Origin: Pilasporangium apinafurcum
Taxonomy: Eukaryota > Oomycota > Peronosporomycetes > Pythiales > Pythiaceae
NCBI GenBank assembly: GCA_001600495.1
Contig: BCKE01000021.1
Span: 57,850-121,849 of the forward strand
Reading direction: 5' to 3'
Length of the DNA stretch: 64,000 nt
Shown here: positions 1-64,000 of the stretch, piece after piece
Layout: each line of letters starts with the position of its first letter
Position numbering within the stretch: position 1 is the first letter of the stretch
Program-made: the position numbers and the translations under genes
Notes under the pieces: generated by a model
The model's input: the letters and a program-made list of their open reading frames with translations, nothing else
Told to the model about the DNA's origin: nothing
Databases searched by the model: none

Positions 1-12
1 TCATTTTCATCC
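1..12 (+). promoter_or_regulatory. Oomycete-type initiator (Inr) candidate
   Basis: The run TCATTTTCATCC lies about 20 bases before the oxygenase ATG. It resembles the oomycete core initiator GCTCATTYYNCAWTTT, which marks transcription starts in that group. The window edge cuts off the upstream side, so the match is partial. Confidence 0.35.
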
Positions 13-29
13 ATCACTGCTAGAAACAA

Positions 30-1049
30 ATGGCGGATAAGAAGAGTTCGTTCCCGGGGAGCTACAGTGAACCTTTTCAGCGCGATAATGCGCGATTACG
101 TGCGAAAATTACACAAGAAAAGTGTACATTCTTACGAGAACATGGATACGTGGTGATTGACGAGTGCTTTGGCCATGGCTGGGCGAATGCGCTCTTGGAT
201 GAGATGAAGTGGCTGCATGGAAACCAGTACTTTACACCCAACAAGACGCAGTTCGCGTTGACACAACAGGCTGGCAAACCATCATCACAAGTGTTTCAGT
301 TCGTCAAGCCCAATATCTACGAAGTCGATCTCCATGATGCGCAGATCCGACAGAAAGTCCCGGAACTGGATGCACTTTTCTTCTCGACAGCATTGCTGGA
401 GATTCTGTCGGGCTATTTTCCTGAATATGACTTGCAATTCAGCACCTCTGGTCGAACATTGAAGCTCCAGCGCAATGCCGGCAATGGAGGGTGTTTTCCG
501 TGCCATTACGATAATCCTGGGAAGCCAAATAAGCGGAAATTGACATGTTTATTGTACCTGAATGACGCGTGGCAACCTGGTGATGGTGGTGAAGTGCAAT
601 TGCTTCCATTCCTACAGCCACCCGTGACTGTCGCACCGAAAATGGACCGCATGGTGATCTTTATGAGTGACTGGATGTTGCATCGCGTGCTGCCGTCCAA
701 GGTCGAACGCTATTGCCTCACGGTTTGGCTTGATGGCGGGAAAGTCAACTCCGATGAAGACACACAATTGCGAATCTCGGCGAACGACATGGCCGACTGG
801 TTTGGATTCTTAGATCGACTGAGGAAGTCACCTGTGCAGCGGCTGCTCTCTCGCGGCGTCTACGAGGAAGAATACTACGAGTCGCTCACACAATGCATGC
901 AAAACGCTAATGAAGGGTTTGTGGAGATGTTGAAATCGCATGAGACCCATGTCACGAATTTGAAAAAGAACGCACCGCTCTACAATTTCATCACGCGCTT
1001 ACGGGACGTCCGCGAAATGAACTCTGAAGACCCAATTATCATCAATTAG
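30..1049 (+). CDS. 2-oxoglutarate/Fe(II)-dependent oxygenase (prolyl 4-hydroxylase-like)
   Basis: A 339-residue protein with a double-stranded beta-helix oxygenase core. The iron-binding triad is visible as H159-x-D161 in CHYDNPG and H218 in DWMLHRV. R227, in ERYCLTVWL, is placed to bind 2-oxoglutarate. The stretch KLTCLLYLNDAWQPGDGGEV is the conserved core strand of prolyl-4-hydroxylase/SM-20-like proteins. The family hydroxylates protein or small-molecule substrates; the substrate here cannot be read from sequence. There is no signal peptide, so it is probably cytosolic or nuclear. The first ATG follows an initiator-like site by about 20 bases, which supports this start. It is convergent with the dehydrogenase gene, 160 bases away. 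No introns are apparent. Confidence 0.85.
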   Translation: MADKKSSFPGSYSEPFQRDNARLRAKITQEKCTFLREHGYVVIDECFGHGWANALLDEMKWLHGNQYFTPNKTQFALTQQAGKPSSQVFQFVKPNIYEVDLHDAQIRQKVPELDALFFSTALLEILSGYFPEYDLQFSTSGRTLKLQRNAGNGGCFPCHYDNPGKPNKRKLTCLLYLNDAWQPGDGGEVQLLPFLQPPVTVAPKMDRMVIFMSDWMLHRVLPSKVERYCLTVWLDGGKVNSDEDTQLRISANDMADWFGFLDRLRKSPVQRLLSRGVYEEEYYESLTQCMQNANEGFVEMLKSHETHVTNLKKNAPLYNFITRLRDVREMNSEDPIIIN

Positions 1050-1209
1050 AACTCAATCTTTTCTCTTTCCTCTATATATTTGTCTAAGATAGAAGAAAAA
1101 TGGACATTCTATCATCACGCTTTTCTATTATATTTTTTCTACCTCCCGCTGTTTATCGTGTTTAATATAATACTGACTGTCTCTCTCTCTTTCTTTGTTG
1201 AGTGAGCAC

Positions 1210-2244
1210 TTACACATATTGCAATTGCGTGACAGTCTTGGGATCCGCACCTTCGAACGCGATCTTGTAAATGGCGGTGAACAATGGGAACTGCTCTTCG
1301 CTGTTGTGGCTCTTGAGAATCGAGTACACTTCCTTTGCAGTAAGCGTACCCTGCAGCTTCTGGCCGTTCAGCATTTCATTCTCAAGTTCTTCCCAGGACT
1401 TGCCCGTGCGCACAAACGCTTCGGCACATTTGCGGTTGCGTCCACCGAAGCATGTCGTGATCAAATCGGCGATACCGCAACTTTCGAAAAAAGTATCTTC
1501 CTTCACACCATCAAAGTACTTGAAGCAGAATTTCTTCATTTCGACTAGGCCGATACGGATAATAGCGGCTTTAGTGTTGCCACCGTAGTTGAGGCCATCA
1601 CAGAAACCAGCACCGAGCGCAACCACATTCTTCAATGCACCACACATCTCTACACCGTGTGGGTCTAACGCCACATCCACACGGAACGTTGGCGCGTTAA
1701 ATAGCTCACGCAACAAGGCACCGTTACGCAAATCAGCGCAGCCGAGCGTGGATTCACAGAAATCACCCGCAGCGACTTCATTCGCGACGTTCGCACCCAT
1801 CAACACACTGCAGTCGATGTCCAATGCACGGCGAATAATATTAGAGATCAACACGACACCATGGTCATCGAAATCGATACCCTTGATCAATGACACCGCC
1901 ACGGCATCCGACTTGAGCCCTTGCTCCTTGATCGAGACCAACATGCGACCCAAGAACTGGTGCGGCACACAGAAAATGAGGATATCGGCTCCACGCACGG
2001 CATCGAGCAAGTCGGGCACAGCAATGATGTTATTCGGGAGCTTGTATCCTGGGAGGTACTTGACGTTTTCATGCTCGGTGTTGATGATTTCGGTGAGGTT
2101 GCGGCCGTTGATCTGCTCCTCAAAGACCCACATATTGATATCGCGCTCAAAGATATCCGAGAGTTTTTGGGTGTTCTCGCCGATGATACGCGCGATGGCG
2201 GATCCCCAGTTACCCGAACCAACTAGACAAACTTTTTTTGGCAT
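1210..2244 (-). CDS. Glycerol-3-phosphate dehydrogenase (NAD+), cytosolic type
   Basis: A 344-residue enzyme that interconverts dihydroxyacetone phosphate and glycerol 3-phosphate with NAD(H), linking glycolysis to glycerolipid synthesis and redox balance. The N-terminal Rossmann motif VGSGNWGSA starts at residue 8. The catalytic and substrate-binding half contains [18 protein letters not shown] and [13 protein letters not shown], both diagnostic of the eukaryotic GPD1-type enzyme. The length matches the family. No transit peptide is seen; it starts directly with [11 protein letters not shown]. The gene is single-exon, with an initiator-like GTCATTTTCATTCTT about 55 bases upstream of the ATG. 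Confidence 0.95.
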
Positions 2245-2297
2245 CTTAGCTTTGGTTTGTTTCTCTGGTTGCTTTGCTTGGCTTGTGTTGGCGATGG

Positions 2298-2314
2298 AAA
2301 GAATGAAAATGACG
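2298..2314 (-). promoter_or_regulatory. Oomycete-type initiator (Inr) candidate
   Basis: On the minus strand this reads CGTCATTTTCATTCTTT, a good match to the oomycete initiator TCATTYYNCA-type core. It lies 54 to 70 bases before the glycerol-3-phosphate dehydrogenase ATG, where the transcription start is expected. Confidence 0.5.
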
Positions 2315-3057
2315 AAGTGAATGGGCTATAAACGTCAGCGGCTTAAAAACCCCCATGTCTAACACATGTCTACTTGACAAAACCCTTTAAACTTGATATC
2401 CTCTCTTTCCCCATCACGATTAACTGTTTACTCAACGTTGCAGCAGGAGCCATAGGTACCTCTATAAATAAATACACCCTCTTGTAACACCAAGCACCAT
2501 TCACCTTTGACGGTTAATATATTTTTCTGCTTGGAGTGAAAGGTGCAAATGTCGCTGCTTTGTATATCGAATATCCGGATATAACGTTAGTTTATCCGGA
2601 TAAGCATTTTTTTCGTTTCGCTTTTTTCGTTTCGTTTAACGGATGATGATTGGGCATAGGAAGTGCAGACGAGAAGAATGACAACTCACTGAGCATCCCA
2701 AAGGAGAAAAATCGACGCGGTGACTTGGTCTTGTCGGGTGATGATGATGGAATCCCATGGATATTCTAATCTGTGCTGTTGGATGGATAAAGAGCCTCTC
2801 TGGATACAAAACCTCTCAAAACCCATGTACCTGTATAACTATTTACTGTATGTGCAAACATCATCATACTATTTTTTGCTTGCCAAAATAAAACGCTCGT
2901 AATATATACTAAAACTTATATATTTCAGAGGCAAGGGAGATTCACATTTTAGAATAATCCCTCGGTTTGCTCTACAAAGCAGAGAAAGGCCAATGAATCT
3001 GGCGACGAGTGGATTGCTGGCTCACCATGTGGATCTCTCCATTTTTTTTACCCATCA
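2315..3057. other. Intergenic region, no gene recognised
   Basis: This AT-rich spacer separates the dehydrogenase 5' end from the hydrolase 3' end. It contains short T-runs and ATCCGGATAT-type palindromes around 2565-2605. I see no convincing reading frame, RNA gene or element. Confidence 0.5.
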
Positions 3058-4098
3058 TCACGCACGTGCATCCCCTCCATGCATGCAACAATGCGCTAAA
3101 ATTGCCTTCAGTGCTCTCTTCAGATGTTTCGAATTCGTTAACAGGTGGTTAGCTTTGCTGATCTCCACAAAAGTCTTGGGCTCATTTGCAGTCTCGAAAA
3201 GTTCTTTCCCATCAGCAAAGGGTACGTTTTGATCGGCATCCCCATGAATCACCAGCAACGGAGGTAGAGTCGTCATCGTTGGTGATGCTACACTAGCCGC
3301 AATGTCAAGCGATCCATCTTGGCACTCGTCTATGTATCGCTTGTTGAGTCGTATATAGAGTTTCTTGGGAACTTCGTCTTGCTTAGTCACATCCGCAATG
3401 TGCTCTCCATCGAACGATAGATCTACATTTTTTGGTAGTGGACAATCGTCGGGTAGGTAAAACTCCTTCCAGCATGCACCATCTCGTGCAAATTGCTCAA
3501 GTTGTGTTGGTGAGAAATCATACGAGATACCTCTTTGCAAATCTAATAAGCCAGCAATCACAGCGACGGTGTCGTAAACAGCATCCATCTTGACGCGTAG
3601 CAGACTCGCAATGATTGCGCCTGTGGAGAGTCCAACAAGATGCACTCTTCCTCCTCGTGTTTGCGATCGAAGGAGGTGCTGCTTGATGAACTGGGAAACG
3701 GCGATTGCATCCTCAACTTCTTTGGAAATTGTTTTCTCCGTAAAACATAGCTCCTCGTCCGAGCCAGGAATTCCACCAAAGTTGAACGTCACGAACGCTA
3801 CGCTGCGTTTTTGCTCTCGCTGTGATGATAATGGTGCTGCTTGGAGCCATGCCTCTGCCAGTTTCTGGGGCATTCGCGACGCAAATTCCATTTTCGTTGG
3901 ATGAACAGCCATGTCGGGAAAGCCATGGAAATACACCATCACTTCATCAAAACAGCAAAGAGATTCCAATGAGCGATCTGCATGCCAGCCAAGTGGTCGC
4001 TCCGTAGTCGCAAGCAGCGCGAGCAACGTTCTCGTCCCAGTTGCTGTTCCGCTGCTCACGTTAGCGACCTTCACGGGGAACTTGAATAAATGGAGCAT
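3058..4098 (-). CDS. Alpha/beta hydrolase, substrate unknown
   Basis: A 346-residue serine hydrolase. The oxyanion-hole HGF is at residues 59-61. The nucleophile elbow G-L-S-T-G is at 156-160, with Ser158. The acid is probably Asp287 or Asp289 in HGDADQNVP, and the histidine is H318 in KANHLL. The arrangement fits the dienelactone hydrolase/prolyl oligopeptidase-like side of the superfamily, with a terminal HGDADQNVPF...KTFVEI block that resembles bacterial and plant esterases. No signal peptide or membrane segment is visible, so it is probably intracellular. No introns are needed. The substrate cannot be assigned. Confidence 0.75.
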   Translation of the reverse strand: MLHLFKFPVKVANVSSGTATGTRTLLALLATTERPLGWHADRSLESLCCFDEVMVYFHGFPDMAVHPTKMEFASRMPQKLAEAWLQAAPLSSQREQKRSVAFVTFNFGGIPGSDEELCFTEKTISKEVEDAIAVSQFIKQHLLRSQTRGGRVHLVGLSTGAIIASLLRVKMDAVYDTVAVIAGLLDLQRGISYDFSPTQLEQFARDGACWKEFYLPDDCPLPKNVDLSFDGEHIADVTKQDEVPKKLYIRLNKRYIDECQDGSLDIAASVASPTMTTLPPLLVIHGDADQNVPFADGKELFETANEPKTFVEISKANHLLTNSKHLKRALKAILAHCCMHGGDARA

Positions 4099-4258
4099 CC
4101 TTCTCTTCGTTGGATATGGCTGGAATAGTCGCAGAAAGTCGTCGCTACGTTGCGTGTATCGGATTGTGTTGCAGCACGAAAGTACACAACAACATAAGAA
4201 AAGGCAACCTCAAAAAGATACATGATGGTTCATTCAAAGGCTGCATGCAATTAATTAA

Positions 4259-5677
4259 TTATTCGGGCACACACTGCGAATACCATGGATTAAAGTATTT
4301 GCACGTAGCCCCGGGGATGCATTGCGTCGCACCCTGGTGATATCCTCCCCCACATTGGTACCACAATGGCACATAATATAGGTCATGCACGGGAACGCAC
4401 TGGTAGAACCAAGTGTTGATCACGTCGCATTGATAGCCGTATACACATTCGAGTTTGACTTGCGAGTCTTCAGTAGGGTATTCAGAGACATACTGAAGAT
4501 AATCGAGCCCTGTGCCACCGCACTGTAGCCATGCCGGTACTTGTGCAAACTGCGTTGAAGATGCTAATGACGTATTATGATCGTCGTCAGCATTCGCATC
4601 ACTGGATTTAGAGCTTGCGCTTGACTGTATGCGCAAGTACGATCTGCCTGCCGTTGAGCTTGAGGTACTTTCCGATGTGCTTGTGGCAGAGGAAGTGGAT
4701 GATGTTTGGCCATTCTTCGCAGTTGAGTCGGAGATGTTCCTGCTTGAAGAGTAGCTGGTGGACCTAGAACTGGAACTAGAGCGAATGCTACTACGGATGT
4801 CAGAGCCTGATTTGCCTGAAACTGATGCTCGGCTGTCACCAACCGATCCTGCATCATCACCGCCAAAGCTTGAATCGGAACTGCTAATACTGAAGTTGGT
4901 GTCATTGAAGGTTGGCACAACCACATCGATGATAATAGGATTAGACAAGCTGCCGGAAGTGGAACTGTTCGTCTGAATCGAATATTGCGGTAAACATTGC
5001 GAATAGGCTTCACCTAGGTCCACACAGACCCATTGCTCAATGCACGTCTCATTACCAGCGTATTTTATCCCACCACATTGCCCAAAGGGACCGATGGCAT
5101 TACCCCACACGTCGTGATCCACGTCCTCAGGGATGGTAAACATGTTCCAGGAATCATCGCTCCCAAATCCACCTTTGGAATTGGCACTATTAGTATAGCT
5201 AGCGGAAGAACTCGAGTCACGATCATTAGACGAACTTGTTGATCCGTTGCTTATCGGTACAGCATGCACATTGCCAGGAATATAGATATCAGCGGATGAC
5301 ACATCGTCAGGAATCACTATGATGGTCAGATTGGTGATTGGAGTGGATGGAGCTGGTGTAAACGTGCTGCTGCCGTCAGTATCATTGATTGGCAAGTCGA
5401 TATCAATGGCACCAGAATGTACAGTGTCAGACATGGAGGCATCATCCTCATCATCCTCAGTTTGTGAGCTATTAACGTTCGTGACAGTGGCGGCTGTCGT
5501 CGCTGGTGTTGAAGTAGGTGTAGTGACTTTGTTGTCGGTCTTATCTGTCTTGACTGGAAAGCCGAGGATGCGATACGCTCGACGGAATGGATCTTCACTG
5601 GCAGCACCAACGCTCTGGATTGAGGAGGACGCTGCCACTATTAACGAACAGAGAAGGAAACCACTGCGTTTCACCAT
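4259..5677 (-). CDS. Secreted protein with three CBM1 (cellulose-binding) modules
   Basis: A 472-residue protein. A signal peptide covers about residues 1-25 (hydrophobic core FLLCSLIVAASSSI). A Ser/Thr/Asp-rich, probably O-glycosylated region follows. CBM1-like modules lie at about 194-229 (GQCGG ... AYSQC), 381-429 (LQCGG ... WFYQC, with an insertion) and 437-472 (YQCGG ... WYSQC). CBM1 is a small disulphide-bonded fold that binds cellulose through aromatic residues; in oomycetes such proteins (compare CBEL) anchor to their own cellulosic wall or to plant wall. No catalytic domain and no PAN domain are seen, so this is a binding or structural protein. A Ser-rich linker of about 150 residues separates modules 1 and 2. 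The start follows an initiator-like motif by about 55-75 bases. Confidence 0.8.
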   Translation of the reverse strand: MVKRSGFLLCSLIVAASSSIQSVGAASEDPFRRAYRILGFPVKTDKTDNKVTTPTSTPATTAATVTNVNSSQTEDDEDDASMSDTVHSGAIDIDLPINDTDGSSTFTPAPSTPITNLTIIVIPDDVSSADIYIPGNVHAVPISNGSTSSSNDRDSSSSASYTNSANSKGGFGSDDSWNMFTIPEDVDHDVWGNAIGPFGQCGGIKYAGNETCIEQWVCVDLGEAYSQCLPQYSIQTNSSTSGSLSNPIIIDVVVPTFNDTNFSISSSDSSFGGDDAGSVGDSRASVSGKSGSDIRSSIRSSSSSRSTSYSSSRNISDSTAKNGQTSSTSSATSTSESTSSSTAGRSYLRIQSSASSKSSDANADDDHNTSLASSTQFAQVPAWLQCGGTGLDYLQYVSEYPTEDSQVKLECVYGYQCDVINTWFYQCVPVHDLYYVPLWYQCGGGYHQGATQCIPGATCKYFNPWYSQCVPE

Positions 5678-5730
5678 TTTCTTCTTACGTATGATCTGGA
5701 CTCTTGTTAACTATTGGTGTTTGTCCAGAG

Positions 5731-5753
5731 GAGAGCAAGAGCAGGAATGACAA
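5731..5753 (-). promoter_or_regulatory. Oomycete-type initiator (Inr) candidate
   Basis: The minus strand reads TTTGTCATTCCTGCTCTTGC, containing the TCATTCC initiator core. It lies about 55-75 bases before the ATG of the CBM1 protein. Confidence 0.45.
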
Positions 5754-7651
5754 ACATTAGACAGGTGAACGGAAGCACACTTGTAGCATCTATTCATGAT
5801 ACTAAGAACGCATCAATAATCTGATCTGCACCATAGATACGCTTCACATTGCTATTGCTCTGCATATACACTTTTTTATTTCAAGTCAGGAATATCTTCA
5901 AACCGACATGCGATCATGTAGTCTCCAAATTCAACGAAAGCTGTGACAAACATGCCATCTATTTTAGGGTCCCAGCAGAAAGATCGGTCAACAATGCACG
6001 AATATGAGCATTCTCGACCAGCATATTAACATCTATTCTGTGCCTTTTGTCGACGAGACTGTAGCTAGATATATACTTGCGATTGGGTCCCAACCGCAAG
6101 ACAGACACAATCGATACTATGGATACATTCACGAGAGCATTCAGTCGTAAAATGCAACAGAATTAAAACATTCCCAAGCTTTCATTTCCCTCAAATTGGA
6201 CGTTGATTACAACATTATCACATGCAAGTATCTATCTACAGGAAGACAAATCTGTGGAATTTCAGGCGATCCTCACAATAATGAGAACCGAAACAGCTTG
6301 TTTGACGTCATAATGTTCAACATAATCAGACGGCACTTCCTAAAGAGAAAAGCTAGGATTTCATCATTCTCCACTGTCTTCTTCCTTTATAGATCCACAT
6401 GCACTCATAAAGAGAAAAAAACGCACACATACACAGCAAAAACCCTCAACTGGATAAGTGACATCAAGAGATCAGTGTAATTCTAGAGATAAATTGGCGA
6501 TCATCGGGTCTTTTTTCTTTACGGCAACCACATCAAGTCATTCGCATAACAAACTGTTGCTCAATCAACAGACTGCAGCTCTCGTATCAACTTAGGATCG
6601 GATACAAAAACAGCGCTAGATTTTTACTCACACCAATGCTGATCTTCTTCATGAATGTGAATGGTGTTCCTTTCGGTTCTAAATCTCTTCTGCCATCACC
6701 AATCGTTTGGTAAGAAATCGTAAAAAATATTCTTACGCGCTGTGCCAGCAATGAGGTGAGACTAATTGTTATCACAGACTATTTACGATAACCGATAAAG
6801 TAATTTTTCATTGTATAAAACATTTTGATTTTTTTACAACTGATTTTGCTCATGTGATGATGTGTACTTACCTACTTATCCGGATTTATGTATACTATTT
6901 TTTTGATTGCTTGGTTGAAATGAAATATCCAATTGGGTGCAAGTCGGATCACCGAAAAATAGAGAATGTGGTGCGATCTGTGCAATGCAGCCGAAAGAAA
7001 TGGCAGCCAGGTGCAGGACTCATAAGCAATAGAGGCCATTTTAACCAGATGCACTAGGTTGGTTCCAGGGTAACATCGGTTATTCTAATGCATAAAGAAT
7101 TGCATCGTCTAAGAGTTTTCTTAGCATTGGATTGCTGCTGCTGTTTGGAGGTTTCTACTGCAACTTTCTCTTCCAGCTCTGGTTTGGTCTGTTCCTTTGG
7201 ATTGATTTAAGAGTTTAAAGGGGAAATTCAAAAGGAAAGTGAATGAGACCAACGCAAATAGCTCTAGTGAGAAATTCTTTGTACAAACCCTCGCCTCGAA
7301 GGATAACCGTTCGTGGCATCTTGGACGATCCCTGTCTGCTAATAAAATATGAATCGTTGAAAAAGCTCTTAACAGCTATCTATTGAGGCTATGCTGTGGC
7401 GGTATGTAGTAATATTAGCGATCGAAAAGAGGTTAGAATCGAGTTTGTCGGCATCATGTTGAAGTACATTCGCTAAGCGCGCCAATCAACTACAGTATAC
7501 CAATGGAGCAGCCCTAACGCGCAGGAAGATCGCGCAACTGATGACTTACATAAACCCAATTGTTCGTGCTGTAATTACGTACAGTCAAAATAGTTATATC
7601 TTCGTTACCGTTGAAATAGCTTCCTATCGCAATAATTCATCCTTTGCTATC
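5754..7651. other. Long intergenic region, no gene recognised
   Basis: Nearly 1.9 kb of AT-rich sequence. The longest frames are under 100 codons, mostly with low-complexity composition and no recognisable motif. No tRNA-like cloverleaf, tandem repeat or inverted repeat stood out by eye. Confidence 0.5.
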
Positions 7652-8260
7652 CTACTGCCTAAATGATCCTGCACTTAATCTCGCATTCCGTAGCAGATGC
7701 ACAACATCAGCATTGCTTCTCCTCGCGGCTAAATCCAACGCAGTCTTGCCCCATTTGTTCTCCTCATGAACGGACGCACCCTGCTCGATCAGTATCCTGA
7801 CAATGACGGCATGACCCTGCTCTGCGGCCAAGAGCAATGCTGTTTGATTGTTCTTGTCTTTCTTATTGATCAAACTCCCTGCACTCAGCAACAGACAAAG
7901 CACATCTGCGTACCCATTCTCAGCCGCGAAATGCAACGCCGTCTTGCCCCACATCGTTTCGGCCTGTACATTCGCTCCTTTGTGGATCAATTTCTTCACC
8001 ATCGGTGTATCTCCTCGCCTAACAGCCAGTTGCAACGCCGTCAGTCCATCCAAATCTTTTTTATCAATTGCTGCACCTCCATCGAGGAGCGCCTCCACCA
8101 CAGCCACATGGCCCTGCACGACTGCCACGAGAAATGCCGTCTCGCCCATTTCGTTTTCCTTATACACGACAGATCGTCTCCGTTTGACCATTCGCTTGAC
8201 ACGCTCGACGTCGCCAGCCTCGGCTGCTAGAAAGAGTCTCTTGCTCTCGGCCTGACCCAT
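7652..8260 (-). CDS. Small ankyrin-repeat protein, predicted N-myristoylated
   Basis: A 202-residue protein made almost entirely of ankyrin repeats (about five, residues 9-195), with typical cores such as DLDGLTALQLAVRRGD and GKTALHFAAENGYADV. Ankyrin repeats bind partner proteins and have no catalytic activity. The N-terminus MGQAES has Gly2 and Ser6, the N-myristoyltransferase consensus, so membrane attachment is likely. The same type of N-terminus (MGNQKS) begins the ankyrin-kinase fusion at 25203, so this gene may be a duplicate that lacks the kinase half. No kinase sequence is found in the 1.9 kb downstream. The repeat cores resemble each other, suggesting recent internal expansion. Confidence 0.8.
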   Translation of the reverse strand: MGQAESKRLFLAAEAGDVERVKRMVKRRRSVVYKENEMGETAFLVAVVQGHVAVVEALLDGGAAIDKKDLDGLTALQLAVRRGDTPMVKKLIHKGANVQAETMWGKTALHFAAENGYADVLCLLLSAGSLINKKDKNNQTALLLAAEQGHAVIVRILIEQGASVHEENKWGKTALDLAARRSNADVVHLLRNARLSAGSFRQ

Positions 8261-8762
8261 TACTGCTTTAGTGCTTTTTAATTATTGGCTGAAGTTTATG
8301 TTGTAAACAGGTAGCTCAAAATGAATGAACGGACATGTCTGGTCATGTACATGGTAGTCGGTTGTTTGATCGTGCTATTAGCTGCGAATGATTGCGAATG
8401 TTTACGTCCTGAGCTGAAGGATGTTGGGAGCAGATCACATTGGCGTAATCCTTACCTTAATAAAAATGAATGCAAGAACTAAGTTTAATTCTCTTCAGCC
8501 AGTCATTACGAAAATATAAAGTAATTAACCCAGAGAGTTCCAAGGTAATGGATGATGTTCATTACTTGCTGAGTATCTGATTACAAATCGCAATCAATTA
8601 TTTAGTATAGTGTGTCTTCCATTTTGGATTGTGTTCTTTAGATAAGTGATCTCTTCTCTCTCTGCCTTTCCTTCTCATTCGACTCTGTATGCTATATCTC
8701 CATTCTCGATAGCTAAAAATCGCATTTACTTGCTGGCTGTTCGTCCTTGTCTTACCTCATTA
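8261..8762. other. Intergenic region, no gene recognised
   Basis: About 500 bases between the ankyrin gene's 5' end and the Tubby-like gene's 3' end. It is AT-rich. I see no coding signal, repeat or RNA gene. Confidence 0.5.
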
Positions 8763-9998
8763 TTAGGAAGTCGTAGGTTTCACGTTCCAGGCACAGGACG
8801 ATAAGCCAATGGCGAACGCTTGAATTGGCGCCAGTGGATAACGGAAATCCAATGCGAACTTGGACCTGGAAAACTTGCCAAACTGCATCAACACGCGGTT
8901 GCTGTTTGTTGAATCCGCCACTGGCACCGTGCTGGTTGACTCAAACGAAGCGGTTCGTCCACCAGAGAGCACCGGTTCATCCTCGATCATCAACATGAAA
9001 TTCTTTGCTGAGGCTTCACGAATACGACCACCGTGGAACTTCAGCATCAGTGAATTCACCTCAGGACACCATACAGGCAATTTGCTGCCGATTTTGACAC
9101 GGTCAGTCGTTGGGGTCTCAAACGTAAACCTGTTCTGACGAGAATTGCGTGGTGACGGAGATGTGAAGAGCTCTGTTTGAGCGACACCACGAGGTGTGCC
9201 ACACGAGGGTGTCACAGCACGACTGACACGTGGACACCAGATCACGCGCGACCGTCGATCTTCCATCACAGCGGGAATCACAATCGAAAAGCAGCGCATC
9301 TCCGATCCAACACAGCCCGCTGCTTTTGTAAAATGCGAGATGTCGGCCAGCAATTGGCGGTCGGCACCTTCTGTGATGGTTGAGGCGTCTTCGTGGATGT
9401 TATTGCATGTAAACGTACTGCTACTCATGTCACACCCTTCGCATCCGCAGTTGTAGAGCTTGAAATTGTGGTCATTGACCTTGCGCAGCACCGCACAATA
9501 GTGACCGGTAGGCTCCTCCGTATCACTGCAGTCGGGGAAGTTTTCGTACTGCGAGATGTAAAACGTACCGCCGATTTGCTTGGCACTCAGTAGGAATTGG
9601 TCGTTGTTCCAATACATCTTGTACTGATTTTTGTTGATCCGCTCGACGGTGCTGTACGTCCAAGATTTGGATTGTGTTGGGCTTAGACATTCTTCAGCGA
9701 TGTATTCACGTGCATGGCCGCTTTCTAGCATGTCCATGTCCTGGAATGGCTCCCTGCGGATCGTTGTACCCCATGCTTCCGTTGGTGGAGCGAGCACGTC
9801 GATCTTATCACTCGTAGGTGTACTCACCCCGGTTAATTTGTCCGAGATCAGCTTGGTCGCCTTCCCTATAAATCCAAACGGACTATTCGTATCCATGATC
9901 GCACCAACACTCGCACCCGAATTGCGCGCGCCATTATGGTTCACATTGGAAAAATCCGTTTGAATGTGAAGGTTTCCTCGACGCAACGTATCCGCCAT
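8763..9998 (-). CDS. Tubby-like protein
   Basis: A 411-residue protein whose C-terminal half matches the Tubby beta-barrel. KNFMLM, then NRVLMQFGKFSRSKFALDF and a final YPLAPIQAFAIGLSSCAW correspond to the family's strands and the buried C-terminal helix. The Tubby domain binds phosphoinositides, typically PI(4,5)P2, at the plasma membrane and can act as a membrane-tethered regulator. The N-terminal 90 residues are low in complexity (Asn, Ser, Thr) and presumably disordered. The middle contains a Cys cluster (YNCGCEGCDM) not typical of animal Tubby. There is no F-box, unlike plant TLPs. Single exon; the start is the first in-frame ATG (MADTLRRGN). Confidence 0.8.
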   Translation of the reverse strand: MADTLRRGNLHIQTDFSNVNHNGARNSGASVGAIMDTNSPFGFIGKATKLISDKLTGVSTPTSDKIDVLAPPTEAWGTTIRREPFQDMDMLESGHAREYIAEECLSPTQSKSWTYSTVERINKNQYKMYWNNDQFLLSAKQIGGTFYISQYENFPDCSDTEEPTGHYCAVLRKVNDHNFKLYNCGCEGCDMSSSTFTCNNIHEDASTITEGADRQLLADISHFTKAAGCVGSEMRCFSIVIPAVMEDRRSRVIWCPRVSRAVTPSCGTPRGVAQTELFTSPSPRNSRQNRFTFETPTTDRVKIGSKLPVWCPEVNSLMLKFHGGRIREASAKNFMLMIEDEPVLSGGRTASFESTSTVPVADSTNSNRVLMQFGKFSRSKFALDFRYPLAPIQAFAIGLSSCAWNVKPTTS

Positions 9999-10723
9999 TC
10001 TAGTAGTTCTTTGGAGTGCAGTTACCGCTTCTTGTTTGACTTTGTGTACTTGCTCTTTCTGCTTGATGGACTTTGTTTGTCCTACCAGATCGAATTCAAA
10101 GTGAGACTTGCCAAGAATGGAAGAGACGAGGAGCTAATTCTATTGACAGCACAAAAGTTACAGATCAGGTATGTTCCATTGGCTCAACACTGCCAAGACC
10201 ACGATGAACGCACCTGTTGGTTTCCAAAAATAGATGACAAGAATTGAAGTTTCCAAAGTTGGTATTGCGTTTGGGCTTTTCTCGTCCTGCCGATCTTATC
10301 AGGATCTCTAATCATATAGAGGAGAGTCATCAAACCGTACCACCGCTATTTTTGGCCCTCAGACTGAGCAATGGCAGTTCTTAACAAAACAGCACGTTAT
10401 CGACTTCAGTGCAACACCGGTTGGATGCTGAACAGGTATATCCATTTATCAGGTCCTCACCATTCTTCAACATGCTGATTTTAATTTTGCCAGATCGTCC
10501 ACATATATGATCGTAACGTATATCATGGTGCCATTTTCACATCCTTCCCCAGGGATTCCATTATCGTATGTTGACAGCTTGGTTGTCATAGATATCAACC
10601 TGACGTCAAAGGATGGTCCAGCAAGGATAAGGCCATCTGAATCCACCCATCATCAAAGAACTAGCATGCATACCTCCATCCTGAAATTTGCTTTATTGCT
10701 CAACGTCAGCCACAGCACATCTA
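9999..10723. other. Intergenic region, no gene recognised
   Basis: About 725 bases upstream of the Tubby-like gene and downstream of the large two-exon gene. It presumably holds the Tubby promoter and 5' UTR. Short frames are present but none looks coding, and no repeat is evident. Confidence 0.45.
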
Positions 10724-13700
10724 CTAAGTAGGTTTGTTAGAGAGAGGAACGAACGGCCGTGTCGCTATCACAGCCAGTCGTAATTGCCGCAAAAACGATG
10801 CTGGAAGCAACAACAGTCTCTCCTGTGACTGATGTTGGAACCAGTCTAGTACTTTGCTCAGTAATTTCCGGCGCTCATCCGCCTCAATTGTGGACATCAA
10901 CACGAGTTTCACACACTCACACGCGTATTCGACCTGAAGTATATCATCCATCTGTTCTCCTCTTACAGCGCGTGATAGAAGATTCGTAAACCATTCCATG
11001 ACCTGAACTACGTAGTTTCGCGCGTAAATATCACCCACTTTACTGATCGATCTTGCAATAACTCCAACCACCTTTATCACTTCAGCTCTGTTCATGATAG
11101 GTCTTTCCAAAAGATCATTAAACAGTCCGGTATTGAATGATTCAGCAACAAACTCCGCATTGTATACCCTGGCTAGTAATTCGAAGCTTTTACGGATTTC
11201 AAAACATTCATTGCACGAAGACGCTGAATTTGGATCCGCTGTTGTACTACAATGTCTGGTAAATACGTTCCACAGATCGTCGACATATCGTTGTTGATAG
11301 TTCTTATCATCTCCATCAACATCAATCATGGTGGGTAAATCAATCAACTCACCGATTCGATGGAGAAGTGTCAAACTGGATTCGTGCTGGATCAGCTTTT
11401 GCTTCCTCATCGCACCAGCCGCAATAACAATCAGTACATGATGCATCGTCTTCTTCATTAACATACGCCGCTCTCGACATTGGGTATCAAATTCAACCCT
11501 CAAAATTTGGGGTGCAATTTCAACCATCAGCCTTGCAAAAAACAGTCCCTTAATGTCGGGATTGCTAATGAGTAGATCAAATAACAGAACTTGAGAACGC
11601 CTTATCTGGCCAATTGCGTAGCAGATACGTGTATGAAGCGCACAAACTTGGGCAAGGAAGGCAGTATCATGCGCAATCATTTGATTCCATCCACGAATTT
11701 GAGCCAACTGCTGCTGAGTATTTGCTTGACTTCCCTGTTCTGAAGCGAAAGCTAATGCTGGCAATGCTGAAGTAATTTGATCCATGATGAGCTTATTTCG
11801 CAATGTACTTAGACATTCGTCCAGCTGACGCATGCTTGTTGAACTTGAGAATCCTACTGCGTCCACATCAATCTTCGCCAATTCTCCAGTCAAGGCTACC
11901 AGCTTTAATAATACTTCTTGACAAAGACTGCTTAATCCCATGAACTTCTTCTCAGCAATTCGTCTAGTACGTGGCGTTTGGAATACGCGTAATGCACCGT
12001 CAACCATTGCTTGTGGACAAATTTCCTGTTTTCTGAACGAATTGGCAACAATGTGGCATAACTTAGTCTACAGTCAAATATATGATTAGAAAAGATCAGT
12101 ACAGTCGTTACAAGTAGATAGGAGAATATTACTTGCAGCGTCGTTACTTACCACGTGATCCGGTCTGGATACAATATGTGTTGCACTGGATTTTACCAAC
12201 TCAGTGATTGCTCGGATGATGTATACTTGATCCTTTTTCTCATTTTCTTGCCGCGCTACCATATATTTGAAGACTGAGAGCGTTTTCTCTAGTGGATCTC
12301 GTGAACGTTGGGCCTGCTCTTGGTGATTTTCAGATGTCACACGGTTTGCCTCTGGATTCACTTCACTGGGTTTGTCTTCATTCCGCTCATTGGAATTCAT
12401 TCCAGTACCTATGTTCATGAACTCTTCATCAGAGAATTTCGGCTTTTTAACTACAGTGTCCGTCTCTGTTGTAATATTCGAATGATCAAGAGATAAACTA
12501 CGCTTCCGCGATGTTAGATCGGGCTCCATTGGAACTGTTTGATCCTCGCATGGTTGCGTGGCTAGAGTGTGCAACAAAGTTCCCGTATTTACGTCAGAAT
12601 GAGCATGCTGTGATTCAGATGATGCCAACACCTCTTCCTTGATAGCGGTTTTGTCATGGACTGCATCAGTCACCATTACCTGTAGAACTGGTTCTTTGAT
12701 ATTGACTATTGCAGTCTTCATAGTTTCCACTATCTCCGGATCAGCTCGCTTTATCGAATTTGGTATGTGACTACCATCTATGTTTACTCCGGCAGCAGAG
12801 TGCGTGTATTTGACTTCTTCATTTTTGTCAGTTGCAAGTTCAAGTTCAATCTCATTTGCGATGTCATCCATGCCAATATCATTCGATCCAGCGTAGCTCT
12901 CATCGTCAGTACTGCTATCACTACTACTACTGCTGCTGCTGGAGATGACTGGGTTGCGGCTGCCTTGCTCGTGATCGTCTACCGGGCTGCTATGATCATT
13001 CTTCAAATTTCGCGCATCTTTTACTTCATTTTCATGCTCCTGTGCAACTTTTAGAGGTTGTTCTACTATCTTATCGGCCTCTTCATCGGAGCTACTTGCT
13101 AGTTCTGCGTCAATAGCTTCATTTATTGCATACACAGTAACTGCTTGCTGTTCAACGGGATTGCATGGCTCCTGTGTTATATTTCTCTCTTCATCGGAAC
13201 TACTCGCCAGTTCCGCATCTATTGCTTCACTTACTGCACATATAGTCACTTCACGTTTGTTTGTCGGAGCATCAGCCATAGGTGTTTGCTCTGTTTCTTC
13301 ATTGGAACTACTACTCGCCAGTTCCGCATCTATAGCCGAACTCACCGCCCAGACATATTTCTCTTGCTGTACATCGGAAAGATTAGCCTTAGGTTCCGCC
13401 AGTTCTATTCCCTGGTTCTCCTCTGCATCATTGTCATCAGTATCGCTCATTTCCAGTTCTCGATCAATCTCCATGCTAATAGCTGCATCAAGCACTGATG
13501 GTATCGTCGATGCATCCAAAGATCGTTGAATAGACGTAATTGGCGGAAGTTCTGCACTTCCGACCGTGTTATCACCGCCAATGTAGTCATCATCATCACT
13601 AAAGGCTAGTTCAGCATCGATCGCAGCACTCACTGTATCTGCAAAATCCATTAATGATCCCACAATTTGTGATTCATTGTCATTGCTCTTGCTTAGACGC

Positions 13701-14545
13701 TCTGCAATGTTGGCTCCATCAGCACTCGTACTCTCTGTATTGGAGTTCATCTGCATAGAATGAATAGCATCATTATCATCTACATGAGCCTGCATATATT
13801 GTGACTTGTCAGCAGGTGCTTGAAGTAATCCAGATGGCAGTGGAGGCTCTGCATGGGTTCCACTGTCGAACGACCGCTGCCGCTTCTTTGACGTTCCATC
13901 TGGTTTTAATGGCGACAAGGACTTCTTCTCCACAACTGGTCTAAAAAACACTGGGTCAGTTTGTACACCACAGGCCTTCCCAGCCATCACACGTTGCACA
14001 GCACCACTCAGTACAGTCTGAGAGCTGCTGGTAACAGTCACAGGCTTTGTTTCCGTCTTCATCGTATTCATTGTTTGAGTTGAACTGTTTATCAATTGCA
14101 GAGACACTGTTTGCACGCCAGCTGACATGGTTTCCACCTTTGCTATCGCATCTCCACCAACTACATCAGCAATACTTCGACCACCTCGTCCCCGTCCTCT
14201 TCCTCGTCCGCGGCCACGATTACTGGTATTATCCACCGGTTCCAGTTGTTTTCGCTCTACCTGCTGCTTCTGTTTCTTCAATTCATCTACTTCTATCATC
14301 AGCGCCTCCACTCGCAGTCGGTATTCGCGCAACCGCGTTGCTGCTTCCTTCAATTTCTCTTTCGTCAGCGACTTGTATTGCTTCGCCTTCTCGACCTCAC
14401 GAGTCAATTTCCCGATCGTTTCCGCCTGGGAAGCAATGATTTGCTTTTGTGAGACCTGTGATGCTTCCGGCAGGTGGGATAAATCATCTTCATTCAGTAG
14501 AAGTCCCTCGTATGCCTTCGCTTCTTCCTCTTCGTCCACCGCCAT
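10724..14545 (-). CDS. Large coiled-coil/RG-rich protein with repeated acidic motifs and a helical C-terminus (two exons)
   Basis: I do not recognise the family. Exon 1 is 12152-14545 and exon 2 is 10724-12067. The intron 12068-12151 has GTAAGT at the donor and a TTTGACTGTAG acceptor and restores one frame, giving about 1245 residues. In order: a coiled coil (about residues 30-110); a (RG)n tract; a long acidic Ser-rich region carrying at least five copies of a motif like AIDAELASSSDEE (about 13000-13640), many being potential casein-kinase-2 sites; then a helical, possibly ARM/HEAT-like C-terminal 440 residues. RG tracts usually bind RNA or recruit arginine methylation, so a nuclear or RNP role is possible. 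The start at MAVDEEEE is preferred over an upstream in-frame ATG because the upstream residues look non-coding. Confidence 0.7.
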
Positions 14546-14806
14546 CGTTGCCGATCTCAACACGTTGCCCTTACCCAGTGGATATAGGACACAACTTACC
14601 TCGACACTTAATGAAGTAATATGTATTGATAAAATACTCAAAAATGAAAAATTCCGTAGATATACAAGTATTTACATTCAAAATAGATAAATAGACTTTA
14701 CTTATAATGAATTTACATAATAATCCACTAGAATTGGGATACATAATACTTACATAAGACGAACCTCTCTAAACCGATGCAATAATCGTGCAGAACGACA
14801 GAAGCA

Positions 14807-15601
14807 ATGGAGCTCCTGCGGCGGCAGTTCGCGCCGTCACTGCGTCTTCATCATCTGCGGCCTTCTCATTTCCCATCAAGCGCTATTTCAAGTGCATATG
14901 GTGATTCTCCAGTGAGTGACCGTGCATGGTGCTTTCAGTTGACCCGTGGACTACGAAATTTTCCCATTAAAGTGCTCTGTCGGAACCATGGCTTCCTGCG
15001 AAAAGTGAAAGCGAAAGTCTACGAAGTGGAGAAAGAATGGGATCTTGGGATTGTGCTGCAGCCTTCCGAGGTAAAATCGCTTCGTGCATGCAATGCAGAC
15101 CTGTCAGCAGCCTTTGGCGAGTTTTATAAAAATGAATTATTTATCCATCAACTCCATATACCAAGTAGGTGAAGTAGAGAGTTTCAGAAGATGCGAATTG
15201 TGCGCCTGAAAGATGATAATGATGTGCGTGCATTGTATGCTTGACAGTATGGAGACATGGACTCATTGGACGACCGGAACCTACACGCGTGCGGAAACTG
15301 TTGGCGCATCGGTCTGAGCTGAAGAAAATCGAGGCATTTGCACAACAACCCAATGCTCTCTTGGTACGAGTTGTTGTGCTGTCCATCATGCGTATTTGAC
15401 GTTGGCGTCTATGTTCGTTTCGTCGTTCCTCGCTCATGTTGTCGTCCACTTGTTCTTGGTTGCTAGATTCCGTCGCGTATTGAGGTTGGGAACACTGGAT
15501 GGATCAAACTCATTCTTGTACAATGCTACAAGCGGGGAAAAGTCGATAACCGCAAGCGAGATGATGAGCGTGAGATCAAACGACAATTGCGAGATTGGTA
15601 G
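14807..15601 (+). CDS. smpB: SmpB, tmRNA-binding trans-translation protein (organellar), three exons
   Basis: Exons are 14807-15164, 15248-15363 and 15467-15601. The introns start GTAGGT and GTACGA and end ACAG and CTAG. The spliced protein is 202 residues. SmpB binds tmRNA and places it in the A-site of stalled ribosomes. Diagnostic blocks are present in order: YEVEKEWDLGIVLQPSEVKS, the RVRKLLAHRSELKKIE block, and a C-terminal tail with YKRGKVDNRKRDDER, the SmpB lysine/arginine-rich signature that enters the decoding path. About 50 N-terminal residues before the core are Arg/Leu/His/Ser-rich with few acids, fitting a mitochondrial transit peptide. SmpB is rare in eukaryotic nuclear genomes; oomycete mitochondria are reported to encode tmRNA, so this is its expected partner. 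Confidence 0.88.
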
Positions 15602-15903
15602 TGACATGAAGCCAAATTCAATCGAAAAAGAACACTTCTATCGACTTGATCAGACGAACTACTATCAAATCTGCGCGCACAATATAAAGAAGTAATGATG
15701 TTACGAAGTGGCAAGGGATCACCTACGTCGTTGGTAGTTGCTGATTGTTTCTGGTTATGTTCATTGCAAAATATTGATGCTCATACCTATAACAAAACAA
15801 ATTCAGGAGCGCGTGATTGCTGTTGTTGTTTTCTTTCGTAGCTTTTCGCTGATTCAGGTATGACAGGAATCAACATTTGCAACATTCCCTACTCACTTCC
15901 AGC

Positions 15904-16739
15904 TTAGCAGCATCCCGAGCTCTTCTTCTTGCCACCACCGTATGGATCCACAATTTCTGGCAACGCATTGCTTTCGGTAGACGCTGTGGGCAATGCCTGG
16001 CTGATTTGAATAAACAGATCCGACACGTTCGTATCTTCTTTTGCACTGGTTTCGATAAACAATGCACCAATTTCTTCTGCATATGCGCGTGCTTGCGAAG
16101 CTGGTACTTCCTACATTGTGCAAGACCAACAAATAATAGCGCATTCTAAGTGAGCAACTCCATCCACTTCACAACTAATGTAAATACATAGCAAACTGAC
16201 TCGTTTTTCTTCCAAATCGCTCTTGTTGCCGGCAATGGCAATGACAATATTATCTGGTCCAAGCTGCTTTAGTTCCTTCACCCAGTTCTTCAGTGTTGTC
16301 AATGATTGCTGCAGCATTTTAAACATCAGTCATTGTACCCTTTTTGTAAACTCTCCCATATATCCAGTTTAAACCCCCACCTTTCTTGTGATATCGTAGA
16401 CCACAATCGCCGCCGCAGCGCCTCGGTAGTACATTGGCGCCAGACTATGATACTATACATAGAAAAAAAGTGCCTTTAAGTCATCCATCGCCAGCAATCA
16501 AATCCCTCAATTCCGAAAGATAGGCATACTTTTTCCTGGCCAGCGGTATCCCAGATCTGGTACTTGATGGGAGTATCATTGACGACGATCATCTTGGACA
16601 TGAAGGACGCGCCGATCGTGGACTCCGAGTATGGACGGAAATTATTGGTCACAAACCGCAGCACTAGCGATGACTTGCCCACACCAGTGTCGCCTAACAG
16701 TACCACCTTCACCTCCCGCGCTTTGCCAGACTCTGCCAT
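15904..16739 (-). CDS. Rab GTPase of the Rab5 family (Rab22/31-like), four exons
   Basis: Exons in coding order are 16739-16530, 16452-16381, 16308-16201 and 16110-15904; all three introns are GT-AG and phase 0. The 198-residue product has the P-loop GDTGVGKS (residues 16-23), switch [22 protein letters not shown], the guanine-binding NKSD and ETSAK motifs, and a C-terminal KKKSSGCC for double geranylgeranylation. The switch II and following [10 protein letters not shown] are closest to Rab22/Rab31 and Rab5, which control early endosome traffic. The ATG at 16739 is used because the residues upstream would need a GTG start. Confidence 0.9.
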
Positions 16740-17196
16740 TCTCACGGTCTTCTTCTCGTCGTTTCTCTTTCTTCTTTCTCTGTGAAAGAAAGAGTGTATG
16801 TGAACTGGGCGACAGGCGATACTTAATCGAGAGCCAAAAAAAACCTCATTATAAAGAAATTTTGAGAGACGAAGTGGTTAGCCAAACGCGACCAGAGAGA
16901 GTAGGTTGTTAGCGGGGCTATGTCCACTGTTACCTAACCTGGCTAACCTGATTTGTTATATTATTGTGTCTTGGACAAAATGTACTGGACGGTAGTGTAA
17001 CCTACACATAGGTACAGGTTAACCCATATAATTTTGTGACTCTCAGTCGCTAAAATACTATAATTTAGTAAATAAAATCTACCATAGCTCAAAATATTTT
17101 GTACAATAGTGTGGCTACACTTTTTGCTATGCAACGCCCATATTACCTTGTAAATGAGATGAGTGATTTCGTCCTCACCATCTCACCCAAGCTACT
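16740..17196. other. Intergenic region, no gene recognised
   Basis: The spacer between the divergent Rab and S33 hydrolase genes probably holds both promoters. It is AT-rich around 16960-17120. No further gene or repeat is visible. Confidence 0.45.
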
Positions 17197-17212
17197 CCTC
17201 ATTATCACTTTT
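17197..17212 (+). promoter_or_regulatory. Oomycete-type initiator (Inr)
   Basis: CCTCATTATCACTTTT matches the oomycete initiator GCTCATTYYNCAWTTT at most positions. It lies about 45-58 bases before the ATG of the S33 hydrolase. It is the best such match I found in the window. Confidence 0.6.
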
Positions 17213-17254
17213 GCCGGCTTCTGATCCAGTCTCCAGACACCACTACCAGACAGC

Positions 17255-19218
17255 ATGCGCGTGCCATCGCTTCTCTTCTTGACACTGACGTCCGCCGCAG
17301 TGATCGCCAACGGCGAGCAGCTACAATTGAACGGATGGTTCCCATGTGGTGTGTCCACGATTGGCGCTGGTGAACCTAAAGCCTCTCGTCCTTTTGAATG
17401 TGCCGAAGTAGACGTGCCGCTCTGCTACGAAGGCATCTGTGAGAGCGAGAAAACTATCAGCATCTTTGTGCGACGACTATTGGCGAACACGACTGAGACA
17501 TCTTATGACCGACCGCGGTCACTCTGGATGCTGCAAGGTGGACCAGGCTACTCTTCTTCTGCAAGTAAGTTGTTCACTTTTATTATTCCCTCCTAATATG
17601 TACTCACTGTTGTTCTAACGTTGACATTATAGTGGAGATGCATATGCTCACGATCTACGGTTTGCTCGGTGGAGAGGTCAGTTTCTACACGATGGATCAT
17701 CGTGGCACTGGCAGAAGCAGTTTCTTGGAGTGCAAAGCATCCCAGGCCTTTGCCCAGGGGGGGCCTGACGGTGTATATATGGGTACAGACGAAATCCCCA
17801 ATTGTATTAAGGACGTGCTCTTCCAGATCGACAACCAAACGGCTGCGTTTTCTGTCACCAGCGCCGCCAAAGACATGACGTATCTCGTGCAAGAGATCAA
17901 CGGCGATGACGAAGATGTGTTCATTTATGGCTGTAGTTATGGCACGTACTTCACCGAGCGAATCATGCACTTGGCGCCACCCAATGTGAAAGGCTACATC
18001 CTCGATGGTGTTGTACCTGAAGACAATCCGTCGTTTACTACCACCAATCCCGATCGGACTCCTCCTGGACAAGCGCTGACTGCCGCCTGTGAAGAAGATG
18101 AACTTTGTAGCTCCAAATTTGAAGCAGAGTTGACAAATTACGATGGACTCTGGGACGCTTGGCTTGCTCAATACGACACTCTGGATAACTATTCGATTGG
18201 TGAGAACGCATGTGCTGATATGTTTCTAGAAACCCAGACCAAACCATCCGATGGGATTCGGTCTGGACTCGCCAACGTGGTAGGAGATGTCAGCAACCGC
18301 GTGGTTGTTCCCGCCGTTTTCTACCGCCTCAATCGCTGTAGTGATGATGATGTCACCTTCTTGCGTCTGGTATTTAACCTCCCAGCTCCAGTTGAAACAT
18401 CATCAGGAAGCTCGTCGACGTCTGAAGTAGAAGAGGTGACAGCAGACCCATCACTAGATATCACAACAGACTCAGAACCAGCTGCATACAACGTCATTGA
18501 AGGAATGTCGCCGCTGCTTGCTGGCATTATCAAAGCTTCAGAGATGTGGACCGTTCCATCACCTTCATGGGCTGACGAGATGGATTGGTACAAGGAAGGC
18601 ATCTTCACGGTCGATATGTCGCCAGACTACTTGTACTACTGCTTCCTCACCAACGCTTTTGAGGATCCTGCATGCACAAATATCTTGGAACTGCTCAACG
18701 GCACCGATGTGAATACGCTTAAAGCGGGACCGTTCGTATATGAACCAGATGAGTACTGGCATACATTCGTGACAGTGCCAGAAGGTGCGAGTGCGATGAT
18801 CATCAATGGCAAAATGGACTTTGCTACAGTTAGCACAGGTGGCGAACGTGAATACGAGAACATTGAAGGCGAGAAGATAATGATCAACTTTGATTATGGC
18901 ACACACTGTACCGGCATCAGCCCCACCACGGGCGACGATACAACACAATGTGGCTATCGGATCATCGCATCGTTTGTGGCGGTAGGTGGCAGTGTCGTCG
19001 ATGTAGATACGAGCTGCCTAGATGAACTACCTGGGGTCGACTTTAATGCGTCCGCTGCCTATCAAATGATTATTCCTGGACTTACCGATCTCTTTGACGG
19101 ATCCATGTCCGAGTATTTTCAAAAAGTGAGTGAGACCGCGACGACCACGAAGAAGCAAAAGAAAGAAAAGAAGAGCGGGCATCTTCATCACCATCACCAC
19201 AAACGCTCTCAAGACTAG
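17255..19218 (+). CDS. Secreted S33-type serine hydrolase/aminopeptidase-like protein (two exons)
   Basis: Exon 1 is 17255-17564 and exon 2 is 17633-19218. The intron GTAAGT...TATAG (68 bases) splits an ATG codon and restores the frame. The protein is about 631 residues. A signal peptide (MRVPSLLFLTLTSAAVIANG) comes first, then an alpha/beta hydrolase fold: the oxyanion region QGGPGYSS, MDHRGTGRS, the nucleophile elbow FIYGCSYGTYF (Ser in GCSYG), a cap region with an acidic Ser/Thr insert, and the C-terminal FDYGTHCTG with the likely catalytic His. QGGPG and MDHRGTGRS are hallmarks of the prolyl/tripeptidyl aminopeptidase S33 family. The tail is Lys-rich then His-rich. It is probably secreted and digests peptides. 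A decayed copy follows at 19.9-21.7 kb. Confidence 0.82.
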
Positions 19219-19904
19219 GCTTTTACCCATTTCACACAGCATACATGGTACATCGTAGTATATGTCGAGTCGATTGACGAAAGCACAGACGATAGTCTCT
19301 AGTGTGAGTTTACAACGATTTGCTTGTATATGGTTCTATGATTTTGTTTCTAGCGTAACTCTAGTTGGCAATTCTATCACAATCGACCTAACGCATTCTC
19401 GCAAGCATACTAAAGTCCCCAATTCAATCCGAACAATACAAAAGTCATTACAAAGGGCACCGAAAATGTCACCCTGCTGCCAGGACGTAAATCCTATGGT
19501 AGCATTCTCGATATCCTTGGTAATAATGCGTATGATGTTTGGATTGCTTATCTTTTTCACTGGATATGGTAAGGATTTTCGCTGGATGTGGTAATGAGGA
19601 GGAAGGAAGTAGCGAAATGAGCTCCTCAGCACATCAATGCATCATAGAGCTAACCTATTTGTTACACTTCTAGCAAATGATGAGCAGTTTGATCATTTAA
19701 TTCAAAAAAAGAATTTCTTTAGATATGTTTTTGGTTTGATAGTGGAAGTTATACCTCCAACATTATCTCCTTGAATGTGCGATGTACATGCTTAGTACTC
19801 ACTGAAATTTGGTTCGTGTCCTGATTGGAATCAGGTGTATCTAATTCTCAAATGCTGTGCAAGGTGTGAGTTCTTTTGGATGTCTATTCGAGTAAGAAGC
19901 TCGC
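19219..19904. other. Intergenic region, no gene recognised
   Basis: This is spacer between the intact S33 gene and its broken copy. It is AT-rich and holds only short frames without recognisable motifs. Confidence 0.45.
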
Positions 19905-21690
19905 GAGAAATGAATGGTATTCATGGAGTTACTCCACACGTGCATTTGTTGGGGATGACTTCAAGTGCAAGTCCTGCTCTACTACGATGGCAATTGTGAG
20001 AATAACAAAGCTATCGATCTCTTCACACGACAACTATCGAAGAATGCAGCGATCAAAGGCAAGTAATCCAAGCGGCACAGTTCCTACAGGGAGATTCTGG
20101 GGTTTCCTCGATCAATAGTAAGTCAAATCGTCTCTCTTTTCGTTCTGATTTTCTCATGATTTCAAGATGATTTGATCTTGTAATTGTATCTAGTAGAAGC
20201 CAATATGACCAAGTTCTATGATCTGCCCTTTGGTACCGTCAGTATATGCACTATGGATCATCACAGTATGGAAAAAAGCAATTTTCTCGAGTACCAGGCA
20301 GCCGGGACGGTGTGAAGCTCCGCTTCGTTGAGTATCTGAGTTGCATAGAGGACATTCTGTTCCAGATCGGCAACCAAACCGCAGTATTTTCTGTTGTCAG
20401 TGCCGCAAAAAGCATGGAATATTTGGTTGACAAACTTAATGGAGAGAAAGCCAGTGGGTTCATCTACGAATCCAGTTGCAATATGTACTTTGCCAAGCGG
20501 ATCATGCACTTAACACTTCTAAATGTGAAAGACTACATCCTCAACGGAGCTTTGGGTGAAGATAACCCATGTTATGTAACTTGGAATACGGATGTTGAAT
20601 GTTCATGTAATGTACACTGTCTCTCATTCAAATGATTCTTGTTGCTAACAGTTTAGTTTTGTTGGGCATTATATAATAGCACGTAGCTTTGTGAGAATGT
20701 GCAAACAAGATGCATTCTACAGTTCCTGCTTCGAATCCGAACTTGAAGAATATGTCGATCTCTGGTCAGCATGGACAACATTCTACGATTAGACCGGTAA
20801 CGCACCGCTAGGGACGAACGCTTGTGCGGACATGTTGCGCGAAACAGCGATATTGCCCTCCGATAAATCGCGACTGCTCTTCTCGGCAGCCAGTATCGAC
20901 ATCAACGAGCAGATTCTCATTCTGGTTTGCATGTATCACTTGCAGCACTGCCGTCATGACGACATGGTGTTCTTATGTTACGCATTCGATATTAAAGCAC
21001 ACATCAACGGCTTTGACTGCTGCTAATATTGCAGTTTATATGGTCAAAGAAGAAATAGGGGAAGAAGCCACGACTGAGCCGCCAGTCTACAATGAAGTCG
21101 AGCACTCGTCAGAGTTTCTCTACAATGTGACGGTCATGCCTGAACTGTGGACAAGGCCATCGCTATCCTGGAGCGATACGATGGTGCCCTATCGTAGCGG
21201 GGTCTTCGCCCTGTTCGAGTTTGCAAATTTCGCAGTCTATTGTTTCGTACATGGTGGTTTCATGGAGTCAGTATGTGGTAGACTAGTGGCCAAATTCAAT
21301 AGTATCATCGATTTCAGTGCTCTGAAATATAAGGCATTAGTCTATGAACCGGGCCAGTGCTGGTTCGAGCTTGCGCGCATTCCAGACGATGCTTTGATAG
21401 TGATTATCACGGGTGGACTGAATTTTGAGACGTCAACCGAAGTGGGTGAAAATCAGTTTAATCATTTGCAAGGCGATAAATTCTGCTATATTTTTACTAT
21501 AGTGTGCATCGTGTTGGGACTCACCCATGGGCAGCTGACGATATGACGAAGTGTGGGTATTGTATAACTGCTTCCTACATCTGATCTGGTGGCGTCACTG
21601 ATGAATTTGATACGAGCTTTATGGATGACTTTTTATCACTAAACTTCGATGACAGCGTTTTTTATGATCGCTTTCCCCGTATGGATAATC
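19905..21690 (+). pseudogene. Broken paralogue of the S33 serine hydrolase
   Basis: The sequence parallels the intact gene at 17255 in the same order but in shifting frames. It starts with a segment like VQVLLYYDGNCENNKAIDLF (about 19960-20030), then QFLQGDSGVSS, then an intron starting GTAAGT at 20117 and ending CTAG near 20194, the same position as the parent. MDHHSMEKSNFLEY and EDILFQIGNQTAVFSVVSAA follow, and the C-terminal half (PELWTRPSLSWSDTM to THPWAADDM) runs from 20824. The GCSYG nucleophile elbow has become ESSCN, so the catalytic Ser context is lost even apart from the frameshifts and stops. It is a tandem duplicate that decayed after duplication. The ends are approximate. Confidence 0.8.
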
Positions 21691-22107
21691 GCTATGATGA
21701 GAAGATGGTCATCGATCACTCCAAGACGGAGAGTCAAAAGAGGAAATTGCACACAGAATAGCTTTCTCTTTATTAGAATTGGTAGCTGGTGTGCTGTCAA
21801 TAATTTAGAATGCAAATTTGGCTTTCTTTCACTACGCTGGTTCCTGCATTGGTTCAATGTCCTTGCTCTTCGTTACAGCCACCAATAATTTCTGCTTTCT
21901 TTTGTGTGCTATCATGATAAAGGGATGAATTGTTGTGTGGTTATAGTACTCTAATAGTGATTCCTATCAACCCATTCAATAGACTGCTTTTTCCACCAGC
22001 ACGGATAAACCACAGACTGAATCTAGTGCTTGGATCTTACAAACGCGTTTCTCATCTTCCATTTGTCTCCTTACTTTCACAAGTAATGTGATAATGTGCC
22101 TTCTGCG

Positions 22108-22542
22108 ATGGAAAGTGAAATCCCTATTCATTATGCGGTGAAAATCGAAAGTAAATTTGTCCCACTTATAGAACCTCAGATTGCAGACATCCGTGTTGGC
22201 AGATGGGAAATCTCCTTCTGCTGATTCTCACGTGCCTAAATGTTACATGGCGTGCTGCTGTTCATGTATTTCATTGGTACAAATCGCTACTCGTCTGGGA
22301 TTGCCTGCGTACGAGACTAGCGTGTTGATTTTTTTTTATTCTGTCTTGCTTTGGTGTATGGTAGTTCCGGTCAGAGGTCCAGAAGTAGTTTCTCATCCCC
22401 GGTAGCTGTTGCGATAATTATTATATATCCTGCTGCTACATTTCGTCAGTGATTCAGCAATGGCAACGCAGTCAAGAGTCATAAGCCGGGAGAATGCAAC
22501 TTTGATCCACCAGTAGACACGTTACCAGATTATCACAAGTAG
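22108..22542 (+). pseudogene. Broken PLAC8-family gene
   Basis: It begins like the intact PLAC8 genes at 26503 and 43558 (HYAVKIES ... ADIRVGRWE) and then hits a stop. It continues in another frame with PKCYMACCCSCISLVQIATR, the counterpart of the family's CCCPCVSMGQITARLG. It ends, in a third frame, with VKSHKPGECNFDPPVDTLPD before TAG at 22540. At least two frameshifts plus stops make it a pseudogene. It is one of three PLAC8 copies in the window. Confidence 0.8.
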
Positions 22543-22714
22543 CAGAGAGAAATGCGAAAAAAAGACCTCGGACTAGGATGCTGCTTTCCGTTTCGTGGCA
22601 AATGTAGCGCGTTTCATTTTGAATATTTTCTGCTGCTTGGTTCCATGGCGAGAAGCTCCACAGTATTCAGTGATTGCTAGCTTCACCTTAGACCACACAT
22701 ATACCTGCTTCTAG

Positions 22715-25203
22715 TCATCCATTCTTAAACATCGCTAAAGTATCAACCACTTCTGCGATCCTAAGTCTCTCCGATGGGTTATAATTGCACATGCGCCGCA
22801 CCAACGCCCATTGTTGATCATTACATACCTTCGGTTGATTGGGAAGCCCACCATTTTTCACATGCCGACGAATCATCACGTCTGGATATTGTGAACCATA
22901 TGGAGAATCCCCGCTGGCCACCTCAACGATGCACATAGCAAACGAAAAGATGTCGGATTCCATGGAGATGCCACTTTCCCCTTTCAAAATCTCAGGTGCC
23001 TTCCACTGTGAAGCCCCATTACCCGCTTGCGGTTTGATGGACACGGAACTTGCTGTGATATGGCTCAGCCCAAAATCAGTCAGTTTAGCGGTACCATCCT
23101 GACTGACTAACATGTTGTTTCCTTTCAGATCACCGTGAATGACATTCTGTGCATGAAGGTATTGCAACCCAAGTGCGATTTCGTAAATTTTGTGCCACAT
23201 AAGGTGCTTATTATTTGGACGATTCAAGAATTGCGGCAACGTGCCGTTTGCGGCAAACTCACAAACGAAGAGGAGCTTCCCAACGTGGCAGGCACCATAG
23301 AGTTTTACGACATGAGGATGGCTCAATTGATGCCAGATTTTCACTTCCTTCAGGAATGCCTCGTGAGTTTGACTGTCCGTGATGAGCAACTGCTTGACGA
23401 CCACCTCGGCGTTGGACCATTTGCCGTGAAAGACGGCGCCAAAACCGCCTCTATTGAACGGTTGGGGGTCACAGACAACGTGATAGTATGGGATGAACCA
23501 CTTCTTCGCTTTGGGGACCACCAATTGACGTGAAAGTGCACTAATCTGCTCCTCTATTTTGCACATGAGTTGCAATTGGATAGCGGTGTGGCACCCACGG
23601 TTCTTCGTCATTTCAAACCGTAACAGCGTGAGCGCTTCAACCTGCGAGTCGTCGGTCTTAAATTCATGATCAAGTGTGGCTAAGCCGTTGGCAAAAAACT
23701 GCTCAAACGCTGCAAACTGCGCGTGTCTGTCACGCTCACGTTGCCCACTTGGCCGTTGCAAACCAGGCAGTATATCCAAATCCAGTAGTAATTGTAATGA
23801 ATCCATTTCACTATGAAGGTTGTCCACACCATTGGCGACTCTTTCGCGCTGAATCAGACGAATAATGCGTTTGTTGTTATTACTATGCAGCTGCAAGAAA
23901 GCATAAAAACGCGCGACCAGCCCAATGAATTGATTAACGGCATCGGCGTTGGTGTCGATATGGTGGAACTGAGAATAGGTCGCCATAAACCGATCGTAGA
24001 GATGGGCACACATGGATTCAGATTCGAGCATTGTTTGAATCAGATCATGCAGCGATTTCAGAACATTTGGGACTGTGCGGCTGGTGCCTTGCACCGTGAC
24101 ATACTCGAGTGTGTGAACGGATGAACTTCCGACGACTTCTGGGGAATAAAGCGGAGGTTGTGGTGGTGCTTGTAGTGGTCGATAATCACGTGGGCTTGGG
24201 AGAGAGAAAGCCGAATTATCCTAATTATTAGATAACAAAGTATGATGTCAGAAGCCGACACCATAACTGCGTCTAGGAAGAAATTTCAAAGATATACCTC
24301 ATCATCTAAGCGTCTGGAGAACGCAGTGGATGAATCGATGCTCAGTGTACTCGCAGTTTGTTGACTCAATGTAAGTTGATTTGAATTTGCGGACTGAACA
24401 CTCGAGTATGCATCCAAGATCTGTGATCGCACACCGAGATGCCCATCACTCCGAGTAAGCCGGAATGCTGAACTTTTCATCGAGTTTCTCGGCTCTCCAT
24501 ATCGAACGGAATGGCTTCTTTGGTTGTTGGATGACGGAAAAAGGGCATGTGAGCTATTGATGTATTCTGAAACTCGGGGTGCCGAGTTGTGACTATACAT
24601 GTGATTGTAATTGTCATATTTCCTTCTCTCATTCAACAGATCCATCACTTCACTAAACCCGTTTTCAACAGCGATGTCATAGGCGGTCTTTCCCGTACCG
24701 TTGCGCTCGGTCAGCGACGCGCCTCGCGTTATTAGCATCTTTACACTTTCACTCCTTCGAGATGCAGTAGCGTAATGCAACGCTGTCGAGTTGTTGCCGT
24801 CTTTGGCATCCACTGGCGCTCCAGCCTTGAGTAGTAAATCAATTACACTGGTATCTCCTGTCCATGCAGCGATATGTAGCGGCGTACTGCCTGTGTTGTT
24901 AATTTTTCTCGCTGATGCACCACGATTGAGCAGCGTCTGGACGGTGTGGTTACATCCAGCCGCCGCCGCCAAGTGCAACGCCGTATCGCCATTATGATCA
25001 GTATTGTCCACGGGGATACGTGTTCTCAGCAATAACGATACTACTTGCGCGTGGCCATTCTTGGCGGCCCGATGCAATGCCGTCTTACCTGATGCTGGAT
25101 CTTTCACGTTAGCAGACGCGCCGCGATAAATGAGCTTCTCGACGGCTTTGAGATTGCCAGCATCGGCAGCGACCATCAAATCTCGACTTTTTTGGTTCCC
25201 CAT
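22715..25203 (-). CDS. Ankyrin-repeat TKL protein kinase, predicted active and N-myristoylated (two exons)
   Basis: Two frames join through a 77-base intron (24221-24297; GTATAT donor, CTAATAATTAG acceptor, phase 0). Exon 1 is 24298-25203 and exon 2 is 22715-24220, giving about 803 residues. The start at 25203 gives MGNQKS (Gly2, Ser6), a myristoylation signal also seen on the ankyrin gene at 8260. Layout: about five ankyrin repeats (20-210), a Ser-rich linker, a helical bundle beginning near RTVPNVLKSLHDL, then a TKL kinase domain with the glycine loop GGFGAVFHG, the lysine in VVVKQLL, HGDLKGNN and LTDFG, all intact. The second exon's first residues align with the helical domain of the tandem kinase at 60059 (RTLPKVLQ), supporting the fusion. 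The first 25 codons of the longest possible frame upstream of MGNQKS are probably untranslated. Confidence 0.78.
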
Positions 25204-25400
25204 CACGCAGTCGGGCAATAATTTATGGTCTGGATGGTGTTTGAAGCTATGGAGGTAGATAGCAGAGATGAAAGACAAAATTCTTTGCCTTGTTCTTTTT
25301 TCTTCATTTTATCATAATGGGTTGATTTAGACGCACGTATGGATACAATTTTCTTGGCTTTCTGGGCTAAAATAGCATACAATTGGGTGGATTTTTCTAG

Positions 25401-26040
25401 GGAAAATAAAAAAAATGCACCAAATAATTGAAAAATAAAAAATATATACCAGGCATGTATACTATACGACCAAATGTGCACAATATCCGGTTTCAAACAG
25501 CAAATGATTTCAGCACCACGTAGCTCAATGCAACTAATACAAGGCATAGTTAAACACAATGAAAGCGTATGTTCATTGTGTCCATCAGCATTGCAGTACT
25601 TTTTTCTGTATTTTTAGCGAGGAAAACTCAGTCTTGGATGAAAAACCTCTAAGCAATAGGCACAACNTAATAGCAATGAAGCATTGTGCAATCGAGTGAC
25701 CGTGCTACGCCAGGTCCTACGATTATAATCCACTTGATTGCACATTCCACATCCTCTGGTTTGATGCTTTTCCATGATCTCAATAGCTTGTTACAATGGT
25801 TTTTGTATGCCAACGATCTTTGTGGAGATTGATTCAGCGACCATTGAGTACATAAAGCGACCTGATTTCACTGGATCATCGTGAAAGCTGATAAATACTG
25901 CAACGAACATCCATAAAAGTATGACGCTGTTTGAAACCGGATATTGTGCATATTTGATCGTATAATATACATGCCTGGTATATACTTTTTATTTTTCAAT
26001 TATTTGGTGCATTTTTTTTATTTTTTGATTATTTGGTATA
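25401..26040. mobile_element. Fold-back/MITE-like element with inverted arms of about 100 bases
   Basis: The left arm 25401-25501 and the right arm 25926 to about 26025 are reverse complements over roughly 97 bases with about four mismatches. Matching landmarks are ATGCACCAAATAATTG, ACCAGGCATGTAT and ATATCCGGTTTCAAACAG. The interior is about 420 bases, shows no transposase and includes one undetermined base (25667). The A/T-rich outer edge repeats itself on the right side to about 26055, so the exact termini and any target duplication are not fixed. It is probably a non-autonomous DNA transposon sitting between the ankyrin-kinase and PLAC8 genes. Confidence 0.75.
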
Positions 26041-26502
26041 TTTTTTTTATTTTCCCATTTTTCTATCTTCCCGCCGTCGCTTGGGGGGTTCAACCCTTCG
26101 CTACAGGTGGACAAGACAACGCGTGTGAGAAAGGGAGCAACACTGGAATTTGCTCCATCGTAACTCAATTGAACGAAAAAGCATGAATGACCATAGCTCC
26201 TCACAATATTTTGCTTTCGTCGTTGTTGGGTACAGTAGATACAGTCCTCCTCAAGTTGGCTGAGTATCTAGGTCCATCTCTTCGCTGACGATTGGTTGTC
26301 TTACTGAGAAATCATGTTATCCACTGATAACCCATCTCCCTTCATGAATGCATCTGTTATATCCCCCAACATCAGGCACGAAAGAAGAAATGAATGGATC
26401 CTTCTACGCTTCTCACTTGGTTATTTGTCTTCGCCTACTCAAGTGTAGCATTCTTCATTCTTCCTTCATACACTCCTTTACAAGAAGTAATCAATCTACA
26501 AC

Positions 26503-26979
26503 ATGTCCACACCATTCGAAGGTGAACAACCCGCGCACTACGCTGTTCAGATCGACAAGGACGCACCAACGAATGGCCAACATGGTGGGAACGGTGTTGA
26601 CATCCGCGTCGGCTCCTGGGACGCTGGCTTCTGCGGCTGCTTTCAGCATTGCGTACCGAACTTCTGTATGTCCTTCTGCTGTCCGTGCGTCTCGTTGGGT
26701 CAAATTTCCGCGCGACTTGGATTATGCTCGTGCTTCATGGGTGGGATGCTTTTCTTCCTGGGGATATTTGCCGGGTTTCCGTTTTTGTGCGGTGTCTGGT
26801 ATATACGATCGCAAGTTCGTCGTCGATTCCTCATCCCTGGCAACTGCTGCGCCGATTGTTGCGCTTCATGCTGCTGCACCACATGCACCATCGCGCAGAT
26901 GGCCACGCACGTTAAGAGCTATAAACCAGGTAGTTGTGATATGGATGCGCCTGACACCTTGCCAGCGTATTCGCACTGA
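26503..26979 (+). CDS. PLAC8-family cysteine-rich membrane protein
   Basis: A 158-residue protein starting MSTPFEGEQPAHYAVQID. It carries the PLAC8 pattern CFQHCVPNF.MSFCCPC, a hydrophobic segment (SCFMGGMLFFLGIFAGFPFL), a basic VRRRFLIPG stretch and a second Cys cluster (CCADCCASCCCTTC) before AQMATHVKSY. The PLAC8 family includes plant FW2.2/PCR proteins that affect cell size and metal transport and form membrane complexes. The role here is unknown. It is very similar to the gene at 43558 and to the broken copy at 22108. TTCATTCTTCCTTCA about 30-50 bases upstream may be the initiator. Confidence 0.85.
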   Translation: MSTPFEGEQPAHYAVQIDKDAPTNGQHGGNGVDIRVGSWDAGFCGCFQHCVPNFCMSFCCPCVSLGQISARLGLCSCFMGGMLFFLGIFAGFPFLCGVWYIRSQVRRRFLIPGNCCADCCASCCCTTCTIAQMATHVKSYKPGSCDMDAPDTLPAYSH

Positions 26980-27530
26980 CAACTTGCTATATGCAAACAA
27001 CATTCTCCGTCGAAGAATTGAACAGCTTTTCATTGTTCTCATCGAGTGCGTTCGTTTCGGCGAATGCAAGTATACATATGCACGGACGATGTATAGCATG
27101 TATAGGCATTACGAAAAATATTTTTTTGACACCTGTATTGTGTGCTAATACATGCCAAGCAAAACCCAATAAGCAAGGGATGACCAATATTCTTCCATCA
27201 CTATAACCGCCACGACACCCAGAACATCCTAACCAGTCTCCTGACATGACACTTTTTCCCCATACTAATTCTAGAAATATCACTCTCAATGTGGCAGCTC
27301 ATGCTCGAATTGTCTTTAATTCTGGGCTCGTGTTTCAAAGATCCAAGTGTGTGCACATTACAGTATCAGTTGATGGGGTACATGTGAGTATTGGGACTAA
27401 GGAAGGAGTTATTGTTCGCCATCCAACTGTTCTGGTATTAAGCAACCTGATTGATTTAAAACCCCAAGTCAATTCATTGGTGAGCATCATATCAAACCAT
27501 TGCCTTCATTTCTTTCCCACTCATCCAAGT
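26980..27530. other. Intergenic region, no gene recognised
   Basis: This convergent spacer between the PLAC8 gene and the DUF4246 gene presumably holds both 3' UTRs. The open frames are short and motif-free. Confidence 0.4.
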
Positions 27531-29585
27531 CTAATGCTCGCACAAACTAAAATAGCGCTCTGGATCCACCTCGACATCAGCGGTACGTTCCTTCATCAGA
27601 CCGAGACGATGTTTCTTGGCTTCATGCAACGTCATCCCAACGCGAGCCATATCCATTATCTCTTGTTGGACACTATCTACCGAGCACAATTTTTTCAGCA
27701 TTGGCTCCTGCACTGTGGCATACCAGTCTTCTTGCTGTGGAGGAATGATGGCGGTTGATAAAATCTTGACACTTGGGTCCACAAGGAAAAACGCTAAGAT
27801 CTTACGTACACCTGGTTTAGTTGGATCGTCAAGCGTGAATGGCTCGACTTTATGTTGCAAAAAATTGGGAAACGCAAGGCAGCGACCTTCAAAGGTGGTC
27901 GTGATCGACCCCTGCACTTGCACCGGTGGTTTGTTGTTAAAGAGACCATACATGTTGGCGACTCCAAGATGGTCACCTTGTTCATAGTCGATACGTTGGC
28001 CCACGTCGCTGCGGAAGGAAAGACATGAATCCTTGATATTGTCGCAGCCAAAATAGTAAATCCCCGTGGCAACGATCTTTTCTCGCTCGGTGCCTTCGAT
28101 ATGCCAACTACCACCTTTGTAGTGTGGTTTCTCTGGAGTGAGAATAATTTCCGCGACTTTTACAATGACCTGTAGCGTTTTTGACTTGAGGGACACCGTG
28201 ATTGGCGGATGTTCTGGTATTTCCACCGTTTTTGGGACAGACGGGCGTTTGCATTCGTACTCATAGGAGTGAGGAGTGTTAAATGTTGGTTTAGGGAATG
28301 CAAACTTTTTACAGGAGAGGGTTCGTTCAAAAAGCGGCACAAATCTGCTGAAAATTTCGCCAATGGAGTCATACATTGCTCCATGGTGTTCGGGATGAAG
28401 GTTGTTGATGTAGGACAAGATGCGGGCTTTGCCATCTTCATTGACGTGAATATCGCTGGGAATCCACTGGTACTCGTTCCAACAATTGTGATCATAAAAT
28501 AACTTCTTGGGAACTGGAGAGAACATGATATGATTCATGTGCTCAGCTGGGGTCTGGTATGCTTGTGGATCAATCGGAGTAGTCAGCCTCATCGTTTTGC
28601 CACGCACGTAGCAGTACAGTGAAGGATGAATGACATCAAGTACTTTTTTGCCGGACTTCGGATGCCAATCCTTTTGGTCTTCCGGTACGTTTTCGAGTAC
28701 CGCGATCTCTTGAACGAATTTGTTGTGAAGAATATTGTCAATGAGGTTATCACTGATGTAGACGCCGTGGATCCCACCGGATGTAATCACAATGCGATCG
28801 GATTCGGCTCCTTCATTCGCCATATTCACCTTCTCGCGCTCAAGAATCATGTTGATAGCGGTGATGATATACGCTTCCACTGCAGCTATTTCCTCCCCTA
28901 TTTTCTTACCGTGAAAACACAAAATGGCAAGCTGTTCGTCGCTAAATGTATATCCAGGTAGCAGTTCCGGAATTGGATCGTTTTGGAGGTCGTGATCAAG
29001 TAAGGCCACCACCCACTTTGCCGCGTATTTGATCAGTGCTGGATCAGAAGACAAAATTGCTGCCGAGAATGCATCCGCTGCGGCGGTGCCAGGCGCATGC
29101 GTCCACTCCGAATAAGGTATTTGCTTGAGTTTTTGGCGGAGCATCGCATGATTAAGAATCCACTTGATTTCGGTGTACGCCCCTTGTCTGGAAACTCGTT
29201 CAGTGAATGATTCTTCCTCGTTGGAATCGTATCCCCAATACTTCGGTGATTCTGGAAATGGGCTAGCCAGCCACGCGGCGGCACGTGCGTCCTTCTCGGG
29301 TGATGGATCCGCTGCAAGGATGCGAGCGGGGTCTTCATCCTTCTCTGCGTAGTATTGTACGGTTTCATCATCGTCTTCGTCTTCATAACTGTATGTATGA
29401 ATTGATATCCATTTGGTGTATGTTTCACTGAACGTCTGTAGGAGGTATCCGTATTGGATTTCTTTGAGCCATTTGGAGCGAATCGCCGCGTTCTTCCACT
29501 TGATCCACCAGCGTGGCTTGCTGATAATGGCAATGATGGCCTGACGCACATTCAGTTCCATAAGTGTTGTAGGTGATGCTACCAT
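27531..29585 (-). CDS. DUF4246-family protein (2OG-Fe(II) oxygenase-like)
   Basis: A protein of about 684 residues matching the DUF4246 family, which is common in fungi and present in oomycetes. The best-known blocks are all present: NNLHPEHHGAMYDSIGEIF, HYKGGSWHIEGTEREKIVA, TGIYYFGCDN, the YEQGDHLGVANMYG-type loop, and FPNFLQHKVEPFTLDDPTKP with KILAFFLVDP. The family is thought to adopt a 2OG-oxygenase-like fold; the WHIEG and LQHKVEPF histidines would be metal ligands, but substrate and reaction are unknown. The ATG at 29585 is chosen because the longer frame would need a GTG start. No signal peptide or introns are seen. Confidence 0.85.
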   Translation of the reverse strand: MVASPTTLMELNVRQAIIAIISKPRWWIKWKNAAIRSKWLKEIQYGYLLQTFSETYTKWISIHTYSYEDEDDDETVQYYAEKDEDPARILAADPSPEKDARAAAWLASPFPESPKYWGYDSNEEESFTERVSRQGAYTEIKWILNHAMLRQKLKQIPYSEWTHAPGTAAADAFSAAILSSDPALIKYAAKWVVALLDHDLQNDPIPELLPGYTFSDEQLAILCFHGKKIGEEIAAVEAYIITAINMILEREKVNMANEGAESDRIVITSGGIHGVYISDNLIDNILHNKFVQEIAVLENVPEDQKDWHPKSGKKVLDVIHPSLYCYVRGKTMRLTTPIDPQAYQTPAEHMNHIMFSPVPKKLFYDHNCWNEYQWIPSDIHVNEDGKARILSYINNLHPEHHGAMYDSIGEIFSRFVPLFERTLSCKKFAFPKPTFNTPHSYEYECKRPSVPKTVEIPEHPPITVSLKSKTLQVIVKVAEIILTPEKPHYKGGSWHIEGTEREKIVATGIYYFGCDNIKDSCLSFRSDVGQRIDYEQGDHLGVANMYGLFNNKPPVQVQGSITTTFEGRCLAFPNFLQHKVEPFTLDDPTKPGVRKILAFFLVDPSVKILSTAIIPPQQEDWYATVQEPMLKKLCSVDSVQQEIMDMARVGMTLHEAKKHRLGLMKERTADVEVDPERYFSLCEH

Positions 29586-30607
29586 GATGATAGGATGGGA
29601 AGTAAGGATGTTTCGCACACTTGGACTCAAATTTGAGAATGAAGATAGCACTGCAATTTCAATCTATCCGCCTGCAGGTCCATGTTCCACGCACATTTTT
29701 AATAATGATAAATTAAAAGACCAACACTCATTTGTCAATTCTGACTGAAGGTGATGGGTAATTGGATAAAGTGGCCAAAATGATGCATTACCCCTCGACT
29801 ACCACCACATTGCGACGATTTTGATGATGATGAAGGAATTCTATTTAACCTTAATCTTAGATTTTAGACTTCTATACATTGCAACGATTTTATAATGCGA
29901 CATGAATCGAACAGTTCTTAACACTGCGATTGTAGTCTGATACTCAAACACACCATGAAAAAATACATATAAGACAACCGATGAGCTCTATCATAGAGGC
30001 AATGCTGGCAGACGCATACCAAAAGACAATTCCCATGTCCATCAGACCCAAAAGACTGGATATGTTTCTAGACATCATGCCGATAGATGTTTTTTTAGAA
30101 GAGTATATTGCTAATGGCTATCGTTACTACTCGTAGTTTAGGAGGTCAATCACGTCCAGTGTGACGAACTCGAACTCCAAAGAGCTCCAGCGGTGTAGTC
30201 CCCAATGCCATCATATGGGGGTAAGCAAATAGGAGTGCGCAATATTGCCGCGTTCGAAGTGTGCTTGCAAGGCTGAGTTTGCGGTTCCAAAGGCATACGG
30301 AGAAAAGGATGAAATGATGTGTGGGTTTGATGACACAGGTCGATAGCAAAATTGTGTGCACAATGGCCCAGTTGCTGAGACTCGGATTCCGGGTTTTGTT
30401 TGCTGATTAAAGGACTTGCTGAGAGAGATTAAAGAAAGTGTTGTGGGTGAGCGGGGCTGGATGGCGGTAAAAATTGTCAACGTTGATATGGTTTCTAAAT
30501 AATGTGAGCTGATGTGGGAGTTGGATTGCTTGGAAGGAGAAAAGAAAAAAGAAATTTCTATCTGAAAGCGATCTTTGTTGGAGGAGCAATCTTTGCAGCG
30601 GTGTCGT
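29586..30607. other. Intergenic/decayed region, no gene recognised
   Basis: About 1 kb. The left part (29650-30140) is AT-rich and shows nothing. From 30140 to 30600 the minus strand stays open for long stretches in two frames with biased composition. It may be the decayed 3' end of the adjoining HNH-like remnant, but I cannot identify it. Confidence 0.35.
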
Positions 30608-31330
30608 CTAGCGCTGAAGATTGAGGAGGGTTTGAAGCTTCATTTGGGGTTCTTTCTTTCTCTGACCATCTCCCAGTTTGTTGTTTTCTTCAATGGATAT
30701 GATCTCTAGCTTGTCGACCGAGGCGATCTGTTCGATGGTTGCTGTGGAAGGTGCTGACCATAAACTGCTGACTGGAATAATGTGCTCGAGGTTCCATTTA
30801 CTACCATAACTTATGGGGCTGAACTCTTTGTGGGTGCTGAAGATTTGCGGGATATTGGCAATGAAGGCATCTTTGGGAGCTAAGGCTCTGAGATCTGATA
30901 GTTGAAGCGTGGTACCATGTTGCAAGCAACGAAAACAGATCCTGTTGCCCCAGTTTTACCACATCTTTGTGAGCTGGAGTTGCTCGTCATAAGCTCCAAT
31001 GTGCCTTAAGCCGCCATAGTTATGATCACAGGTAAAATGTGAGCATGTTTGCGCAATTAGCTCTTTCGTTGCTGATAATTCAAGATGAGTAGTGATGAAG
31101 CGATCTGCGCATTGGGAGGCGCATTGCTGTGAGGTGTGGATGTAGAAACTTGCTTTCGTGGATCTAGAGTTTGAGGTCTCAGTAGGTTGCGCATAGATGA
31201 TGCAGGTGGGTGATGATGAGCAATCAGAGTGTGTATAGTAGGTGATGTCATTGGATTGATGGAAGAGCATCTGTAGTTTGGGGCCCGTGCGAGAGCAAAT
31301 GGCGTAGAAGACAAGAGGCACTTGGGGGAA
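30608..31330 (-). pseudogene. HNH-endonuclease-like remnant
   Basis: One minus-strand frame runs through the region but is cut by an in-frame TAA at 30956-30958. Downstream of it lies WNLEHIIPVSSLW, then ISIEENNKLGDGQRK, the His-Asn layout of an HNH nuclease (EHI.P ... N.LGD). Upstream is a Cys/His-rich stretch (CSHFTCDHNYGGLRHIGAYD, then ICFRC) that could bind zinc. No plausible ATG is seen upstream. HNH nucleases of this sort are common in mobile and viral genomes. The neighbour on the 5' side is the polymerase remnant, transcribed in the same direction. Confidence 0.5.
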
Positions 31331-31331
31331 A

Positions 31332-33794
31332 TCAGATTGGGGGGTTGCATTGATGGTTGCAGGGTTTATAGTAGCCTTGAGGGACTGGCTCGTTGGTTGA
31401 AAGGCGTACAGACTTCCGATCTAACATTGGCAGCGTATTGCGTTCATGCTTCGTTTGTATGTAGACGCCACCATTGTCATCTTTGGTGTACTACTTCTTG
31501 AAGGTCATGTTCTCTACTGCTAGCTGGCTAAGCTCGTCCAAGGTGTGCCTAAATTGCTCGTAGTTGAGCTTGAGCGCTGCATTACAGACACCTTTGGCCG
31601 TGATAGTCGCAGCGCTATTGTCGGCAGAGAGCATAAATCGCAATTTGGGGACCAAGCAGATCATTTCTTGCAGATCGGCTTCCAGCTTGAACTTGCCTGG
31701 GATGTCATCACGTTTAGCAGCAAAGAAGCGGTCTCTTAGGTCCTGAAGGAATTTTTGGAGAAAGCCATCGTATGGTGGCGTGTGGACCTTGAAGTAGACA
31801 CCATCAGTGTCAATGTATAAGAGATCTAGCTCTTTTGGGGAGTATGTCTTCCATAGGCAGTTATAGATGAAGTCATACATTAAGAGCTTGGAAGTCTAGA
31901 GTATTTCCATTCCCAGGTATCTGGGTGTTTTCACTTTGGTGGTAGTATGGCAGCTTACCAGCAAAGAGTCTTTCGAAAGCTGTTTTACGTCCACAAGCCG
32001 CTTACCTTGGTCCTTCTTCAGGTATTCATTTGCGTTGTTGACGATGAACTCCTTGGTGTACTTGGTCTCATCCTGCACTGTCTTGTCGTAGAGAGTGTTC
32101 AAGATCAGCTTGTAATAAGCCTTTTGTGACTCACTTGCGGTTACGAGTATTTTATTGTTTGCTTTCATGGCTTCGTAGATGGACATTTCTGCTTGCTGAC
32201 GCTTAGAAGCGTAAGTGTTGACATATTGATCATAAACCATCTCGAACTTCATAGGGATGACTTTCTTGACCTTGGCGATAGAGACCATGTCGTTGTTGAG
32301 CAGATAGAGCAACATACAGCTTGGAATGACGTAGTCATGCTTTGAATCCAAGGTGAGAAGAAGCATCTGTGAAGACCTGGAATTCTTGTTAGCAGCTCTT
32401 TTGACTATATTGCTAAAGGCGCCCAGGTTGTCTGGCGGAACTTCTCTGGCCGTAAGAACAGATAGGTGTTTGAGGCGTTCATTTTGCTCCTCAATGTAAT
32501 AGAGATCGCATTCAATAAGACACCTAAGGAGGCCGTCTTCGTAGTTGTTTAGTTCTTCGATGGTGGTCCTGGCATCACCGTAGAGCAGAGACTATATTAG
32601 ATCTTTGGTCCTTGAATTCTTGCTTGTCGTGATGAGTCTAGTCTGGAAGGTACGGCATTCTGTAGGATCGTCTATGATCTCAAACTTGCACTTACTGTCG
32701 TTATGGCTATCAAGGACCAGCAGGGATCTACTCATTGCGAAAGGATGAAGACTATTCGCGTCCACGCCGAAGATTTTCTTATGGAGTGTGACTTCTGCAT
32801 GGTGTTTGAAAACTGAGCAGATACCATCATAGATGGAGTGGTTAAAGAGTTCATAAACCCTTTGGTTTGGTATCGTGTGCAGGGTGGTCTTGAAATAAGA
32901 CCTCTTAAAGATGTTATCGGCCAGTTGAGAAATAATGACATAGGACAACGTCTCCATACCAGTATCCTTGCAGACAGTAGCTCTATAGACTTTGACCGGC
33001 TGGCGGAGGAGATCAACGTCTTGGTAGCAGTAGAGCTCGGTATATGCCTTCATACTGAGCTTCTTGAGGTTGTCCCATACCTTGCGGTTTTTGGCTTCGT
33101 GGTCACTCCAAATGCCTGTTGGGAAGACTATCTCGAGGTATTGGCTTGGATGCTTGATATAGTCATAGTTGTAGAGTAATTTCTTTCCTGTGACGCCATT
33201 CCTTCTAGCGAAATCCTCAAGACTGTCTCCACCGAAACGAAATGCGTCGAAAAAGACAAAAAGGATACTTTTCTTTATAGAAGGTGCGTAGACAGACCAA
33301 CATGGCTCTATGATACCAGATGACTGAACAAGCACTCTATCTACCTTTTTCTCTATTGGGTTCAATAAGAAGGCCATATCATATTTTCCACTGTTATACT
33401 TTACAACTGGGACTCTAATGGATGAGAGCTCAGCTTTGAGCTTGCTGTAGGTACATGTCTCTAAACAGTCACTGGAAGGATCTGTCTTCTTACACTGGCA
33501 AAGATGCTGGTATTCGGTAAAGAAGGTTGTTCGGGACTTGGTTATGTTAGCAGCTAAGATGGCTGCAATGAACTTGAGCCAGCCCGGGAATCTCTTGCCG
33601 ACACCCTTCTCAGTAGGTTGGAGCGGGTCAGACGGTGAAGTGTTTGTATAGCGGAATTCAAGCTTGTAGGTGTCTTCAAGAGCTACTAAGGTATCCGTCT
33701 TGCCATCGACAATCGCGCCCATAGGAGCACTTGAGTAGCTGCAATTGGACAACTTCTCATTGATATTCTTTGGAGACAAGGCCTGCATCATCAA
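31332..33794 (-). pseudogene. Family B DNA polymerase (protein-primed type), frame interrupted by three TAG codons
   Basis: A single minus-strand frame of about 820 codons encodes most of a B-family polymerase. Visible motifs in order: exonuclease II (KYNSGKYDMAFLL), exonuclease III (YCYQDVDLL), polymerase motif A (GVDANSLHPFAM), motif B (KLILNTLYDK), the following TSKLLMYDF block and motif C (LYIDTDGVYF). The C-terminal block after motif C resembles the usual end of these enzymes. The only interruptions are TAG at 32592-32594, 31896-31898 and 31491-31493; all segments are in the same frame and the frame ends at TGA 31332-31334. The ExoI motif is not seen and the 5' end abuts a VWA gene fragment, so it is truncated. 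Related enzymes replicate linear plasmids, Polinton/Maverick elements and some viruses. It may be a decayed gene or one using UAG recoding. Confidence 0.8.
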
Positions 33795-35031
33795 GTCCTC
33801 TCATCATACACTGACTCCTGCGGTGCTCTGTGGTCTCCTGAGCAGCCTCAACTTTGACAATCACTACGCTACGCTGGACGCGAATGCCATTAATATTCCT
33901 GTGGATCCTTTGAGCCAGGGGGATACAAGAGGACCCAAGAAAATTTTCGTGATCTCGGATGGGTATGGGACATCCGGCCTGCGGATGACGGAAGCCCTTG
34001 TGCGATCAGAGGAGGCAGGGGTAGAGGTTACGGGCATTAGCGTCGGTCAGAACGATACATTCGTATCTCAATACTACAAGCACTGAATTAGCAACTTAAT
34101 GCCTGCCGCCGTTCCTGACTCACTGCGAGAACCGTACAGTTGCCAGTTAGAAGAGGATGAAGCGGATGACGGAGAAGGGACCAAACTTCTGCAGCGTGAG
34201 GTGGATGTTGTGAGTTCCGATGGACATTTGGATGTCAGCACGATTCTTCAGCAGCAAAAAGCTGTATTCACAAACCTCGCGGAGTATCTACAGAAAGACA
34301 GCGAGATGAAACTCGTTCACGGCTCCGGACCTCCCAACTATATGTCACTGGATCTGTGCTTTTGTGTCGATGTCACTGGTAGCATGCGGCCCTTCACCAA
34401 CGTCATCAAGGCACAAATCGAAGGTATTATCAACCACATCATTCCTAAGATTCGTGAAGCTTTCCCAAACATTGATATCAAGCTTCGAACGGGACTCGTG
34501 GCCTATCGAGACTTTGCTGATAATGCCCCCTTCGGGGAGGTTCGCTTCAGTGGCCACAATGAGACAATTGTAAACGCGATCAGAGGTCTTCATGCTGAAG
34601 GCGGAGGTGACAAAGCTGAAGATATACTTGGAGGGCTGGACTGCGCAATCTCGTGGGATAACTGGCGGGACAAGGCGAAATTTCTCGTGTTGATGGCTGA
34701 CGCATCTGCTCATGGCTCAGAAAACAGTAACGATGAAAATGAGGATCATTACTACTATTCAGCTCACTCGAATAGACTGACAATGGCAAGAATTGTCAGT
34801 GCCGTAAAGAAGAAGAAGATCCAATTGATGTTTTGCCGAATCAGTGAACAGAGTACCAGGAAGATGGAGTCCAACTTGCGCCGGCTCTATAATGACCAAA
34901 GCATGAACGTGAAGTTGGAATCCATCGACCTCTTTGATGCACAGAGGTTGCAGCAGGAATCTGGAAAGTACACATCGTCTTCTGCTTCGATAGATCTGAA
35001 TCAATGGCTGGTTCAAGCTGGGAAGCGTTGA
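33791..35031 (+). pseudogene. Tandem von Willebrand A-domain protein, 5'-truncated with an in-frame TGA
   Basis: One plus-strand frame carries the second half of a VWA domain (KKIFVISDGYGTSGLRMTEA, then VEVTGISVG). A TGA at 34084-34086 follows, and then, still in frame, a 310-codon segment with a more complete VWA domain. Its MIDAS start is CFCVDVTGSM and the later strands are RTGLVAYRDFAD and KFLVLMADASAHG. The DVTGSM form is typical of VWA modules in alpha-kinase/VwkA-like and related intracellular proteins. The 5' end begins where the polymerase remnant's 5' end lies, so both genes were cut at this junction. VWA domains bind ligands through a metal ion. The function here is unknown. Confidence 0.65.
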
Positions 35032-35033
35032 AA

Positions 35034-35576
35034 AAAGCCTACAACTCTTTATTGGGTTGTCGGACGCTGGATCAGGCCCTGGAAGATGCCATTTCAATTG
35101 TGGAGTTTAGTCATAGAGCGACGTGTGCATGCAGGACAAGGAGAGTTTCTGAGAAACCTTAACCATCTGTTAGTCCAATGAGAGAAACCAACTTCACCGC
35201 TGGTTTGCAAACGGCGGAGCCCCTGCTGGCAATGTTACCGGATCATACTCCTCTGCTGGTGTTCATGACGGATGGCATGGACGGCGGCAAAATCTCTGCT
35301 GTACAGACTACGAGCAATATCGCTCAAAAGTTTTCTCATCAGCAGCTGCAAGTTTATACAGTCGGCTTCGACGCTGGCGCATCGACAGACGTCCTCTTAC
35401 TCCAGATGGCACAAACAACAGGAGAGAAGTTCTTCACAGCGAGCTCCGTCCAGAAGCTCGACAAATACTTTGTTGACATCGCAACATCCTGCTCGGCAGT
35501 AGACACTCTCGCTAAAAGGTTTGGTGAGATGGTTAGCGAAATGGTTGCCAACAAGCTCATCCTTGACTTCCTATAA
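35034..35576 (+). pseudogene. Second VWA-domain fragment
   Basis: A different frame from the preceding VWA gene. It starts with a coding-looking stretch (KAYNSLLGCRTLDQALEDAI), meets TAA near 35159, and continues from 35178 for 132 codons with the C-terminal half of a VWA domain: PLLVFMTDGMDGG, LQVYTVGFDAGAS, then TGEKFFTASSVQKLDKYF. No MIDAS DxSxS is present, so it is a fragment of another repeat or of a paralogue. Confidence 0.55.
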
Positions 35577-36314
35577 TCGAAGCAGTACAAGGTAGAAGTG
35601 TATGAGATTTAATTCTATAACACATAGCTGCCAGATTGTAGTGCTATTGCTGTTGCTCTGCGGTCAGTGCCTCTTAATGCCGATCGTTCCCTACCACTAT
35701 ATGCCCAGTAGTCCAAGAAAGCCATTGACAGTGTGATATGCTTCCTTTTCATCACCTCAGTAGCCTCTGTTTTACTTGCAGAGTCTAAACTGCTATAGGC
35801 ACTCCCCGTTGATCTTTTTAGGGTCTTTCTATCAAGAAACACTCTGCTCTACTTATATGACGCGGTGCAGGTTCAAGTTAAAAGTGCTGACTCTTTTAAT
35901 CCCTCTCCAGCCCAGGTAGTGAGAGAGGGGGGGACAACACCTGTATCTACTTTTTCATTTTGAAGCAGTAATCTTTAGAACTCTGCTCTTCAACAACTTC
36001 TGGAGTAACCAGCATCGTTCAGCACAAGTTACAAGGTAACAGCTTTTTCCGTTGTCATTTTCACATGTAGCAGGATGCATTATCGGTACCATTCGAATAA
36101 GGAGCTAAACGAACCAACCACCTAATCTACTTTGAACCTTCGTCGCCTAAAGCCTTATCACTCCCTTTTCATATTCTCCAAACTCATAGCACTATCGAGA
36201 CAGCCTACACATCGGTGGAAGTCCTCTACCTTCAGGCTGATAGCAGACCGGCCATTGAAAGCGATGTAGTCCTGTGCTCATAATGCCATTGCCGCAATCG
36301 ATCTTTTCGTAGAA
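35577..36314. other. Intergenic region, no gene recognised
   Basis: About 740 bases. A small inverted repeat (CCCTCTCC ... GAGAGAGGGGG, 35900-35935) is present. No gene or recognisable repeat was found. Confidence 0.4.
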
Positions 36315-37154
36315 TTAATGGTCCTGATGTCTCGAGATTCGTATAAAGTACGTATCTACTTTGATTGGATAGCCTTCATTAGCCCATTTTTGACCGTCAT
36401 AATCGTAATTCTTCCCGTTGTGACTTGAACAGATTGGAATAATATGGTGCCAATTTGTACATTTGTCTCCTCGAAGTTCAACATGTCCACCGACTGTTGC
36501 CGGCTTTTCACAATCAGCAGCAGCACACGTCAGTAGCTTTCTCAGTGAGTCACGATTCCTCTTTTTCAATGTCTTAGGGTCATTCATATAGCAGATCGTT
36601 AAGGCTTTAAACCATGAGAATCGTTTATCTAAGGTAGAGCCAACAACGTTGGCTGCCCGAGAGTGCTGATAAACTTGTTCATTCTTGTGGTTCTGCAGAA
36701 ACCCATATGTTTGCACCACATCCTGCTTGGTTATCTTTTTCCAGAGCATCTCCGCCTCAGGTTTTGTTTCTGGGTCCGTGCAATAGAGCACTAACTTGTC
36801 AGCATTTAAGTCAATTTCCTGCTGCCAAACTTGTCTTTTTGTCTTGGTCTCAATGCTGGCTTGACCATCAAAGCTTAAGGTTTCCATCCTCTGCTCCAAC
36901 TCCTCCACAGCATCTTTATCTTCATGTTTACGACCTTGCGTATTTTTTTCGCTCTGCTTAGTTGAAGAGGAAGTGATCAACCTGTCTGGGCGCTGACCAG
37001 CGGAGACCAATCCGTAAGCCAAACACGCGATATCCTGCTTTCTCAGGTCTTTCTCTTCAGAGGTCAGCTTACGCTCCAATAGATTCTCTATGCTCTTGAT
37101 CAGTTCGGGTTTGTTCAATCTAAGCAACTTTTTTATTGCGGGATCGTTCTCCAT
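36315..37154 (-). CDS. HNH-like zinc-binding domain protein
   Basis: A 279-residue intact frame from ATG 37154. The N-terminal 110 residues are charged and helical (AIKKLLRLNKPELIKSIENL). The C-terminal 80 residues carry CAAADCEKPATVGGHVELRG, NWHHIIPICSSHN and the final NYDYDG, a Cys-x4-Cys / GGHV / HHIIP.C..HN layout. It resembles the small HNH-like domain (GAHV...PLC..HN) found in phage and giant-virus proteins. The catalytic status is uncertain. It sits in the same orientation as the polymerase and HNH remnants and beside a dispersed repeat, so it may belong to the same foreign segment, but its frame is intact. Confidence 0.6.
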   Translation of the reverse strand: MENDPAIKKLLRLNKPELIKSIENLLERKLTSEEKDLRKQDIACLAYGLVSAGQRPDRLITSSSTKQSEKNTQGRKHEDKDAVEELEQRMETLSFDGQASIETKTKRQVWQQEIDLNADKLVLYCTDPETKPEAEMLWKKITKQDVVQTYGFLQNHKNEQVYQHSRAANVVGSTLDKRFSWFKALTICYMNDPKTLKKRNRDSLRKLLTCAAADCEKPATVGGHVELRGDKCTNWHHIIPICSSHNGKNYDYDGQKWANEGYPIKVDTYFIRISRHQDH

Positions 37155-37359
37155 TCTGTTATCTCCAAGTTGTAGTCAGTAGCTAAGTCCTTGTAGTGTG
37201 TTTGTGGGCAAAGGTAAATTGATTAGTGCTTTTAGAAACATGCAAACATGTAGAGTTGGCCAAATACGCACTAAAACTATCCTCGTCCTCATGTTCTTGT
37301 TTTATTCGTCCTGTTCGTCAGATCGCATGCCAACTGGTGACGTTTACTTTTTATTGAAT

Positions 37360-37634
37360 TTTTATTGGACGAAAATGTTATTGACGTGTTATTATTGGCC
37401 AAAATACAAATAACTTGGAGGACGTTGGTGGACGGAGGTGGTAACTTGAAGACAAAATGGAAAGTGAATTAGATGGAGAACGTAGTTCGCTAGCACTACA
37501 TCTAAGCTCCCTTTCAATGCATGTTTTCCTAATCTGATTACGATCATCTTTCTACTTTCTTTCTTTTACACATGTATTATATACAACTATGTGTTTCTGA
37601 CTATTTTTGCTCTTAATGTATTGAAATGACTTTA
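37360..37634 (+). repeat. Dispersed repeat, copy 1
   Basis: About 270 bases resemble 63548-63819. The identical core includes TCTAAGCTCCCTTTCAATGC, AATCTGATTACGATCATC and AACTATGTGTTTCTGACTAT. Identity is high in the right 190 bases and lower to the left. No coding capacity and no clear terminal repeats are seen. It could be a solo LTR or a MITE. Similarity ends at ATTGAAATGACTTT on the right. Confidence 0.8.
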
Positions 37635-39432
37635 AGATATGTAATGTTGTCTGATCTTGAACGCAAGGTCAGATACATGCCGACACTACGCTTGTTCTTT
37701 GCGTGTGAGGTCAAGCATGCGTCACACTTTAGCCCATCTAAAAAAATGTTTAAAAAAAGGGGCTTAAAAAAGGATAGTGCTGTAATTCTTTAGAGGTTCC
37801 GTAATTTACAACACGGTGTTGGTAAGAAATACTAAGGTAGATGTTTAAAACAATTTGTATCGTCTTTTGCAATTTTCCCTTCTTTATGTTTGAATATGGC
37901 GCATTTTTTATATTTTCGCTTAACAAGCAATCCGCGAGCCAACGGTGCCAGTTTTCAGTTGTTTTCCTAAACTCAAAAAATCCGCAACTGCCTTTTATCA
38001 CATAATATTTTGGCATAGGATAGTTTTTTATTTGTAATGATGAACAAAGCAAACAGCGTTCAAATCGAACTAGTGGTTGTCGAGTAATTAGCAGTCAAAG
38101 ATGAGTATTCGCTTCCATTTTGGCATTGTTTTAGCTTGATGGTCATCGTTTTTATTTCTTTTGATTCATAATTCGTTTCATATATGTCATTTACCCTAAC
38201 CATATTGAATAAAATGAGCTCTAATATTATCAAGAGTGTTTGTCGTCCAAGTAATTTGGCGGCAATCTTCGAGTTATTGGTGCAATACTGTTGGTGTCTT
38301 AAGCCACTCTTCAGCACTTGAGTTCCATACTATGTGCTACAGAGTATATCATTGGACAAAAATGGTATTGTGGTATTTTTTATGTTCTGAACGACCTTGA
38401 GAATCGCAAAATCGATGACCATCTGACAGAAAATGCAAATTTTGTCGTACCAGTTCTCCTCTCTGGATGCTACGACTTGGATAATAATCACGGGAAACAA
38501 GTTTTCTTGGACGGATCTGTTTCGAACTGCCACACATTTTCGTAGAGCACGAATAGCGGATTTTTTGGATTTTGGCCAACCTAAGAATTAGGCTGTTTTT
38601 GGCTCCCTTGACTTGCGGATTGCTTGTTAAAAAAAGTTATTCGAAAAAAACTTTTTTCGTGTCCGTATATCTTCGACGCGCACTTTAGAAAGTATTGTGC
38701 AGAAGTGAGCTTCATGAAAGCATGTTTGAGACATATTGCCCTCAAACTCGATCTGGATTACACACAACACTGCCACTTCAAACGCACGCTCTGTATCATA
38801 CTATAAGCTATGGCAGATCCACATCATTAACTGTCACACATCGCTGCCTGGCCCTCTTACCCGTAACTCGGTCCGTTCCAGTTTTCATTTAATCTATAAC
38901 TGCGGGCAGTTACGGGATACACATATCGTTATACCTCACTGCCAATTCTTCGCTGAAATTTCTATTTTTAGATGTACTTAAGCTGTCCTCCTACCTACTT
39001 TCTAAAGATAGTTTGGCCAGATGTTGAGGATGGGGTCGTCAGGAACCTAAGTACTCTATATGCCCGTATTCATAAGGTTTTCTCTTCCTGAAGGAGTCCC
39101 AAGAGAGCCACAATTCATTGTAGCTCTTCTGTGAAGGTCTGCTTTACCAGAGTCATTTTTTAGAGAGATTTTGGGGGAGCTTTTTTGCTGAATATTCCAC
39201 GTTTCAGTTCCTTCACCCATCGCCCAAATCTATAGTGGCTTCGCCGTCTGCTTGGGTGGACTGTCACACAAGTATAAGCACAAAGTATCGCCGTAAGGGT
39301 GTTTTCAAACCGAGAGTTTGGGAGTGGAACGGCGCTGTGACAAAAGCTCTGGGTGGTGGAAAGGTGCAGACAAAGAGTGAAATTCTATCCCTTGTTCATT
39401 GCACAGAACTGTGACCTTGAAAAATCATTTCA
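37635..39432. other. Long AT-rich region, no gene recognised
   Basis: About 1.8 kb. The minus strand between 37750 and 38580 has several frames of 60-100 codons that could be remnants of one gene, but I recognise no motif. TTGTTCATTGCACAGAACT at 39393-39410 is an initiator-like site about 25 bases before the BTB-SPRY start. Confidence 0.4.
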
Positions 39433-40440
39433 ATGAATATCTTATCGACTCATGACAGTAAGGCGCTTCAGGAGCGGTACTCTAAAGCTGTGGAAGAGAT
39501 GATCAAGACCTCAGAGTTGATCGATGAGCGCTTAAAACTTCTCGAGCAAAAAGAAGCTGCTTGGCAGGCTTTGGAGAGCAGGATCGCGGAGAATGCCGAG
39601 AAAGCTGGGCATAGAATCAAGCTGGATGTTGGAGGGAAGATTTTCGCCACAACGAAGGCGACCCTGCTAAAGCTTGAAGGCACCTACTTTCACGCAATGC
39701 TTGCTTCAGGACAGTGGCAGCCGGATGATGATGGTAAGCCAAATATTACTCTACTATCCCGTTTGCCGTACTCACCAAGTTGGAATGAAATTTCTTCTGT
39801 GTCAGGCGTCTACTTTATAGATCTCAATCCAAAGAACTTCGATCGAATCCTCGACTTCATGAGGACCGGCGAGCTATCATTTGATGGACTGCAGTCTTAC
39901 CAAATCCAGAACCTGAAGAAGTCATTGGACTACTTCCATCTGCCCATTCCCGAGCATTCTCTACTCACATGGGACCCGAAATTTTGCGGAGGGAACCTGA
40001 CTCTGACTGAAAATAATATCGCCGTCTCAAAGGATAGGGGAGGGGACAACTGGAATAGCGCGGTACTCGGCTCGGCGACTTGTTCCAGGTTCTGTGTCAG
40101 GCTCAATGTGGCAGGCACAAACTCCAACGTGATGATCGGCTTTGCCCTGCGTCAGTTATTCAATGCCGCCAGCGTAAACTATAGTCGCTGTGGGTGGTAC
40201 TTCTATACATACAATGGCAGTTTGTATTCTCAAAACGGTGATGGTGGACGGAGTTATGCTTCAGCTCTTCGAGTAGGGCAAACTCTAACAGCTATTTGGG
40301 ATAGAGAACACCACCAAATTAGCTTTGAGGTGAATGGACGAAGCTGTGGCGTCGCCTTTAATAACATACCAGATGCAGAAGATATTTTCCCAGCGGTCGA
40401 GATTTATGATCAGGACATACAGCTCAGCTTGATGAACTAA
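39433..40440 (+). CDS. BTB/POZ (T1/KCTD-type) and SPRY-domain protein
   Basis: A 335-residue protein. After an N-terminal coiled coil (about 12-50), a T1-type BTB domain starts at KLDVGGKIFATTKATLL and includes YFIDLNPKNFDRILDFMRTG, the KCTD signature for oligomerisation. The C-terminal 180 residues match a SPRY fold (NTAVSKDRGGDNWNS-like start; SYASALRVGQTLTAIWDREH; ISFEVNGRSCGVAF). BTB-SPRY proteins usually act as cullin-3 adaptors that select substrates through SPRY. The frame is intact, with an initiator-like site just upstream, so it is probably expressed. It lies inside the decayed virus-like region, so a foreign origin is possible but unproven. Confidence 0.75.
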   Translation: MNILSTHDSKALQERYSKAVEEMIKTSELIDERLKLLEQKEAAWQALESRIAENAEKAGHRIKLDVGGKIFATTKATLLKLEGTYFHAMLASGQWQPDDDGKPNITLLSRLPYSPSWNEISSVSGVYFIDLNPKNFDRILDFMRTGELSFDGLQSYQIQNLKKSLDYFHLPIPEHSLLTWDPKFCGGNLTLTENNIAVSKDRGGDNWNSAVLGSATCSRFCVRLNVAGTNSNVMIGFALRQLFNAASVNYSRCGWYFYTYNGSLYSQNGDGGRSYASALRVGQTLTAIWDREHHQISFEVNGRSCGVAFNNIPDAEDIFPAVEIYDQDIQLSLMN

Positions 40441-41347
40441 GCGAATAACAGTCGAGAAGAGAGAATAAAATCCCATTTAATCATCATTTAATCTGGTATT
40501 ATCTCTTCGGTCGCTCTTATTATTTTTTATAAGTGATCGCTCTCCCCCCTTCGACTATATGAGAAGTGCCTCTATCCGCCCATTTGAGTGCGAACAGTCC
40601 GAGTAGGAGAAAGACCATGGCGATCATCTGGTTACCCTGCATTTGGGACTTACAGTGCGGTATCGGTTCGTATGCTGCCCGTAGGATGTAGTGTGTAATG
40701 GGAATTAGTAATCGATTTGATGAAACTTGGTTCACAGTTCTCGTAACAGTCATGGTACCCATTAATCTTCGCTTTATCTCCCCATACTGACTATGCATGA
40801 ACATCACTCAGGAGACAATTCTGCCAACATGGGCATTTTGGGTGGACGTTCTATGCCTGTACCCGAATTGTGCTTTATCTTTGCAGGTTTTTGTGCTCAG
40901 CATTTCCTTTTCTATGCAAGATATCCACTAAGCGATCGCATTATTCTCCACCATAATTTGCTTAAATGCGGAATCCACCGAAACAACGGCAAATCTTCGG
41001 GTATGAATATGGACCGCTCACTTGGAATGTCTTGCTTGATAGTAACCACTTCGTGAATAATGCTCATTGATGTTGTGGTTAGTCATTATCATACCTTCAG
41101 AACTTTGTTTCCTCGCACTCGCGAAGGTTCTGACACGCCCCCGCCTACTTTAACTACAAGTATACAAACCCTGGTCGCCCACTCTAGCCTCCAGTCAGCG
41201 TCATCATCGTCATTATGGATTGTACAGTGCAGGCGTCGGTGTAGTAGGATTGACTATGTCTTTTCAAAGCTAAAAGACCTTGTACATGACTTTTACTTGC
41301 GTGACTGCGCCACATTTGTCTGTCCGCTGAACAAGGTACATGTGTCG
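40441..41347. other. Intergenic region, no gene recognised
   Basis: About 900 bases with no persuasive gene. Overlapping short frames are present on both strands. The region leads into the decayed IPT/TIG-like sequence. Confidence 0.35.
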
Positions 41348-42003
41348 TCACTTGTGGTCTCGAGCGCATCTCAAGTCGTTCTCGCTGGTGCGATTGTTGA
41401 TCACAGAATACCTGTCGCTCTTACATGTAACACGATGATAAATCGCCCACAGGCTGGTGTCGATGCCGTTAAAGCAGCGCATGTCATGAGCCGACACAAC
41501 GCAGATGTCGTCATCGGTAGCGTTCTTGGTATAATTCACATCCAGAAACGGATTGATCTCTTCCACTGTGAAGCGACGACGGATGCTGTCATTTGCCATT
41601 ATCTAAAGGTGTAGATTTACAGTCCCTATCGGATGGAAATATCCTGCTGAATAGACGTTCTGATCTTTCTACGATTCAGTTTTCCCTTCCAGGCAATAAA
41701 ATGTTATGGGATAGAGCTGCTTTATTTGTCCATATGTGTGCTGATCCAGGTGCATGTTACAGTGTTCTGGCACTGGAGCGCTTTGCTGATCGTCACTGTA
41801 CTTTGGCAGCGCCAATGACAGTGACACACAGTGCATCTTCTTTAGGTATAGAAACTCATCCGATGTAGTCGTTTATCCAAAACGACAAGACAGCAGCGAC
41901 GAGTTGACGAAACCAGAGTCTTTCATCAATACTTTCACGCCAGCAATAGCAGGTGGACCAAATACTGGGTCAATACGGCGGATGCTATTTTGAGAGATGG
42001 AGG
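41348..42003 (-). pseudogene. IPT/TIG-domain remnant
   Basis: Starting near 42003, the minus strand reads SIRRIDPVFGPPAIAGVKVL, then GFVNSSLLSCRFG, close to an IPT/TIG immunoglobulin-like domain (..P..GP..GG..V.V...GF..S..L.CRFG) of secreted oomycete proteins. A TAA follows. The same frame continues with only a few stops to about 41348 (including DDDICVVSAHDMRCFNG), but no further domain is clear. No upstream exon or signal peptide was found. Confidence 0.4.
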
Positions 42004-42187
42004 TAGGGATCATTCATTAAAAACAAAAAGAGTACTAATTCCAATGGATACGCTTTTCTTCCCTTCCATCTTCAAAATTTTTGTGACCTAGCTACAGCGC
42101 ACCATTTTTTAGTGTAAATGTGAGCAAAACGTCACATTCTTCTTTTTTCTCATTTTATTCTTGGTTTTTTATGTCTATGCCTTGATC

Positions 42188-42217
42188 TTTTACACCGTTG
42201 AAGATTTCAAACGCCCA
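42188..42217 (+). repeat. Left terminal inverted repeat
   Basis: Thirty bases, TTTTACACCGTTGAAGATTT followed by CAAACGCCCA. They pair with the reverse complement of 42888-42917 with one mismatch. Confidence 0.85.
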
Positions 42218-42527
42218 CGGGACCAAGCCCCTGGTTGTTGATCTTGACCCTCGAACTGATATCTAGCATAAGGCATTACTTCTCGTACACTCTCATCCCC
42301 GTGCGAAAGATCCTTCCTCCACCAAGAGGCGCTGATTATCAGTGGTTCGAGGAATAACCAAACCCTACTACGTGCGGCAGCGCACTGAACACCAACGCAA
42401 CGCCAAGCGGTTGGCCAGGCACTTGTGATACCCAAGACCCCGGCGGTGCGTAAATCCGTCGAAAATAAAAATCTAACACAGGAATATAATCGGATGGAGT
42501 TGGGGACAGACCCCCCTCGACCTACCG

Positions 42528-42832
42528 TACTGCAAAACGGTCAAGACCAGCTGTCAGTGCTCTTACTGCCAAGCCAAGAGTGCCAAGTACGAGAAGTTTC
42601 GTGTCAGGTTGGACCCTAATACGAAAAAGACTGATGAAGATAGGCAACTCCAACTTGTACATGGCCTATTGCTGTGCCAACAGTGTCATAGCTGTGGAAT
42701 AGAAATGTCAACTCTTCAGTCAACATAGCTCGCCTCACAAGGCAGGCTCTGGAGGGAAGAGACCGACCAGAGTATCTGAGTCGCCAGATACGACTGCCAT
42801 CGGCAGAAAGTGCTGTTATGTCGACAGCATAG
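42528..42832 (+). pseudogene. Fanzor (eukaryotic TnpB-like nuclease) C-terminal fragment
   Basis: A Cys-rich stretch in one frame (TSCQCSYCQAKS ... VHGLLLCQQC) is the zinc ribbon found in TnpB/Fanzor C-termini. A frameshift near 42680 then moves into LWNRNVNSSVNIARLTRQAL and EGRDRPEYLSR, which corresponds to the RuvC-III region (usual form WNRDvNAa.NI). The catalytic Asp position reads Asn (WNRN). TAG at 42830 ends the frame. The upstream RuvC-I and II regions are not recognisable, so it is a dead fragment. It resembles the intact Fanzor at 52370 in layout but is clearly a different lineage. Confidence 0.75.
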
Positions 42833-42887
42833 AAGCATAATTCACACTGGGCTGAGATGCCCAAACATTGTCTTTTTAGGACTCTCC

Positions 42888-42917
42888 TGGGCGTTTGAAA
42901 TCTTTAACGGTGTAAAA
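42888..42917 (-). repeat. Right terminal inverted repeat
   Basis: The reverse complement matches 42188-42217 at 29 of 30 bases. It marks the right end of the 730-base element. Confidence 0.85.
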
Positions 42918-43557
42918 TTAACGCACAACTTTTCAAGTTAACTTTTTTATTGGCAGCACTCCATACAACTACGGTTTATAAAAGTTGTTCAACGCCACAC
43001 AGACTATTCAATTCCTGATATCGCTAAAAAACAGGTGAATTGCCTGGAACGCATATGTGGTGAACCTTGTACAAAATTTATAATGATTCATCTATTGTAC
43101 CATCGAGTACTTCTGATTCCTTACAATGTGGGTGTATGATGTACCACTCCGCTAACAATCCGACTGCTCATGAGGTAATAGCACCTTTTCTGATCTATTC
43201 TGACCAAAGAATTCAACAATGTACCTACAACAGCATGCATTAAGTAGGACTGATTCGTTTGTCGTGATAATAAATCACGATTGTTCACAGAGATTAGTAT
43301 GGGAGTGTTCATGAATTTTCACTTTTATTTCCCCAATCTTATTTCGATTTTTATGACGATGAAACGATGAGTCTTGTAGGTACAACTGCCTAGTCGCATG
43401 AACCATCCGACTCTTGCGGAATGAACCCAACGAACCCGATGAACCCCTTCATGTCCATTCTCGAACAGGCAGCAAATTGTTCATTACTTTCTCATTTGCC
43501 TTTGCTTTCACAGGACGTCATTATATTCTGCTCATCAAACTAGAAATCGTAGCCAAG
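42918..43557. other. Intergenic region upstream of PLAC8 gene
   Basis: No gene is recognised. GTTCATTACTTTCTCATTTGCC (about 43479-43500) contains two initiator-like TCATT cores 60-75 bases before the PLAC8 ATG and probably marks its transcription start. An in-frame upstream ATG at 43414 lies before this site and is unlikely to be used. Confidence 0.45.
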
Positions 43558-44034
43558 ATGACGGCAACTCCGTTTCAAGGCGAATTACGAAGTGATTACG
43601 CTGTTCAAATCGATAAAGGTGCTACCCCGAACAGCAGCGTCGCCATGGAAGCTGACATTCGTGTGGGCGACTGGGACGCTGGGTTCTGCGACTGCTTCCA
43701 GCATTGCGTGCCGAATTGCTTGATGTCGTGTTGTTGCCCGTGCGTCTCCATGGGCCAGATCACCGCTCGATTGGGACTGTCGACGTGCTTTACCGGCGGC
43801 GTGCTCTTCTTGCTCGCGATGTTTATCGGAATTCCTTACTATCTTGGCGTATGGTACGTTCGGTCAGAAATTCGTCGTCGGTACCTCATCCCCGGCAACA
43901 GTTGTGAAGATTGTTTGGTGGCGTGTTGTTGCAATCCGTGCACTGTTGCACAGATGGCCACACATGTCAAGAGCTACAAGCCCGGGAGTTGTGATATGGA
44001 CGCCCCCGACACATTGCTTCCATATAATCACTGA
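43558..44034 (+). CDS. PLAC8-family cysteine-rich membrane protein
   Basis: A 158-residue protein starting MTATPFQGELRSDYAVQID. It is nearly collinear with the gene at 26503: CFQHCVPNCLMSCCCPCVSM, a hydrophobic segment (TGGVLFLLAMFIGIPYYLGV), a basic RRRYLIPG stretch, CCCNPCTVAQMATHVKSY, and the C-terminal GSCDMDAPDTL. The start is fixed by the paralogue and by initiator-like sites upstream. Membrane localisation is expected; the molecular role is not known. It is followed by an ankyrin gene and a TKL-type gene, repeating the gene set seen at 22-26.5 kb. Confidence 0.87.
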   Translation: MTATPFQGELRSDYAVQIDKGATPNSSVAMEADIRVGDWDAGFCDCFQHCVPNCLMSCCCPCVSMGQITARLGLSTCFTGGVLFLLAMFIGIPYYLGVWYVRSEIRRRYLIPGNSCEDCLVACCCNPCTVAQMATHVKSYKPGSCDMDAPDTLLPYNH

Positions 44035-45111
44035 GAAATGAAGACCCACACTGAGTGAACCTAGGGAGAATTTTTGTATATTGTTTGTGTCGAAGCCTAA
44101 TGATCCAAGTTGGTCGTAAAACAATCCATGTGATTATTAAAGGTTGTTAATCAATAATAGTACATTGTTTCGTTTTTCCCTTTGTTTCGGATCTACAGCT
44201 TGCTTGTGCAATTCCAGTCGAGACACGAGCATCTACACTCATCGAAATCATGTCACATCATGACCTGTAATTCCCACTAACGTCACTTGTATGTGTGTCT
44301 CATAATTCTAAGAGCATCCAACTGAATGGAATCAATGGTGCCAAAATGAAAAAAACAGGAAACTACACAAAATCAGAAAGAAGATCGTCATACTACATAC
44401 ATTCATATTTTTGAACTGATCGAGCATGTTATCGTAATTACAAACGACGACGAGAGCAAATTGTTATCAAGAAACCTCTGGAAACCATTCGCTCTGTTGC
44501 GCCTCGTAATCATTTGTATTACCGTTCATTTCGTCAGGTGTGTAGCTGCCATTGCGATCTGTATGAGATCTAGCTGATCTCCAACTGAAATCCTGATGGG
44601 ATTGTGGGATGTTTACACTTCACTGCCTTGTCGCTCGTGTTGACGTGCAAAAGCAGTAAGGCATATTGGAAGAGAGGGAGCATTCAGTCTTAAGTTAATT
44701 GGATATGCTGAGATGTGATTACGTACTTGTAGACGCTATTATCTTTTGTAAATGAACGTCTGGCAGTCTGTTGATGGCGTCGGGTGGTTTGCAACTGCCG
44801 CAGTCCTCTCACTTTCTTCCTCTTCGTCATAATCATCCACCAGGTAATCATCACCACCTGCGTAAACCCACTATCCCAGTCTATGGTCCTTGACATTCAT
44901 TCCCATAAACCATTTGATTAAAGTATACTGTTCATAAGTTTACACCCCATGTCCTTTCTACACATGTCTTGATTACCATGTCCATCACTCACCATTCCCA
45001 TCTCCAGACCTTGACAAACTGCTGATTCCTCTCCTTTGGCCACTCATTCTAGAATTTCACCAGCAAGACACGCATCTACTTATTAATCACTTCAGCTACA
45101 AAACTAAAAAC
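44035..45111. other. Intergenic region, no gene recognised
   Basis: About 1.1 kb between the PLAC8 and ankyrin genes. No reading frame of note, repeat or RNA gene was seen. Confidence 0.45.
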
Positions 45112-45762
45112 ATGGGGAACCATCTACGAAAGAGTCTCGTCCATGCTGCACAAGCGGGCAATGTTAAAAAGATGAAGAAGTTGCTTGACCATGGTGGATC
45201 TGTTCATGCCGTCAACGAAAGCGGGGTGCCTTTACTGGTGTTGGCCGCCGTTGCAGGGAAGCAGCGCATGGTAGAGCTACTGCTAGACGCCGGTGCGGTG
45301 CTCGACACGAAGTTTGCTGACATGACTCTGCTACAATTCGAGGCTGCCGAGGGAGATGTCGAATTCGTGCGATTTCTGCTTCAGCGTGGTGCTGCGATTG
45401 ACGAAGGCGGTTGTGGTGTCAACGCGACGGCATTACACTTGGCGGCAGGCGCTGGCCACGTTGAAGTGGTAAAGCTATTGCTGGATGCAGGCGCACAAAT
45501 CGACAAACGGGACGTCAATGGCGATACGCCGCTGCATTTCGCTGCAAAGAACGGATGGAGCGATGTCGTAACGACACTCATGCACAGAGGTGCGTCTGTA
45601 TTGGCAGCTAATAACAAGGGGCGTACGCCAGTGGACCTCGCGACACACAGTTGGAACTTGGACGCAGCCATCTTGCTCAAGATCATGTTGTCAGAAGAGA
45701 GAAAGGTGATCCAAAAGCAGTCGTCACAGAGTGCGGAAACTACGGTTGCATTAGCGTGTTGA
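45112..45762 (+). CDS. Small ankyrin-repeat protein
   Basis: A 216-residue protein of about five ankyrin repeats: LVHAAQAGNVKKMKKLLDHG, then LLVLAAVAGKQRMVELLLDA, ALHLAAGAGHVEVVKLLLDA, PLHFAAKNGWSDVVTTLMHR and a divergent last repeat. The N-terminus MGNHLRKS keeps Gly2 but has Arg at position 6, so myristoylation is less certain than in its relatives at 8260 and 25203. It is probably a scaffold that binds a partner. Its 3' end faces the pseudokinase gene at 46066 on the other strand; unlike the 22.7-25.2 kb locus, the two are not fused. Confidence 0.8.
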   Translation: MGNHLRKSLVHAAQAGNVKKMKKLLDHGGSVHAVNESGVPLLVLAAVAGKQRMVELLLDAGAVLDTKFADMTLLQFEAAEGDVEFVRFLLQRGAAIDEGGCGVNATALHLAAGAGHVEVVKLLLDAGAQIDKRDVNGDTPLHFAAKNGWSDVVTTLMHRGASVLAANNKGRTPVDLATHSWNLDAAILLKIMLSEERKVIQKQSSQSAETTVALAC

Positions 45763-46065
45763 ACGAATGCAAGCACCGGAGGGAAATAGAGTGTGATTGT
45801 TATTATTATAGAGTCGAAAGACTCGTTTTATTATATGAAGAGAACTCTCTTCAAGCTTAAATGTAATATTAAAACATGTGAACTCTGATGAATATACTTC
45901 ATTGTGTTATCTTAGAGACTATAATGGGTTTGCTATAATGCATTCTGAGGCAAAATCACAATTATAAATTTATTTAACTAGTTTCTTTTGTATCCAAGTT
46001 TCTGTACAATCTTATACCATCAACACTGACACACACATTGTGTAAAGAAATCATCTATGCTATCT

Positions 46066-48564
46066 TCAAGCCACTCGTGCTCCATGATAGCCATTGTTGC
46101 AAAGTCCTGCATTTGACGTATGTGCATGATACAACTTCTGGCCGCAGCCACTACAAAAAGAGCCATTGGAGGTATTCTCAAATAAACAATAATCGCACCT
46201 GGTGTGGTAGCTGCTCATTTCTTGCTTGGCCAACTCGCTAAGCCGTTTGATCACATCGGTTAATTTCATGCGCTGCTGCCAGTTATGGGTACACATGTTG
46301 GTGATCAACTCCCACGCCACATCCGTGATTTTGGGGATACGTGGCGGCAGTTGACCCGACAATATCTTGTCAACAATCGTGTCGTCATCGTCCATTCCAT
46401 ACGGAAGTTCCCCACTCATGGCTTCGTAAATGCACATGCCCAACGCATACACATCCGATTCAAACCGAGGATTTGCTGTATCTCCCACAGCCCATAAGCA
46501 TTCTGGAGCTTTCCAGTGGCAAGTCACACTTTGCTCTTTGATACTCAACACCGAACTCTCTCGAGCGAAGCTGTACCAGAAATCAGAAATCACACCCGTA
46601 CCATCACCCTTCACGAGCAAATTGCTGCACTTGAGGTTGTTGTGCACGCGCTTATGCCTATGCAAGTACGCGAGCCCCATGGCGACATCATAAAATACTC
46701 GCCAGAAACGATGCATGTTGTTTGGCAAGTAGTTGGTGAAATTGCCGTTTTCTGCTTTCTCAGATACGAAAAAGAACGGGAATCCGACGCCGCAAGCGCC
46801 AAAAAGCTGAATAATGTGTGGATTCCTGAGCTCATACCATACGTTAGTCTCATTCACGAATTTTGCATATGCTTTGGTATCTTGCTCATCCGCAAGGATA
46901 AATTTCACGATAACTTTTGTTCCTCCATTCATGATGCCGTGGTGGATGCTCCGGAACGCACCAGTTGCAAACGGACTATCATTAACTTCGATTTCAGAGC
47001 GGGAAATAAACCATTTTGGTGTGGACGGTAATGAAGATGAGACTGGCGGTCGTTGTTGTACTATTGTTGATTGTGTCACAACTGATTGGGAAGGATGTTT
47101 GTTTGTGACCTTCAAAGCCTTCATCTCTGACCTCATCTCTTCTTGCCTTGCCAGGTTATCCATAATTTTCATCACATCATCGAGTGCCATGCGCTCTTTC
47201 CATTCGGTCCGACACATCTTTGTGATCAAATCCCACGCTGCGTCTGTGATGTTGGTTGTGCGTGGAGGCAGCTCACCGGCCAAGATCTTGTTCACGATCG
47301 TATCGTCATCTTGCATTCCATATGGAAGCTCTCCTGACATGGCTTCGTACAAACACATACCAAGAGAATAAATATCCGACTCAAACCGAGGATTTGCCAC
47401 AGAACCGATCGTTGATAGACATTCTGGCGCCTTCCAGTGGCAAGAATTCACTTGTTCCTTCACACTCAACGCTGAGTTAGCACGCACAAAACTATACCAG
47501 AAATCTGAGATTACCGCTGTTCCATCACTTTTCACAAGCAGATTCGTACACTTGAGATTACTATGAACAAATTCGTTCTGATGTAAGTACGCCAAGCCGA
47601 GCGCAATCTCATGGAAAACACGCCAGAAGCGGTCCTTGTGATTAGCTAAATAGGCCAAAAAATTACCCTGTTCAGCGCGTTCCGAAACAAAAAATAGCGG
47701 GAAACCAACGTGGCATGCGCCATAGAGTCGTAGGATGTGTGGATTCTTCAGTCGAAACCAAATAGTGGTTTCATTGATGAATTTCTCGCGCGCTTGGGTA
47801 TCTGTTTCTTCTGCCAGCACAAATTTAATGACAACTTTCGTACCAGCACCCCACACGCCGTAATGAAGACTGCGTGGGCCACTCGCGGCGAACGGATTCG
47901 CGTCAAACTTGATATCGGACCGCGAAATGTACCATTTCGGCGTGGAGGGGACGGTCACTTTGGCGTATTTCTTGGCTGTGCGGAATGTCGTTTCCATCAT
48001 TTTGAGTTGATCCTTCGTGTATTTACTGTGATTGTATTTCAGCTGGTATTTGATATCGGTCAGTGTGAGCACAGCATCCCCTCCTCGACTTAAATCGCTC
48101 ACAACTTCCTCTTTCTTGTTCATCAAGATCTGTCGAAGCATGGCTGTCTCTTCCTGGTGATACGCTTCCATCCGTTGATGGCGATTTGCCGCTTCAGCGA
48201 TATACTCGAGATTCAGTAGCTTATACACATCGTCAATTTTGATGTGAAATTCTTCGATTTTCGCCTTGACCTTCCAGTGTCGACCGGCACGCATGACGAA
48301 GTTGCACTGCACATGCTCGTCGAGGAAATAAACGAAGTCATCGACCACTGCGGCGTATTCTGTAAGTGCGCGACTGTATTCCATATTACCGCGATACATC
48401 ATTTTGTGTAGTTGGTCGCGTACAGGGAACAAACGCTTGAGCAGATCTTCACACATGGATTTGCTGCCGCGGAGTTCTGCGACAAGGGCGATGAGGTTGC
48501 TGAGGTTGTCGACCGGGAATGGATTCACTAAGTCTAACGCTGCTTCCACCGCACTCTGCAGCAT
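46066..48564 (-). CDS. Tandem TKL pseudokinase with N-terminal helical bundle and C-terminal zinc-ribbon-like tail
   Basis: 832 residues from the ATG at 48564, chosen over the longer frame because MLQSAVEAA aligns with the paralogue start at 51917. Residues 1-200 form a helical bundle (SMCEDLLKRL ... NMEYSRALTEY ... KIEEFHIKIDDVYKLLNLEY). Two kinase-like domains follow. The beta-3 lysine is kept in both (VVIKFVLA, VIVKFILAD). The catalytic-loop aspartate is Asn in both (HSNLKCTN, HNNLKCSN) and DFG reads DFW in both. The glycine loop is degenerate. Both are therefore likely inactive and may act as scaffolds or switches. The tail has CDYCLFENT...CSGCGQKL, a Cys4 zinc-ribbon pattern. The gene is tandem to its paralogue at 49446. 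Confidence 0.82.
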   Translation of the reverse strand: MLQSAVEAALDLVNPFPVDNLSNLIALVAELRGSKSMCEDLLKRLFPVRDQLHKMMYRGNMEYSRALTEYAAVVDDFVYFLDEHVQCNFVMRAGRHWKVKAKIEEFHIKIDDVYKLLNLEYIAEAANRHQRMEAYHQEETAMLRQILMNKKEEVVSDLSRGGDAVLTLTDIKYQLKYNHSKYTKDQLKMMETTFRTAKKYAKVTVPSTPKWYISRSDIKFDANPFAASGPRSLHYGVWGAGTKVVIKFVLAEETDTQAREKFINETTIWFRLKNPHILRLYGACHVGFPLFFVSERAEQGNFLAYLANHKDRFWRVFHEIALGLAYLHQNEFVHSNLKCTNLLVKSDGTAVISDFWYSFVRANSALSVKEQVNSCHWKAPECLSTIGSVANPRFESDIYSLGMCLYEAMSGELPYGMQDDDTIVNKILAGELPPRTTNITDAAWDLITKMCRTEWKERMALDDVMKIMDNLARQEEMRSEMKALKVTNKHPSQSVVTQSTIVQQRPPVSSSLPSTPKWFISRSEIEVNDSPFATGAFRSIHHGIMNGGTKVIVKFILADEQDTKAYAKFVNETNVWYELRNPHIIQLFGACGVGFPFFFVSEKAENGNFTNYLPNNMHRFWRVFYDVAMGLAYLHRHKRVHNNLKCSNLLVKGDGTGVISDFWYSFARESSVLSIKEQSVTCHWKAPECLWAVGDTANPRFESDVYALGMCIYEAMSGELPYGMDDDDTIVDKILSGQLPPRIPKITDVAWELITNMCTHNWQQRMKLTDVIKRLSELAKQEMSSYHTRCDYCLFENTSNGSFCSGCGQKLYHAHTSNAGLCNNGYHGARVA

Positions 48565-49445
48565 GGCGGGGGTTTGCCAAACGATGCGTACGCAGGTGAT
48601 ATGGGCAGAGAGAGAGAGAGGAAATAGCGCTCGGTGCTTGTACTGCTGAATGCACGATTCCAAATTGGGTAGAAAATGGGAATGGGTACCTTGGCTGTGG
48701 CTACCGCCAGTGTTCAGATATGGGTTATTCTTGATCTCTATTGCTGACTATTCCCACCTGTGGGACATTGCCTCAGTCAATAAAAGCTAAGTCATCACAA
48801 CGCTTAAATGATGACTTAACCTCTATCCCCCATTTCTCCTACCTCTACGATACACTTTGACGTATTTTTCTAAAGCGAGCAGATCCACATCGATAGAAAC
48901 AGAAACTTGTTTCCAATTCTCCGCAATAAGCTCTTTTCACCGCCATTTTTCTTTTCAAGAACGGATACGAAGCGAAGGCAGTGCATACCCGAGGAAATCA
49001 AAGTGGTTGCCCAGAAAGCGTGATGCGGTAGTATCGGTGCGGAAGGAAAGCAAAGATCACACTAAAAACATCTTTCTCAATAACGAACACTTATTTATCA
49101 AGTCCAGATGTCGAAGATGCCTACTCCGTGGTTGTCTAGCTTTTGCAGATCAGGTCGAATCCAAACAAAGAACAGGAAATCCTCTCTGGAGTACTTATAT
49201 TTCGATATCTCATAAGATTTCTGAGATGGGGTGCGGCAATCCAGCAAATGTTCGTAAAGAGCCAAATTTTTGTAGACACTCTCTCTTATTCAGGTGCCAA
49301 ATGGGATGGGGACTAAATCACTTAAATTTCATCTAAGTAGCTTAACGCTATAGATTCAACGACATACGATACATTACCATAAAAGTTCAAATTATATCCG
49401 ATCAATATCTACCTGACTCATACAAGAATCAATTTGGATTATCGT
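48565..49445. other. Intergenic region between the two tandem pseudokinase genes
   Basis: A 159-codon frame exists on the plus strand (48857-49336), but its residue content and lack of motifs give no support for a gene. It probably contains the promoter of the pseudokinase gene to the left and the 3' flank of the one to the right. Confidence 0.4.
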
Positions 49446-51917
49446 TCATGGATGTTGGGAAACTAGAGGCATTTCGTGCGTCGTACATACCATGAATTTC
49501 GTTGGTCCACATCCATTACACGTGTACAGAAAACAATATCCACATTTCGCCTGGATTTCCTGCTCTGTTAGTCCCCGTAGAACTTGAATCACTTCGCTCA
49601 GGTTCAGGCGCGCCCGCCACTCCCACATGCACATATTGCTGATCAATTTCCACGCTGCGTCAGTGATTGTTGCTGTGCGTGGCAGCGGATCTCCAGCCAA
49701 AATGCAGTTCCTGAGCATGTTGGGGTTATCGACGTCATGATGCGGAATTTGCATGGCCATAGCTTCATAGATGCACATACCAAGCGAATACACATCCGAC
49801 TGAAACCATGGCATTCCCTCTTCATCCATATCTAATAGGCATTCCGGTGCTTTCCAATTACAAGGGTAACGCTCCCATTGTTTGTCGGCACATAGATCAG
49901 CAAAGGTGGAAGCACTGCCACTATGCCAAAAATCGGAGATGACGGCCGTGCCATCACTCTTCACCAGTAGATTTGAACATTTGAGGTTGTTATGTACGAT
50001 ATTATGTTGATGCAGGTACTCCAATCCCTTTGCAATATCCAAGAACACGCGCCAGAATCTCTGCCGATTACGTGGTAAGTAGTTACGGAGACTACCATAC
50101 TCCGCTCTTTCGGTGACAAAGCATGGTGACACACCAAGATGATTTGCTCCAACGAGCTGAAGGATGTTAGGGTGCTTGAGATCAAACCAAATATTGGCTT
50201 CATGAAAGAATTTTTCTTTACTGGCAGTGTCTCCTTCATCAAAGTACACAAATTTGACGACAACGGGTTTACTTCCGTCCATGATGCCATTGTGAATGCT
50301 TCGAAACACTCCAGCGTCCACAAGAGAATCATCATAGTTGAAACGATCAAGCGAGAGAAACCATGATGGTGTTAATTTAACTGGTGTCATGACACATGAC
50401 GGCGAGGATGCCGTTATAGGTTGAGGCGACAGATTGTTCTTTCCAAGCAGTGTGAACCCGACTGATCTAACTCGCTGGGATTTCCACCGCTCAGTGATAT
50501 CTTCCATTTTCGCCAACTGTTTTAGCCTTTCAATTACATTTGTGAGTTCAATGCGTATTCGCCACTGGAATCTGCACATATCGGTGATCAACTCCCACGC
50601 CATGTCACTAATGACCGATGTTCGCGGCGGAAATTGACCAGACCTGATCTTGGTGAGAATCATGGCTTCATCGCCTGTTCCAAAAGGTAACCCACCTGTA
50701 ATTGCTTCATAGACGCACATACCGAGCGAATACACATCTGATTCGCGTCGAGGGTTCTCCTTGAGACACTCGGGTGCCTTCCAATGACTGCTCACTACGT
50801 GAGGCTTGGCACTCAATTTTGCATCACTTCTCATGAAACAATAGCCGAAATCTGAAATGACGGCGCTTCCATCACCTTTCACTAGTAAGTTGGAGCACTT
50901 GAGATTCCCATGGATGATATCGTGTTTGTGCAGATATTGAAGTCCTTGAGCGACGTCATAGAACACCCGCCAAAGTCGATGCTGGTTGTTACGTAAGTAA
51001 TCACTGAAATTACCATTCTCAGCTCGTTCCGAGACGAAGAAAAGTGGATAGCCAACGTGACAAGCACCAAAGAGCTGCAACAAATGTGGATCTCGCAGAC
51101 GAAACCAGTTATCGGTCTCGTTCATGAATTGATTTTGTGCTTGAGCGTCACCTTGATCTGCAAACACAAATTTGACAACCACCTTTGTGTCGGTTCGAGT
51201 GATGCCATAGTGAAAGCTCTGTAATCCACTCTCCGCGAACGGGTCCACGTCGAAACGAATATCGGAGCGTGAAATATACCAAATGGGAGTTGCTGGCACC
51301 TGGACGTTCGCGGCTTGTATAGCAGTCTTGAGCGTTTGCTCCATCACATCGATTTCTTGTTTCGTGTACGCTCGTCGATTGTGATACACCTCGTATTGCA
51401 AATCCGAGAGCGTCAGTATTGTTGCACTGCCTTGATCGAGATTACTCACGACTTCGGTCTTTCGATCATTAAGAATTTGAACCAACATCGCCATTTCCGC
51501 CTTGTGTTGCTGCTCCACACGCGCATGGCGGTTCGCCGTTTCGGCGATATGCTCCAGATGCAGCAGTTTGTAGATATTCTCTGCTTTTCTATGGAACTCC
51601 AGTATCTTGTTCTTGACTTTCCCGTGTCGCCCGACGCGCATAATAAAATTACACTGGACATGACCCACAAGGAAATACATAAATTCGTTAATGAGTTCCT
51701 TGTACATAGTCAACGCTCGACTGTATTCCATATTTCCTCTGTTTTCCATCGCCTGAAGCTGCTTGTGCATGTAGTAAAGATCATTGAGTAAATCTTCACA
51801 CATTTCTTTGTTACTGTTCACTTCTGACACGAGAGTGGTCAATTTTATGAGCAAAGGCACGAGGTATCCTGAACCGGGGATCACGTGGTCGGCAACGCAA
51901 CAAATCACGTCCTGCAT
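49446..51917 (-). CDS. Tandem TKL pseudokinase, paralogue of the gene at 46066
   Basis: 823 residues from ATG 51917 (MQDVICCVADHV). The helical bundle is collinear with the neighbour's (MCEDLLNDLYYMHKQL, GNMEYSRALTMY, HVQCNFIMRVGRHGKVKNKI). The first kinase domain has the lysine in VVVKFVFAD, HGNLKCSN and SDFGYCF; the second has VVVKFVYFD, HNNLKCSN and SDFWHSG. Asn replaces the HRD aspartate in both, so catalysis is unlikely, though the first keeps DFG. A short Cys-rich tail (CGYCFLYTCNGCG) parallels the neighbour's zinc-ribbon. It arose by tandem duplication. The second kinase domain is more diverged (HDVDNPNMLRN replaces the usual loop). Confidence 0.82.
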   Translation of the reverse strand: MQDVICCVADHVIPGSGYLVPLLIKLTTLVSEVNSNKEMCEDLLNDLYYMHKQLQAMENRGNMEYSRALTMYKELINEFMYFLVGHVQCNFIMRVGRHGKVKNKILEFHRKAENIYKLLHLEHIAETANRHARVEQQHKAEMAMLVQILNDRKTEVVSNLDQGSATILTLSDLQYEVYHNRRAYTKQEIDVMEQTLKTAIQAANVQVPATPIWYISRSDIRFDVDPFAESGLQSFHYGITRTDTKVVVKFVFADQGDAQAQNQFMNETDNWFRLRDPHLLQLFGACHVGYPLFFVSERAENGNFSDYLRNNQHRLWRVFYDVAQGLQYLHKHDIIHGNLKCSNLLVKGDGSAVISDFGYCFMRSDAKLSAKPHVVSSHWKAPECLKENPRRESDVYSLGMCVYEAITGGLPFGTGDEAMILTKIRSGQFPPRTSVISDMAWELITDMCRFQWRIRIELTNVIERLKQLAKMEDITERWKSQRVRSVGFTLLGKNNLSPQPITASSPSCVMTPVKLTPSWFLSLDRFNYDDSLVDAGVFRSIHNGIMDGSKPVVVKFVYFDEGDTASKEKFFHEANIWFDLKHPNILQLVGANHLGVSPCFVTERAEYGSLRNYLPRNRQRFWRVFLDIAKGLEYLHQHNIVHNNLKCSNLLVKSDGTAVISDFWHSGSASTFADLCADKQWERYPCNWKAPECLLDMDEEGMPWFQSDVYSLGMCIYEAMAMQIPHHDVDNPNMLRNCILAGDPLPRTATITDAAWKLISNMCMWEWRARLNLSEVIQVLRGLTEQEIQAKCGYCFLYTCNGCGPTKFMVCTTHEMPLVSQHP

Positions 51918-52239
51918 CTCTCGTTTTCTTTTATTGATAATCGCAGGTAAATTCGAAGCGACAACGTTGTTGCATCAATCGAGTCAAATGTGAAATGAAG
52001 ATGGAAGGTTGCCATAGAGAAATCATAAAGTCTTGGAGAGTGGAAGAGGCATCAATGGGTTTTCTACTCGTGGGTTCAATTCCAGTAATTTTAAATATAT
52101 AGAAATAAAAAAGGACGCTCTGTGAATTCTGTACCCATTCTTCATCCTTTGGATCAATATGCCACCAAGAAGAAGAAGAAAAAAAAGTTGGAGTTTGCTG
52201 AAGATATCCCCATGCGACGATTTTCTATCTCATTTTAAC

Positions 52240-52347
52240 CTTTATTCCCCACGTGTTCTGTACCACGCGCAGTACAGAACACCTGGGGAATAAAGTCTAC
52301 ATTCATCCGTTTCCGGAATCATAGCAGTGAGGTCGTTTATCACCTCA
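52240..52347 (-). ncRNA. Structured 3' flank of the Fanzor gene: candidate guide-RNA (omega/fRNA) scaffold
   Basis: Reading in the gene's direction, 23 bases after the TGA there is a 6-base-pair hairpin (TGAGGT/ACCTCA, 52347-52328). A TCCG-GAAA-CGGA hairpin with a GNRA tetraloop follows (52317-52306), then a long hairpin of 24 base pairs with one mismatch and an 8-base loop (52295-52240; arms GTGTTCTGTAC / GTACAGAACAC plus flanks). TnpB and Fanzor enzymes use a guide RNA transcribed from the 3' end of their gene. The position and the clustering of hairpins fit such an RNA, but a terminator or element end is equally possible for the long hairpin alone. Confidence 0.4.
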
Positions 52348-52369
52348 GTTTTTGATTTCGAGTACCAAT

Positions 52370-53422
52370 TCATCCTTTACCCCTTGTGAAGGGCTTAAGT
52401 CTCCTTTTTTTCTTCACTTCGTCGATGAATAGTCTCAAAATGTTTATTGCGGCGTTGATGTCACGGTCCCACAATGTGTGATGGCATTCACTATTTTTGC
52501 AGCGTCGCACATCATAAAGACCATCACCAACAATTTTTCCGTCAAGGACGAACCCCTTCATCTTCTTGTGACAAGCACAACACAGCATTCTCGTCCTGAA
52601 CTCATCCACATCAGCAACACGACAGCTGGAACCAATTTTCTTCCGTAGGGTCGTTGTGGGAACAGCAATGTTGCCTTTAGCTGAGCTTGTGAAACTTGCA
52701 TCTCCATATGCGATAATGGTTCGTTTATTACCATCTGTAAGATTCTTGACTACCTTCTCGTACGTCTGTTGTCGACGAATGTAGGTCGACCATCGTAGCC
52801 TCTTCATCTTCTTTGATAAATAGAAGCCAAGAAGACGATCCAAATACACGAGACAAAATCTCACCCGTCTCAAATAGGAGACAAGGTTCACACCTTTTGC
52901 CGAAGGAACGTTTTCATTGAAGATTTTGATGTCAGGCTCAGCATCAATCCACTCTTTGGTCAACTTTGTTCGTCTGTGGTAGCCGCACTCTCTGTAGAAA
53001 CGACCCTTCGACCAGTGGATGACTTCATGTTTCACGTTCTCTCCTTTCGGTTTTTGCAGTGTAGCCATGCTTTCCTCTTTGTAGACAACAGTAGTGAAGA
53101 TCTTCTTTCTCCCTGGGTCCAAACCGATAATCCGATCTTCATGAGAAAATCCCTCTTTTTGCTCTCTCGCGGGAAGCTTTAGACGGGAGATTGTCACACT
53201 AACTGACATACCGTCGGTCGAGATGAAGTGCTCAAACTCCTTTCGCTGGACTTTGGTCACAAGACCTATATTGAAGTACGTGCGCCATAACTCAGCTTTG
53301 TCGGCGTAAAGCTCAACAGGATCACTCAAAGCCTTAGCAAGTTTGTAAAAGGGTAACCCTTTTATTGGCTTACACTGTTGTGCAGTGAGGAAGCGCAATT
53401 GATTGGCGACGAACGTCGTCAA
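52370..53422 (-). CDS. Fanzor, eukaryotic TnpB-like RNA-guided nuclease (5' end unresolved)
   Basis: About 335-350 residues with the RuvC-like nuclease core of TnpB/Fanzor. RuvC-I is IIGLDPGRKKIFT; the central IIAYGDASFTSSAKGN fits the Fanzor GDxS block; DEFRTRMLCCACHKK and RRCKNSECHHTLWDRDINAA form the zinc ribbon and RuvC-III, with the aspartate in WDRD intact. The frame opens with a TTG preceded by TGA, so there is no usable ATG at the 5' end. An intron 53375-53456 (GTAAGT donor, pyrimidine tract, CAACAG acceptor) may join it to an upstream exon that I could not identify. The 3' flank is strongly structured. A second copy of the 5' region lies at 63830. Other Fanzors are reported to be RNA-guided DNA nucleases. 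Confidence 0.82.
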   Translation of the reverse strand: MTTFVANQLRFLTAQQCKPIKGLPFYKLAKALSDPVELYADKAELWRTYFNIGLVTKVQRKEFEHFISTDGMSVSVTISRLKLPAREQKEGFSHEDRIIGLDPGRKKIFTTVVYKEESMATLQKPKGENVKHEVIHWSKGRFYRECGYHRRTKLTKEWIDAEPDIKIFNENVPSAKGVNLVSYLRRVRFCLVYLDRLLGFYLSKKMKRLRWSTYIRRQQTYEKVVKNLTDGNKRTIIAYGDASFTSSAKGNIAVPTTTLRKKIGSSCRVADVDEFRTRMLCCACHKKMKGFVLDGKIVGDGLYDVRRCKNSECHHTLWDRDINAAINILRLFIDEVKKKRRLKPFTRGKG

Positions 53423-53514
53423 TCAAGAGGAAAGAGAAAAACCGAAAGAGACTTACTCTTTTGGAGGAAAATTAGGAACTGAATTATTGTTTTAATAAAG
53501 CTACCTACAAAGTG
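53344..53514 (-). repeat. Fanzor 5'-region repeat, copy 1
   Basis: 171 bases repeated at 63830-64000 with three mismatches and no gaps. The block covers the first coding codons after the putative acceptor, the putative intron and the sequence upstream of it. Confidence 0.9.
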
Positions 53515-55892
53515 AAATGAATGACTGATGTTTGAGTGTCCAATTCGAACATAATCGTAAACAATGAACTACCGCACCAAGCAGAAGTTCATGTTTCCCA
53601 CACATAGTAGGAAACCGTACTTTGGCAAACCCGTTCGGGTTTGGATTGTTTTCAGACCTACTGGGTCTGACATGTAATGGAGATCCATTACATGAGGAGT
53701 ACAAAAAAAGAGTGTGTTTATTAGTGCCTTTATTATAAGGTGACTAGTAGATAGTTCGATCCTTACTTCATTCCTGAGGGTCTCGAACATTATTATCCTT
53801 TGGGTGCAATGGATGGCATTCTTATTGCCCTATGTAATAATGTGACAAGTGAACAAAAACGTTCAAGTTATATTGTTTTTCAGCGGAAAGTATTGGACGA
53901 TCTACAGTGAAGAGGGTGGATCTCGTTTGCGAAGGATATTAATCCACTCGGTATGTATGCTGTTGAGAAGGTGATGATGACTATCTCCACAACAGTACTG
54001 TTTCAGACAGTATGATACGAGAAAGCATTGAGAATGAGAAGCTTTTAGATCAACTCTATGACGTGGGTGACGGAACGCATCCGCTCATTTGTAGACCACA
54101 ATGAGCCTCTTCAGACGCATATTGATGGTTCATCAGTATCTGTAGTTGGGTAAGAGCTTACGATGAAGCTCGTGGTTCTTCTTGTCAAAGTGGGAGACAC
54201 CATAATGTCCATATCATCATCATTAGACAGCAAACAACGGTGCTCAGCAACCTTGCGTTTGCAGTTCCACGTTTACAACACGTCTCACCAAATATTGAAC
54301 AATGTCCTCGCGATCATTGTTGAAAGCTCAAACAATCACGGATCAATGTTTCGCTATGGTATCGTGTTTCAACAAATACTGCACAATGCTCATATGGCAA
54401 CAAAAGATGGCACTGCTCAGGAGCGTGAACCTATTCTAATTGCGCGTGTTTGTCCTTACGCCATACTCCACCCAATATCCAATAACATCTAGATGTTCAT
54501 TACTGACAGCACTGACCAACAGTGTCCATCTGTCCTGGCTTTTTGCCTCGACTGTTGTGTCGTTTCAATATACCAGTGGTCAATCATTTACCAAAATCCA
54601 CATCAGCATGAAAGCAGCAACTGCGACAGTACTGCTTCATTTGATTTAGAATAGTTCGTCTTCGGCGGTATACAAACAATTATGTGTAGATACAAATGGT
54701 TCTTTAGTGCAAGCGAGTTCATTAGGAAAAGTGCTGCAGATGAGCCTGCCCCAATATTCAAGTCCGACAACTCCAAGCCAGTCTTTCTGTCGTGAGCAGC
54801 AGGAAACGAACTTCCTAACGCGCAAAAATAACCTCATCAATCAATTTTGTCTCAGATTACGCTGTGCTATCACAGACAATAAGGGCGTATCAAACGTCAT
54901 AATAGTTAGTGCTGTTCCATGTTCCCACCAGCAGCGGACAAACAGGTAAATAAGCTTTAAATCCCTACTGAACGTTATATAATGATCTGAAATGGTCCGA
55001 AACGCAGAACGTGCCTTTCCTGACATGTTTGCTCGCTTTCTCTTTTGTATAATAGCATATCTTGAAAGAGCTCAATTCAGTGATGACGTTTGTACAAATC
55101 CCCTGCAAGCAAACTAATGTTACAAGCGGCATATTAAAGCTCAAAGCAAAAACACATGAACAAGAATACTAGAGCTTCAGACTGGGTGAATTTGTGCATT
55201 CGGAAATAACGCACAAAACGAGCCAATTGTTTCTGATAATTCTCACCAAAAAACATCAATTTCAAGCTAACTATTTTATGGGCGGATGCAGCTTCCTCGC
55301 GTTTATATTTCTATGCAACGAGCTTTGTTGCCGCTCTTCGTGATGTTATCGAGAGTGTAGGGGACTTTTAGGTATTTGTTTGAGATCACCAGCACATTGA
55401 TTGTCCAAGAACAATTTAGGACTTCAGCAACCTATTTTTCATTTATATTTTAAATGTAAATACCACCTATCCACCGTAAAATACGACACTTTTTCATGCC
55501 ATAAAGGAGCAAATTTTGGCTAATCAACGGTAATAAGGTATCACTCACAAATCTGGAGAATGGAGGGACGACGCAATTCAAATGGACTTGAACGTAGGAC
55601 GAATGCCTTGTTGTTTTACGTGTAGCTGTCAGGTGGATGAGCTCAAAAAAGGCACTGCTGTGATTGTTGGACATGTGACGTGATCTTCTTCTTTTAGGCA
55701 CATGTGCACACTATCGTCGTAAGGATGTAATTAAAATCAGCGCACCCTCTGAAGCGTCTTGGTGGTTTCGCTTTTGTGTGGCTAGTCATACGCGGGTATT
55801 GTTTACCTTTGCAATAGCAACACCAACATTAACATCAACGAAGATAGTTTTGCTCTCTCTATCTCTGTTGATTTTCCCACAGTGAAAGAGGG
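53515..55892. other. Intergenic region, no gene recognised
   Basis: About 2.4 kb between the Fanzor and OSCA-like genes. Scattered frames of 60-110 codons show no family signature. It may contain upstream Fanzor exons or the other end of the element, but I could not place them. The last 100 bases presumably hold the OSCA promoter. Confidence 0.4.
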
Positions 55893-58800
55893 ATGACGAT
55901 GGAGTCAGAGCAACAGCCACAACAGGAAGAGCAGGAACCTGGTAACGACAATGATGAGATAGAACTAGCAGAAGAGCGAGCGTCCGTAAACGCATCTCAT
56001 GTCGTGGTTGGATCCTCCGAATCAGAGAATGTCGAAAAGGATGCGCGTACCAACATGATCAATGGACCGAATGAGAAGACAGAAAATCATGTGAATAAAG
56101 ATGACCATGAAGAGGATGATTCGAAAGCTAACGGTGCTGTAGATACGACAGCCATTCAGATAGAAGACGATGATTCTGCAGATGCAAACACTCCGAGTCT
56201 TCCGTCCATCAAAACGTATGGAATAACTGCAACTGCACCAGCAATCAACAGCAACGATTACAAGACAATGGCCAAGATGGCCATGACGCTCGCCAAGCAT
56301 AATCGGCTCGGTGCTGGTAGTAAATCCGCCTATGAAGCCAAGATGAGTGACATTGGTGCGTTGGGTATTGGACTGCAGCTTTATTTTATGCTGACCAAGT
56401 ACCTGAGCTGGGCATTCTTGATCATGGGCATCATTACTTTACCAACAATCATCTTAAACCATGCCGGTCATGGAATTACGAGCAAAATGGCAGATCCGCT
56501 GCAACTCGCGTACGCGTCCCTGGGTAACCAAGGTGTCAATAGTGAAATTGCGAATGATCCAAATTTGTGCTTACCTCTAGGGGATATCGATTGTAATTGG
56601 ACGACGGTGAATACGCCATTCACGACAGATCCATTCAAAGTGACATGGATCATTACTATCAGTGATTGCCTCTATTCCATCTTTTTTCTCGGATTCTATG
56701 CATTTTATCGATATTATGCCAAAAAAGCTATTGACACACATATGAATGAGAATCTCACCCCAGCCAAGTATGCAGTCTACATTCGAGGACTGCCAGTCGA
56801 TGCCACAGAAGAAGAGATTTTGCAACACTTCAATACATTGTACGATCTTACCAAAGAGGAAGAGTCTTCACCACTTTGGTTTGGCTTATTCTGGGGCAAA
56901 CGGCATAAAGTTAAGCACTCGCTCTCGAAACGAGCGATAAATCGATCAGTTGTGAAAAATTTGGATCATTTGGCGGGCTCAAGTAGCAGCCATCCGAACA
57001 AGGAGATTTATCTGAACACGTGGATAGCGGAAGTGAGCATCGGCCATCCGACTGGAGGGTTGCTGAGAACGTTTTTATCAATGGAGGCATTAAATCAGAG
57101 CATAGCGGAGACATTGACGCTCATTCAAACATTGAATGAAGAGAAGAAGGCATCGCCTAGTACGTTCAAGCCGAGAGATGAAAAGTTAATTCATACCTCC
57201 ACCAAGAAACTTGAGAAACTTAATGCTCAGAGGCAAAAGAAAACCAGCAAGATCAAAGCGCTGAAACAGGCGATTCCAGATACAAAATCCTCTGCAAAGT
57301 CTAAACAAAAGAAACAAGAGAATAACATTACCAGCAAGAACAAGCGCCAGCAGGCACGAGCCAAAGTCACAGCTGCAGCGCATGCTGCGAAACAGTCCGC
57401 CACGGCCAACACAAACACAGCTTTCAATTGGGACGCCTGTGAATGTGCATTTGTGGTGTTTAACAACTTAGAATCACGGCGTCGATGTTTACATGACTAC
57501 CGTAACTCGACACACTGGTTTGTGCGCAAATTCCAACCGAAGGTGTTGCGTTTCCGTCAAGGAAAATACCCATTGATTGTTGTGCCAGCTCCAGAACCGT
57601 CCAATATCTTATGGGAAAACTTGGAGATTACCGAGAAAGGTCGATTCTACCGGCGGTCACTTACATCCTTTATCACATTTCTACTGCTGCTGTTCTCCTG
57701 TATCATCATCTCAGCAGCTCAAACAGCGCAGCAACAGTTTGCGGACAAGATGCCCCCATCAGGGCTCTGCGAAACGTCTCTTCCTGAGATCTTTTATGGG
57801 AATGATTCCTATGCGAGTGACCCAGAGATCCAATGGATTTTAGCGTGGGATAAGACTGCGACCTGTTCAGCTGGTACGAATCGTGGAAAACGCTATCACA
57901 TTGCGTATACGAATGGGATTGTTAACGACTTAAATATCAGCAATCCTTCTGCTGCATATACATCAGCCGACCCACCTGTACGGTGCGTGGACGATCCATG
58001 TGTCTCTGAGGCTAGCAGTCAAGTATGTAATACTTTACCATGCTTTGATCAAGACATGCTCGACGCTGGAGATGATTGTGAGACATACTTGGCGAGTCAC
58101 GTGCTCTATTGTTATTGCTCGTCTACATTGACGAGTAGCATCAAAATGTACGGGTACATTCAAGGTCCAAAGAAACTCTGGCAGGATAATGAGCCATGTC
58201 GTGGGTTTATCAAAGATTACCTGACCAAAAATGGGTTCATCGTGGTTGCGGCAGCAGTCGTAGTCATTGTAAACATGCTGCTCAACACGATTCTACGAGC
58301 CTTTGCCACGTTTGAACGGCATTCAAGCGAGTCTGCAAAAGCATCAGCGATTGCACTCAAGATGTTCAGCGCGCAGTTTCTTAACACAGCAGTCATTGTA
58401 TTGATTGTGAATGCATCATTGGGACTTTCGAACACGGCAGTTGTGAAAGAACTTTTCAAAGGAAAGTATCAGGATTTCCAGCGAGAGTGGTATCCAACTG
58501 TGGGGATGGGTATTACGACCACCATGCTCATCAATGCGCTTCTCCCGCAGATCTCGCTTTTCGTCAGGATGTTTGTGTTTGCACCCATTACACGCGCCAT
58601 TCAACGGCGCAAGATTCGAACACAAGAGCAAATGAACAAGTTGTATGCCGGACCAGAATTTGATATCTCTGTGCGGTATCCGATGCTGCTCAACTCCATC
58701 TTTGTCACAATGGCATTCTGCGGGGGCTCTCCCATCCTGCTCTTCATTGCTGCGTTGGCATGTGCTGGCACGTACTGGTTTGATAAATTGTCGATTCTGC

Positions 58801-59885
58801 ATTTATATAGTGTCACAACGACGTATGACGAAGTCCTTGGTGAAGTAGCACTAACTTTGTTGCCCTGGACGTTGGTGTTACACTTGGGCTTTTCTACCTG
58901 GATGTATGGGAATTCTGACCTGATGCAATCAACGATGCTCGATATCAAGTGGGTTTTGAGGCTTGTGGGATTGTCTTCAGTCGTCAACAAATATCCAGGG
59001 GCTTCGAATGAGCAATTATACGAACAGCTGGTGAAGGATGCTTCGACGTACGATGTGCTGGGCAAGTACGGCTTTGTCGTCAAAGTCGTGCGGTCGAATG
59101 TCACGATCATGTTCCTGTTCTTTGTGGGCTCAATCTTTTGCATTTTGCTTTCGACAGTGTGGCTGCAGTTTGGCTATCCAGTGCTTGTGCACTTGGCTAA
59201 GCTCATCAAGCGTCTGATTTGCTTGCCACTACGAAATGAATCGACCCAGTCCAAGCAAGATACCAAGAAAAAAGCCAAGAAGCCTATAGTGATTCCAGAG
59301 TTTACAGATTTCTTCCGAAAATCTGTGATTAGTTCCTTTCGGCCAGACAAAGCGTTGGGGTTTGAGCGAAATCAGGAAGGCGAGTTAATTTGCCGCTGGC
59401 AACATGAGACTATGATATACGGATTCAAGAGAAAGCCAGGTGATATGAAGCGAACGTGGGAAGCCATGCAAGCGCCTGTGAAGGTGTATGCGATCGAGGC
59501 GAATGGAAAGTATCGGCTGGCTGTGAATGAGATCGTTGAGGCTGCACATATTATTCGAAAAGCTAGTACTGCTGTAAAGTTGCATGCTGTGGCGCCAATG
59601 TACGATGAACCAGAATCGAACCAAATGCGTGAAGTTAACGCGGCCATCACTGCGACTGAACCGGTCGCTGAAGATTCAAACCAGCAAGTCAACGAAGCAA
59701 ATCTGAGTATTGACGAACCGAAACAGATGGCAGCGGAAATTGATGCGATCTCGGCGGCTATTGCGGAAACTGAGCCCATTAGTGCTGCTGATAGAAAAGA
59801 GGAAATGGGATCTGAAATGGAGGCTGAGTCCAAAAGCATAGATGATGCATCTTACGATCAGTCCACAACAACGAACACAGACTAG
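55893..59885 (+). CDS. OSCA/TMEM63-like (CSC1/DUF221) mechanosensitive cation channel
   Basis: A single-exon protein of 1330 residues. The N-terminal 110 residues are acidic and disordered. A first membrane segment (IGLQLYFMLTKYLSWAFLIM) and others follow. The cytosolic domain begins KYAVYIRGLPVDATEEEILQ, the RRM-like fold of this family. The conserved NILWENLEITEKGRFYRRSL precedes a block of membrane helices that covers most of the region from about 580 to 1090 (for example FITFLLLLFSCIIISAAQ). An acidic tail ends the protein. Family members are osmotic- or stretch-gated channels. An unusual feature is a long Cys-rich extracytoplasmic loop (about 610-750). The ATG is preceded by a short leader after a TTTTCCCACAG stretch. 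Confidence 0.8.
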   Translation: MTMESEQQPQQEEQEPGNDNDEIELAEERASVNASHVVVGSSESENVEKDARTNMINGPNEKTENHVNKDDHEEDDSKANGAVDTTAIQIEDDDSADANTPSLPSIKTYGITATAPAINSNDYKTMAKMAMTLAKHNRLGAGSKSAYEAKMSDIGALGIGLQLYFMLTKYLSWAFLIMGIITLPTIILNHAGHGITSKMADPLQLAYASLGNQGVNSEIANDPNLCLPLGDIDCNWTTVNTPFTTDPFKVTWIITISDCLYSIFFLGFYAFYRYYAKKAIDTHMNENLTPAKYAVYIRGLPVDATEEEILQHFNTLYDLTKEEESSPLWFGLFWGKRHKVKHSLSKRAINRSVVKNLDHLAGSSSSHPNKEIYLNTWIAEVSIGHPTGGLLRTFLSMEALNQSIAETLTLIQTLNEEKKASPSTFKPRDEKLIHTSTKKLEKLNAQRQKKTSKIKALKQAIPDTKSSAKSKQKKQENNITSKNKRQQARAKVTAAAHAAKQSATANTNTAFNWDACECAFVVFNNLESRRRCLHDYRNSTHWFVRKFQPKVLRFRQGKYPLIVVPAPEPSNILWENLEITEKGRFYRRSLTSFITFLLLLFSCIIISAAQTAQQQFADKMPPSGLCETSLPEIFYGNDSYASDPEIQWILAWDKTATCSAGTNRGKRYHIAYTNGIVNDLNISNPSAAYTSADPPVRCVDDPCVSEASSQVCNTLPCFDQDMLDAGDDCETYLASHVLYCYCSSTLTSSIKMYGYIQGPKKLWQDNEPCRGFIKDYLTKNGFIVVAAAVVVIVNMLLNTILRAFATFERHSSESAKASAIALKMFSAQFLNTAVIVLIVNASLGLSNTAVVKELFKGKYQDFQREWYPTVGMGITTTMLINALLPQISLFVRMFVFAPITRAIQRRKIRTQEQMNKLYAGPEFDISVRYPMLLNSIFVTMAFCGGSPILLFIAALACAGTYWFDKLSILHLYSVTTTYDEVLGEVALTLLPWTLVLHLGFSTWMYGNSDLMQSTMLDIKWVLRLVGLSSVVNKYPGASNEQLYEQLVKDASTYDVLGKYGFVVKVVRSNVTIMFLFFVGSIFCILLSTVWLQFGYPVLVHLAKLIKRLICLPLRNESTQSKQDTKKKAKKPIVIPEFTDFFRKSVISSFRPDKALGFERNQEGELICRWQHETMIYGFKRKPGDMKRTWEAMQAPVKVYAIEANGKYRLAVNEIVEAAHIIRKASTAVKLHAVAPMYDEPESNQMREVNAAITATEPVAEDSNQQVNEANLSIDEPKQMAAEIDAISAAIAETEPISAADRKEEMGSEMEAESKSIDDASYDQSTTTNTD

Positions 59886-60058
59886 AGATGAGTGAAAGAG
59901 GATCGAGATCAAGTTGCTAGACAAATTATGTTCCGTTTTGAATAAACTTCGTCAAATATCATCTTTTCCGTCTCCTTCGGAAACAATTAAAGTAATCGAT
60001 GCCAGAATTTATTGGTTCGTAAGGTTCTCAAGCCATAATGTGTAACTTGTTATAGTAC

Positions 60059-63000
60059 TTACGAGTTTACACTCTGCAGATCACAATTTTCACTGGATAC
60101 ACATGAAGCCAGAGATGTGCCGGCCGATAAGGTTGAGCAGTCTGTTTCCATCTCCGCCCTCGAGTATGTCATTGGAGCAATTTCGGTCTCTTCGTCTCGA
60201 AACCTCTCCAATTTTCTCACAACGGATGATATTGTTGGTCGATTCGATGGTTTATATGCGCACATTTTCCCAACGAATCTCCATTGACCATCCGTGAAAC
60301 TTCCTGGTTTCCGCGGGAACATACCCTTGCGTACGCGATGTCGAATGGTGATGTCGGGTAAGGAGCCCCATGGCAGTTCAGCTGTAACTGTTTCGATAAT
60401 GCACATACCCAACGAGTAAATATCCGATGCAAAGGTGACGCCAGTCTTGGCCATTAAAATTTCCGGAGCCTTCCAACGTATCGCTCCAACATTTGACAGT
60501 GGCTTCGACTTCCCGCTTATGCAACACAAACTGAAACCCGAGATTTTAGTCCTCCAGTCTGCACCAATCAGCACGTTATCTCCTTTCAAGTCGCCATGAA
60601 TGATCCGCTGTTGATGAAGATATTTCAGACCGACCACGAGCTCGTAGAGTTTGTTCCACACAAGATGTCTGTTTTCTGATCTTGACAGAAAACAAGACAA
60701 TGTTCCATTCGGTGCGTGCTCACATACGAGGAACATTTTACCAACATGACAGGCTCCATACAGCTTGATAATATGAGGATGATGCAGCTGATACCAGATC
60801 TGGACTTCCTTAACAAATTTCTTCCTCACGTTCCGACGATTGGATGTAACTTCCTTTACGATCACACTTGAATCGTGCCATTTCCCAAGATAGATATTGC
60901 TAGAGGTGCGTCTGTTGAACGGTTCTTGTGCAAGACGGACTTGATACCTGGGAATAAACCAGTTTTCGATGACTGGTACTCTCACTTTTGGGAGCATTGC
61001 GAGTTGAGTATCGAGATCATCCATAACTTGAATCTGCCAACTCAAGAATTTTCTGCGACGATTGTGTCTCTCAAAGCGTAAGATAGCTAATGCTTCTTCT
61101 TGTGACTCTATCGAACCAAATTCGTCGGCAATTGCATTTTTATTCACTTCATGAACTGTAAAAGCATTCTGTTGAGCTTTTTTGGCTTGCTTCCATCGAC
61201 TCTTCGAATACCGCACATCTGCAACGTGGTCCAATTCGAGGCGTTGCACAATATCGTTGATTTCATCATGTAATTCCCATATCTGATCAGCAATTCCATC
61301 GCTGTAAACTAGCCGGGTGGCGATATTGCCATCCACCTGTTGGTGTAAGATGTCATGAAAGCTTTGAATCACATCTGCATAATCACGTACATTTTCGACA
61401 TGTTCATCGTAATTTACATCATGCAAATAGGCAAAGACTGCAAATAATCGGTCGCATATATCGTCACAAAGGAGTTGAGTTTCATGCATGCGTTCGCATA
61501 AACTGCGCAGTCTGTTGAGCATACTCGACAGAAGGACACAATTTTGAACCACAAAATCTTTTAAAGCATGACCATCCACAGTAATTTCTCTTCGGCAAGC
61601 TGAACTCAGACGAGAATCTGCTACTTCATCATTTCGCGCTTCGTATACATCGTCTTCTTCATCTGTTAGTTCTTTGTCAGAGCTGAAACTGGTCACAGAC
61701 ACACTAGATATCGATGAGTCGGATGAAGATCCGCTGGAGAGGTACCCTTTATCATTGGTAGCATGACAAAATTCTTCCAATTTCGTGACAATCGTCGATA
61801 TGAGAGGACGATCTGAAGGAGTTGGAGCACACATTTGGATGATGAGAGTCCACTGATCATCACTGAACAATCCTTCTACTCTTCGCGGGAGTTCGCCATT
61901 CATCACATGGAATTTGACTGCTGCATCGGGAAGCGTCTTTTGCCAAGGGAAATCGCCCGTCACTGCTTCGATAATGCACATGGCTAACGAATAAATATCG
62001 GACTGAAATGATATTCCACAATCGCCTCTCAAGATTTCAGGTGCCTTCCACTGAACCGCTCCGTTTCCTCCCATTGGCTTGATCGACATAGAACTGGCAA
62101 TAGCGTGACTCAAACCGAAATCTGTAAGTTTGGCTAAGCCATCTGTCCCTACTAACAGATTATTCCCCTTCAAATCCCCATGAATAATATTCTCTTCATG
62201 CAGATACTGGAGACCAAGGGCAACTTCATACATTTTCTGCCATACTAGCTGTTTATTTGCTTCTCTCCGTAGAAAGTCTGGGATTGTCCCGTTAGCTGCG
62301 TATTCACAGACAAAAAAGAGATCCCCAACATGGCAGGCTCCATGAAGTTTAATCACATGCGGATGATTCAATTGATGCCAAATCTGAGCTTCATTCATGA
62401 ACGTGTTGCGAGATTCAACAGCATACAGAGTAATGCGCTTAACCACAACACTTGTGTTCAACCATTTTGCGTGATGCATCGATCCAAAGGAGCCTGAACG
62501 AAACGAAGTCGACCTCCACTCCACCAAGTACGGCGGAATAAACCAAGCCGGTGGCTTTGAAACGTTGAGATTCGCTAAGCCAGAAATCTTCTTGTCGAAA
62601 TTCTTCATTAGTTCCGCTTGAGCGCGTAATCTCGTGTGGCTGCTGTGATATTTGGCACTTTCGTAGCGCAAAAGTGTCAGTGCTTCTTCTTGCGCATCTA
62701 TATCCTTTAATTCATTCTCTATAACGCCATCATCTTGGCATAGAGTCATAAAATTCGCGATTTCACCTTTCCGGTCTTTCTTCCACTGCTCTCTCCAGCG
62801 ACTCGTTTCTTTATATCGCTCCCCAAATAACCGCAACACAACGGCATCTAGATCTTCATGGAATAGCCACATTTTCTCTGCGATGCGATAGCTGCACACC
62901 ACACGAAAAACGAGTCTTTTATCCGCAAACATGGTCAACGTGTCATGGAAGCGCACGAGTTGCTGCTTGTATTTACCAATCGTATCATTTATTAGTTGAA

Positions 63001-63307
63001 CATTAGCAGTGCGGATGCGGGAGTATATCGTCACAAATCGAAGCAACACACGCTCACAGATGGTCTCGGACTCGTGCATCTTGCGACAGAGTGTTGTGGT
63101 ATCCTGTAGAACTTTGGGTAGTGTGCGGTTTGGACCATTGACAAAGTAATTGAACAGTGTATGGTCTTCGCGTTTGAGCTCGGCATCGACATCGATCGTC
63201 ACGTGTTCCATGTTCGCCGCTATTATATCCTTCTCTGCCTCTTGTTCTTCTTGTACTGGTAGTGTTGGTGATGGCAGTGCATTTACATTTTGTCGGTCAC
63301 TCCCCAT
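60059..63307 (-). CDS. Tandem TKL kinase-pseudokinase protein (two helical-bundle/kinase units)
   Basis: 1082 residues in a single exon. Unit 1 (1-545) has a helical bundle (RTLPKVLQDTTTLCRKMHES) and a kinase domain with glycine loop SGSFGSMHH, lysine in VVVKRITL, HGDLKGNN and LTDFG, all intact. A Ser/Asp linker follows. Unit 2 (545-1082) repeats bundle and kinase, but its glycine loop reads RRTSSNIY and DFG is replaced by GFS (KISGFSLCC); HGDLKGDN is kept. So an apparently active kinase precedes a pseudokinase, the reverse of the JAK order. Unit 1 most resembles the kinase in the fusion gene at 22715. The extreme C-terminus is Ser/Cys/Glu-rich. Overlap of the stop with a GTAAGT sequence leaves a small chance of a further 3' exon. 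Confidence 0.85.
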   Translation of the reverse strand: MGSDRQNVNALPSPTLPVQEEQEAEKDIIAANMEHVTIDVDAELKREDHTLFNYFVNGPNRTLPKVLQDTTTLCRKMHESETICERVLLRFVTIYSRIRTANVQLINDTIGKYKQQLVRFHDTLTMFADKRLVFRVVCSYRIAEKMWLFHEDLDAVVLRLFGERYKETSRWREQWKKDRKGEIANFMTLCQDDGVIENELKDIDAQEEALTLLRYESAKYHSSHTRLRAQAELMKNFDKKISGLANLNVSKPPAWFIPPYLVEWRSTSFRSGSFGSMHHAKWLNTSVVVKRITLYAVESRNTFMNEAQIWHQLNHPHVIKLHGACHVGDLFFVCEYAANGTIPDFLRREANKQLVWQKMYEVALGLQYLHEENIIHGDLKGNNLLVGTDGLAKLTDFGLSHAIASSMSIKPMGGNGAVQWKAPEILRGDCGISFQSDIYSLAMCIIEAVTGDFPWQKTLPDAAVKFHVMNGELPRRVEGLFSDDQWTLIIQMCAPTPSDRPLISTIVTKLEEFCHATNDKGYLSSGSSSDSSISSVSVTSFSSDKELTDEEDDVYEARNDEVADSRLSSACRREITVDGHALKDFVVQNCVLLSSMLNRLRSLCERMHETQLLCDDICDRLFAVFAYLHDVNYDEHVENVRDYADVIQSFHDILHQQVDGNIATRLVYSDGIADQIWELHDEINDIVQRLELDHVADVRYSKSRWKQAKKAQQNAFTVHEVNKNAIADEFGSIESQEEALAILRFERHNRRRKFLSWQIQVMDDLDTQLAMLPKVRVPVIENWFIPRYQVRLAQEPFNRRTSSNIYLGKWHDSSVIVKEVTSNRRNVRKKFVKEVQIWYQLHHPHIIKLYGACHVGKMFLVCEHAPNGTLSCFLSRSENRHLVWNKLYELVVGLKYLHQQRIIHGDLKGDNVLIGADWRTKISGFSLCCISGKSKPLSNVGAIRWKAPEILMAKTGVTFASDIYSLGMCIIETVTAELPWGSLPDITIRHRVRKGMFPRKPGSFTDGQWRFVGKMCAYKPSNRPTISSVVRKLERFRDEETEIAPMTYSRAEMETDCSTLSAGTSLASCVSSENCDLQSVNS

Positions 63308-63547
63308 GCTGGAATGCTCTGCGTGTTGCTCGTGATTTTAGAAAATGGAAGTTGGCAAGTGGATACATCTGCTGATATATATGCAGGCCTCTTTAATCCA
63401 GGCGCCTGAGAGGAAAATCGCCTAAAATACCTAGAATAAGAGGCGCCTAGAATAAACCCAGACTGCGGCAGCATTTTTTGTCAACTTGATTGGTTGTTGT
63501 GTGGCTTTGCGCCGCTCACTGTGATATTTTGGGACTTTCAAAGACGA

Positions 63548-63819
63548 TGATTGGTAGAAAGTACAATTTAAGGGTTTTGATTGGTAGAAAATACGAAGAA
63601 CTTTGAGGGCGTTGGTAGGCGGAGGTGGTAACTTGAAGGCAAAATGAACAGTGAATTAGATGGAGGACTTAGTTCGCTATCACTACCTCTAAGCTCCCTT
63701 TCAATGCATGTTTTCCTAATCTGATTACGATCATCTTTCTACTTTCTTTCTTTTACATATGTATAACATCCAACTATGTGTTTCTGACTATTTTCCCTCT
63801 TAATGTATTGAAATGACTT
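63548..63819 (+). repeat. Dispersed repeat, copy 2
   Basis: About 270 bases similar to 37360-37634, with the same core landmarks (TCTAAGCTCCCTTTCAATGC, GATTACGATCATC, AACTATGTGTTTCTGACT). It ends right beside the Fanzor 5'-region repeat at 63830. Confidence 0.8.
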
Positions 63820-63829
63820 TGGTATGAAA

Positions 63830-64000
63830 TGTAAAAGGGTAACCCTTTTACTGGTTTACACTGTTGTGCAGTGAGGAAGCGCAATTGATTGACGACGAAC
63901 GTCGTCAATCAAGAGGAAAGAGAAAAACCGAAAGAGACTTACTCTTTTGGAGGAAAATTAGGAACTGAATTATTGTTTTAATAAAGCTACCTACAAAGTG
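63830..64000 (-). repeat. Fanzor 5'-region repeat, copy 2 (runs off the window)
   Basis: 168 of 171 bases match 53344-53514. Within the codons after the putative acceptor, one change is synonymous (AAG/AAA) and one is conservative (ATA/GTA, Ile/Val). On the 3' side of the gene the match stops abruptly at 63830, where the dispersed repeat's flank begins, so the rest of the coding sequence is absent here. The copy may continue upstream beyond 64000. Confidence 0.85.

Follow-up and report, generated by a model that had tools for sequence, protein, structure and literature searches.

Features of the locus

The window, i.e., the whole 64,000-nucleotide stretch of DNA analyzed here, carries on its minus strand an open reading frame (hereafter, the ORF) with likeness to Fanzor1 nucleases. 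Two short hairpins and a long one lie past its stop codon, an ankyrin-repeat remnant lies upstream, and a second, decayed Fanzor1 copy (copy 2) is found elsewhere in the window. In the feature list, L009 denotes a viral contig (IMG/VR) with a Fanzor1 frame, found by scanning viral contigs for the pattern DE[YF]RTS..C..C.

52370..53422, minus strand: Fanzor1-like ORF, 350 codons from stop to stop, comprising RuvC, the zinc ribbon and the rear portion of WED (PF07282, E 3e-6; SpuFz1, E 1.3e-5; L009, E 1.9e-9)
53114..53119, minus strand: RuvC-I Asp (residue 102) and the following Pro, in the DPG motif (residues 102-104); aligns with L009 D411
52601..52603, minus strand: RuvC-II Glu (residue 274), placed as in Fanzors, six residues ahead of the zinc ribbon; aligns with L009 E579
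52484..52582, minus strand: C4 zinc ribbon, Cys 281, 284, 308 and 313, placed by motif positions and the PF07282 match (residues 267-328)
52460..52462, minus strand: RuvC-III Asp (residue 321) of WDRD (318-321); aligns with L009 D629
52297..52347, minus strand: two short hairpins past the stop, possibly a relict omega RNA
52240..52295, no strand assigned: palindromic hairpin whose 24-nt arms carry one mismatch and are separated by 8 nt
54247..54522, minus strand: ankyrin-repeat remnant or pseudogene with three in-frame stops (Ank_2, E 8.8e-8), about 0.8 kb upstream of the ORF
42191..42914, plus strand: copy 2, a decayed Fanzor1 remnant in an element bounded by terminal inverted repeats (TIRs); its coding pieces, at 42543-42829, are split over two frames

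Coding signal and family assignment of the ORF

When the ORF (53422-52370) was dinucleotide-shuffled 2000 times, the longest stop-free run in its frame was 198 codons versus the 350 observed, indicating that the frame either is coding or was so until fairly recently. For codon scores, 15 long ORFs from the window served as the training set with no hold-out, and the threshold was set at the 95th percentile of the wrong frames. Six of the nine blocks of 40 codons in the ORF scored above this threshold, and residues 241-350 were at or below it. At the 5' end, a TGA immediately precedes the frame, the TTG at 53422 is just the first TTG past a stop, and no ATG occurs until codon 72, at 53209.

The match to Pfam PF07282 scored 27.7 bits, against a cut-off of 26.3. 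Among the solved structures, the SpuFz1 Fanzor (PDB 8gkh) was the top match, over residues 137-286, and it was followed by two weak ones, the transposase 9j09 (E 0.13) and GtFz1 (E 0.48). The NCBIfam TnpB model gave 28 bits versus a cut-off of 100. As judged by the top rank of SpuFz1 and this low TnpB score, the ORF lies nearer to Fanzor1 than to the rest of the TnpB-like proteins. A match to the transposase family phrog_506 in PHROGs (E 1.7e-5) was in line with the predicted kinship to TnpB.

The Fanzor1 frame of L009 runs for 680 codons from stop to stop and matches PpFz1 (E 4.4e-35), SpuFz1 (E 2.8e-34) and GtFz1 (E 4.9e-23), starting from the REC region. It shares 23.8% identity with ORF residues 62-350, and its D411, E579 and D629 align with the acidic triad of the ORF. 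Unlike the ORF, it is full length, and its 3' motif is common to copy 2 and not to the ORF locus. Descent of the ORF from Fanzor1 is thus well supported by the Pfam, SpuFz1 and L009 matches, and to this extent the first-pass annotation, which had described a Fanzor nuclease gene, was borne out. A complete gene was not recovered, as the TTG follows a stop, the first ATG comes at codon 72, and the half that binds guide and target was not found.

Fanzor1 families have been recorded in Pythium ultimum (six) and Phytophthora sojae (four), plus other stramenopiles (PMC3627910). Scans with ORF patterns gave no relatives in viral contigs or genome contigs, tblastn with the ORF gave none in phages or plasmids, and a viral scan with the L009 and ORF alignment returned L009 alone. 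The DE[YF]RTS pattern found two viral and six genome loci, of which L009 was the sole Fanzor, the other seven being frames of 15-138 codons; the DEYKTS pattern returned no loci. Two WxRD patterns yielded eight viral loci; by eye, seven of these had phage-type Cas12/TnpB-like proteins (L001 and L002 with the same protein, as were L004, L005 and L008), and L003 had only a 25-codon piece. On L009 itself, two minus-strand frames at 1396-1770 and 830-1405, opposite to the Fanzor1 strand, looked GIY-YIG endonuclease-like by eye, and Pfam gave just T5orf172 at E 0.12. A GIY-YIG gene adjoining a viral Fanzor1 is described in PMC3627910.

Catalytic residues and zinc ribbon

The claim that RuvC-I (GLDPG), the zinc ribbon and RuvC-III (WDRD) are kept was confirmed, as the DPG, the four Cys residues and the WDRD are all present at the positions listed. 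The third catalytic residue, unmentioned in that annotation, is E274, in the arrangement E274-x6-C281. The ORF therefore has the same order as SpuFz1, that is, RuvC Asp, Glu before the zinc ribbon, and RuvC Asp. According to the available text of PMC10711439, the Fanzor-type catalytic Glu stands six residues before the first zinc-ribbon Cys, with DPG in RuvC-I, and both traits were found in the ORF. The TnpB search expression of the same source does not describe it: the gap from DPG to Glu is 169 versus 120-160, the gap between the Cys pairs is 23 versus 12-18, and the second pair is C-x4-C. The C-terminal family motif given in PMC3627910, D-X(125,275)-[TS]-[TS]-X-X-C4 zinc finger-X(5,50)-RD, fits the ORF save for the second [TS], which is Arg278.

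The structure prediction that had been proposed as a check was uninformative. AlphaFold2 gave no usable model of the ORF, with a mean pLDDT of 30.1 from the single sequence and 28.7 from a two-row alignment with L009, so the acidic triad, which could be placed, was located through sequence alignment only.

The half that binds guide and target

Ahead of its first catalytic Asp, the ORF holds 101 codons versus 382 residues in SpuFz1, whose triad is D383, E541 and D606 (PMC11423790), and 410 in L009. Profiles for the REC, mid-region and WED blocks were built from three sequences (L009, PpFz1 and SpuFz1) and used to search all six-frame segments of at least 20 codons in the window. In the ORF, the WED profile matched residues 41-76 alone (E 9.5e-4), through profile positions 45-82, i.e., its back half. 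The REC and mid-region profiles gave no credible match at the locus, in the ORF or in the upstream six-frame segments. On the minus strand upstream, the E values of the REC profile were 1.1 at 54327-54247, in the ankyrin remnant, 10 at 55242-55180 and 20 at 53829-53572, and those of the WED profile were 7.5 at 54435-54346, again in the ankyrin remnant, and 43 at 54587-54492. A PDB search with ORF residues 1-141 returned no Fanzor structure. Elsewhere in the window, a weak REC-profile match of 14 residues at 38273-38199 (E 0.013) was not accepted as real.

Any upstream extension of the Fanzor is bounded by the ankyrin remnant. Six other upstream pieces had no Pfam match. Three upstream blocks among those listed had coding scores above the threshold, one being the ankyrin remnant and the other two overlapping at 53581-53730, where the sequence is weakly coding-like. 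Because N-termini are highly variable in the Fanzor family (PMC3627910) and the profiles come from three sequences, a strongly diverged or spliced REC could escape detection; from the searches above, a very diverged REC exon near the ORF appears unlikely.

In three solved Fanzor1 complexes, WED places guide bases 1-3, REC binds bases four to eight, and REC and WED together read the TAM (PMC11423790). Since REC and the front of WED are needed in these complexes and were not recognized here, the structures suggest that the ORF protein would not be expected to be guided. The proposal of a candidate RNA-guided system was therefore not supported: REC and front WED, which such a system would require, were recognizable neither in the ORF nor upstream, and the omega RNA is a candidate only.

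A complete working Fanzor1 would have its REC and front WED in diverged upstream exons and a functional omega RNA ending near the long hairpin. Such a gene would account for the unbroken frame, the kept catalytic residues and a folded flank at about the right distance; the blocks at 53581-53730 might then be exonic, and some Fanzor1 genes do have exons (PMC3627910). However, we consider it improbable, as the upstream six-frame segments had no REC, mid-region or front-WED match, about 0.8 kb separates the ORF from the ankyrin remnant whereas more than 300 residues are missing, no element ends were found, and the AlphaFold2 runs were uninformative. The open frame, the motifs and the six blocks in the coding range could also be those of a short protein kept by the host, in which the RuvC and zinc-ribbon half would be reused, e.g., in DNA binding, without an RNA guide. 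This we find hardly credible, as no in-frame ATG lies ahead of codon 72.

Element ends and 3' flank

No TIR pair was found around the ORF; the best inverted match was 10 bp, and it was equalled or beaten in 164 of 200 simulations. At the SpuFz1 loci, the RNA spans from the stop to the 3' TIR and extends 14-15 nt past it (PMC10432273). With no TIR pair or transposon end found at the ORF, neither a guide start nor a boundary could be placed. The SpuFz1 loci differ from this one in having TIRs and a sequenced RNA of 88-90 nt (PMC10432273); here, no TIR pair was found and the omega RNA is a candidate. As for the oomycete Fanzor1 elements, compared by their description in PMC3627910, some of the families lie in Mariner-type elements with TA sites, and PUl-1 and PUl-4 are of this Mariner type; copy 2 likewise has TIRs beside TA, and the ORF locus is without TIRs.

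The three successive hairpins reported within 130 bases past the stop, of which one has a GAAA tetraloop and another 24 pairs, are all present. The short ones lie at 52328-52347, with six pairs, and at 52297-52327, which bears the GAAA tetraloop. The long one, at 52240-52295, folds as RNA with 23 Watson-Crick pairs and one U-G pair at the loop; with arms this close to perfect complementarity, it is both a DNA palindrome and an RNA stem. It was the sole hairpin of its kind in the 64 kb when stems of at least 14, up to one mismatch and loops of 3-20 were scanned. No second copy of the palindrome arm was found in the window with up to three mismatches, nor an exact copy in the viral contigs. Rfam gave no match in the window at gathering scores, and ARAGORN gave no tRNA there.

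Including the long hairpin, the flank folded with a z of -8.97. Without it, an 83-nt flank piece gave a z of -2.84, and one of 200 shuffles folded as well. The 74 nt between the stop and the long hairpin, where the two short hairpins lie, gave -3.01 on the gene strand and -3.09 on the opposite strand, and of 500 windows of 74 nt drawn at random from the same sequence, five had a z of -3.01 or lower. Without the long hairpin, the folding of the flank is thus modest, stronger than in most of the window and without strand preference.

The long hairpin was rejected as a family-wide Fanzor 3' end. The likeness of the ORF flank to the flanks of L009 and copy 2 was no better than simulation (the observed scores were equalled or exceeded in 450 and 311 of 500 simulations), and by the same comparison the 24-nt end motif that copy 2 shares with L009 is absent from the ORF flank. 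We give an even chance to a hairpin unrelated to Fanzor, either a separate palindromic insertion or a source of dsRNA for silencing, which is compatible with the other readings. Its 23 Watson-Crick pairs and single mismatch in 24-nt arms, the lack of another copy in the window and its unlikeness to the 3' flanks of copy 2 and L009 agree with this; however, it begins 75 nt past the stop, inside the region in which Fanzor1 guide RNAs terminate. It appears highly improbable to us that this is a Fanzor1, compact or spliced, of a lineage whose REC goes unrecognized and which still uses an omega RNA with a scaffold ending in this unusually long 24-pair hairpin.

A second Fanzor1 copy and a motif common to viral contigs

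When L009 was compared with the window by tblastn, the ORF locus (E 1.7e-9) and two plus-strand pieces at 42543-42784 (E 2e-5) were returned. The first of these pieces of copy 2 reads KTSCQCSYC..., and the second, in a different frame, WNRNVN...RPEYLSR. They had no Pfam match at E 1, and the first piece had no PDB match. DE[FY] was absent before KTSC in all three frames examined, and the RuvC-III Asp is replaced by Asn (WNRN, not WxRD). GtFz1 resembles copy 2 in naturally having Asn at this position, with cleavage still possible (PMC11423790), whereas copy 2 is frameshifted. Its TIRs are 35 bp long and 91% complementary, and TA dinucleotides stand at 42191-42192 and 42913-42914, with 720 bp in between. 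From the stop to the element end there are 80 nt, resembling the region of roughly 80 nt at the SpuFz1 loci (PMC10432273). That so clearly broken a copy lies 10 kb from the ORF indicates that such elements arrived and decayed in this region. By DNA comparison, the ORF locus and copy 2 were rejected as a single element family, with a score of 22 versus a mean of 22.9 in 100 simulations.

The TIR motif of copy 2 (42893-42916 and 42189-42212) matches 21 of 24 bases of an intergenic motif just past the Fanzor stop in L009 (3825-3848). None of 1000 simulations reached this score, and in whole-contig simulations (n = 200) the maximum was 31 versus 33. Around the motif, a stretch of 34 nt is identical between L009 and another viral contig, L017, where the motif, likewise intergenic, lies at 4557-4580. 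L017 gave no Fanzor match (best E 1.2), and the large frame right after its motif is, we presume, a topoisomerase II. As L017 carries the motif without a Fanzor, in viruses it could be regulatory and not a transposon end. The motif common to the copy 2 TIR and the viral contigs may mark exchange with giant viruses, or it may be a viral regulatory motif.

Interpretation of the locus

The ORF locus is probably a 5'-truncated relic of a Fanzor1 transposon, and we hold this reading with reasonable confidence. It would be the 3' part of a DNA transposon carrying Fanzor1, whose 5' half was lost; as the locus is without TIRs, we infer the transposon origin of this copy from its family. In an intact Fanzor1 element, the 3' end yields an omega RNA that the protein binds, the sequence just outside the element serves as guide, and matching DNA is cut. 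Here, the nuclease half is open, yet REC and front WED were not recognized, and most likely there would be no RNA-guided function now. The short hairpins past the stop may be remains of the omega RNA. As for the 56-bp palindrome, it resembles a feature of the DNA itself, such as ends that fused or folded back or the insertion of a small hairpin, and not an evolved scaffold. Against this interpretation speaks the unbroken frame of 350 codons with the triad kept and six of nine blocks scoring as coding, which would be unusual in an old relic.

Eukaryotic transposons were already known to carry Fanzor1, so a truncated copy changes little. The lesson is that, without the half that binds the guide, intact RuvC motifs and a folded flank do not amount to a candidate system. 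Copy 2, bounded by TIRs and sharing its 24-nt end motif with a viral Fanzor1 contig, is a somewhat better lead on the passage of elements between giant viruses and hosts.

Other features of the window

The gene content of the window includes a protein with fungal-type cellulose-binding domains, a DUF4246 protein and a membrane protein that matches a 7TM channel below threshold; kinase-like and ankyrin-like ORFs were noted by eye. Such a gene complement would fit an oomycete. Two further minus-strand frames had no Pfam match at E 0.01: one of 399 codons at 32592-33791, family-B DNA polymerase-like by eye, and one of 279 codons at 36315-37154, with an HNH-like end by eye. A TIR-like pair at 37920-38630 (31 nt, 87% complementary, 649 nt apart) likely belongs to a non-autonomous element. 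At 25400-26062, an inverted repeat of 99 nt, 96% complementary, with 424 nt between arms that are AT-rich where shown, is probably a foldback or MITE-like element.
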